Positions 1-39,851 of a stretch of DNA of 39,851 nucleotides are shown here, one piece after another. Made by a program: the position numbers and the translations under genes. Source of the stretch: Pirellulales bacterium. Its GTDB lineage: Bacteria; Planctomycetota; Planctomycetia; Pirellulales; JADZDJ01. Under the pieces are notes generated by a model. That model had not been told where the DNA came from and did no database searches. It was given only the letters and a program-made list of their open reading frames with translations. The stretch covers positions 1 through 39,851 of the forward strand of contig JADZDJ010000153.1 in assembly GCA_020851115.1 (NCBI GenBank). The letters run 5' to 3'. How positions within the stretch are numbered: position 1 is the stretch's first letter; the number at the start of each line of letters is the position of its first letter.

Positions 1-173
1 GCATGTCGCGGTACACTCATCTTCCTCGCGGTTTGTAGGACTTGAGACGGATTTAACGTCTCCAAGTCTTGCCCACATTCCGCGCTCGAGCTGATGAGCG
101 CTGCACTTTTCGGCCGAACGTCGGCTCGACGCCGACGTGAAGGCCTGGCAGACGCGTCGACTGGAGTTGGTGT

Positions 174-341
174 AGCCGACTGCGAAATCGCCATGCCGCC
201 GACAACGTCGCCTGGCTCAAACGGTTTGCAATCAGCTTGCTCAAACAGCAAAGCGACAAAGAAAGCGTCGCCATGCGCAGAAGAATGGCCGGCTGGAACA
301 CCGAATACTTAACGAAAGTCCTTGGATTTGCACCGACTTAG
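174..341 (+). pseudogene. ISAs1-family transposase, C-terminal remnant
   Basis: The plus-strand frame ending at the TAG at 339-341 reads RLRNRHAADNVAWLKRF, then a segment with SLLKQQ, then RRMAGWNTEYL. This pattern matches the C-terminal end of ISAs1-type (DDE) transposases, where an N-A-x-x-N-x-A-x-L-(K/R)-R motif is followed by a basic helix and a G-W-(N/D)-x-x-(Y/F)-L ending. Upstream of about 174 the frame no longer resembles the family, so only about 50 C-terminal residues remain. It cannot encode a working transposase. The next transposase remnant begins within a few bases of its stop codon. Confidence 0.65.
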
Positions 342-342
342 T

Positions 343-582
343 ATGCGTTTGCCCTGCAAGGTGATGTACACCACGAACCTGATCGAGTCGGTGAACAGCG
401 TGATCCGCAAGTTCACGCGGAATCGCAAGCAGTACTCGAACCGCGACTCGGCGCTGAAGATGATCTACCTGGCGATCAACGAGGCCTCGAAGCGTTGGAC
501 CAAAGCGATCCACAACTGGAAGGAAGCCCTGAACCACTTTGCCATCATGTTCCAGGAACGAATGCCCAAGGACCTACGCTAG
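343..582 (+). pseudogene. IS256-family (Mutator-type) transposase, C-terminal remnant
   Basis: The frame closed by the TAG at 580-582 contains VMYTTNLIESVNSVIRK, then TRNRKQYSN, ALKMIYLAI, KRWTKAIHNW and FAIMFQERM. This is the highly conserved C-terminal block of IS256/Mutator transposases (YTTNxIESxNxxxRKxTxxRxxFPN). About 80 of roughly 400 residues are present, and the catalytic DDE core is missing. The reading frame is intact to its natural stop. The bases after the stop (about 598-618), with the complement of GGCCCTGTCCGCGATTTTGT, resemble an IS256-type right terminal repeat; that part is inference. Confidence 0.85.
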
Positions 583-655
583 CAAAAACCCTCGAGCACA
601 AAATCGCGGACAGGGCCTGCCGCGCGCGAGCTTTTACAGAAGCAATGATACGCTA

Positions 656-784
656 TCGGGCTTCGGCCGGCGTTTGTTCAAATACACCGAAACCTTTTAC
701 AATCGAGAGCGTCTGCACCAGACGTTCGGTTACCAATCCCCAGATCAATTCGACTTCGAATACGCCCTGGCAGCTACTGCGTAA
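656..784 (+). pseudogene. IS3-family transposase (integrase core), C-terminal remnant
   Basis: The frame ending at the TAA at 782-784 reads RRLFKYTETFYNRERLHQTF, then GYQSPDQFDFEYA. The FYNRxRxHxxxGYxSPxxFE signature is the end of the rve integrase domain of IS3-family OrfB proteins. Only about 40 residues remain. Together with the ISAs1 and IS256 pieces just upstream, this makes three different transposase 3' ends packed into 600 bases in the same orientation, which is typical of repeated IS insertion and deletion at an island edge. Confidence 0.8.
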
Positions 785-1271
785 TCACTCTCCCCGCCGC
801 TGCCCGAAAGTTCTGGGCTATCGCCAGGCAGGGATTGACGACCACTGGCATTGCGGTACAATCGCTCGACTGACGTAATGTCGAGTAGAGGCGTGTTAAA
901 TGTGATGGATCCAATCGATTGCTCGGCAATTCAACTGCTAATATTGTGCCTGATTAGCATTGTTTTTCGAGGCTGTGCATAATGCGTGCGCGTTAAATCG
1001 AGGTTGCTAGAACAAGTAATATGCTCGCACCACCTTGCTAGCTTCTATACATATGGTGGATAACACTTAGCGTTGTCGCAATCATATCGTTTCGCTAACG
1101 TCACAATTTTGCTAGTTTGCTGATAGTTGGCGGCGATTCGTTTCACATTTTGTTAAGGATCGTTCGATTGATATCTGTCCGACAGTTCCAAGGAAACCTC
1201 CCATTAGTCCGCCGGTCCTGCACTCAAACCAGTCATTCATTGATCGAACGATCCTAACCTCTATTTCTCAC
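785..1271. other. AT-richer intergenic stretch before tRNA-Pro
   Basis: I see no gene here on either strand; the open frames are short and match nothing. The stretch is visibly more AT-rich than its neighbours. Its only clear structure is the 13-bp inverted repeat listed separately at 1156-1255, just upstream of the tRNA. Promoter elements for the tRNA should lie here, but I cannot place them with confidence. Confidence 0.5.
1156..1255. repeat. 13-bp perfect inverted repeat, 74-bp spacer
   Basis: AGGATCGTTCGAT at 1156-1168 is the exact reverse complement of ATCGAACGATCCT at 1243-1255. The flanks carry further imperfect complementarity (GTTA against TAAC outside the arms). The 100-bp unit ends 16 bases before tRNA-Pro. 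It could be the ends of a tiny non-autonomous element, a recombinase binding site, or a hairpin in the tRNA leader. I saw no target-site duplication that would settle this. Confidence 0.6.
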
Positions 1272-1346
1272 CGGGGCGTGGCTCAGCCTGGCTAGAGCGC
1301 TTGGTTCGGGACCAAGAGGTCGCTGGTTCAAATCCAGTCGCCCCGA
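1272..1346 (+). tRNA. tRNA-Pro (anticodon CGG)
   Basis: The cloverleaf folds cleanly. The acceptor CGGGGCG pairs with CGCCCCG, the D-stem GCTC pairs with GAGC, and the anticodon stem CTTGG/CCAAG encloses loop TTCGGGA with anticodon CGG. The T-stem GCTGG/CCAGT encloses TTCAAAT, and the discriminator is A. The C1-G72 pair and CGG anticodon identify a proline tRNA reading CCG. CCA is not encoded. The 3' end overlaps the last codons of the serine recombinase ORF on the opposite strand, which fits use of this tRNA's 3' end as an integration site. Confidence 0.95.
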
Positions 1347-2800
1347 TTTACATTTCCTATCGACTTTCCCTCCTCAGCGGACGGAACATTACCCAGGAGC
1401 CCAACGAGGGCGGTTCCCGGGTTGGCGGCACTCGCCGCCTGGCTTGCCTTTATTTGTTCACGGGCCGTGGGGCCCTGGTAGGGTTCGAGGGGTGAGGGGG
1501 CCGCGCCGAGGGCGACGGTGCCCGACGTCACGCGGTGGACCTCCCGCTTCTTCTGTTTCACCGGCGCGAAGCTCAAAAACAGCCGCGCATTGAGACCGCG
1601 AAACAGCTCCCCGATCGAGGCCAGTTTATCCGGTTGCTCGGCCAGGTCGCGCAGGCGGCCGGCCACGACCAGCGCATCGCGAACCTGAGCATCGAGATCG
1701 GGCCGCGGCTGGGGCGTGGCGTCGGCAAGCTCCGCTTCAAGCTGCCGTTTTTGTGCCGTCAGAGCGTTGAAAGCTTGCGAAATCGCCTGATATTCGTCCC
1801 GGTTGTTGGCAAACCCGAGGTTGCGAGCGACCGTGGCCAACTCCGCGGTCACTTTGGCCAGGGCAGCTTGCAGGCTGGTCGCGCTCGTCTCGGATCGCAA
1901 GCTGGCCAGGTCGCGCTGGGCAATCGCCCGCAGCTTCGCTTCGAGCCGCGGCAGGAAGGCCGGCCCGAAGACTTTTTGCTGAATGGCCCCCAGCACGAAC
2001 CGTGTGGCCTGGAGGCCATCGACGTGGTTGGACGTGCAGCGCTGGCCATGCGACTGCATATAACAGCCGCACTTGTATCGGAACCCGCCCGTTTTGTCCG
2101 GAATGCGGTACATCGCCCAACGGCAATTCGCATCGAAGATTCGAGCGCCGAGCGGGTTTTTGTCCGGGTCGCGCGACCGAGGCTTGCCCCGCTGCGATTG
2201 GCCGCGCTCGTCGAGAATGGCTTGCAGCCTTTCAAACCGGCCAGGGTCGATGAGAGGCTCGGCTAGCGGGGCCGCCGCGGTGACAAAGTCGGCATTGAGA
2301 ATCACCTTCTCCTTCTCGCTGCCGTCGTCGCGGTAATCTTGGTCCTCCGACAAGCGCCGCGGGCCGTTCGGACTGAACCGGCCGTGATCTCCCATCGAAC
2401 GGCTGCCGTAGGTCTTGAGCGCCACCAGCAGCTTGTTGCGGCCGATGTTGGTCACCATGTTGGAGTGCCATACGCCGCTCACCATCCGCGCAGTGCCCGT
2501 TTGCTTGTCGCGGCGGTAGGTGCCCGCCAGCGGCGAGGGAATTCCTTCGGCCGTGAGGATTGCGGCCACCCGACTCGCTCGCTGCGTTTCCAGCATCTCG
2601 ATGATTCGGAAAGTACGTTGCAACGACGCTTCATCCGTGGGGAGCCAGACCACGTGACGCCCAGGCAGCCGAGTATGCTCGCCTGGTTGAAGCTTGCGCC
2701 GTTCCTGGCCGTCGATCGTGACCAGCCACCGCTCAAACCCGTAGGGGGGCCGGCCGCCGGTGGAATAGCCTTGTCGGGCGAGCGCCAGTTGCGAGTTCAA
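1328..2800 (-). pseudogene. Large serine recombinase lacking its catalytic domain (partial)
   Basis: The protein starts with a QLALARQG segment followed by STGGRPPYGF, the hallmark joint (GGxxPYG) between the catalytic and recombinase domains of large serine integrases. It continues with the recombinase domain (about 1-200), a zinc-ribbon region (CRWAMYRI, then YKCGCYMQSHGQRC, about 225-260), a coiled coil (about 275-360) and a variable tail. The N-terminal resolvase domain of about 150 residues, with the nucleophilic Ser and its Arg residues, is not in this frame. Upstream the frame reads WANYTLAEKIL and then loses similarity. The C-terminal end runs into the 3' end of tRNA-Pro. I infer a decayed integrase whose att site was the tRNA. 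An undetected frameshift to a distant N-terminus is possible but not seen. Confidence 0.75.
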
Positions 2801-3035
2801 GATCTTCTCGGCCAGTGTATAGTTCGCCCATATAGAGTCCGGTCGCTCTTCCGATGCCCTTGGGCGGCGGCGTGAAATCGGGGTCGGCGTCGCGAACGGC
2901 CTGGAGAACTGTCACCGGGTGAATTCTTTGGGCCGGACCTGAATCTACTACGGTCATGTGAACCTGAAACCTCTTCAATGTGTCATGCACTTGGCCTGAA
3001 TTTCGAGGGAGGTGTCCCATGTGCTTGATGTTCAA
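2733..3035 (-). other. Unrecognised ORF, possible remnant overlapping the recombinase 5' end
   Basis: A 100-aa minus frame overlaps the start of the recombinase ORF. Its middle part (about residues 25-75; VLQAVRDADPDF, then PPPKGIGRA and GLYMGELYTG) has strong G/C at third codon positions and looks coding. It stops looking coding where the recombinase frame begins, at about 2830. It may be the end of another gene joined to the truncated recombinase, or a recombinase segment displaced by a frameshift. I do not recognise the family. Confidence 0.3.
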
Positions 3036-3058
3036 CGACGAATCGTCCTTTCGAGCCT

Positions 3059-3226
3059 ATGAGCAAGCGTCGTCGTGGTTATCCCTCTGAATCAAAAGTG
3101 AAGGTGGGCGTCCGATTCGTCCAAGGCACGAAGTTGCTAGAGGAAAAGCTAGGACGAAACGACCTTTGCCCATGCGGTAGCCGCTTGCGATTCAAGCGAT
3201 GCTGCATGCAATCGGGACGCTTTTGA
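3059..3226 (+). CDS. Small SEC-C motif zinc-binding protein (55 aa)
   Basis: The frame from the ATG at 3059 to the TGA at 3224-3226 encodes a basic peptide ending in [10 protein letters not shown], then FKRCCM. This is the SEC-C motif (CPCGSG..KKCC), a zinc-binding motif first known from the SecA C-terminus and found in many small or multidomain proteins. The N-terminal half is basic (SKRRRGY). The usual CxCx8CC/CH spacing is kept. No strong ribosome site precedes the ATG. It sits 132 bases before hen1 on the same strand, so it may be co-transcribed. Its role is unknown; it could also be the tail of a longer lost protein. Confidence 0.6.
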
Positions 3227-3358
3227 CGGGGCCAATCGCGACCACTACTTTTAGAGAACGATGACGGGTCGTGTGTGAGGGTCGGCGTCATTTAGACGTC
3301 GACCCTCATTTGCTAGACTGACGAACTGAGTTAGACGATCCCCAGAAGGCTTTCACCG

Positions 3359-4777
3359 ATGCTGCTCGCGCTTTCAACGACTCACGAACCGGCCACGGAC
3401 CTCGGCTATTTGCTGCACAAGCATCCGGGGAAGTGCCAATCGTTTGACCTGAGTTTTGGCAAAGCCCACGTGTTCTACCCGGAGGCAAGCGAGACACTCT
3501 GTACAGCTTGCTTGTTGCTGGATGTGGACCCGGTAGGGCTGGTTCGTGGCAAGGGCGATTGGCAACAAGGGCTCCTTGACCAGTACGTCAATGACCGTCC
3601 CTTTGTCGCCTCGTCTTTGATGAGTGTTGCAATATCACAGGTCTTCGGTTCGGCACTGGCAGGTCGGTCGAAGGAACGGGCGGAAATGGTCGATAGGCCG
3701 ATTCCGCTTTCGGCTCGCATCGATGTGCTACCGGTACGTGGCGGGGCTGAAATGCTTCAACGGGTGTTCGAGCCATTGGGCTACACTATCCAGGCAACGC
3801 GGCATCCGCTTGACGAACAATTTCCCGATTGGGGCGAAGGTCCGTATTTCTCGGTGCAATTGGACCAGACCACCACGGTCGCTCGGCTTTTGCAGCATCT
3901 GTATGTGCTCATTCCCGTTTTTGATGGCAAGAAGCACTACTACATTGGTCAGGACGAAGTCGAAAAGTTGCTTTCCAAGGGCGAGACATGGCTATCAGAG
4001 CACCCCGAGCGGGAGTTCATCACGCAACGATACCTGACCAAGAGACAAAGTCTTATACGTCAGGCGTTGGCTCGGTTGGTGGAAGAGGAATCTGTTGAGA
4101 CCGATGAAGAATATACGGACGGAGATTCGGCGTTGCCGGAGCGGTCTGAACGTGAACTAACTCTGCATGAGCAGCGGCTTGGGGCGGTGCTCGCGGTGAT
4201 TCGTTCGACAGGAGCAAAACGAGTCGTCGACTTGGGCTGCGGCGAGGGAAAGCTGCTCCGCGAACTGCTTGCCGACCAACAGTTCACTGAGATTCTCGGC
4301 ATGGACGTGTCTGTCCGGTCGCTGGAAATTGCTCATCGGCGATTGAAACTCGACCGGCTCCCGGAGCGACAGCGGGAGCGAATTCGGCTGGTCCACGGGG
4401 CACTTACCTACCGCGACGCGAGGCTAAACAACTTTGACGCCGCTGCGATTGTCGAAGTTATCGAGCACCTTGACCTACCCAGGCTGAAGGCTTTCGAGCG
4501 AGTCGTGTTCGAGCATGCCCGGCCACGTACCGTCGTATTGACGACACCAAACCGTGAATACAACGTCGTGTGGGAGTCGCTCCCCGCCGGAGAGATGCGA
4601 CATAGCGACCACCGTTTCGAATGGTCACGGAAAGAGTTTGAGGAGTGGGCTTGTGGAATTGCGGAACGATTCGGGTATTCAACTCGCTTCCTTCCAATTG
4701 GGCCAGACGAGCCTGGAGTGGGTCCACCGTCGCAAATGGCAGTTTTCACTGACGTGTCAAGCACACAACTGATTTGA
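3359..4777 (+). CDS. hen1: 3'-terminal RNA ribose 2'-O-methyltransferase Hen1
   Basis: This is bacterial Hen1, which uses SAM to methylate the 2'-OH of the 3'-terminal ribose at an RNA break before ligation, making the repaired site resistant to the same ribotoxin. The N-terminal half (about 1-240) is the Hen1-specific domain that, in known systems, is needed to activate Pnkp ligase. The C-terminal half is a Rossmann methyltransferase: SAM motif VVDLGCGEGK at about 289-298, metal/catalytic residues in EVIEHL at about 365-370, and a downstream His in RHSDHRFEW at about 412-420. At 472 aa it is full length. AGAAGG about 9 nt before the ATG may serve as the ribosome site. Its TGA directly abuts the ATG of pnkp, so the pair is a translationally coupled two-gene operon. 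Confidence 0.95.
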   Translation: MLLALSTTHEPATDLGYLLHKHPGKCQSFDLSFGKAHVFYPEASETLCTACLLLDVDPVGLVRGKGDWQQGLLDQYVNDRPFVASSLMSVAISQVFGSALAGRSKERAEMVDRPIPLSARIDVLPVRGGAEMLQRVFEPLGYTIQATRHPLDEQFPDWGEGPYFSVQLDQTTTVARLLQHLYVLIPVFDGKKHYYIGQDEVEKLLSKGETWLSEHPEREFITQRYLTKRQSLIRQALARLVEEESVETDEEYTDGDSALPERSERELTLHEQRLGAVLAVIRSTGAKRVVDLGCGEGKLLRELLADQQFTEILGMDVSVRSLEIAHRRLKLDRLPERQRERIRLVHGALTYRDARLNNFDAAAIVEVIEHLDLPRLKAFERVVFEHARPRTVVLTTPNREYNVVWESLPAGEMRHSDHRFEWSRKEFEEWACGIAERFGYSTRFLPIGPDEPGVGPPSQMAVFTDVSSTQLI

Positions 4778-7381
4778 ATGGCTACTTTCTCGATTCCCAA
4801 CTTGTCGCTTGTTGCGCTCATCGGCCCCAGTGGGGCTGGCAAGAGCACGTTTGCACGCAAGCACTTTCTGGCAACGGAAGTACTTTCAAGCGACTACTGT
4901 CGTGGCTTGGTCAGCGATGACGAAAACAGTCAAGCGGCGACCACCGACGCGTTTGAGGTGCTGCACTACATCGCGGCAAAGCGACTGGCTACCGGTCGAT
5001 TGACGGTCGTCGACGCGACCAACGTGCAGCAAGAAGCTCGGCAGCCGCTCGTGACGCTCGCCCGTAAGTATCACGTTCTGCCAGTCGCCATTGTCTTTAA
5101 CCTGCCGGAGGACGTATGTCAGGAGCGGAATCGCGACCGTCCTGACCGGGACTTTGGGCCGCACGTAATTCGTCAGCAACGCTCGCAACTGCGACGGTCC
5201 ATGAAGGCACTAAAGCGGGAAGGTTTCCGGCACGTCTTTGTCTTGGAGTCGCCGGATGAAGTCGATGCCACTTCGATTGAACGGACTCCGCTTTGGAACG
5301 ACAAGCGACACGAGCACGGTCCCTTCGATTTTATTGGTGACGTGCATGGCTGCTGTGAGGAACTGGAAGAGCTTCTCGTCGCACTTGGATATGAGGGTGG
5401 TCGCCTCGACAACTCCGGACTCGGCTGGTCGAGCTTGACATACGCCCATCCAGAAGGCCGCAAGGCCGTTTTTGTCGGCGACTTGGTGGACCGAGGCCCT
5501 CGCATTGTTGATTCGCTGAGCCTTGTTCGGAATATGGTTGCAACAGGGGCAGCCCTCTGCGTTCCAGGTAACCACGATATGAAGCTGCTCAGGAAGCTAC
5601 GCGGGAAGGACGTTCAAATATCGCACGGTTTGGCCAATTCGCTCGCGGAAATAGAGGCGATTGATGAGGCAGTGAGAGGAGTGTTCGTCAAAGAACTGTC
5701 AGCGTTTCTCGATGGGCTCGTCAGTCACTATGTTTTGGATAGTGGTCGAATTGTGGTCGCACACGCGGGCATGAAAGAGTCGATGCAGGGTCGTGGTTCA
5801 GGGATAGTGAGGAACTTTGCTCTCTACGGGGAGACTACCGGCGAGACCGATGAATTTGGGTTGCCTGTTCGCTTCAACTGGGCTGCGGAGTATCGGGGAG
5901 ACGCGACGGTAGTCTATGGTCATACGCCGGTGCCGATGCCAGACTGGCTCAACAAGACAATCAACATTGATACTGGATGCGTGTTTGGCGGTTCACTGAC
6001 GGCACTTCGTTACCCGGAACTTGATTTGGTCTCTGTGAAGGCGAAGCAAACCTATTGTGAGCCGGTCCGACCGTTTCTGACGGCAGGACAGAAATCGCCG
6101 TCCGTGTCGACGCAGCATGAGCATGATGACCTACTGGACCTTTCTGACGTAACCGGCAAGCGAATCATTTCCACGCGATTGCGTCGTAACGTCACCATTC
6201 GTGAGGAGAACGGCACGGCGGCGTTAGAGGTTATGAGTCGATTTGCTGCGAATCCGAAGTGGCTCGTCTACCTCCCTCCGACGATGTCGCCGTCAGAGAC
6301 GAGTTCTAAGGACGGCTATTTAGAGCATCCGGAAGAAGCCTTCAGCTACTTTCGCAATCAAGGAGTGCCGAAGGTTGTGTGCGAGGAAAAGCACATGGGC
6401 TCACGTGCAGTGGTTGTTGTCTGCCGTGATGAGGACGCTGCGGCCAAGCGATTCGGTGTTGAGGGTGAAACTGGCGTAATCACGACCCGAACAGGTCGCC
6501 GTTTCTTCAACGATACTGACGTGGAGACGGCGATACTCGGTCGTATTCGAGATGCGTTGACCGCCGCGAAGTCTTGGGAAGAGTTCAGCACTGACTGGGT
6601 CGTTTTAGACTGCGAGCTGATGCCTTGGTCGGCGAAGGCTCAAGAATTGCTCAAGTCGCAGTATGCGGCCGTTGGCTCAGCCGCCAATGCGGCTCTGCCC
6701 TCCGTGCTCGATGCCTTGTCGCAAGCGGGTAGCCGACTGAATGGCGAAGAGGCCGAATTGATTAAAGGCCTGACGGAGAATTTCAGTCGCCAAGCTGAGT
6801 CGGCCCGGCGATTTGTCAATGCCTATCGCAACTATTGTTGGGTGGTAAAGTCCGTTGACGATTTCAAACTCGCTCCGTTCCATATTCTGGCGACCGAAAA
6901 TCATGTCCATGTTCAGCGGAATCACGAGTGGCATATGCAAACGCTCGCAGCAATCTGCTCGCATGATTCGCAATTGCTGCTCGCGACGCCATTTCGAATT
7001 GTCGACGTGACGAACTTGGACGAAGTTAGCGACGCGATTCGATGGTGGACCGAGTTGACTGGCAAGGGCGGGGAAGGAATGGTCGTTAAGCCGCTCGACT
7101 TCATTGCCAAAGGCAAAAAGGGCCTGCTGCAACCGGCGGTAAAATGCCGAGGCCGTGAGTACCTTCGCATCATTTACGGTCCGGACTACACAAGCGGCGC
7201 CAATCTCGCCCGATTACGGAATCGTGGGTTGGGAGCGAAGCGTTCGCTTGCACTCAGAGAATTTGCTCTAGGCATTGAGGCCTTGGAGCGATTCGTCCGT
7301 CGCGAGCCGCTTCGCCGTGTCCACGAGTGCGTCTTCGGCGTGCTCGCACTTGAAAGCGAACCTGTCGACCCGCGTCTTTAA
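4778..7381 (+). CDS. pnkp: Polynucleotide kinase-phosphatase-ligase Pnkp (RNA repair)
   Basis: This is a three-domain RNA end-healing and sealing enzyme of 867 aa, the usual length. The N-terminal 5'-kinase has P-loop GPSGAGKST at 16-24 and a VVDATNVQ motif. The central metallophosphoesterase (2',3'-phosphatase) has GDVHGC at about 188, GDLVDRGP at about 232 and GNHD at about 263. The C-terminal adenylyltransferase/ligase has lysine motif EKHMGSR at about 536, DCELMPW, and GEGMVVKP at about 765. In known systems the ligase works only in complex with Hen1, which is encoded immediately upstream with no gap. All catalytic motifs seem intact, so this module is probably functional even though its neighbours are broken. 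It would restore tRNAs cut by ribotoxins or anticodon nucleases. Confidence 0.96.
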   Translation: MATFSIPNLSLVALIGPSGAGKSTFARKHFLATEVLSSDYCRGLVSDDENSQAATTDAFEVLHYIAAKRLATGRLTVVDATNVQQEARQPLVTLARKYHVLPVAIVFNLPEDVCQERNRDRPDRDFGPHVIRQQRSQLRRSMKALKREGFRHVFVLESPDEVDATSIERTPLWNDKRHEHGPFDFIGDVHGCCEELEELLVALGYEGGRLDNSGLGWSSLTYAHPEGRKAVFVGDLVDRGPRIVDSLSLVRNMVATGAALCVPGNHDMKLLRKLRGKDVQISHGLANSLAEIEAIDEAVRGVFVKELSAFLDGLVSHYVLDSGRIVVAHAGMKESMQGRGSGIVRNFALYGETTGETDEFGLPVRFNWAAEYRGDATVVYGHTPVPMPDWLNKTINIDTGCVFGGSLTALRYPELDLVSVKAKQTYCEPVRPFLTAGQKSPSVSTQHEHDDLLDLSDVTGKRIISTRLRRNVTIREENGTAALEVMSRFAANPKWLVYLPPTMSPSETSSKDGYLEHPEEAFSYFRNQGVPKVVCEEKHMGSRAVVVVCRDEDAAAKRFGVEGETGVITTRTGRRFFNDTDVETAILGRIRDALTAAKSWEEFSTDWVVLDCELMPWSAKAQELLKSQYAAVGSAANAALPSVLDALSQAGSRLNGEEAELIKGLTENFSRQAESARRFVNAYRNYCWVVKSVDDFKLAPFHILATENHVHVQRNHEWHMQTLAAICSHDSQLLLATPFRIVDVTNLDEVSDAIRWWTELTGKGGEGMVVKPLDFIAKGKKGLLQPAVKCRGREYLRIIYGPDYTSGANLARLRNRGLGAKRSLALREFALGIEALERFVRREPLRRVHECVFGVLALESEPVDPRL

Positions 7382-7551
7382 GGCAAATGGCAAGGGAGGC
7401 CGACGGTGCATAGGGGCCTCAAGAAACCGTGTTCTAGCCACTCATATGCTTGTCATGCTATTCCTTTACTTCATTTTCGCTCCATCCGGCACTCTCGGAG
7501 CAAAGCCGGGGCTGCGGGACAGTTGGCCACTGCTGGAAATAGCATGCCGAG

Positions 7552-7563
7552 TTTGGTAAGGTT
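7552..7563 (+). promoter_or_regulatory. Shared 12-bp box upstream of HTH leader 1
   Basis: TTTGGTAAGGTT lies 44 nt before the ATG of the HTH gene at 7608. The identical 12-mer lies 46 nt before the start of the paralogous HTH gene at 15294 on the other strand. The flanks are only loosely similar (ATGCCGAG against TTGTCGGG), so the box stands out as conserved. It may be an operator for the HTH proteins or part of a promoter. This is inference from conservation of position and sequence. Confidence 0.55.
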
Positions 7564-7607
7564 AGTCAACCCTCAGCAAAGGGGCGCGTAGCGGCAAAGG
7601 AGCTTCA

Positions 7608-7823
7608 ATGCCGAAATTAGACGGATACCTGCGGATTCGAGAAGCCGCTGCGTATCTTGGCGTGTCGCCGAATACTCTGCGGAACTGGGGACGCGGTGGC
7701 AAGATTTGCGAGCGGCGGCACCCAGTCAACGGCTACCGACTTTACTCGCGGAAGGAATTGGACGCTCTGCTTGTAGAGGCGGAACGGCCCACAAGCGAAC
7801 GGACCCGACGAAAACCTAGATGA
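7608..7823 (+). CDS. MerR/excisionase-like HTH protein, leader of the type I R-M operon
   Basis: This 71-aa protein is almost entirely one winged-helix HTH: LRIREAAAYLGVSPNTLRNW (residues 8-27), then HPVNGYRLYSRKELDALL, with a basic tail. This is the MerR-type DNA-binding fold without a sensor domain, as in excisionases and many small operon regulators. AAAGGAG five bases before the ATG supports the start. The next gene, hsdR, begins 18 nt after its stop. A paralogue, nearly identical in the HTH core, leads the opposing operon at 15085-15294, and both share the 12-bp upstream box. I infer an autoregulator of the defence operon; it has no visible catalytic role. Confidence 0.8.
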   Translation: MPKLDGYLRIREAAAYLGVSPNTLRNWGRGGKICERRHPVNGYRLYSRKELDALLVEAERPTSERTRRKPR

Positions 7824-7841
7824 ACCGGAAAGCGGCCATCC

Positions 7842-10538
7842 GTGCCCAATCCATCCCACGAATCCGAATGGCTTACCCGCAAAAAGCGGATTGACCCGAA
7901 GCTCAAGGCTCTCGGCTGGACTGTCGTTCCGTTCGATGAAAATGCGGACTTGGCCGACTACTCCCGACACGCAATCGAGGAGTTTCCCACGGCCAACGGC
8001 CCGGCCGACTACGGTCTAGTCGTCGATGGTCGGCTGCTCGGCGTGGTTGAAGCAAAGAAATTATCGCTCGGACCGCAAGGGGTGCTGCTTCAGGCAGAGC
8101 GATACTCGAAGGGAGTCGCGACGAGTCCCTTCAACTATCGCGGCTATCGTGTTCCGTTTCTGTTCTCAACCAATGGCGAGGTCATCTGGTTCCACGACGT
8201 GCGACACGAATTGGATTTGTCGCGAAAGGTCGCTGATTTCTTCACGCCCAATGCTCTCGCCGAGAAGTTTCACGGCGATGTCGAATCGAGCCTGGGACGA
8301 CTTGGACAACTGAGCAACAGCCATCCGCGACTGCGACCCTATCAGAAGGAAGCGAATGCGGCGGTCGAGGACGCCATCGCTCGCCGCAAGCGGCAAATGC
8401 TCGTCGCGATGGCGACGGGAACGGGCAAGACCTTTACCACCGTCAATCAAATCTATCGGCTGATGAAGTCAGGCGTCGCCCGGCGAGTCCTGTTCCTCGT
8501 TGACCGTCGAGCATTGGCTGCTCAAGCCGTCCGGGCCTTCGCGGCATTCGAGCCGGAGCCTGGTTTGAAGTTCGACCACATTTACGAAGTCTACAGCCAG
8601 CGTTTTCAGTCGGGCGACTTCGATGACGATGAACCCTTCGACCCCAAGGTGCTGCCGAAAGCCTACCTGGAGAATCCCACCGGGGGACACGCCTTCGTCT
8701 ACGTCTGCTCGATTCAGCGGATGACCATCAATCTATTTGGTCGGCAGGCCGTCTTTGAATCTTCCTCGGATGAAGACATTGACGAAGACGCGGAGCAACT
8801 TTCGATTCCCATCCATGCCTTCGACTTCATCGTCGCTGACGAGTGCCATCGCGGCTATTCGACGGGCGAAGTCTCCGTCTGGCGGGACACGCTCAATCAC
8901 TTCGACGCGATTCGCGTCGGTTTGACAGCGACACCGGCCGCCCATACGAAGGCGTACTTCAAGGATGTCGTCTATCGCTACGAATACGAACGGGCCGTCC
9001 GCGAAGGATACCTGGTCGATTATGACGCGGTAAAGGTTCATTCCGACGTGAGAATGAACGGCGTCTTCCTCAACGAAGGGGAAGAAGTCGAAATGGTGGA
9101 CCCGGACAGCGGAGCCGAAACGCGGGACAGCCTGGAAGACGAACGGCAGTTTGATTCGAGCGAAGTCGAACGGAAGGTCACTTCGCCCGATTCCAATCGC
9201 AAGGTCATCCTCGAACTCAAGAAGTACGCCGACGAGCACGAGCAGCGGACTGGACGATTTCCCAAGACGCTGATATTCGCGGCGAATGACCTGCCGCACA
9301 CGTCGCACGCGGACCAACTCGTCGAAATCTGCCGTGAGGTCTTTGGTCGCGGCGAATCGTTCGTCCGCAAGATTACCGGCCGTGTGGACCGCCCATTGCA
9401 GCAGATTCGCGAATTCCGCAATCGCAAGCAGCCGGGCGTTGTCGTGACGGTGGACTTGCTCACGACGGGCGTCGATATTCCCGACCTGGAATTCATCGTC
9501 TTTCTGCGGACGGTGAAGTCCCGCATCCTTTTCGAGCAAATGCTCGGTCGCGGTACCCGCAAAGGCGAGCATCATCCGGACAAATCGCATTTCGTCGTCT
9601 TCGATTGCTTCGACGGGACGCTACTCGAATACTTCCGCAAGTCGACGGGCATCACGGCCGAGCCTCCCGACAAGCCGCTTCGGACGATTCAAGAAATCAT
9701 CGACGACATTTGGAGCAATCGCGACCGCGACTACAACGTTCGTTGCCTGGTCAAGCGTCTGCAACGTATTGAAAAGGAAATGGATGCCTCGGCTCGCCAG
9801 GACTTTGCGTCCTTCGGCGTCGCAAATGGCGACTTGGGCAGTTACGCCCGGTCGCTACCACGTAAACTCGAAGACGACTTCGTCGAGACGATGAAGCTCC
9901 TGCGGAACGAACTATTCCAAGATTTGCTGGTCAACTACACGCGAAAGAAGCGGGTCTTTGTGCGGGCTATCGAACATGAAGACTCGGTGACCAGCGAATA
10001 TCTGATTCGCGACGGCAAAGGAGACGAATACAAGCCCGAAGATTATCTGGTCGCCTTCAGCCGCTTCATCGACGAGAACAGCGACAAGGTCACTGCAATT
10101 GAAATCCTGCTCGACCGCCCGCGTGATTGGAGCACGTCAGCCCTATCCGAGCTCAAGGACAAGCTGGCCACGGCTCCCGAGCGATTCACCATTGAGAATC
10201 TCCAACGTGCCCATGAATTGCACTATCACAAGGCACTGGTCGAAATCATTTCGATGGTCAAGCACGCGGCGGACGACTCTCAGCCGCTCCTGACGGCCGA
10301 GGAACGCATTCGACGGGCCTTCACAAAGTTGACGGCGAAGAAGTCATTCACCGTTGAACAACAAAAGTGGCTCGACCGGATTCGCGACCATCTGGTCGCG
10401 AATCTATCGATTGACCAAGACGATTTCACACTGATGCCGGTATTCGAGCAAGCGGGCGGCTGGCTTCAAGCCAATCGCGTATTCGACGGCAGGCTCGAAG
10501 AGCTACTCATCGAACTCAATGAAGCCATCGCGGCTTGA
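7842..10538 (+). CDS. hsdR: Type I restriction enzyme R subunit (HsdR-like nuclease/translocase)
   Basis: This 898-aa protein begins at a GTG and has the layout of EcoEI-type HsdR. The N-terminal nuclease domain has ADYGLVVDGRLLGVVEAKK at about 53-71, the D...ExK core. The SF2 helicase motor has P-loop MATGTGKTF at about 190, DECHRGYS at about 330, TATPA, LTTGVDIPD and QMLGRGTRKG (motif VI). The C-terminal helical EcoEI-type domain should bind the modification complex. In a complete system it translocates and cuts unmodified DNA with HsdM and HsdS. Here hsdM is cut after its N-terminal domain and no hsdS exists, so HsdR is an orphan in this window. The reading frame is fully intact, suggesting recent loss of its partners or a retained role. 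Confidence 0.9.
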   Translation: MPNPSHESEWLTRKKRIDPKLKALGWTVVPFDENADLADYSRHAIEEFPTANGPADYGLVVDGRLLGVVEAKKLSLGPQGVLLQAERYSKGVATSPFNYRGYRVPFLFSTNGEVIWFHDVRHELDLSRKVADFFTPNALAEKFHGDVESSLGRLGQLSNSHPRLRPYQKEANAAVEDAIARRKRQMLVAMATGTGKTFTTVNQIYRLMKSGVARRVLFLVDRRALAAQAVRAFAAFEPEPGLKFDHIYEVYSQRFQSGDFDDDEPFDPKVLPKAYLENPTGGHAFVYVCSIQRMTINLFGRQAVFESSSDEDIDEDAEQLSIPIHAFDFIVADECHRGYSTGEVSVWRDTLNHFDAIRVGLTATPAAHTKAYFKDVVYRYEYERAVREGYLVDYDAVKVHSDVRMNGVFLNEGEEVEMVDPDSGAETRDSLEDERQFDSSEVERKVTSPDSNRKVILELKKYADEHEQRTGRFPKTLIFAANDLPHTSHADQLVEICREVFGRGESFVRKITGRVDRPLQQIREFRNRKQPGVVVTVDLLTTGVDIPDLEFIVFLRTVKSRILFEQMLGRGTRKGEHHPDKSHFVVFDCFDGTLLEYFRKSTGITAEPPDKPLRTIQEIIDDIWSNRDRDYNVRCLVKRLQRIEKEMDASARQDFASFGVANGDLGSYARSLPRKLEDDFVETMKLLRNELFQDLLVNYTRKKRVFVRAIEHEDSVTSEYLIRDGKGDEYKPEDYLVAFSRFIDENSDKVTAIEILLDRPRDWSTSALSELKDKLATAPERFTIENLQRAHELHYHKALVEIISMVKHAADDSQPLLTAEERIRRAFTKLTAKKSFTVEQQKWLDRIRDHLVANLSIDQDDFTLMPVFEQAGGWLQANRVFDGRLEELLIELNEAIAA

Positions 10539-10564
10539 CGCCTCCCGATTGAAAGGATTTCAAC

Positions 10565-10936
10565 TTGTCCGACGTTGTTCAAAAGCTCTGGGGCTTCTGC
10601 CATACGCTCCGCCATGATGGCATCGACTACGGTGACTACATCGAGCAAATCACCTATTTGCTCTTCCTCAAGATGTCGGATGAACGCGGCATCGACCTCA
10701 CCAAAATCAAGATGCGGGCCGTCGATGACCCGCAGAAAATCACGACGCTCAATTGCTCCTGGCCCGCTCTTACGGCGAAAGCCGGGACCGACTTGACCGA
10801 CTATTATGCGAACGTGCTGCGTGCGTTGGGACAGCAAGAAGGACTGCTCGGCGACATTTTTTCGGGTGCTCAGTCCCGCTTCAACAAGCCGACAAGCCTC
10901 AAGCAACTGCTCACGACGATTGACGAAACCGAGTGA
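10565..10936 (+). pseudogene. hsdM: hsdM 5' fragment: N-terminal domain of type I DNA methyltransferase
   Basis: A TTG start at 10565 follows AAAGGA at a good distance. The 123 residues (QKLWGFCHTLR, YIEQITYLLFLKM, then KPTSLKQLLTTIDE) are the HsdM N-terminal helical domain, which normally ends in an IDE-x-(D/E)-W segment leading into the SAM-binding domain. Here the frame reaches IDETE and hits a stop exactly where sequence from another gene begins. The methyltransferase domain (NPPY motif) and hsdS are absent. It follows hsdR by 26 nt, so it was part of the operon. It cannot methylate DNA. Confidence 0.88.
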
Positions 10937-11121
10937 ACAACGCGGGCTTCATCGAGCACAAGGTTGTTGCCCACTCCCAAGTCGCTGAGCAAGTCGCCTC
11001 CGACGGCGTCGAAGCGAATCTCGTACTCGCCTTGTGCCAGCGGTTGGCCGTCAAAGGTATCGACGACCGCCTTGATGGCGTCGAGTTGGTAGTCCTGGTT
11101 GCTGTCAAACTGAATCTTCAC
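10935..11121 (-). pseudogene. res: Type III restriction enzyme Res, 5' fragment
   Basis: Reading leftward from a GTG at 11121 (AAGGA 9-10 nt upstream), the frame gives KIQFDSNQDYQLDAI, then VVDTFDGQPL, FDAVGGDLL and VGNNLVLDEA. This is the start of type III Res/DEAD helicases, which open with a (K/L)xFDSNQxYQLDA motif. Family-like sequence ends at about VVHS, where the strand becomes the reverse complement of the hsdM fragment. About 60 of roughly 900 residues remain, before any helicase motif. It sits downstream of, and in the same direction as, the HTH-SNF2-DUF3800 operon, so it was probably that operon's distal gene. Confidence 0.8.
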
Positions 11122-11355
11122 GCTGCAAAATCCTTACTGAGAGTCGGCGAACTGCGACGAGCCAATTTCTGTCCTTATGGTGGGATAGGGCGAGCACCGG
11201 CCAGGAAAGGGGGCTAAAATGGCTTCCTCCGGCTCGATTCTCCTCGATTGATTCCCCGTCTTGTCCGATGTATGCTTCTACTAGAGTTGGGAACGAAATT
11301 CGGCTCCATGCCGTGTGGCTCGCTTGCGAGCCCTCATATTCCCGGCTCTATTTTT
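11122..11355. other. Gap between DUF3800 gene and res fragment
   Basis: No gene is visible in this stretch. A modification methyltransferase gene would be expected close to res, and none is present. Either it lay beyond the breakpoint or it was deleted here. The sequence has short GC-rich inverted motifs (GGCTCGCTTGCGAGCC at about 11317-11332) but no family-like translation in any frame. Confidence 0.4.
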
Positions 11356-12240
11356 TTAGGTTGGCGGGTTTTTTAGGCTCTCCTTCTTGAGCGGGTTCTT
11401 CTTGGTGTAGTACACGCCGTACTCGTTCACTCGCGTATCGTCCACGTCGTGGACAAGACTGGCTTTCGCGGCGACGAATTCCCAATAACGCTCTTCGCCT
11501 CGCTCGTACAAACGCTGCAAGGCCCACAGCATGTAGTCCACGGCTTGCAGACCTCCGGCGTCGGCTGGTTTGGCCGCCATAATTTCAATTGGCGATGTCG
11601 CCTCGATGCCCCATGAGGCCCGCAGGTTGTTGCGAGCCTGTTCGATGGCCGTCTGCAACGCCTCAGTGCGGGCACGATTACCGCGACGCGAGAACTGAAT
11701 CACGTAGCTCTCTTCCTTGTGGAGTCGCTCCTTGAACAAGCGACTGACGCAGCGGTCATAAAGCTGGTTGGGATGATAGCGGTAGGCCGGATGCTTCTTG
11801 TTGTGCTCTTGCACCTTCGTCGCAATGGTCGCTTTCTCATTCTCATCTTCAAAATAGGAGTCGTGAGCAAGCGTGACGCTCAGGAAGCCCGAAAACTGTT
11901 CGATGCCCTCTTGCAAGTCGCCTTCTGGGACAAGGTCAAACAAGTTTCGATACTCGATGATTTGCCGACTTGTGAAGGTCGTGCCCCCAAGCTGAAAGGA
12001 GACACGGGGTTCCTCCAAACCCAACGGCGGGGCGTTGGGAAGCAGTTCGGGTTTACGGTGTCCGCAGATTCTAAGGACATCTTCCATCTGCTTTGGCGTC
12101 GCCCGCCCGTAGTTGAAGCGATACCACTTTCTTTTGAATGGGAATCTCTCTTCAGCAGCTCTGTCATAGACGAGAATTAGCCAGGTCAACAACGGTCGTT
12201 GCTGCGTTCCATCGGTGGCTGGTTTCTGTGTGGCGTCCAT
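11356..12240 (-). CDS. DUF3800-domain protein
   Basis: The 294-aa protein ends with GGLQAVDYMLWALQRLYERG, then HDVDD, the C-terminal signature of DUF3800 proteins (Q-x-x-D-Y followed by an acidic loop), which are RNase H-like and often found in defence islands. The N-terminal DES-type motif is degenerate (LILVYDRAA). Its ATG lies three bases after the stop of the SNF2 helicase gene, so it is translationally coupled. Its activity is unproven; a nuclease is the usual guess because of the fold. It likely works with the helicase. Confidence 0.7.
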   Translation of the reverse strand: MDATQKPATDGTQQRPLLTWLILVYDRAAEERFPFKRKWYRFNYGRATPKQMEDVLRICGHRKPELLPNAPPLGLEEPRVSFQLGGTTFTSRQIIEYRNLFDLVPEGDLQEGIEQFSGFLSVTLAHDSYFEDENEKATIATKVQEHNKKHPAYRYHPNQLYDRCVSRLFKERLHKEESYVIQFSRRGNRARTEALQTAIEQARNNLRASWGIEATSPIEIMAAKPADAGGLQAVDYMLWALQRLYERGEERYWEFVAAKASLVHDVDDTRVNEYGVYYTKKNPLKKESLKNPPT

Positions 12241-12243
12241 CGT

Positions 12244-15081
12244 TCAGCGAAGCTCCCATCGCATGGTGAAAAGCGGGAGAAGGTTCTCGCTCATCCGCAA
12301 CTGACCTTCAATCTTGGCAATCAGGGCCTCGCGCTCACGGTCGATAGCGTCTTGGGCGTCGTATAGTTCGCGTCGCTTCTTGTTGCGTTCGGATTCGGCG
12401 TTCTTGAGTCGCTTCTGTGCTGCGAGCTTCTCGGTCAATGCGGTGGCGGTCTGGCTCTCGCGGCGAATTTCTTTTACCTGCTGGTCAAGGTCTTTGATTT
12501 CTCGCTCCAACCCAAGCTTTAGGTCGTCCGACCATCGCTCCAGCTTGGCGACTTCGTCGTCAAAGAAGAGACCATTGCGGTCATCAACCTGTTTGACGCA
12601 ACGGCTTGCCTCAGCTTTGCGTGCCTCATCGAGAATCTGCCCGGCGACCTTGGGCTGCGACTGGCTCGTTATGGTCGCGGGAAGATTGAGCAGCTTGAAA
12701 CACAAGTCGCTGTCGAGTCGGTTGCCGTCGTCCGTCGTGGCGGCGAAAACTAGGAATTCTTCGCACTCGAAGGACTGGACGGTGAGCCTCGACAATTCGA
12801 GCCAGCCGGTTGAGCCTTTGAATTTCTCCAAGGCGGCAATCTTGCTGCCGTGGGCGGCGTAGTCGAATGCGACTTCTGCGATGCCAAGCTCTCGCTGCTT
12901 GGCTCGCTCGATGAGCAGTACGGCCAGCGGATGGTCGGCCCGATAGAAGGCGTCGCCGTCCTTTTCGGCCTGCTTCCAATCCAGGTTGTAGTTTCCTTTG
13001 CGAGACTCGTCGCCTGTGTAGAAAAAGCGAGGCTGCTTCGGATTGAACGTCGCTTGGTCGCCTAGCTCGTGCTGTGTCAGTGACAGAAGCCAGCGTTCGC
13101 GGTCGGAGAGACTGGAAAATGCCTGTTTGCGATGGACCTTCAGGCGAGCGTGAACGTCCTCGTCGAAATTGTCGAGCAATGCTTCCCGCGTTTGGGCCAT
13201 GCGAGACTGGACCTGCTCTTCAAGCTCGGCCTGCAAGCTGTCGAAAGCCGTCTGAATCTCTTCCGTGGAGCGACACTCCTGATAGACCTGGGCAATGCGA
13301 CGCTCAATATCAACGCCTGATTCCAATGCCCCAAGAACTTCATCGCTTGCCCCGAAGACGCCGTCGAATAGCTGGAATTTCTCGGACAGCAATTGAAAGA
13401 CGCGAAGGTCGGCCTCATTGCGTCGATTCAGGAAATTGACGACGACAACGTCGTGCTGCTGGCCATAGCGATGACAGCGGCCAATGCGTTGTTCAATGCG
13501 TTGGGGATTCCAAGGGAGGTCGTAGTTGACCACGAGCGAAGCGAATTGCAGATTGATGCCCTCGGCCCCGGCCTCGGTGGCAATCATCAGCGATGCCCGG
13601 TCGCGGAATTCTTCGACGATGGCGGCCTTAGTATCGACGGAGCGTGAACCCGTGACGACGCTTTCACCTTCGTGCCGCTTGCACCATTGCTCGTAGAGTT
13701 CTCGTGAGTGCGGGTCGGTATTGGTGCCGTTCATCAGCACTAGCTTGCCCGCGAAACCGTTCTTGCTGAGCAGGTCGAACAGATAGTCCTGAGTGCGACG
13801 CGACTCGGTGAAAATGACAGCCTTGCGTTTGGCTCCCAAGCTGTCCGCCTTCTCGAAGGCAATCTTCAAGGCGGAAAGCAGGGCCGTACCCTTGGCATTT
13901 TGGCCGATGGCGTCTGCAAGGTCGGCGTACTTCTTGAGTTCAGCGAGTTCTTCCCGAATCAGAGCAGGGTCAATCTCCGGCTCTTCGACCGGCTCTTCTT
14001 CCCATTCGTCCTGAAGCTCTTCCAAATTCTCCACGTCGTCTTCAATGTGAGCCGTTTCAGAGACTTCATTCTTGGCGAGCAAGTCTTCAAGCCGGTTGAC
14101 AAGCCTTCTCAACGTGCCGCCAATGGCGAAGCTGGACGACGCCAGGAGCTTCCGCAGAATCATCGTCATCAACATCCGTTGACTCGACGGCAAGGCGAGC
14201 AGTGTTTCTCGTTGCAAGTAGGCTGAGACCTGCTGATAAAGCTGGTGCTCAGCATCGGACGGGAGAAACTCCTGTGTTATCGGGACGCGATTAGTGAAGC
14301 GGATATATTCGAGCACCTGCTTTCGCAGCGTTCGCTGACAGAGCGGCTTCAGTCGCTCCTTCAGCAAGGTATTGCGTTGCTCTTCGTCGTTCGTGCGGAC
14401 AAATTTCTCGCGGAATGATGCGGCGTCGCCGAAGACATGCGGGTCGATGATGCTGACGAGTCCGTAAAGCTCCATGAGGGAGTTTTGCAGCGGAGTTGCC
14501 GTGAGTAGCAGCTTGGGAGAACTTCCAACCGCGTCGGCGATGTTCCGAGCCATCTTGTTGCCGGGCTTGTAGACGTTGCGAAGTCGATGGGCCTCGTCGA
14601 TGACAACTAAGTCCCAACTGACTCGGCGAAGCTCTTGCGACTTGGCGGATGCGAAGTGATACGAGCAGGCGACAATCCGCCCATCTTGCTCGAAGGGATT
14701 CGGATGGCCGTCGCGTTGGTATTGATTGAAGTTGCGTGATTCCAGCACGACGGTCGGGAGAAAGAACTTCTCCTCGATTTCCTGCTGCCATTGTTTCCGC
14801 AGCGTTGCGGGAAGTATCAGAAGGATTCGACGGCGGCGTTCGGCCCAGCGTTGGGCCAGCACGATGCCAGCCTCGATGGTTTTACCAAGGCCAACCTCGT
14901 CCGCGAGAATCGCTCCCTTCGCAAGCGGCGAGCGAAACGCAAATAGGGCGGCGTCAACCTGATGTGGATTGAGGTCTACCTTCGCGTTCGCGATGGAACG
15001 CGACAAATTATGGACGCTGTCCGACGCACTCTTGAGCGTCAGAGCGTGTGCCCAGAACTGGCTTTGGTAGTCGGTGTACAT
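12244..15081 (-). CDS. SNF2-family helicase of a defence operon
   Basis: This 945-aa SF2/SNF2 translocase has motif I DEVGLGKTIEAG at about 61, motif II VVIDEAHRLRN at about 160, motif III LLLTATPLQN, and motifs V-VI LPWNPQRIEQRIGRCHRYGQ at about 520. An acidic insert (residues about 340-375) separates the two RecA lobes. The C-terminal 150 residues are strongly predicted coiled coil, rich in E/K/R. It resembles helicases found next to type III R-M genes and DISARM-like islands, but drmA and drmB are absent, so I do not call DISARM. The ATG is three bases after the HTH stop and its own stop is three bases before the DUF3800 ATG. Its role as DNA translocase in the defence complex is inferred. 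Confidence 0.85.
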   Translation of the reverse strand: MYTDYQSQFWAHALTLKSASDSVHNLSRSIANAKVDLNPHQVDAALFAFRSPLAKGAILADEVGLGKTIEAGIVLAQRWAERRRRILLILPATLRKQWQQEIEEKFFLPTVVLESRNFNQYQRDGHPNPFEQDGRIVACSYHFASAKSQELRRVSWDLVVIDEAHRLRNVYKPGNKMARNIADAVGSSPKLLLTATPLQNSLMELYGLVSIIDPHVFGDAASFREKFVRTNDEEQRNTLLKERLKPLCQRTLRKQVLEYIRFTNRVPITQEFLPSDAEHQLYQQVSAYLQRETLLALPSSQRMLMTMILRKLLASSSFAIGGTLRRLVNRLEDLLAKNEVSETAHIEDDVENLEELQDEWEEEPVEEPEIDPALIREELAELKKYADLADAIGQNAKGTALLSALKIAFEKADSLGAKRKAVIFTESRRTQDYLFDLLSKNGFAGKLVLMNGTNTDPHSRELYEQWCKRHEGESVVTGSRSVDTKAAIVEEFRDRASLMIATEAGAEGINLQFASLVVNYDLPWNPQRIEQRIGRCHRYGQQHDVVVVNFLNRRNEADLRVFQLLSEKFQLFDGVFGASDEVLGALESGVDIERRIAQVYQECRSTEEIQTAFDSLQAELEEQVQSRMAQTREALLDNFDEDVHARLKVHRKQAFSSLSDRERWLLSLTQHELGDQATFNPKQPRFFYTGDESRKGNYNLDWKQAEKDGDAFYRADHPLAVLLIERAKQRELGIAEVAFDYAAHGSKIAALEKFKGSTGWLELSRLTVQSFECEEFLVFAATTDDGNRLDSDLCFKLLNLPATITSQSQPKVAGQILDEARKAEASRCVKQVDDRNGLFFDDEVAKLERWSDDLKLGLEREIKDLDQQVKEIRRESQTATALTEKLAAQKRLKNAESERNKKRRELYDAQDAIDREREALIAKIEGQLRMSENLLPLFTMRWELR

Positions 15082-15084
15082 CGC

Positions 15085-15294
15085 TCAGCGTGGCTTCGGT
15101 CTTCGCCGGGACGGCGAGTTGAGCTTCTTGCGGATATGCTCCAGTTCACTCCGACTGAAGAGCCGATAGTTGTTGACTGGGTGCCGGTACTCGGCGATTT
15201 TGCCGTCGCGGCCCCAATTGCGGATTGTGTTCGGTGATACGCCGAGTAGGTCGGCGGCCTCGTTGACCAATAGGTAATCGTTGGTTGAAGGCAC
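15085..15294 (-). CDS. MerR/excisionase-like HTH protein, leader of the SNF2 operon
   Basis: A 69-aa HTH paralogue of the protein at 7608. The core LGVSPNT(I/L)RNWGR(D/G)GKI and HPVN-YRL-SR-EL are shared almost residue for residue, followed by a basic tail. A longer frame opens at 15468, but the GTG at 15294 is preceded by GGAAG at 8 nt and gives a protein matching its paralogue end to end, so I choose it. The next gene starts three bases after the stop. The shared 12-bp upstream box suggests both HTH proteins read the same operator, which would allow cross-regulation of the two operons. Confidence 0.8.
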   Translation of the reverse strand: MPSTNDYLLVNEAADLLGVSPNTIRNWGRDGKIAEYRHPVNNYRLFSRSELEHIRKKLNSPSRRRPKPR

Positions 15295-15340
15295 GGGAGC
15301 GGCTTCCGTGGTCGCAAGGGACGGACTGCAAGCGTGTAGA

Positions 15341-15352
15341 AACCTTACCAAA
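15341..15352 (-). promoter_or_regulatory. Shared 12-bp box upstream of HTH leader 2
   Basis: On the minus strand this reads TTTGGTAAGGTT, identical to 7552-7563, and lies 46 nt before the GTG start of the HTH gene. It occurs once upstream of each HTH operon, at matching spacing. Confidence 0.55.
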
Positions 15353-15540
15353 GCCCGACAATGATTAAAAGCACCTGCGGAAGGCGGTTTATTGATGTAC
15401 GGCAGTTGCTTTTTGGGTGTCAGAATGTTTGCGGCGATACAGCCAGAACACTTCGCGATCGCCAGCAAACCGGGTGGCAGAATTCGCCTTCCATACCGTT
15501 GCTTTGCCGAATGCTAAAGAAAAACGCCTCGTTCCACTAT

Positions 15541-15601
15541 CTTCGATGCCCATTCGCACGCGACACCCGTGAGTGTGAGCGTGCGAATGGGTGGATCGAA
15601 G
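15541..15601. repeat. 61-nt imperfect palindrome
   Basis: CCCATTCGCACGC (15549-15561) pairs perfectly with GCGTGCGAATGGG (15579-15591). An outer arm CTTCGAT (15541-15547) pairs with ATCGAAG (15595-15601) across a 1-nt against 3-nt bulge. An inner ACAC/GTGT step extends the stem towards a six-base loop. The bulged, extrahelical layout resembles a folded recombination site or a structured RNA rather than a terminator, as no T-run follows directly on either strand. It lies between the sigma-like gene and the HTH operon. No gene covers it. Confidence 0.7.
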
Positions 15602-15683
15602 TCAAATGGTTGCACCGCTGACACGAGGTCATCGGCCAAGCTCTTTCGCCGCGCTCGTTGCCGATGGCGCCGGCAAAGCTTCG

Positions 15684-16301
15684 TTAGACGCCGGCCGGCT
15701 GTCCGTGAAACTGCTCCCAGCTTGAGCGCAACCACCGGCGGAGCTGGCTGATGCGGCCGGGCGTGACGCCGAATCGCCGCGCCACAGCGCTGGTCGGTTC
15801 GCCCGTGGCCAGAGCCGCGGCAACCTGACGCTTCGCCGTCGGCAACATGCGCAGCCAAGCGGCTAAATCGATCCGCGCGGCCGCCGTTTCCGCCGGGCCA
15901 GCGCGCCGGTCTTCGAGCAACACCTCGTTCCACGTGCCGGCTGGCTGGCCAGGCTGATCGAGCCGCTCGACCTTGAAGCCCTGCATATAGCGGGCATAGG
16001 GCGACAACACCTCGTGGCGATTGAGCCGCGCGCCGACACGCCTCCCGACTCGGATCTGACGGATTGCATACTGCGCCAGCGGCGTGGCATAGGCCAGTTC
16101 TGCTCGGCCTTGGTCCGCCAGCCGCCGGTAAGCGACATAGGCGTTGGCGACCGTCTCGGCCACTAGCTCTTCCCGCTCGTCAGGGTTTTTGAAGCAGAAA
16201 GCGGATTGTGCTTGGGACCGAATCCGGGGTAGAAATTGAAGAAACCTGTCGGGCAGCGAACGGCCATTCGTAGTCCGCAGGCTGCGAACATAGGCATCCA
16301 T
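15684..16301 (-). CDS. Sigma-70-like DNA-binding regulator of the mobile region
   Basis: The 205-aa protein starts at the ATG at 16301, preceded by GAGGAGG at six bases; the longer frame to 16400 has no such site. The N-terminal half (PDEREELVAETVANAYVAYR, about 40-59) resembles sigma region 2. The C-terminal part (LPTAKRQVAAALATGEPTS, then VARRFGVTPGRISQLRRWLR) is a region-4-like HTH, where rounds of GxxxSxVA precede the recognition helix. I infer a small regulator, possibly controlling the element's genes. No promoter-binding residues can be verified. It may alternatively be a non-sigma HTH regulator. Confidence 0.65.
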   Translation of the reverse strand: MDAYVRSLRTTNGRSLPDRFLQFLPRIRSQAQSAFCFKNPDEREELVAETVANAYVAYRRLADQGRAELAYATPLAQYAIRQIRVGRRVGARLNRHEVLSPYARYMQGFKVERLDQPGQPAGTWNEVLLEDRRAGPAETAAARIDLAAWLRMLPTAKRQVAAALATGEPTSAVARRFGVTPGRISQLRRWLRSSWEQFHGQPAGV

Positions 16302-16326
16302 GGGCGACCTCCTCTGGAAAGGGACA

Positions 16327-16385
16327 GGCCGCCCCGGCCGGAGCGGCCTTGTGGGAACACAAGACCGCCCCGGCACCTTGCCGGG
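16327..16385. repeat. Three tandem hairpins in the leader of the sigma-like gene
   Basis: Three hairpins follow each other with almost no gap: GGCCGC/GCGGCC (16327-16348), CTTGTG/CACAAG with a GGAA tetraloop in plus-strand sense (16348-16363), and CCCGGCA/TGCCGGG with a three-base loop (16369-16385). They lie 26 nt upstream of the ATG at 16301 and would be in the 5' leader. No T-run follows, so they look like a structured leader or protein-binding array rather than a terminator. Confidence 0.6.
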
Positions 16386-16392
16386 ACGAAAA

Positions 16393-16512
16393 TCAATCAC
16401 TCAATGCTTGAGTAGGGGTACGCACTAACGACCACGGCATTCGAGAACGCTTGCCCTGCGCTGGTGGCCGTGTGCGGTAGCCGTGGTTCGGCCAACGCTT
16501 GGCCCAGCCCAT
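16393..16512 (-). CDS. Possible 39-aa basic peptide
   Basis: A frame from the ATG at 16512 gives a very basic peptide (MGWAKRWPNHGYRTRPPAQG at its start). It begins five bases after the stop of the preceding small ORF and runs towards the sigma-like gene. There is no clear ribosome site and no recognised family. It could be spurious; position in a same-strand row of small genes is the only support. Confidence 0.2.
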   Translation of the reverse strand: MGWAKRWPNHGYRTRPPAQGKRSRMPWSLVRTPTQALSD

Positions 16513-16516
16513 CGGC

Positions 16517-16699
16517 TCACGTGCGTTGCTCTTGGCGATCGGTGGCGGCGACTTTGTCTGCAAGTGGACGTGTCGGTGCGGTTTGGCCGCGCTGTTCGGC
16601 GACGGCTGCGGCAACCCTTTGAACGAGTCGATACAGCGGCGTGCCGGGCGGAATCGGCCCCGGCACGGAGTCGGTCAATGATCCTTGGACGTTCGGCAT
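16517..16699 (-). CDS. Small hypothetical protein (60 aa)
   Basis: The ATG at 16699 follows AGGAG at about eight bases. The 60-aa product (MPNVQGSLTDSVPGPIPPGT at its start, then a helical VQRVAAAVAEQ) is high in G/C at third codon positions, consistent with real coding. It lies between the terminator-like hairpin at 16724-16752 and the sigma-like gene, all on the minus strand. I do not recognise a family and assign no function. Confidence 0.5.
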   Translation of the reverse strand: MPNVQGSLTDSVPGPIPPGTPLYRLVQRVAAAVAEQRGQTAPTRPLADKVAATDRQEQRT

Positions 16700-16723
16700 T
16701 ATTCAGGCTCCTGCTTGCGCATG

Positions 16724-16752
16724 AAAAACCCCCGACGGAAAGCCGCCGGGGG
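16724..16752 (-). terminator. Rho-independent terminator after recombinase 2
   Basis: On the minus strand CCCCCGGCGG, loop CTTT, then CCGTCGGGGG form a ten-pair stem (one G-T) followed directly by TTTTTC. It begins 35 bases after the recombinase stop at 16787. It would end that transcript and isolate the small ORF and sigma-like gene downstream. Confidence 0.8.
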
Positions 16753-16786
16753 TGGGAAGGGTAACCACAACTCTGGCTGAGGTGGC

Positions 16787-17734
16787 CTACGAGATTTCCG
16801 GCGGCACGTAGCCGGGCTTGGGCGTGAAGCAATACTTGGCATTCTTATACCGCCGCAACTTCTTGTAATCCGCCGGCGGCTCGAGGAGGATCTGGTACGG
16901 GTCGTCGAGGCCCTGCTGGTCCATCGCTTGCTGCAACCGCAGCGCCTTGCTGACTTCCGCCTGAAACGCTGGCTCGGAGAGTCGTTGGCCGATATCTCGC
17001 TGAAAGAGACCTTGCTTGGCCAAGGTCACGGCTTCGACGCGAATGCGTTCGGGCTTGGAAGGCTCGAAGACGTTGAACACGTGCCGTTTCGTCGTGAGTT
17101 CCATCATCCCAGGCAGTTGCCGTAGGTCGGGAAACTGCGCGGCCAGGTTGATCTCGACCATCGCCCGCGGCTTGGGATCGCCCCCGTCGCAGCGCCGCAC
17201 CGCGAACACGAAGAACTTCGGCGTCAGCAGCCGCAACAGGTCGCCGAACTCGGGCGAGGTCAGCGCCAGCCGCTCGAACTCGGCGAGCAACCGCTGCGCC
17301 AGCGCGCCCGGGGAATCTGGCAAGATCAGTTGCCGCTGGCAGGCGCGTTCCAACTTCATTTGCTCGACTCGCAAGGCCGCCTCCTGGGCATCCAACTCGA
17401 CGAGCTTGGCCTGCATCCAGTCGCGCGTTCCCAGCATCGCCATCGACTGGGCCAGGTTCTGCTGCTCGGCGCCCAGCTTGCGGAGCTTGTCTTGCAATTG
17501 CTGCCGCTGCCGGGCGTGATCGCCGCTGCCGCTGCGGCGAGCGAGTTGCACCATCCCGGCGAACTGTTCTTCAAAGCCGTCCAGCGCATGCAAATCGGCC
17601 GCGATCAGGGCGACGATCTGCTTCGCCGCCAGTTCGCCGCTGAAGCCGATCGAATTCCAGCAGTGCCAATCCCGGCAGGCCGAGCACATCAGATTGCCAC
17701 TCACGCCGTTGCCGCCCCATACATAGTTCCTACA
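16787..17734 (-). pseudogene. Second large serine recombinase, C-terminal fragment
   Basis: From about 17734 the frame reads YVWGGNGVSGNLMCSACRDW, then HCWNS, a zinc-ribbon half typical of large serine recombinases found in planctomycetes. A long coiled coil (about 80-200) and a C-terminal region ending PGYVPPEIS follow. The catalytic resolvase domain, the GGxxPYG recombinase domain and the first zinc-ribbon cysteines are missing. The open frame upstream to 17935 is unrelated low-complexity sequence. This end faces tRNA-Arg 210 bases away. It differs from the recombinase at 1328-2800, so the island records at least two separate integration events. It cannot recombine DNA. Confidence 0.75.
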
Positions 17735-17943
17735 AACGACCGATGCCCACTTTGACCGAGCCACGGGGCAAGCCAACGGCGGAAAGGTGGTGCAACAGGT
17801 GGTGCAGCAAACCGCCGAACCTATTCGCACTGAAGCGAAAACGCCCCCACCAACAAAAAACGCCCCACCGTTGCAAGGTGAGGCGACGCAAGACGTTGCG
17901 TTTAATTGCGGCTCCGTGCCGGAACTACTGAACACAACAACAG

Positions 17944-18017
<74 letters not shown>

Positions 18018-18333
18018 GAAGCCATTGTGCGAAAAGTCCGCGCGATCGACGCAAGACCAAGTCGCGGCCCATTTCGCAGCGAATGCGCCAAACAATTTTG
18101 ACACCTGCGCGGCCGCTACGTTCTGAATTTTACCGTGAGCTTGTGTGGAGCAAAACACCTAAACAATATCGGCGACAGGCAGTCAAAGGTTTCCGATGAT
18201 TCGTTTCTCTTAGCCAGCGAGCCAATTGTCTTTCGAAGCCGCCCATGTACAGCGGGCCAACGCCGCGGCGATCGCAGATCGCCATGTTGCAATGCAATCA
18301 CTTGATTCTCGCGCAATGCCTACCCGCCAGCAA
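18018..18333. other. Intergenic, no feature seen
   Basis: No convincing gene or RNA is visible on either strand between tRNA-Arg and the Nudix gene. Open frames are short and show no family features. Confidence 0.4.
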
Positions 18334-18861
18334 TCAAAATGCAATCGGCCGCAGCCGATCGTAAAGCAACAGGCCGACCAGCGATTTGGCATCGCGTATC
18401 TCGCCAGCCACGACTAATCGCATCGCTTCATCCCAGGACACAACAACGGCTTCGATCTCCTCGCCCACCTCGAGCGCCGTTTTGCCGGCATGCAATCCAG
18501 TTGCCACAAACAGGTACATTTTTTCGTTGAGTACGCCGGGAGACATATAGAACTCGCACAGCTTCTCTATGCGATCCGCTCGATGGCCGGTTTCTTCGAT
18601 CAGTTCGCGCCGCGCGGTCGCGGCTGGATCTTCGTCAGGCTCAAGCGTTCCCGCCGGCAATTCCAGCAATGTTTCTCCCACCGCCATGCGGTAGTTGCGA
18701 ATCAGGCAGACATGGTCGGCATCGATCATCGGTAAGATTACGACGGCCCCTGGGTGCATCACCACATCGTGGGTACATGTCGTGCCGTCGGCCAACTGTC
18801 GCGATATGCGAACGACGTGGAATCGGCGGGCTTGAAGCAACAGTTCCGGTTGATCACTCAT
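18334..18861 (-). CDS. Nudix hydrolase (ADP-ribose pyrophosphatase-like)
   Basis: The 175-aa protein carries a perfect Nudix box at residues 71-93: GTLEPDEDPAATARRELIEE followed by TGH (Gx5Ex7REUxEExGx). The YRMAVGETLLELPAG segment before the box and a conserved Pro-Gly in the following loop (MSPGVLNE) are typical of ADP-ribose/NDP-sugar pyrophosphatases (NudF type). It should hydrolyse nucleoside diphosphate sugars such as ADP-ribose in the cytoplasm with Mg. It stands alone between tRNA-Arg and a non-coding stretch. It belongs to the normal chromosome rather than the island. Substrate assignment within the family is not certain. Confidence 0.88.
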   Translation of the reverse strand: MSDQPELLLQARRFHVVRISRQLADGTTCTHDVVMHPGAVVILPMIDADHVCLIRNYRMAVGETLLELPAGTLEPDEDPAATARRELIEETGHRADRIEKLCEFYMSPGVLNEKMYLFVATGLHAGKTALEVGEEIEAVVVSWDEAMRLVVAGEIRDAKSLVGLLLYDRLRPIAF

Positions 18862-19405
18862 GAAAGGTCGCCATTTCAGGCGCGATGAACATAACGGAGT
18901 TTTCTGAATGCATCACTCAAAGGCGGTTGATCGTATCGGAAAAGTCGTCGGCAGGGAATTCTTTTTCCAGTCTAGATCGAATACCTTCGTCATTTGACGC
19001 ACTGGGATTTGCCTGCACCAGGTGCTTTTCTGCTCAGCCCAGCAAACTGCTCGGCAGGCGATTTCCCCTGTATTGCGGCACGACGAATCCTTTTTTCAAT
19101 TTGACACTTGAGAATGGTAGTCCGTCGTGTTCGCTCGTGATTTGGAGGAGTTGAATATCCAGTGTTTTCCACGTCCCTCTTGCAGGCGCGGCAAGCTCGC
19201 AAGTTATCCCATTTTGAAAGGTGAATTGCGCTGCCTGCTGCACAGTTTTGATTGCCTAGGTATCCGCCGCGTGTTAGGATAGCTGTTAAGGCGCGGCAGT
19301 CCAAGGGTTGCGGCGCACGAATTGCACTTGCTGAATCGGTGATGAAGAGCGTCTCGCCGCCCAATGGCGCTGCAGAGCGGACGTTGAGCGAGGCGGTATC
19401 GTGCT
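18862..19405. other. Intergenic stretch, one doubtful ORF
   Basis: No recognised gene. A minus frame at 19034-19243 (69 aa) has some protein-like composition (KKGFVVPQYRGNRLP) but no ribosome site and no family I know. The promoter of the M50 protease gene should be near its right end. Confidence 0.35.
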
Positions 19406-20458
19406 ATGCGTGAATTGAACAATTGGAGCTTAAACGTTGGCCTCTGGGGCGGCGTGCGCATTCGATTGCACGCGTCGTTTCTTGTGGTCAGCGTGTTGGG
19501 TTGCTATTTGGCCCAATTGGCAGGTTTGCGGTCGCACGTTTACGCCGATGTCGATATGACGGCTTACGGCGTTCTGGCGGCGGTTGTGCTACTGGCCTGC
19601 GTCGTCGTGCATGAAATTGGGCATGGTATTGCCGCGTGGTACTGCGGCGGCGGCATGGATCTGGTCGTGTTAGGACCATTGGGAGGGTTGAACCCACCGC
19701 ATGTGCCGCACGAAACGCCGCGCGAAGTGATTACGGCACTCGCTGGACCGCTGGCGAATTTGGTATTTATGCTCGCGCTGACACCGTTTCTGATCCTGAA
19801 AAATGTGGATGTCAGCCACTTGTTGCGGCAACCGCTCTACCCGTCAGGTTTGCTCAGCGGATCATTGCCAATCGTGGGCGTGAAGCTGGCCTTTTGGATG
19901 AATTGGCTGCTGCTGGTCGTGAATCTGCTTCCGGCCGCGCCGCTCGACAGTGGCCGCGCGCTGCGCAGTATTTTGTGGCCTGTGATGGGCTATCGATCCG
20001 CCACGCGAGTTGTCAGCAGCAGCGGGCTAGTCATCTCGCTGTGCTTGTGCGGCTTGTGCTGGTTCTTCTATCAGCGAAGCGGCGCACGACTACTGCCCGA
20101 ATGGGTTCCGCTATCGACGCTGGCCGTCTACCTCTTTTTCAGCGCGCGTCAAGAAGCCCGCAAGATTGAAGAGGAGGAAATCGACGATGAGTTATTCGGC
20201 TACGATTTTTCGCAGGGCTATACCAGCCTGGAACGCGCTGCCTCTGCGTCGCGCCGGCCCAATTTCTTCAAACGTTGGTTGCAAGAGAGGCGCGACCGCA
20301 AAGAGCAGCGGCTGCATGAAATCGAGGAAGAAGAAGAACGACGTTTCGACGAAGTGCTCATTCGCGTCAAAGAACTAGGCATGGAAGCCATCTCGCCGGA
20401 AGAGCGTGCATTGATGCATCGCGTCAGCGCGCGCTATCGCAGCCGGTTGCAACACTAA
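19406..20458 (+). CDS. Site-2-protease-type membrane metalloprotease (M50)
   Basis: The 350-aa integral membrane protein has the zinc motif HEIGH at 69-73 inside a transmembrane helix and the second metal motif NLLPAAPLDSGR at 173-184, as in M50/SpoIVFB-like proteases. About five or six hydrophobic helices span residues 20-250. The C-terminal 90 residues are cytoplasmic, highly charged and coiled-coil-like (EEEEIDDELFG; EIEEEEERRFDE). Such enzymes cleave transmembrane or membrane-bound substrates within the bilayer, often anti-sigma factors. The target is not shown by its neighbours. The C-terminal rhomboid-like tail domain with AISPEER is common in planctomycete homologues, which is from memory and unverified. 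Confidence 0.88.
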   Translation: MRELNNWSLNVGLWGGVRIRLHASFLVVSVLGCYLAQLAGLRSHVYADVDMTAYGVLAAVVLLACVVVHEIGHGIAAWYCGGGMDLVVLGPLGGLNPPHVPHETPREVITALAGPLANLVFMLALTPFLILKNVDVSHLLRQPLYPSGLLSGSLPIVGVKLAFWMNWLLLVVNLLPAAPLDSGRALRSILWPVMGYRSATRVVSSSGLVISLCLCGLCWFFYQRSGARLLPEWVPLSTLAVYLFFSARQEARKIEEEEIDDELFGYDFSQGYTSLERAASASRRPNFFKRWLQERRDRKEQRLHEIEEEEERRFDEVLIRVKELGMEAISPEERALMHRVSARYRSRLQH

Positions 20459-20960
20459 CGAACCCCTACCACAGAGGCAACTGCTCACGCGACACGCTGC
20501 GGATTCGGTCTCGGCAGTTAAAAAGTTGGTGTAGCATCAGGTTGCGATTGATCCCGGATTGGTTCTGCGCGGCGTTGGCCAAGGGTATGTCGGCGGAGGC
20601 GATGCAGCGAAGGTTCTGGATGCATCTACGCTCAATGGGCGGCGTGTATCGTGCGCACCGATTCTAGGGCGCAGAGATTCACCCATTGGTTGGACGACAG
20701 CAGCGGCCAGTCTCAGCACCATCCGCGTGAAACAGTCCTTGCGATGCTAAACCGTCCAGTCGCTACCTTTTGCCGATCAGCGAATCAAGCACTTCGCTGG
20801 CGCCAGGGAAGTGTGCTCCCGGCTCCAGTCCCACTGATTAGCCCGAAACGATGGCGGCCAATTCGCCAACCATCGATGTCGCTGCTTCGGCCCCGTTTCC
20901 TCACGGACATGACTCGGAAAGGCACCGTTCGCCATTGATTCGCCGTTTTCCCGCGGAGCG
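20459..20960. other. Intergenic, no gene seen
   Basis: Both flanking genes (M50 rightward, ketoacyl synthase leftward) converge here. I see no convincing ORF. A perfect 10-bp palindrome CTGGCGCCAG lies at 20797-20806, followed by a GGGA/TCCC step; it lacks a T-run and is weak evidence for a terminator. Confidence 0.35.
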
Positions 20961-22289
20961 TTACGCGATCGAACGCACCAAGACCGCGCTGGCCTGGCCT
21001 TGAGGGGTCACGTTGAGGTTCAAAAATGACGCGCCGGCCGGAATTTCGCCGCCGTTTGGTTTGGCTACGGCGATGGGGCAAGCGGGGTCTGGCGTTTCAT
21101 AGTTCAGAATCGGAAACAGCTTACCGTGCTGCAAGGCAAGCACGCTGCTAATCAGTTCAATCATGCCACTACCGGCCCCTAAATTTCCGAAATAGCTCTT
21201 GGCTGCCGTCACCGGCACTTGGTCGGTTGCGGCATCGAACACTTCACGAATGGCTTTGGCTTCGTCCACGTCGCAAGTGCGGGTACTCAGACCGTGGGCG
21301 TGGATGTGGCCGATTTCGTCGGCAGCCATTTCGGCCGATCGCAGACTGGCACGAATCACATTTGCCAACGCCACATCGCGTTTGGCAACACAGTGCTTGT
21401 CGGCCACATGCGATGCACCGCGACCGACGATTTCTCCGTAGATCGTGGCGCCGCGAGCTTTCGCCGTCGCCAGTTCTTCAATAATGATCGCACCAGAACC
21501 TTCGCCGATGACCATGCCGCTGCGGTTCTTGTCGAACGGGCGGCTGGATCGCGAGGGATCCACGCCGTTGCTGACGAGTTCTTCAGTCTGCGCGGCATGA
21601 ACCGTTTTCATGGGATGCACGCGAGTGCCTGTCGCGCCAACCACCATCGCCTCGGCGCTGCCTCGCAAAATTGTGCGGTAGGCTTCGCTGATCGCTAGAT
21701 TCGCGGCGGCTTCGCGGTGGGTAAGCGAGTTGTTTGGCCCGCGAAGATCGTTGTAAATCGCCACGTGGCTGGCCGGCATATTCGGCAAATATTTGAGCAG
21801 CCACAGCGGCGAAAGTTGCGGCATACCTTCCGTGGCCCATCGGTCGTATTCAAACGCCCCTGCGGCATCCCGGCAGCGGTTAATGCCGGCGCTGAAGTCT
21901 TCCGGCATGGTTAGCATGTAATCGGTGCCGAAGACGCAGCCGGTGCGCTCGGGGTCGTATTTGCCTTCTCCGACGACCAGGCCGGCATCGGCCAAAGCCA
22001 ACTGAGCCGCCGCGACGCCCATTTGGCATTCGCGGCACATCACCTTCAAGCCCTTGCGGATCGCCTTTTTTAACTCTTTCTCGAGTGAGCCGAAATTCTC
22101 GATGTCGCCGGTGAATTCGCGAACCTCAGCCGCGACGTGCGTGGGCAAAAACTTCGACGGCACCGCCTCCAAAGCCCCGATGCCGCTGCGCCCCGATGTT
22201 AACGCGTCCCAAAGGGCTTCTTTACTGCTGCCCAGCGGGCTTACTAGTCCCAGGCCGGTGATTACGACGCGACGATTCGATTCTGGCAT
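20961..22289 (-). CDS. Beta-ketoacyl synthase homologue with altered catalytic triad
   Basis: The 442-aa protein has the full thiolase-fold length of FabF-type enzymes: VVITGLGLVSPLG start, GPNNSLTHREAAA in the nucleophile elbow, FDKNRSGMVIGEGSG, HAHGLSTRTCD and KSYFGNLGAGSG. In active condensing enzymes these positions hold Cys-His-His. Here Cys is replaced by Glu193, the first His is kept as His332, and the second His is replaced by Asn369. This resembles chain-length-factor or decarboxylase-like KS homologues, which have Gln in place of Cys. Ordinary condensation is therefore unlikely. No acyl carrier protein or second KS is in the window. It may partner an active KS elsewhere or have a structural or decarboxylating role. 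Confidence 0.85.
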   Translation of the reverse strand: MPESNRRVVITGLGLVSPLGSSKEALWDALTSGRSGIGALEAVPSKFLPTHVAAEVREFTGDIENFGSLEKELKKAIRKGLKVMCRECQMGVAAAQLALADAGLVVGEGKYDPERTGCVFGTDYMLTMPEDFSAGINRCRDAAGAFEYDRWATEGMPQLSPLWLLKYLPNMPASHVAIYNDLRGPNNSLTHREAAANLAISEAYRTILRGSAEAMVVGATGTRVHPMKTVHAAQTEELVSNGVDPSRSSRPFDKNRSGMVIGEGSGAIIIEELATAKARGATIYGEIVGRGASHVADKHCVAKRDVALANVIRASLRSAEMAADEIGHIHAHGLSTRTCDVDEAKAIREVFDAATDQVPVTAAKSYFGNLGAGSGMIELISSVLALQHGKLFPILNYETPDPACPIAVAKPNGGEIPAGASFLNLNVTPQGQASAVLVRSIA

Positions 22290-22455
22290 GGCAGTGACCT
22301 ACTTAACCGACAAATTTAACCCAGACAATATATCGCACGCAAATTACCAGAACAACCATGCTTCCGCGGCAACATCGTCGTTCGCGGCCCGAAAAACGTC
22401 CTCCGTTGCTGGTTAACCGCAGTGGTCGCGTCGGCTTATGGCTCGATGTGTCCAA

Positions 22456-23652
22456 TTAAAACGGACGAATGACATTGGAAGGCGGCAAAGTCGTCGTCAC
22501 CGCTGGCGGGGCTGCGACTGGTGGGCGAATGACTCCGCGATTTTCGATGAACACGAGCAAATCTGCATGGTCGGGCGGGGTCAGCCCTGGCACTCGGATG
22601 CCGCTCGATTCGGTAGGGGTCGGCGTCGGCACCACGCCGAAGCCGATCACCAGCACCATGTTGATTGGCCAATGAAATTTTTCCGCAAAGCGATGACTGC
22701 TCGTCCGCGGCACCTGGATCGTGGTTTTTTGTCTTGGAGCCGTCGCGGTCGGCACATCGATGGGCACATCGACCATCTTTTCGATCTGGTCGATATTGCA
22801 TTTGATGACGCCATCGATCGCATTTCCGTCGATCGAAATAAGCGGTTTGAATTCGAGCGAGTAGCCTTCGTCGAGCACTGCTGTTTCGGGCGCGAAGCCA
22901 GGCCAGACTTGCGGATTGAGCGTTACATCTTTGATGTAATTCTTCGGCCGCGATGCGGAGACGACCGTCGCTTGGCCGTTTTGCACCAGCAAATGGGGCG
23001 AACTGTGTTCACGGAAATCGGAGCGCTTTTGCAATTCCGCGATCACCAGCGCTGCATCTTCCTTGGAGACAATCCATGCCTGCACGCCTGGCGACTGCAC
23101 GGGAATGGGGCGCAGCGCGCGATGCAGCTTCGACCGCCAATTGGGGCTTGAAAGCGTGATCAGTCTCATGCCGAAGGCCTGAGTCTCGGCTTGCGTGTTG
23201 ATGAACCGGTCGACGATTTCCGCAACGGTGTCTTGCATTTGCGGCGTGTGATACACGCGCAGCACGCGGCCATTGGCGCTGAGCAAGCCAACTGGGTCAC
23301 TATGCCAAGCCTCGTAGCCGGTTTCGCGGAGTATCCAATCGACAATCGCTTGCTCGGGGCGAGTCGTGGTAGTCACTCGCAACGTGTAGGGTGTGATGTC
23401 GTATTCTCGCCACACCTGTCCGGAGTCGTTCGGCAGCGTTCCATTGCCCGTAGTGACTTTGGCGATCGGCGTGCGCGGACCCGAAGGATCCGATTGCACA
23501 GGGCCGCCGGCAGCTGAGCCGGCCACAGGCGGCCGCCAATTGACGCCATTCTCCGGAGGTATTGCGGCCGGAGGCGCTTGGGCCAGAACCGCTCTGCTTA
23601 CGATGCCGGCAAGCACTAGACTGCCAGCGGCGATGATCGATCGAAAAGCCAT
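22456..23652 (-). CDS. Secretin-like exported protein (putative)
   Basis: The 398-aa protein has an N-terminal signal peptide (hydrophobic residues about 5-22, cleavage near AVLAQ) and a Pro-rich linker (25-75). A central region (about 100-330) reads like secretin/GspD-type N- and core domains: VLRVYHTPQMQDTVAEIVDR resembles the repeated N-domain ending, and LLVQNGQATVVS the secretin core start. The tail is Pro-rich. The start at 23652 has AGGAGG seven bases upstream. I infer an envelope protein of the planctomycete-specific secretin-related group. A true outer-membrane channel is not certain because the C-terminal beta signature is weak. It is not next to other secretion genes. Confidence 0.55.
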   Translation of the reverse strand: MAFRSIIAAGSLVLAGIVSRAVLAQAPPAAIPPENGVNWRPPVAGSAAGGPVQSDPSGPRTPIAKVTTGNGTLPNDSGQVWREYDITPYTLRVTTTTRPEQAIVDWILRETGYEAWHSDPVGLLSANGRVLRVYHTPQMQDTVAEIVDRFINTQAETQAFGMRLITLSSPNWRSKLHRALRPIPVQSPGVQAWIVSKEDAALVIAELQKRSDFREHSSPHLLVQNGQATVVSASRPKNYIKDVTLNPQVWPGFAPETAVLDEGYSLEFKPLISIDGNAIDGVIKCNIDQIEKMVDVPIDVPTATAPRQKTTIQVPRTSSHRFAEKFHWPINMVLVIGFGVVPTPTPTESSGIRVPGLTPPDHADLLVFIENRGVIRPPVAAPPAVTTTLPPSNVIRPF

Positions 23653-23825
23653 TCCCTAGCCTCCTTGCCAAGGAGAAAATCCAAGAATTCTAACGTCACC
23701 CGTGCGCGCAGCGCGCCCCGACACCAATTCCAGCGGCTGAAGAGAATAGCGAGAGCGCGGAAACCGAACAAGGGCAAACTGCACACCCTGAACGGCGGGC
23801 TAGCGCGTTCAATTCACCCGTTGGC

Positions 23826-24278
23826 TCATTGTTGGCCAGAGGGGTTTGCGGTTGAAACACGGCTCACTTGCCTGCGAATGAAATGCAAAACCCCGCCAAG
23901 CCCGCGGGTTCGAACCATGCCGAGAGACTCGCTCAGTTGTAGTCGATGGAGCAGATCAGATGGAGATTGCAAAATCGCTTCTGGCGTCGCGCCGCTGAAC
24001 ACATCAACCAATATCCCGACAAAGCCCTTGACCGTCGGCGCTTCGGGGGCGACGTCGGCGTGAATTTGCACCAGCCCGCCAACAAGTTCCACCCAGATAA
24101 ACACCGGCGTTTGGCATTCGTGAACTCGATGCAATCCCGCGTCGCGCTCCGCTTGCAGCCGCGCAGGCAATGGCGGCAAGTTGTTCGCGAAGTCGAGCAG
24201 CAATTCCAATCGCTCGCGCGGCTCAAGTTCAGCGAATTCGGCGACGATCTGATCGAGCTTTGCAGCAACCTCTGGCAT
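23826..24278 (-). CDS. sufE: SufE-like sulfur-acceptor protein
   Basis: The 150-aa protein has the SufE fold signature. N-terminal helices (IVAEFAELEPRERLELLLDF) are followed by LPPLP, then HECQTPVFIWVEL, where Cys is the sulfur-accepting residue of the xxCQSxVW loop. AEAPTVKGFVG and the PSDLL helix follow. SufE takes persulfide from cysteine desulfurase SufS and passes it to SufBCD for Fe-S assembly. No sufS or sufBCD lies in the window. The rhodanese gene is 86 bases upstream on the same strand, so the pair may serve sulfur transfer together. That link is inferred. Confidence 0.85.
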   Translation of the reverse strand: MPEVAAKLDQIVAEFAELEPRERLELLLDFANNLPPLPARLQAERDAGLHRVHECQTPVFIWVELVGGLVQIHADVAPEAPTVKGFVGILVDVFSGATPEAILQSPSDLLHRLQLSESLGMVRTRGLGGVLHFIRRQVSRVSTANPSGQQ

Positions 24279-24364
24279 TCACCGCTCTCAGTAGGGGGCC
24301 GGCTTGATTTCCCGGCATAGATGTCATTTTGACCGACTTCGTAGCTCTCCGCTCCGCAAATGGT

Positions 24365-25396
24365 CTACTTGGCTCCTGGCGCGGGAGAATACGGCGTATA
24401 TGGGTCGGCAGATCCTTCGTGCGTGCTCAAGTGCAAATGATGTGGGCCATCGCCCTCTGATCCAACGCTCCCAGTCACCACTGGTTCGCCTCGGCCTGCC
24501 GCACGCGCTTCCGCGGCAATTTCCAGCGCTGTCGCCTCAGCGGGCCGCACGGAGCGTTCGATCGGCGCTCCCACCAGATTGCCCCATTCGGTCCATGAAC
24601 CGTCATAGTTCTTGACGTGCTTAAAGCCGAGCAAATACTTGAGCGCGAACCATGTGTGGCTGCTTCGTTCGCCGATCCGGCAATAGGCGATCGTCCGCGC
24701 ACGGCGCGTGAGGCCGTTCTCGCGGCAGTACAAATTCTCCAATTCGCGGGCCGACTTAAAGGTGCCGTCGTCGTTGGTGGCTTTCGACCAGGGAATACTC
24801 ACTGCGCCCGGAATATGTCCGCCGCGCAGCGCACCCTCTTGCGGATAATCGGGCATGTGGAGCATTTCGCCGCTGAATTCGCCGGGAGAGCGAACATCGA
24901 CCAACGGCTTGCCGGCCTCGCTGTGCTTCAGCACTTCGTCGCGAAACGCCCGTATCGACAGATCGGGTTCCATCGCCGCATATTCCGTGCGCGGGTAAGT
25001 CGGCTCCGGCTCGCGCGACCACTCTCGCCCGTCGAGCTCCCACCGTTTCCGGCCGCCATCCATCAGTAGGCATTGGTCGTGGCCGAATAGCTTAAACACC
25101 CAAAACGCATAGGCCGCCCACCAGTTGTTCTTATCGCCGTAGAAGATGACAGTCGTGTCGTTGGCGATGCCCTTCGAGCGGCAAAGCTCTTCAAATCGCT
25201 GGCGGTCTATGTAATCGCGCACGAGTTGGTCTTGCAAGTCGGTATGCCAGTCGATCTTCACCGCGCCGGAAATATGGCCGGTGTTGTAGAGCAGAACGTC
25301 TTCGTCCGACTCGACGATTCGAATCTTCGGGTCGTTCCAGTGCTCGGCCACCCAGGGAGTCGAGACGAGAACTTCAGGATGTGCGTATGTGGTCAT
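24365..25396 (-). CDS. Two-domain sulfurtransferase (rhodanese)
   Basis: The ATG at 25396 ([13 protein letters not shown]) has AAGGAG about ten bases upstream, and the longer frame would need a TTG, so I use the ATG, giving 343 aa. Two rhodanese domains are present. The N-terminal one (about 15-130) is inactive-looking ([10 protein letters not shown]), and the C-terminal one (about 150-280) has the active loop [12 protein letters not shown] with the catalytic Cys. The DVRSPGEF motif precedes it. It should transfer sulfur from thiosulfate or mercaptopyruvate through a Cys persulfide. The tail of about 60 residues is low complexity. It is upstream of sufE in the same direction. Confidence 0.92.
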
Positions 25397-25687
25397 GGGG
25401 TTGAGGCTCCTTGCGTTCACCAAATTCTACCAGCGGCAAGCGACCCGCAGTAGGCGGCTATTTTAACAAGCGGCCGCCATCAGCATGGTGATCGTTGCAT
25501 CCGAATGTGGATGGGTTGCCGCGGTTGCGCCACGTTCGCGCCGCTGCGTCCCACCTCCACTTGCCGACGCCACGCCACGCGTTCCGCGGCTCATCCGATC
25601 ACATCTTTTCGTTTTGGCTCGAAACATGGTGGAGCCAATGGTAAAATAATTTGTGTATCTTCGTTGCGATTGCTGACCCAACCGATC
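25397..25687. other. Divergent promoter region between rhodanese and GH16 genes
   Basis: The two genes diverge here, so promoters for both should be present. Long overlapping frames exist on both strands but are only extensions or shadows of the neighbours. I see no clear operator. Confidence 0.35.
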
Positions 25688-26842
25688 ATGCGATCCACCA
25701 TCGCTTTCAAAGCATCGTCCGGACTCTTTCGGTGCATTGCGCTGCCGCTGTTCGCAATTTTCCTCGCGATACCCAAAGCGGCGTTCGCGGTTCCCGTTGG
25801 CGCTGGGCCGCTGCTGTGGTCCGACGAGTTTTCTGGCTCCAGCGTCGATGCCACGAAATGGACGGCCCGCGTTGGCCAAGGCCGAGACGATTACTATACG
25901 CCGCAAGCCCTATCGGTGAGCGGCGGCATGCTGACGATCAAGACGTTCACGGAAAGTGGAACGCATTACAACGGCTGGATCGACACCTCGCAAACGTACC
26001 TGCCGACCTATGGCTACTTTGAATCGCGGATCCAATTCAATACCAGCCAAGGGATGTGGTCGGCATTTTGGCTGCAGACGCCGATGTGGCCCAACCCCAT
26101 TTTCGGCGATCCAGGAGCCTCCGGCACCGAAATCGACGTCATCGAACATCGCCGAGTCAATAGCAGCGGTTCCGATTACCGCAGCCGCATTCATATGGCC
26201 AACCATTGGGACGGCTATGGCCCCGAGCACCAGTCCAGCTCTTCAACGCAGAATAAATCCGGCAGCGGCATGGGAAACGGTTCCTGGCATACGTTCGGAT
26301 TGCTCTGGGAGCCGACGAAATACACGTTCTACTTCGATGACCAGCCAACTTGGACGCATACAACGGCCATCTCGAATCGCTCGGAATATATGATTCTTAG
26401 TTCCGAAGCCCAGACCGATTCTTGGGCCGGAGATATTCCTGCCGCCGGATATGGTTCGCTCGCGACGAGTACGACGAATATGCTCGTCGATTATGTGCGG
26501 GTTTACACGCTGGTTTCTCAGCCGCTTCTACCCGGCGACTTTGATCACGACGGTGACGTTGACGGCGGAGATTTCGTGGTTTGGCAAACGCACTTTCCAA
26601 CGCCCAGCGGCGCAACTCTTTCGACCGGCGATGCGGATGCCGATGGCGACATCGACGGCGCCGATTTCGTTGCCTGGCAGACGCACTTCCCTTTCACCCC
26701 GGCGCTCGCTGCGATCAGTGCGCCTGAGCCACCGGCACTGGTCCTGGCAGCAATGGTGTGTGTCAGTTTCTGTTATTTGCGGCGCTCACGAAACAAGTGC
26801 GCAATCGCCAACGCCTCGTCGGCCGGGTTGCAAGGTGGATGA
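25688..26842 (+). CDS. Secreted GH16 glycosidase with dockerin-like and sorting-like tail
   Basis: The ATG at 25688 gives a 384-aa protein with a signal peptide (MRSTIAFK, hydrophobic core, AFA cleavage). A GH16 beta-jelly-roll catalytic domain follows (about 40-275) with the nucleophile/acid motif EIDVIEH at about 148-154, as in laminarinases, carrageenases and agarases. Then come two Ca-binding dockerin-like repeats (GDFDHDGDVDGGDFVVWQTH and GDADADGDIDGADF, about 283-335), and a tail PEPPALVLAAM-hydrophobic-RRSR that looks like PEP-CTERM. It should cut beta-1,3 or beta-1,4 polysaccharides at the cell surface. Substrate is not determinable here. The open frame extending upstream is not used. 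Confidence 0.9.
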   Translation: MRSTIAFKASSGLFRCIALPLFAIFLAIPKAAFAVPVGAGPLLWSDEFSGSSVDATKWTARVGQGRDDYYTPQALSVSGGMLTIKTFTESGTHYNGWIDTSQTYLPTYGYFESRIQFNTSQGMWSAFWLQTPMWPNPIFGDPGASGTEIDVIEHRRVNSSGSDYRSRIHMANHWDGYGPEHQSSSSTQNKSGSGMGNGSWHTFGLLWEPTKYTFYFDDQPTWTHTTAISNRSEYMILSSEAQTDSWAGDIPAAGYGSLATSTTNMLVDYVRVYTLVSQPLLPGDFDHDGDVDGGDFVVWQTHFPTPSGATLSTGDADADGDIDGADFVAWQTHFPFTPALAAISAPEPPALVLAAMVCVSFCYLRRSRNKCAIANASSAGLQGG

Positions 26843-27062
26843 TATACTCCGCTCACACACCACGGACACATTTCCGAATCGGGTCCGAGCTCTTCAGAAA
26901 GCGTTTGGGTCGGCCCCGCTGACTGGCGGGCGCGGCTCGAAAATGCGTCAATCGTTAATGCGCAGAGTATAAGTTCCGCACGGGTTTGCCGGCTTCTGGA
27001 CGCTATACCAGACCAAAGAGTTGCCAGGTGATGTCACTCATCAGCCGGTCGCAAGCAGGCGA

Positions 27063-27671
27063 TCATTGGCTGCGCAGGTCGATGCCGAAATTTTGCGTGT
27101 CCAAGTCGTGAGCGACTTCAATGCCCAATTCCGACTTTTCGTTGTAGCGCGAAGGAATGGTTTCCTTGCCGTTGTCCTGCTTTGAAATCGTAACTCGATA
27201 AAATCCCAAATGAACTCCATTTTCGTCGGGATCCGGTGAAATGCAAACATTCACATAGCCCATATTGTCGCTCGTGCCGCTGGCGGTCTTTACCGCAGGC
27301 CCAAGGAATTCCTCCGGAACGAGAGTCATAGTCGCATTTTGTAGCGGTCTTCCATCAAGGCGAAGCCGTACGTTCATCGAAGACAACGCCAAGCGAGATG
27401 CGCGCCATTGGTCAATCCGACTCGAAATTTCTTCAGCGGTGATCTTCCCGTCCTTGTTGGTGTCAATCCGCGAAAGCGCAATTTTTAGACCAGGCGACGA
27501 AGCAAGTTCGTCGGCCGAAATCGCTCCATCTTTATTCCCATCATATTTCTGAATGGCCGCAGCGCCGGCATCGGAACTGACCGTCGGCTGCGACAGCCGA
27601 GATGCACTCTGCGAGCACCCAAACAGGAACAAAGTAAAGACGATCAAAATAGTAGCGTGATGCAGCTTCAT
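27063..27671 (-). CDS. Lipoprotein with EF-hands and regulatory-like domain
   Basis: I choose the ATG at 27671 because MKLHHATILIVFTLFLFGC is a lipoprotein signal with lipobox LFGC (Cys19). Two EF-hand loops follow (DGNKDGAISADE and DTNKDGKITAEE, about 44-90). The C-terminal half (NVRLRLDGRPLQNATMTLVP, then ASGTSDNMGYV) resembles a carboxypeptidase-regulatory-like beta-sandwich. Lipoproteins of this kind often follow DUF1559 genes in planctomycetes. Its start is 37 bases after the DUF1559 stop, so the two are likely co-transcribed. A Ca-binding envelope role is inferred. Confidence 0.75.
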   Translation of the reverse strand: MKLHHATILIVFTLFLFGCSQSASRLSQPTVSSDAGAAAIQKYDGNKDGAISADELASSPGLKIALSRIDTNKDGKITAEEISSRIDQWRASRLALSSMNVRLRLDGRPLQNATMTLVPEEFLGPAVKTASGTSDNMGYVNVCISPDPDENGVHLGFYRVTISKQDNGKETIPSRYNEKSELGIEVAHDLDTQNFGIDLRSQ

Positions 27672-27708
27672 GCGTAAGACTACCGTAAAAGCAACAGAAG
27701 AAATGGAG

Positions 27709-28728
27709 TTAGAATGAGGTTGTGTCGATGGCCGCTCCATCCGCTCGCATGCCTAAACTCCAGTTGGTCTCCTTCTTGATTGTGTAACCGATGGTCTGCA
27801 CGCTACCGTCGCAAAACGCCATCTGTACGCCACCCGAATGAGCGCTTCCAAAGTTGTTCCAGTCATTGATGCCAGGCCGATCTTGAATTGGCACCTTCAC
27901 GCTAAATCGCACGATATCCCAATCGTATCCCATCATGCAAGTCTCATTGTCACCCCAGTCGGAGCGAGCTTCCTCATAGTCGTCGACATTGACATACTTC
28001 TCGCCAATCATGTACGTTTTCGATGTGCCGTCTAAAATCTCCGCCAAACGTAATGCTTTGGCCATGCAATTCGTGCCATCGCAGGTCGACGTATTAACAA
28101 CAGGCCATTTATGACCTGCATTCAATTTTTGTACGGCTTCCGCGGCGTCATTTGTACCTACACTACTCCAATTCTGCCATTGATCGGAGGGAAGCACATA
28201 CTTTCCTCCGTTTGACGCATAGTCCGTATTTGGGAAAACCTTAGACGCCGGCTGAGCATTAATGAATCCAGCACCAACGGACTTACCTTTCGGTGGGCGT
28301 CGCGATGGGCAATAGAAGACGCTGACCGGCATTTCAATCATGGTGCCAAGCGCCCTACGTCGCCTGATGCCCGACAACCCTTTGCCTATTTCTCGAATCG
28401 GGCCTTCTTCAATAAATGGCAGCACATTGTAGGTCCAGCCGCCCGGCTGTTCGCGGCCGTATCCCATATCTGGGTCACCCGCCCACCAACTGCACCAGCC
28501 ACCCGCGGGCAACGTCTTGTGAGTGCTGTTGTGGGTAAGAAACCCAAGGCTAAGCTGTTTCAGATTGTTCTTGCACTGCGTTCGTCTGGCCGCTTCTCGC
28601 GCCGCTTGCACCGCCGGGAGCAACAGCGCGATCAAAATGCCGATGATCGCAATCACGACGAGTAGCTCCACGAGTGTAAACCCCGCGGAACCATCTCGAT
28701 TCCTTGTTCCCAGCAGCCGACGATTCAT
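27709..28728 (-). CDS. DUF1559 protein with type IV pilin-like N-terminus
   Basis: The 339-aa protein has the prepilin cleavage/methylation motif GFTLVELLVVIAIIGILIAL at 16-35, then AVQAAREAARRTQC, the constant start of DUF1559 proteins, a family greatly expanded in planctomycetes. The C-terminal block SAHSGGVQMAFCDGSVQTIG is also the family signature. It should be processed by a prepilin peptidase and anchored by its N-terminal helix; the precise role is unknown. GAGGAGG seven bases before the ATG supports the start. It is followed by the EF-hand lipoprotein and preceded by the fused PEP-CTERM gene. Confidence 0.95.
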   Translation of the reverse strand: MNRRLLGTRNRDGSAGFTLVELLVVIAIIGILIALLLPAVQAAREAARRTQCKNNLKQLSLGFLTHNSTHKTLPAGGWCSWWAGDPDMGYGREQPGGWTYNVLPFIEEGPIREIGKGLSGIRRRRALGTMIEMPVSVFYCPSRRPPKGKSVGAGFINAQPASKVFPNTDYASNGGKYVLPSDQWQNWSSVGTNDAAEAVQKLNAGHKWPVVNTSTCDGTNCMAKALRLAEILDGTSKTYMIGEKYVNVDDYEEARSDWGDNETCMMGYDWDIVRFSVKVPIQDRPGINDWNNFGSAHSGGVQMAFCDGSVQTIGYTIKKETNWSLGMRADGAAIDTTSF

Positions 28729-28793
28729 TTCCTATCCTCCTCGTACGATAAACGGCAATCCAAAAATTAGTAAAACGCCTCTTCCCTGTTCCG

Positions 28794-28831
28794 AAAATGG
28801 CCGCGGCTCAAGCCCTTGCGGGCCGAGCCGC
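28794..28831 (-). terminator. Hairpin with T-run between the fused PEP-CTERM gene and DUF1559
   Basis: On the minus strand GCGGCTC pairs with GAGCCGC (28803-28831), with an inner CCC/GGG step, followed after five bases by TTTT. It lies 48 bases downstream of the stop of the PEP-CTERM gene. The T-run is short, so termination may be partial. Confidence 0.6.
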
Positions 28832-28878
28832 AGCCCACGCTTTCGCGATTTCACTCTTCTGTTTTTCAGCATCGAGCC

Positions 28879-31044
28879 TTAGGCCGATGCAAAATTTCTC
28901 CGTGCAAAAAACAAACCAATTGCACTCAAGACAGCGAGTGCAATAGCATTCGGCTCCGGCACGGCGTTTCCAGGTGGCGCGGCATTATTCACAAAGTTGA
29001 TCATAAAGCCAGCCAAGCTAGTCACCCCATAGCCCGAATCCCCCCAGGCACCGCCGAAGTCGTACGGTCCGTCGAGTGTGATGTTCAGCGTATCGCCCGT
29101 AAAAATGGTGCTGCTTTCGCCAGTGGCGCCAGAGCCATAAAACGGACCTTGAACTTGAACAAACGACTGATCTGGAGGCAGTACCGGGTCAGATCCCCAT
29201 CGTGGATGATAGGGTAAAACATCGAAATTCACGGTCTCCGAATTTGAAGCATTATCTGCCACCAGCGCCGGCGAAAAATTCTCGACGTAGAATCCCGGAT
29301 TGGGGTTCGTGTTGCTGGCCGGCGGAAATACAGCATTCTTCGGATAGCCGTTATCGGAGGCTAACAGCGTGACGGTATACGTGAGCGGCACGCCATTGTT
29401 CGTTGCAATTGCACCCAGCCCACTGATCGACACCTGGATCTTCTGACCCAGCCCTGTCGCGGACTCGTACGTGCTAGACAATGAACCGGCCAGCGCTGCC
29501 TCATCTCCATTCGTCGGCAGCCCTGGAGTGACACCCGACTCTGGAGTCACCGTATTTTCTTGGTAATGCGACCAAGCCCAGCCCGGAGTTGAATTGCTGT
29601 ACCAGATATTGGCCGAATTCCAATAAATGCTGGCCGTGGCACCACTCATGGATGGGGACGAAAACTGATATCCGAGAGTATCTCCCGTCACAGAGCTAGA
29701 CTTTGGGTTATCTGCGTCGTACCAATCGGCCCCCGCGATGCCGTAGGCCGAACCAAAATCAGCATCGATGCTGTAGGGACCACAGCCGTCCCATCCGGAT
29801 GTCCAATGAACACCAAACGATTGTGCATTGGCCTGCTCGGCAGTACCCATGCCCATGGCGACCATGGCCAGCACGGCCGCTGCCGGAGCAATGGATTTCC
29901 GCAAGTTTACGCGAATTCGCCGCAGCGACCAAATTCCCGCAGCGACGACCGAACTGCACAGGGCTAGAAAAACCGAGGACGGTTCGGGCACGCTTTGTGC
30001 TTGACCCGGAGAAGGAGGATACGGGAAATGCGTTTGCCAGATCACAAAGTCGGCACCATCCACGGTACCATTGCCGTCCGCATCGCCGTCTTCGAGCGTT
30101 GCATCGCTGCCCGTGGGGAAATGCGTCTGCCAAGCAACGAAGTCGGCCCCATCGACGTTGCCGTCGCTGTTGAAGTCGCCAGGAATACTAGGAGTAACAA
30201 AATTAATAACAACGCCTGCAAGAGATGAGCGCGACATCGGATCCCAACTTGGAAAGTTTGGGCCTGCGATGGAGATGCTCAGCGTGTCGCCGGTGAAAGT
30301 TTCCGTGCTGTCGGCGGCGCCGCCAAAACTTTTACCATGGCCGCCACCCGAGTTCCAGAAATCAGGCTGGTCGAACGTCCCACTATTATCTAAGTCGAGA
30401 AGGCCGAAATTGAGCGTTTCGGAATTGCCGTCATTATCCGACACATCCGCCGGCTGGAAACCTAGAATTCTCTCAGGTTCGAACCACCCCCAGTCGCTCG
30501 ACGCGATCAGCTTCACCTGATACGCCAGAGGCACTCCCGCGTGTGTGGCAATGTCGTCGAGCCCTGAAACTTGCACGTCAATCGTCCATCCTTCGCCGGC
30601 ACCATTGAGATTACTAAACAACCAACCGGTCAAAACGGCCTCTTCCCCGCTATGCGGCTGATTTGGCGGCGAGGCGCCACTGTCGTTCGCGTGCGCCCAA
30701 CCGGGTGAAAAGACAACGCGAGCCAAGTTTTCGACGGACCCTGACCATGCCAAATTGGCCGTGCCCCCCTGCATCGAAGGCGAGCTAAAACTCACCGACC
30801 CGTTGCTCGCATTTGCGTCAAACGTGGAAGCCGCAGATTGCGATTCGTACCAATCATCAGCATCCACACCAAACGCCGAGCCAAAACCGGAAACGCTAAA
30901 CGCGCCGAGCCCATAATCAGCAGCGTACCCTTGCCAGTTAATTCCAAACGATTGGGCATGAACCGCGCTAGACAATAGAGGCACGGTACAAATACCGGCC
31001 AACAACATCACCGAAAACCGCCGATACCACGATTTACAATTCAT
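28879..31044 (-). CDS. 721-aa tandem double PEP-CTERM/dockerin surface protein
   Basis: The protein looks like two whole secreted precursors in one frame. The first has signal peptide (about 1-30), a beta-rich domain beginning QSFGINWQGYAADYG, dockerin-like repeats (GDFNSDGNVDGADFVAWQTH at about 288, and a second copy) and a PEP-CTERM tail (VPEPSSVFLALCSS, RRIR, about 351-380). The second starts with a new signal-like peptide (AAAVLAMVAMGMG...ANAQ at about 382-407), then a paralogous domain (QSFGVHWTSGWDG), and ends in another VPEPNAIALAVLS...RRNFASA tail. AGGAG lies eight bases before the ATG. The halves are paralogues, so it probably arose by duplication plus loss of an internal stop. Function is unknown; surface attachment is inferred. 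Confidence 0.85.
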   Translation of the reverse strand: MNCKSWYRRFSVMLLAGICTVPLLSSAVHAQSFGINWQGYAADYGLGAFSVSGFGSAFGVDADDWYESQSAASTFDANASNGSVSFSSPSMQGGTANLAWSGSVENLARVVFSPGWAHANDSGASPPNQPHSGEEAVLTGWLFSNLNGAGEGWTIDVQVSGLDDIATHAGVPLAYQVKLIASSDWGWFEPERILGFQPADVSDNDGNSETLNFGLLDLDNSGTFDQPDFWNSGGGHGKSFGGAADSTETFTGDTLSISIAGPNFPSWDPMSRSSLAGVVINFVTPSIPGDFNSDGNVDGADFVAWQTHFPTGSDATLEDGDADGNGTVDGADFVIWQTHFPYPPSPGQAQSVPEPSSVFLALCSSVVAAGIWSLRRIRVNLRKSIAPAAAVLAMVAMGMGTAEQANAQSFGVHWTSGWDGCGPYSIDADFGSAYGIAGADWYDADNPKSSSVTGDTLGYQFSSPSMSGATASIYWNSANIWYSNSTPGWAWSHYQENTVTPESGVTPGLPTNGDEAALAGSLSSTYESATGLGQKIQVSISGLGAIATNNGVPLTYTVTLLASDNGYPKNAVFPPASNTNPNPGFYVENFSPALVADNASNSETVNFDVLPYHPRWGSDPVLPPDQSFVQVQGPFYGSGATGESSTIFTGDTLNITLDGPYDFGGAWGDSGYGVTSLAGFMINFVNNAAPPGNAVPEPNAIALAVLSAIGLFFARRNFASA

Positions 31045-31244
31045 AGTAAGTCTCCTAAATGAAGATCCCCTGAAATAAACCAGCCATTCTCAGTTCGCCC
31101 TTTTCTCCTTCTCCCGACAACATCATGAACTCACCGCACAAACTTCACGATGCCTAAAACTGCCTCGCCTCAATACCGTTCAGTTGCCTTTGGCACTCAA
31201 CAAAAGCGCAACGCAACGGCCCCAGTCAAATCATGGTGCTTAAA

Positions 31245-32345
31245 TTACCTCCCCTGAGTCGATCCAGAATCCGCCAGCACGCATACCGACTCACCGGGTA
31301 TGAACGAGGGCTTTAGCACGACTTGAATGGGGATGTGCTTGTCCCCCTGCTTGTCCGAAATTTGAGTTGCCAATTGCCGCACCGACACGGTGCCCATGGT
31401 GCGAGCCTGTATGTCGAACGTGGCCAAATGTGGATAGGGAACCGACAACAATCCAGGTGTGTTATTGGCGGCGATCACGCTGATATCGTGGCCGACGCGT
31501 AGCCCACGAATCCCCAGCGCGCAGTACACAAGTGCCGCAACGCTATCGGACGCGGCGAAGATTGCCGTCCGACGCGGCTGGCTAGCCAAAATCTGATCGA
31601 CCAGCAATTGCACCGGCTCGAAGGCCACCAGCGGCGTTTCTATCGGAAGATGCCAACCGGCCGCAGGCGAGCGGCAAAAACATTTGACGTCGACGCCAAG
31701 GCGCCTTGCCGCGGAGAGGAAGCCGTCTTCACGCCGAGCGAACATCAAGTTGTCGGGGACGGGGTTCAAAAAAGCCAAATTTCGATGGCCGCTGGCCACA
31801 AGCCGTTCCGCAGCGCCGTAACCCACTTCAAAATCGGCCGCAACCACTGAATCTCCCCAAGCCTTCGGCGGATCACAAACGACCCACACGGTTGGCAGTT
31901 GGCGGAGTTGCTTGAGCGCAGGAGTGTCTGATGCAGCGGCAAATTGTGGAAATTTTGGACCGGTGAGGATGAGACCATCCATTCGATCGGTGCGAAAGCC
32001 TACCGGCAATTGCGACAGATCTGGCATGTGGAAGACGTGCGATTTCGCGCCAGCCTCGACCAGCGCGTCTTGAGCGCCGCGGAATGCCTCGGTTGTCACC
32101 GGCATTGAAACAAGCGACTGATCCAGTCCGAGAGAAAGCAGGCCGATCGTCCGTCCCGCCAAAACACCCTTCGCCGGATTGGCCCGTCGCTGCGATCGGA
32201 CGCGACGATAACGCATGTCGTCGGCAATTTGCCGAACTCGCTCGATAGTTTCCGAACTAATAGCCGGATGCCCATCGAGTGCGCGGGAAACGGTGCTAAC
32301 CGATGTTTCCGCCTTCTTTGCGACGTCGGTGAGAGTGATCTGCAT
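31245..32345 (-). CDS. LacI-family transcriptional repressor
   Basis: The 366-aa protein has an N-terminal LacI HTH (TLTDVAKKAETSVSTVSRAL, residues 4-23) and hinge helix, followed by a periplasmic-binding-like sensor domain (GRTIGLLSLGLDQ... and ISVIAANNTPGLLSVPYPHL at about 292-311). It should bind a sugar or derivative and control nearby genes. Upstream are two palindromic sites (32377-32390 and 32413-32430), which fit autoregulation. Its gene is downstream of nothing else on its strand, and it precedes the fused PEP-CTERM gene, DUF1559 and lipoprotein. Whether it controls these or the GH16 gene is not shown. Confidence 0.92.
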   Translation of the reverse strand: MQITLTDVAKKAETSVSTVSRALDGHPAISSETIERVRQIADDMRYRRVRSQRRANPAKGVLAGRTIGLLSLGLDQSLVSMPVTTEAFRGAQDALVEAGAKSHVFHMPDLSQLPVGFRTDRMDGLILTGPKFPQFAAASDTPALKQLRQLPTVWVVCDPPKAWGDSVVAADFEVGYGAAERLVASGHRNLAFLNPVPDNLMFARREDGFLSAARRLGVDVKCFCRSPAAGWHLPIETPLVAFEPVQLLVDQILASQPRRTAIFAASDSVAALVYCALGIRGLRVGHDISVIAANNTPGLLSVPYPHLATFDIQARTMGTVSVRQLATQISDKQGDKHIPIQVVLKPSFIPGESVCVLADSGSTQGR

Positions 32346-32376
32346 GAAAACAGCATATATAGGAACTGCAAGGAAC

Positions 32377-32390
32377 GCAACAATTGTTGC
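32377..32390. promoter_or_regulatory. LacI-type operator, perfect 14-bp palindrome
   Basis: GCAACAATTGTTGC is a perfect palindrome 32 bases upstream of the LacI start. Such even-centred palindromes with GCAA half-sites are typical LacI-family operators. It probably binds this repressor. Confidence 0.7.
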
Positions 32391-32412
32391 AAAAATAACT
32401 TATGCAAAATTG

Positions 32413-32430
32413 CGTTGCCTTAACGCAACG
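32413..32430. promoter_or_regulatory. Second possible LacI half-site pair
   Basis: CGTTGC and GCAACG are inverted with a six-base spacer, sharing the GCAAC core with the palindrome at 32377-32390. The two sites are 22 bases apart. It may be a weaker operator. Confidence 0.45.
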
Positions 32431-33146
32431 AATCAAAATTTTGCGTCATTTCAAAAGCTCTCGGCTAAGCATAGTCTATCTGTAAGTATTTTTCTATAAA
32501 CGAGTTATGGCTTATGCAATCGATAGATCGACATTGCAAGCAGCGATAGCAACGCTTACTTCAGTTGCTGACTCGACCACCCTAGAAAAAAGCACACGCG
32601 TGACCCCAGTCGAAAATGCAGTGATGCTTTGGCACATTCCCAGGTGCATTGGATACCCTGCCAATGGCTTAGATGGCTCGAACGGGCGAACCAGAGGTGA
32701 TTCTGCAGCACCTGACAGGACAAGCGGAAACGCGCTGTACCGTTAGGGGGGTTGCGTGGATTGGATGAATCCGCTGGAACGACGCGTGCAAAAAAGGGGA
32801 CAGTGAAAATCAGGTTCGGCGAGAAATGCGCGACGGCGGAATTTGTGGACTTCCGCGAAATCCTTCGCTTTGACGCGCCGTTTGCGATCTGGATGGCGAC
32901 CGATTTCGTGGGACGTCCATTCGGCATTGAGCCGAGCCCTGGTGGACTATCGCCGTATGCAAGTCGCCGAACGTGAAATCACCGGGCTGAAGAATTTTGA
33001 CAAGCTTGCGCCGCTGCTGGAGCGGCTGCGCTGCGCGGTCAGCAACAAACGAGAGAACTTGCCAAGGTGTAGAAGAAGTTGTGCTTGAGTAGTTCCAAAC
33101 GATGCGCCGACCGCCGGCCGATGAGGTTCTCTCGCCGCTGGAGCAA
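32431..33146. other. Intergenic stretch, no gene identified
   Basis: The sequence between LacI's regulatory region and the peptidase stop has scattered short frames on both strands. None carries a family motif or a clear ribosome site. One plus frame (32843-33088) has a basic, helical look but no recognised motif. Confidence 0.35.
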
Positions 33147-34265
33147 TCAATATTTCCTGATGGCTTCCTCGCTCGGTCGGCTCCATTGCAGCAACACTTT
33201 TTTGGAACCCGCGGCGTCGGTCCTCTCGTCGAGAACGGCAAGCCGTTCGGGCGTTTGACGGGACGCTGGTAGTGGCGAGGAACTTGAATTGTTTTCCGCC
33301 GTGGCGCTGCTGGCAGCGTCATGCCGCTCATAAACGCTTTCGCGGTCGTCCACATGGCTTCCGCCGCTGGACTCTTGCCACGAATGACCAACCGGGCGCA
33401 ACGGCGGCAGCGCGGCGAATTCGGTCGGCTTTGGCTTCGATGGATCTTCGCTTTGGGCGCGATACAGCGGGTTGGCCGAAGCGCGTGTGCGGCTGTTGGA
33501 CGCCAACAATTCGTCCGCGCGGCCGTCGCCCAGCTTGGGGCTTCCTTCTTTTACCCAGGCGAGCCATTTGTCTTGCAAGACGGCCAGATTCTCGTACCCG
33601 TAGTGATGCTTGATCGTTTCCGACCATTTCTCGGCTTTCAACCCATCGCCGACAAATTCGAGAAACTTTTGCTTACCCCCTTGCTCAATCAAAAATCGCG
33701 CCAGCGAAAATCCTTGCGAATAGAGCGGCATTACGTCTTTCGGGTAATCTTTCATCGCGAACATTTGATGAAAGGCGATACCTCGATTCGTCTTCAAAAA
33801 GCTGATGAGCATTTGCTGCTGCTTGGATTTTTCGGCGATATGCTCGACCGTGGTGCATGCGCCTTCGTCGGCCCAACGAGGCAACGGGCGGCGAAAATGG
33901 CTGGCGAAAATCGTGTGGGTCACTTCGTGCGGCAACACGCTGTCGAGCAATCGCTGCTCGTTGCCTTGAATCTTCATGTCCCAGCCGAAAACTTCGCCGC
34001 GGTCGAATACGAAGCTGGTCGCACCGCCGGCCCCCAGGTGCGGCGCCACTTCGGCGACGATTGGGCACGGCTTCGACCAATTGGGCATCGGCCTGCCGAG
34101 CCATTCGATCGCCAGATCGCGACGATATTTCTCGGCGGCTTTGCCGATCTTGTCGGCCAATTCGGGAGTAGGGGCGTCTACCGTGAAATTGGGCGTCCGA
34201 GTGCTGGCGCCCATCGAAACAATCAAGATAAGCACGACGACGGCCGGGAAGAAGCGAGCTTCCAT
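33147..34265 (-). CDS. Exported gluzincin-type metallopeptidase (MA-like)
   Basis: The ATG at 34265 has GGAG nine to ten bases upstream and is followed by a signal peptide (MEARFFPAVVVLILIVSMG), so I use it; the frame open to 34379 has no ribosome site. The 372-aa protein has zinc motif HEVTH at 113-117 and a downstream RWADEG (about 130), the glutamate zinc ligand. This is a peptidase MA-like gluzincin layout. The C-terminal third (about 240-372) is low complexity, rich in Ser/Pro/Arg. It likely acts outside the cytoplasm. The substrate is unknown. Confidence 0.75.
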   Translation of the reverse strand: MEARFFPAVVVLILIVSMGASTRTPNFTVDAPTPELADKIGKAAEKYRRDLAIEWLGRPMPNWSKPCPIVAEVAPHLGAGGATSFVFDRGEVFGWDMKIQGNEQRLLDSVLPHEVTHTIFASHFRRPLPRWADEGACTTVEHIAEKSKQQQMLISFLKTNRGIAFHQMFAMKDYPKDVMPLYSQGFSLARFLIEQGGKQKFLEFVGDGLKAEKWSETIKHHYGYENLAVLQDKWLAWVKEGSPKLGDGRADELLASNSRTRASANPLYRAQSEDPSKPKPTEFAALPPLRPVGHSWQESSGGSHVDDRESVYERHDAASSATAENNSSSSPLPASRQTPERLAVLDERTDAAGSKKVLLQWSRPSEEAIRKY

Positions 34266-34996
34266 GCTCCAGGTCTCCGATAATGGTGTGGCGGGGCGGA
34301 AACGTCTCGAACCGCATTCCGTGCGGGTCGGCAGGTAGGCAGGTCTGCAAAACCGAGCGATACCAGAAATCAAGCGCAAATCGCCAATGCTGGCGGACGA
34401 TCGGCTCGCAGAAACTACCGTGGGTCAGGTGGGTTGCATCTCTTGTGCCTTACGGCGGCTGAACGGGATGTTTTGCGTCGTAAAGCCTTGCTTGGGCAGG
34501 AACAACGAAAACTTCCGGTCGTGTTGCGGCGGCCAGGCTATCGGCCAAACCGTCGGTAAACTTTACATGATTTTACTAGTTTCACGCAGAAAGCTCCTAG
34601 AGCGATTTTTTTGCTAGAAGAGCGCGAAATGAGATGCCCAGCCAGCCTCAGGGCAATTGAAGAAGGCGAACGAACGATTTGTAGACAGTTCGTGCCGGAG
34701 GCGATCCTTGGAATAATCTGGTTCAGAAGGCGGCTCGGCCCTCATCGCAGGGCGTATTCAGAACAATTTCGCATAGCCGGTGCAGCTTGACCGAACGAAA
34801 CCCTGCGGAGATCAGCCACTATACCCACTCCGGCGGCTCAGGATCGAGCTTTGTCGTGTCACCGGCGGACGCCATTCGGCGCGGGGCAATGCCTGGAAAT
34901 TGCGTTGTGCCGGCGCGCCGCGACACTCGTTTTCGCATCGCGATTGCCCTGAGTCAACGTTGGGGCAGCAAGTTCCTTGCTTTCAAGCAATCTGCC
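34266..34996. other. Intergenic, no gene identified
   Basis: The stretch between the peptidase start and the rho stop (both minus strand) carries only short frames. A small GCTC/GAGC hairpin followed by seven T lies at about 34590-34613 on the plus strand; it is weak and has no plus-strand gene in front of it. Confidence 0.35.
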
Positions 34997-36349
34997 TTAG
35001 TCCACCCCCGCCTTCGCACCGGCGATTAACGAGATAAATTCGCGGTTTGTTTTAAACTTCGCAAGCTGCTTGGTAAGCTGCTCCATCGCATCCACATGAT
35101 GCATGTTCGACAGCGTCCGCCGTAGCATCGTGACGGCGTGCAGCGTGTCAGGGTCGAGCAGCTTTTCTTCGCGCCGCGTACCCGACTGCGAAATGTCCAG
35201 CGACGGCCACACTCGACGGTCGGCCAGCTTGCGATCGAGCACCAGTTCCATGTTACCGGTCCCTTTGAACTCCTGGAAAATCGCCTCGTCCATGCGGCTG
35301 CCGGTATCGATTAGTGCGGTCGCCATAATCGTGAGCGACCCCCCTTCCTCGAAGACGCGAGCCGTGGCAAACAGCTTCTTGGGGATATCGAGCGCTCGAA
35401 TGTCGAGGCCGCCGGTCGCCGTGCGATCGCCGCGGGTGACCTTGTTGAACGCCCGTGCCATGCGGGTAATCGAGTCCATCAGCAAGAACACATCTTTGCC
35501 CATTTCCGCCAACCGCTTGGCGCGCTCGACGGCCAGTTGGGCCAATCGTACGTGGCTTTCGACGTCTCGATCCAGGCTGCTGGCGATTACATCTCCGCGG
35601 ACATTACGCCGCATATCCGTCACTTCTTCTGGGCGCTCGTCGATGAGCAGCATGATCAAATGCATCTCAGGATAGTTTTCCGAGATCGCTTGGCTCACTT
35701 GCTGGAGCAAAATCGTCTTGCCGGTGCGCGGTGGGGCCACAATCAGCGCTCGCTGCCCCTTGCCGATTGGCGTGAGCAAGTCGATCACTCGTGTGGTAAT
35801 CGGCTGCTGCCCGGTTTCGAGCTGTAACCAGCTTTCGGGATTGATTGGAGTCAATTGATCAAACGATTTCACATTGGGATAGTCTTCGGGCTTCATGCCG
35901 TCGACGTCCATGATTTCCTTCAACCGCGGGCCTTGCTGTCGCCGGCCGGCTTGAACCATACCGCTGACAAGCACGCCCTCGCGGAGCCGAAACTTTTCGA
36001 TCATCGTTCCGGGCACAAAGGGGTCGCTGCGCTCACGCGAAAGATTGTTGGTTATGGTGCGCAGAAACCCATAGCCGTTGGGGTGCAATTCCAGCACTCC
36101 GCTGCCCGCTTCCAATTCGATTGGCCCTGCGTCCGGACCGTCCGGCAGTGGCTCACCCATATCGGGCGGCAAAGGAGGAGGTGCCAGATCGGGCGAACGA
36201 TAGCGCCGGTGATAACCTCCAGACCGACCGTTCATGCCGCCACGGCGTCCACCGCCATAGCCGCCACCGCCCCCGTATCCGCCCCCGTCTCCATACCCAC
36301 CTTTGCCACGGCCACCTCGGCCGCTGCCTCCTTTACGCCTTTTTCCCAT
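34997..36349 (-). CDS. rho: Transcription termination factor Rho with Gly/Arg-rich N-terminus
   Basis: The core is classical Rho: the RNA-binding cold-shock-like domain starts at SGVLELHPNGYGFLRT, then come Walker A APPRTGKTILLQ, Walker B LMLLIDERPEEVTDM, and the Arg-finger region. It unwinds RNA-DNA hybrids and ends transcripts in an ATP-dependent hexamer. The N-terminal 60 residues are an RGG/YGGG-rich disordered segment (GGRGKGGYGDGGGYGGGGGY) in place of the usual helical N-terminal domain. I choose ATG 36349 with AGGTG upstream; a GTG at 36358 is also possible. It is the only housekeeping termination gene in the window. Confidence 0.95.
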   Translation of the reverse strand: MGKRRKGGSGRGGRGKGGYGDGGGYGGGGGYGGGRRGGMNGRSGGYHRRYRSPDLAPPPLPPDMGEPLPDGPDAGPIELEAGSGVLELHPNGYGFLRTITNNLSRERSDPFVPGTMIEKFRLREGVLVSGMVQAGRRQQGPRLKEIMDVDGMKPEDYPNVKSFDQLTPINPESWLQLETGQQPITTRVIDLLTPIGKGQRALIVAPPRTGKTILLQQVSQAISENYPEMHLIMLLIDERPEEVTDMRRNVRGDVIASSLDRDVESHVRLAQLAVERAKRLAEMGKDVFLLMDSITRMARAFNKVTRGDRTATGGLDIRALDIPKKLFATARVFEEGGSLTIMATALIDTGSRMDEAIFQEFKGTGNMELVLDRKLADRRVWPSLDISQSGTRREEKLLDPDTLHAVTMLRRTLSNMHHVDAMEQLTKQLAKFKTNREFISLIAGAKAGVD

Positions 36350-37302
36350 TGAAATCACCTAAGAGAGCCAGAACTTAGCGCCAAGCTCGGCGCAGAGAGT
36401 TGGACTATCGTCCAAGTAATCAGATTGGCGGCTCGGCTTCATTGACCGACCGTCCCTCTGGAAGGAATGTTTGTTTCCACCAACAAAGATGCAAATCACC
36501 TAAAGTTCACTCGAACTAGGCGCAACCATATAGCAACAAGACGCCTCAAGCGTGGCGCTTCAGAGAGCTATACCGAACCGAACAGCAGCGCCACCAGCAG
36601 TTGATGCTTATCAAGCCTCCGTGCTGAAGGTGCTACCGAATGGGTGCTACTTCACATCCTTCGGCCCTAGGCGTGGGGCCGACAAAGTTGCCGTTATCTC
36701 TCCACGGACGTGACTACCGAAACGCGGCAGCCAAAGTTCAATTCGCCCGCTAAAACGGCGGTAAAGCAGCGGTCAGACCAAGAAGCGTGCAAGTCCCGCG
36801 CCAAACACGAACCTAATAATCTGTATTGGCCCAGGAGACGGCCGCAGAATGTAAATCGTTGCGGCCAGCGGCGCCTGTAAATAGGCAGCAGCATGAAACT
36901 TCGCTAAATCATACCTATTGATCGGTGCGTGTCAAGCACTGTGTACAGCTAGTTGGGCAAATTTGAGAAGTTTTTTTGGTCGGCCAATATTTAACGCTGA
37001 GAGGTGTGCCGCCTCGGCGCAAGATTGCGGCGGCGGCAAATCTGAAATATACGCGTCACGGTGCCACGGCAAGTCGCGTTGTCGCTAGGAAGCCTCAAAA
37101 GCCGCGGAAAATCTGGCAAATCCGCATTTTTCGACAATATTTCCATAATCCGAATCCCTTGCTTACCCGATAACCGAACAATGGCGGGCTAACGCCTTGC
37201 TCTGTTTGGAGTCTAGGCAGATTGGTCGCCGCAGTGGGAAGGCAGATAGACGCAAGTCTTGAAATGACTCGCCTTCATGCAGATTTATTGGGGGGAATTC
37301 TC
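36350..37302. other. Long intergenic stretch between rho and the exported protein
   Basis: Nearly 950 bases without a convincing gene. The divergent genes leave room for both promoters and a long rho leader, which is common for autoregulated rho genes. No riboswitch fold that I can recognise. A purine-rich region and a few short GC hairpins appear near 36540-36600, of unknown significance. Confidence 0.4.
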
Positions 37303-38682
37303 ATGGCTCGCGCCAAAAACTGGCTCATTCGACTGGTTGCACTTTCAATTGTAGCTTCAACCCGCCTTGCCGCTGCGCAATCCGCATCCTCGTCGACTTT
37401 GGATTGGCAACCGACCGACAAAGAGGCGATTCGAATTGCTGCGCAAACGAACCGGCTAGTGCTCGTTCACTTTTATTCGCCAAGCGATCAAGCCTGCCAG
37501 ATGATCGAAAGGAACATCTATTCGCAACCGGCGGTTCGCGACAAAATTCAAGCCAAGTTCGTGCCGTTCAAATTGAACGTTGAAGAATCGCCACTCACAG
37601 CCAAACTTTACGGCGTCGATCGAATCCCAAGTGATTTTGTGCTCAATGCCGACGGCGTCCCAATGGATCGATTCGTTTGTCCGCTAGTGGCCGATGCCTA
37701 TCTCACGGCACTCGATTTGGCAGCCGCCAAAGTACGCCCCACAACACAAGCGCAGAATGTGGTTGCAACGACCTCTACAGCCGCCCCACCGGCCGCTACC
37801 GCACCAGCAACCACCACACCCATTGCAAGCACACCGGCTGCTAGCGCGCAATCTACGCTGGTAGCCGAACCGGCGCCATACCAGGCCTCCGCGCCATCGC
37901 CAACAACAACGTCGTTAGCGTACAACCAAGAAGTAAACGTCGAAGGAGCAACGACCGCTGCACAATCGCCGGCCCAGAAAACGCCACCTCAACCACCAGC
38001 GATTCCTGCGTATTCCGATGATCGCTATGCAGAATTTTTCCAACGGTGGAACGCCGGTCAAAAAGCCGCTTCGCAGGCGCCAGTCGCCTCTCAGCCGGTC
38101 ACGCCGACGGCGAATTCGCAACTCGTGCAAGCGCCGGTCAACGCAACTGCCCAACCTTCCGCCACAGCGCCCCCGTCGGCGGCCCCTTTCGGATCCGTCA
38201 GCCAGCCGATCACCTACGCGGGCAATGCTGCGACTTCCGCAGATAGTTCGAACGCACAGCTTGCCGCGGGAGCCGCATCGCCCTCCTCGACCGCAATGCC
38301 TGTCGGTGTACCGCCGCTTGGGCTTGAAGGCTATTGTCCAGTGACGCTGATCGAACAGAACCGCTGGCAAGTGGGAGATCGGCGATGGGGCGCTGTTCAT
38401 CGCGGTCGCACCTACCTGTTTACCGGGCCGATGGAACAAAAACAGTTTCTGGCGGACCCCGATCGGTACAGCCCTGCGATTTCTGGTCGCGATGTTGTCG
38501 CGGCGCTCGATCGTGGCCAAAGCCTCGAAGGCCAACGGCAGTTTGGCGTGAAAAATACCGATGGGAGAATGTATCTTTTCGCGACTGCTATCAACCGCGA
38601 CATTTTTATAAAAAATGCCAACCGCTATTCAGCCGAAGTGAAACAGGCCGAAAACCCAAATCGAACCACTACTTGGCGATAA
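37303..38682 (+). CDS. Exported thioredoxin-like/YHS-like protein with Pro/Ala/Thr linker
   Basis: The ATG at 37303 follows GGGGGG-AATTCTC and gives a 459-aa protein with a signal peptide (KNWLIRLVALSIVASTRLAA). A thioredoxin-like domain follows (about 30-130; DKEAIRIAAQTNRLVLVHFY, then NVEESPLTAKLYGV and PSDFV) but the CxxC is replaced by DQAC, so a normal dithiol redox role is unlikely. A long Ala/Pro/Thr/Ser linker (about 140-335) leads to two YHS-like modules (GYCPVTL...YLFTGPMEQKQFL...DPDRYSP and a second RMYLFATAIN...NANRYS). YHS domains bind metals such as Cu or Fe. A periplasmic metal-handling or redox role is inferred. Confidence 0.7.
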   Translation: MARAKNWLIRLVALSIVASTRLAAAQSASSSTLDWQPTDKEAIRIAAQTNRLVLVHFYSPSDQACQMIERNIYSQPAVRDKIQAKFVPFKLNVEESPLTAKLYGVDRIPSDFVLNADGVPMDRFVCPLVADAYLTALDLAAAKVRPTTQAQNVVATTSTAAPPAATAPATTTPIASTPAASAQSTLVAEPAPYQASAPSPTTTSLAYNQEVNVEGATTAAQSPAQKTPPQPPAIPAYSDDRYAEFFQRWNAGQKAASQAPVASQPVTPTANSQLVQAPVNATAQPSATAPPSAAPFGSVSQPITYAGNAATSADSSNAQLAAGAASPSSTAMPVGVPPLGLEGYCPVTLIEQNRWQVGDRRWGAVHRGRTYLFTGPMEQKQFLADPDRYSPAISGRDVVAALDRGQSLEGQRQFGVKNTDGRMYLFATAINRDIFIKNANRYSAEVKQAENPNRTTTWR

Positions 38683-38745
38683 ATCGCCGCTTCCGAATCG
38701 CGGTTGGACGAATGGGCCTTGAAAGTTTGGAGGCACTTGCTGCCG

Positions 38746-39474
38746 TCAGCAGATACGTTTTTTCTCTGACGTGGTGAGTTGGGAGTTTAACGTTGGAAGC
38801 GCAGGATCGATCAGCTTCGCTTCGGCGAATCCTTTGGCCCGTAAAATACAAGCATCGCATTGGCCGCAAAGTTTGCCATGGGCGTTCGGGTCGTAGCAAC
38901 TGTGGGTGAGGCTGTAATCGACCTTCAACTGGCTGCCGCAGCGGATGATTTCCGCTTTCGTCATGCCGATCAGCGGTGTATGAATCTTGAACGCTAGCGA
39001 GCCTTCAACACCCGCTTTCGTAGCCAGGTTGGCTAATTTTTCGAAGGCGGCAATGAATTCGGGTCGGCAATCTGGATAGCCGCTATAATCGATGGCGTTA
39101 ACGCCGAGAAAGATGTCGGCGGTCGCGGTCACTTCGGCATATGCCAGCGCGATCGATAAAATCACTGTGTTGCGGGCTGGGACATAGGTGACGGGAATGG
39201 ATTGCTCCATTTCGGCAGATGAGCGGCCTTTTGGGACGGCAATGTCGTCGGTCAGCGCGCTGTGGCCGAAGCGGGCGAGGTCGATTTTGACGACTTCGTG
39301 TCGCCTCACGCCAAGGTGTTGGGCGACTTTGGCGGCAGCCACAAGTTCGAAGCGATGGCGCTGACCGTAATCGACCGAGAGAGCATGGAGGTCGAAACCT
39401 TCGGCACGGGCAATCGCACCGGTGGTGGCGGAATCGAGACCGCCGGAAAGGAGCAAAATTGCGGGACGGGGCAA
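38746..39474 (-). CDS. queC: 7-cyano-7-deazaguanine synthase QueC
   Basis: The 242-aa protein has the PP-loop [11 protein letters not shown] (7-17), the YGQRHRFE loop, and the C-terminal zinc cysteines [17 protein letters not shown] (about 193-209). QueC turns 7-carboxy-7-deazaguanine, ammonia and ATP into preQ0, the queuosine/7-deazaguanine precursor. The frame can start only at TTG 39474; no ribosome site lies before it, because the (GGTTCAG)12 array starts three bases upstream. The repeat has stops in every minus frame, so translation cannot run through it. Expression may thus be unusual. No other que genes are in the window. The true start could also be internal. Confidence 0.92.
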
Positions 39475-39476
39475 GG

Positions 39477-39563
39477 CAGGGTTCAGGGTTCAGGGTTCAG
39501 GGTTCAGGGTTCAGGGTTCAGGGTTCAGGGTTCAGGGTTCAGGGTTCAGGGTTCAGGGTTCAG
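39477..39563. repeat. (GGTTCAG)12 heptanucleotide tandem array
   Basis: Twelve perfect copies of GGTTCAG run from 39480 to 39563, with a partial CAG before. On the minus strand the unit is CTGAACC, which has a stop in all three frames every 21 nt. On the plus strand it is open in all three frames. The array abuts the TTG start of queC. Perfect short arrays of this kind gain and lose units by slippage. Confidence 0.97.
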
Positions 39564-39728
39564 CACGGCCGATGCCTTTTTGATACTAATTTTGAATCTT
39601 ATCCTGTCCTGGAGCCATGGGTCAGGGGGCTACGCTCTCAGTGCCTATCCGAAAAGTCTTCTCATGTTTTTCGAGCGGTCATGCGGCGACGCGGCAGTGC
39701 CGTCGACCACGTTGGCTCTAGGGACTAA

Positions 39729-39851
39729 GAGGGTGTTTCTTAATTGCTAGCATCGGTGCTGTCGGCTGGGCGGCCGGCAGAGGCGGTGGAGCATGAGCTG
39801 GATCATGGCGATTTGGATCATCGCTTCGCTGTTCTCGCAGAGTTCCTCGTA
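39729..39851 (-). mobile_element. IS5-type insertion sequence, 3' end (cut by window edge)
   Basis: The minus frame ending at the TAG (39747-39749) reads YEELCENSEAMIQIAMIQLM then LHRL, the C-terminal end of IS5-family transposases (DYEELxExSEAxIxIAMIxLMLRR). The coding part runs off the window at 39851. GAGGGTGTTTC at 39729-39739 looks like the outer terminal repeat, and TAA/CTA next to it fits a 3-bp target duplication. The rest of the IS lies outside. Confidence 0.75.

Follow-up and report, generated by a model that had tools for sequence, protein, structure and literature searches.

Twelve heptamers in perfect tandem lie beside the start codon of queC on this contig, and the question is whether they form a switch dedicated to that gene or belong to a repeat family with a wider distribution. 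The window, i.e., the whole stretch of 39,851 nt that was analysed, was compared with the rest of its own draft genome (G000, 5.2 Mb), with the queC loci of relatives, and with other genomes of the phylum.

The heptamer array and the start of queC

A TRF scan of the whole window returned a single array (39477-39563, period 7, 12.4 copies, 100% match). The features around it are as follows:

38746-39474, minus strand: queC, 7-cyano-7-deazaguanine synthase, 242 aa, TTG start (TIGR00364 and orthologs)
39472-39474, minus strand: TTG start codon of queC (aligned with the ATG of relatives)
39477-39563, no strand: heptamer array (TRF and sequence)
39564-39724, no strand: 161-nt spacer between the array and the insertion sequence (genome self-comparison)
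39725-39851, minus strand: terminal part of an insertion-sequence-like element (more than 12 partial genomic copies; interrupted by the contig end)

On the plus strand the array reads CAG followed by (GGTTCAG)12, which is (CTGAACC)12CTG in the sense of queC. The gene was assigned by NCBIfam TIGR00364 (QueC, E 7e-60). Its TTG is separated from the array by 2 nt (39475-39476), and relatives L013 and L027 have the ATG of MPRPAVVLLSGG at the aligned position. The last in-frame stop is a TGA within the array; from there to the conserved LLSGGLDS motif, this TTG was the sole ATG, GTG, or TTG, the three codons covered by the start call; a CTG within the array is formally a possible start. The initial annotation had placed twelve perfect heptamers at the only start of queC, and these results bear it out. 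The C-rich strand, which is the sense strand of queC, carried TGA in every frame, whereas the G-rich strand had no stops in any frame. The frame check thus agreed with the earlier proposal that, with a 7-nt unit and stops in all minus frames, a change in copy number would alter the 5' leader only. The array had also been said to replace the ribosome site of queC; however, most queC orthologs lack a Shine-Dalgarno (SD) sequence as well, so that no queC SD was replaced.

Among about 30 relatives, no GGTTCAG array was found before queC, which rules out a conserved queC regulatory element made of this unit. Other clear 7-periodic sequence preceded queC in two relatives only, as CCACCAG (L012) and CCCCTAT (L039). 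In the metagenome-assembled genome SJ322 (G057), whose queC is 75% identical, an array of the GGGGATA unit, written (CCCCTAT)n in the sense of queC, stands before the gene. When the upstream regions of queC, rpsS, and ilvC were compared with themselves at lags 4-12, lag 7 gave the most strong self-matches (at least 10 of 14), with 9 observed and 1 expected from shuffles. Three of the five strongest cases at this lag were in G000 and two in relatives, and only the relatives' cases are independent, as the three genes had been picked for their G000 arrays.

The surroundings upstream of queC were also compared. The 161-nt spacer was not repeated in the rest of the genome save for one short 91% match, and genome matches to the insertion-sequence-like element began at about query base 162. 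A sigma-70 consensus was sought near queC on the queC strand, the spacer included, and was not found; a native queC promoter, if any, would have to be confined to 39564-39724. Many relatives carry queF and queC as divergent neighbours, and the spacer that separates the two genes is conserved. In G000, queF lies on a different contig from queC and only 161 nt separate the array from an insertion sequence, indicating that the region upstream of queC has been rearranged. The motif ATTGTG(G/C)CA(T/A)(G/C)AT was conserved in the divergent queF-queC spacer at ten loci of relatives (L010, L011, L013, L014, L016, L019, L020, L027, L028, and L029), where it is possibly a shared queF-queC promoter. It was not found upstream of queC in G000.

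The two strands of the array differ in predicted structure. The template strand of queC holds a canonical G-quadruplex motif, built from twelve GGG tracts that are separated by TTCA loops of 4 nt (G4Hunter 1.1). With RNA parameters, the predicted fold of the G-rich strand was -25.1 kcal/mol with quadruplexes and -10.9 kcal/mol without them; motif and energy together predict that this strand can form a G-quadruplex. The C-rich strand was predicted to be unpaired, and the predicted accessibility of the queC start changed from 0.45-0.59 at 0-8 units to about 0.7 at 12-16 units.

Dispersal and placement of the GGTTCAG family

The two-unit GGTTCAG word gave 49 matches at about 38 places in G000, whereas the reversed control gave 0. 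This count and the perfect TRF run rule out chance or low complexity as the origin of the array. Three-unit GGTTCAG arrays were present in 8 of 57 Pirellulales genomes (497 matches in G006), as well as in 6 out of a sample of 294 genomes spread over the phylum Planctomycetota. Among 34 arrays in the examined G000 loci, 29 had two copies, 3 had three, 1 had four, and the queC array had twelve, which is three times the copy number of the next longest array. A preference for four units was therefore absent from G000. Few other 7-periodic repeats were seen in a spread 236 kb sample of G000 (two of the sampled contigs were masked with N), indicating that heptamers are not pervasive there. The unit GGGGATA had 108 matches in G057, with copy-number peaks at two and five. 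A search of the literature for the GGTTCAG unit in Planctomycetes returned nothing specific. Two further occurrences were observed. At L133:1501 in genome G024, a chain of heptads drifts through TGGTTGG, GTTCAGG, ATTCGGG, and ATTTGGG while the 7-nt step is retained. On four viral-classed IMG/VR contigs (L146, L147, L153, and L158), GGTTCAG arrays converge in pairs at gene junctions, and the spacer between the paired arrays holds GCGCAAGCGG.

The position of the arrays relative to genes was determined with calls from a simple home-made codon-score script, on sampled stretches rather than whole genomes and with some contigs masked. By these calls, intergenic arrays made up 24/34 in G000, 28/30 in G006, and 29/30 in G057, compared with an intergenic null of 20-27%. 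The G-rich strand had its 5' end next to the nearest ORF edge, start or stop alike. In G000, 18 of the 24 intergenic arrays were within 25 nt of the 5'-side ORF edge (15 starts and 3 stops; null 19%, p 5e-9), in a sample chosen by array matches and against random positions in the same stretches; the 5'-side ORF was the closer one in 16/22 cases, a marginal result (p 0.052). The corresponding count in G006 was 24/28, and the within-25-nt test was not significant in that genome (p 0.07). For the GGGGATA arrays of G057, the 5'-side ORF was closer in 28/29 cases, and 22 of 29 arrays were within 25 nt of its edge (12 starts and 10 stops, p 2e-12). In the relatives G001 and G002, 13 of 18 arrays were within 40 nt of a start. 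One array position, at a gldF-like gene (L180/L258), was common to G000 and G001.

Because the stops on the C-rich strand of GGTTCAG force called starts to lie beside the arrays, the placement at starts may be partly an annotation artefact. The C-rich strand of GGGGATA, TATCCCC, is open in all frames and has the opposite stop bias, yet the polarity rule still held at starts; the objection is thereby weakened at starts, though not at stops. At the stops of GGGGATA, where a few arrays overlap the ORF, a TAG borne by the array may play a part.

The genes beside the arrays are ordinary housekeeping genes and do not make up a contingency-gene set. In G000, start-adjacent arrays precede rpsS, ilvC (KARI), and the gene for the NADH dehydrogenase 30 kDa subunit (nuoC-like), and also coaD-like, CCA-adding enzyme, thiolase, subtilase, and other genes. 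The only array-adjacent gene common to the G000 and G057 samples was queC, which was known beforehand. The rpsS array (L185:3025-3038) stands where G002 (L279) has a hairpin followed by GGAGG; here, unlike at queC, the heptamers do appear to occupy the site of an SD sequence.

Ten of the 34 G000 arrays lay inside ORFs, all with the G-rich strand in sense, an orientation largely explained by that strand being open in all frames. They include the following, all within housekeeping ORFs:

L177:2378-2391, G-rich strand sense: array inside mnmG
L170:1018-1031, G-rich strand sense: array inside moeA
L171:3012-3032, G-rich strand sense: array inside valS (short)
L187:3040-3060 and 7441-7454, G-rich strand sense: ORF-internal arrays
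L162:2992-3005 and 4199-4212, G-rich strand sense: ORF-internal arrays
L167:3004-3031, G-rich strand sense: ORF-internal array

The arrays in mnmG and moeA lie in extra in-frame segments of roughly 55 residues that are absent from PDB homologs, with more degenerate heptads around the arrays.

Origin and possible effect of the queC array

These results indicate that the queC array is probably the longest member found of a dispersed family of G-rich heptamers at gene edges, and not a queC switch. A phase switch dedicated to queC, as suggested in the initial annotation, does not fit the occurrence of GGTTCAG at the starts and stops of housekeeping genes throughout the genome, nor the fact that 29 of 34 arrays have two copies and are thus poor substrates for slippage. 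Arrays may begin as short runs of heptads close to gene edges and lengthen now and then through replication slippage; at queC, this process would have led to 12 units. Slippage of the queC array is plausible since it is three times longer than the longest of the other G000 arrays. The array would then form an unstructured C-rich 5' leader beside the queC start, with a template strand predicted to be capable of forming G-quadruplexes. An effect on queC expression is possible; it would be slight, acting through the length of the leader, through transcription, or through how accessible the start is, and would not involve on/off switching of the reading frame.

An alternative is a selected rheostat for queC, in which the gain or loss of 7-nt units by slippage alters the leader length, the distance from promoter to start, or the strength of the quadruplex, and so tunes preQ0 synthesis from cell to cell. 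The twelve perfect copies, against at most four in other G000 arrays, their position right at the start codon, the upward drift of predicted start accessibility with unit number, and the array of another unit before queC in SJ322 all speak for it. However, the family is mostly two-copy and located at housekeeping genes, and nearly all queC loci of relatives are without a clear heptamer array, so we consider a selected rheostat unlikely. The C-rich heptads might instead act in translation initiation, by providing a leader that lacks both structure and an SD sequence and to which ribosomal protein S1, or another RNA-binding protein like it, attaches, by analogy with the role proposed for the TAACTGA repeats of Beggiatoaceae (MacGregor 2015, PMC4679880). 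Such a role would suit the 15 of 24 intergenic G000 arrays that are at most 25 nt from a start with the C-rich strand in the mRNA, the rpsS array at the site of GGAGG in G002, and the predicted lack of pairing in the C-rich RNA, but a start signal leaves unexplained that 10 of the 22 close arrays in SJ322 adjoin a stop codon and have their G-rich strand in sense, and we regard this role as rather improbable. It is also conceivable, with a very low probability in our estimate, that the array is a passive by-product: owing to the insertion sequence and the loss of the divergent queF-queC unit, the upstream region would have been under little constraint, and a repeat could have expanded there with no effect on queC. 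The divergent queF of many relatives, its location on another contig in G000, and the insertion sequence 161 nt past the array are in keeping with such a history, which nevertheless leaves the placement rule at the other G000 arrays unaccounted for. Rearrangement could explain why the queC array is so long and is, in this respect, compatible with membership in a dispersed family.

A broader idea, which we also think unlikely, is that an active process in Pirellulales lays heptads at ORF edges with a fixed polarity and with a G-rich unit of its own in each lineage, such that the position and the 7-nt step are conserved and the sequence is not. If this were true, orthologous edges such as that of queC would carry different heptamers, i.e., GGTTCAG here and GGGGATA in SJ322. 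For queC itself, the finding is a modest one. The heptamers of Planctomycetota, with lineage-specific units of the same polarity, allow the placement rule to be separated from sequence and also from codon effects, as the two units have opposite stop-codon bias, and they provide comparative material for asking how the 7-nt step and the polarity are determined.

Comparison with known repeat systems

The queC array resembles phase-variable contingency loci in being a perfect short tandem repeat at the 5' end of a gene that could slip in principle. It differs from them in that no frame shift is possible, the gene has no surface or host-interaction role, and the unit also occurs at housekeeping genes.

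The TAACTGA repeats of marine Beggiatoaceae and cyanobacteria stand directly before SD-less starts, including those of ribosomal protein genes (MacGregor 2015, PMC4679880). The arrays described here share with them a 7-nt unit, 2-6 copies as a rule, a position before SD-less starts, ribosomal protein genes included, and some occurrence in ORFs. In contrast, the TAACTGA repeats are not G-rich, are not quadruplex-capable, and are oriented mainly to start codons, and their unit and phylum are unrelated to those of the present arrays.

The rule of placement at ORF edges is shared by the GGGNATC and GGGGA(C/T)T heptamers of Xanthomonas and Nostoc (Rehm et al. 2015, PMC4692102). Many of the GGGNATC repeats are transcribed and they form quadruplexes in vitro, with no demonstrated function; phase variation was judged unlikely by the authors, and the Xanthomonas repeats show a preference for four units (PMC4692102). 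The present arrays differ from these in their unit, which is GGTTCAG (GGGTTCA), or GGGGATA in the relative, and not GGGNATC, in their planctomycetal host, in having no four-unit preference in G000, and in the 10/34 G000 arrays inside ORFs, all in sense. Both are dispersed, G-rich heptamers that are capable of forming quadruplexes (here by prediction) and that obey the same placement rule. With a unit containing a G3 tract, at least two copies, many loci, mostly intergenic positions, and a 5'-side polarity, the GGTTCAG repeats have the features of dispersed, ORF-edge, G-rich heptamer SSRs.
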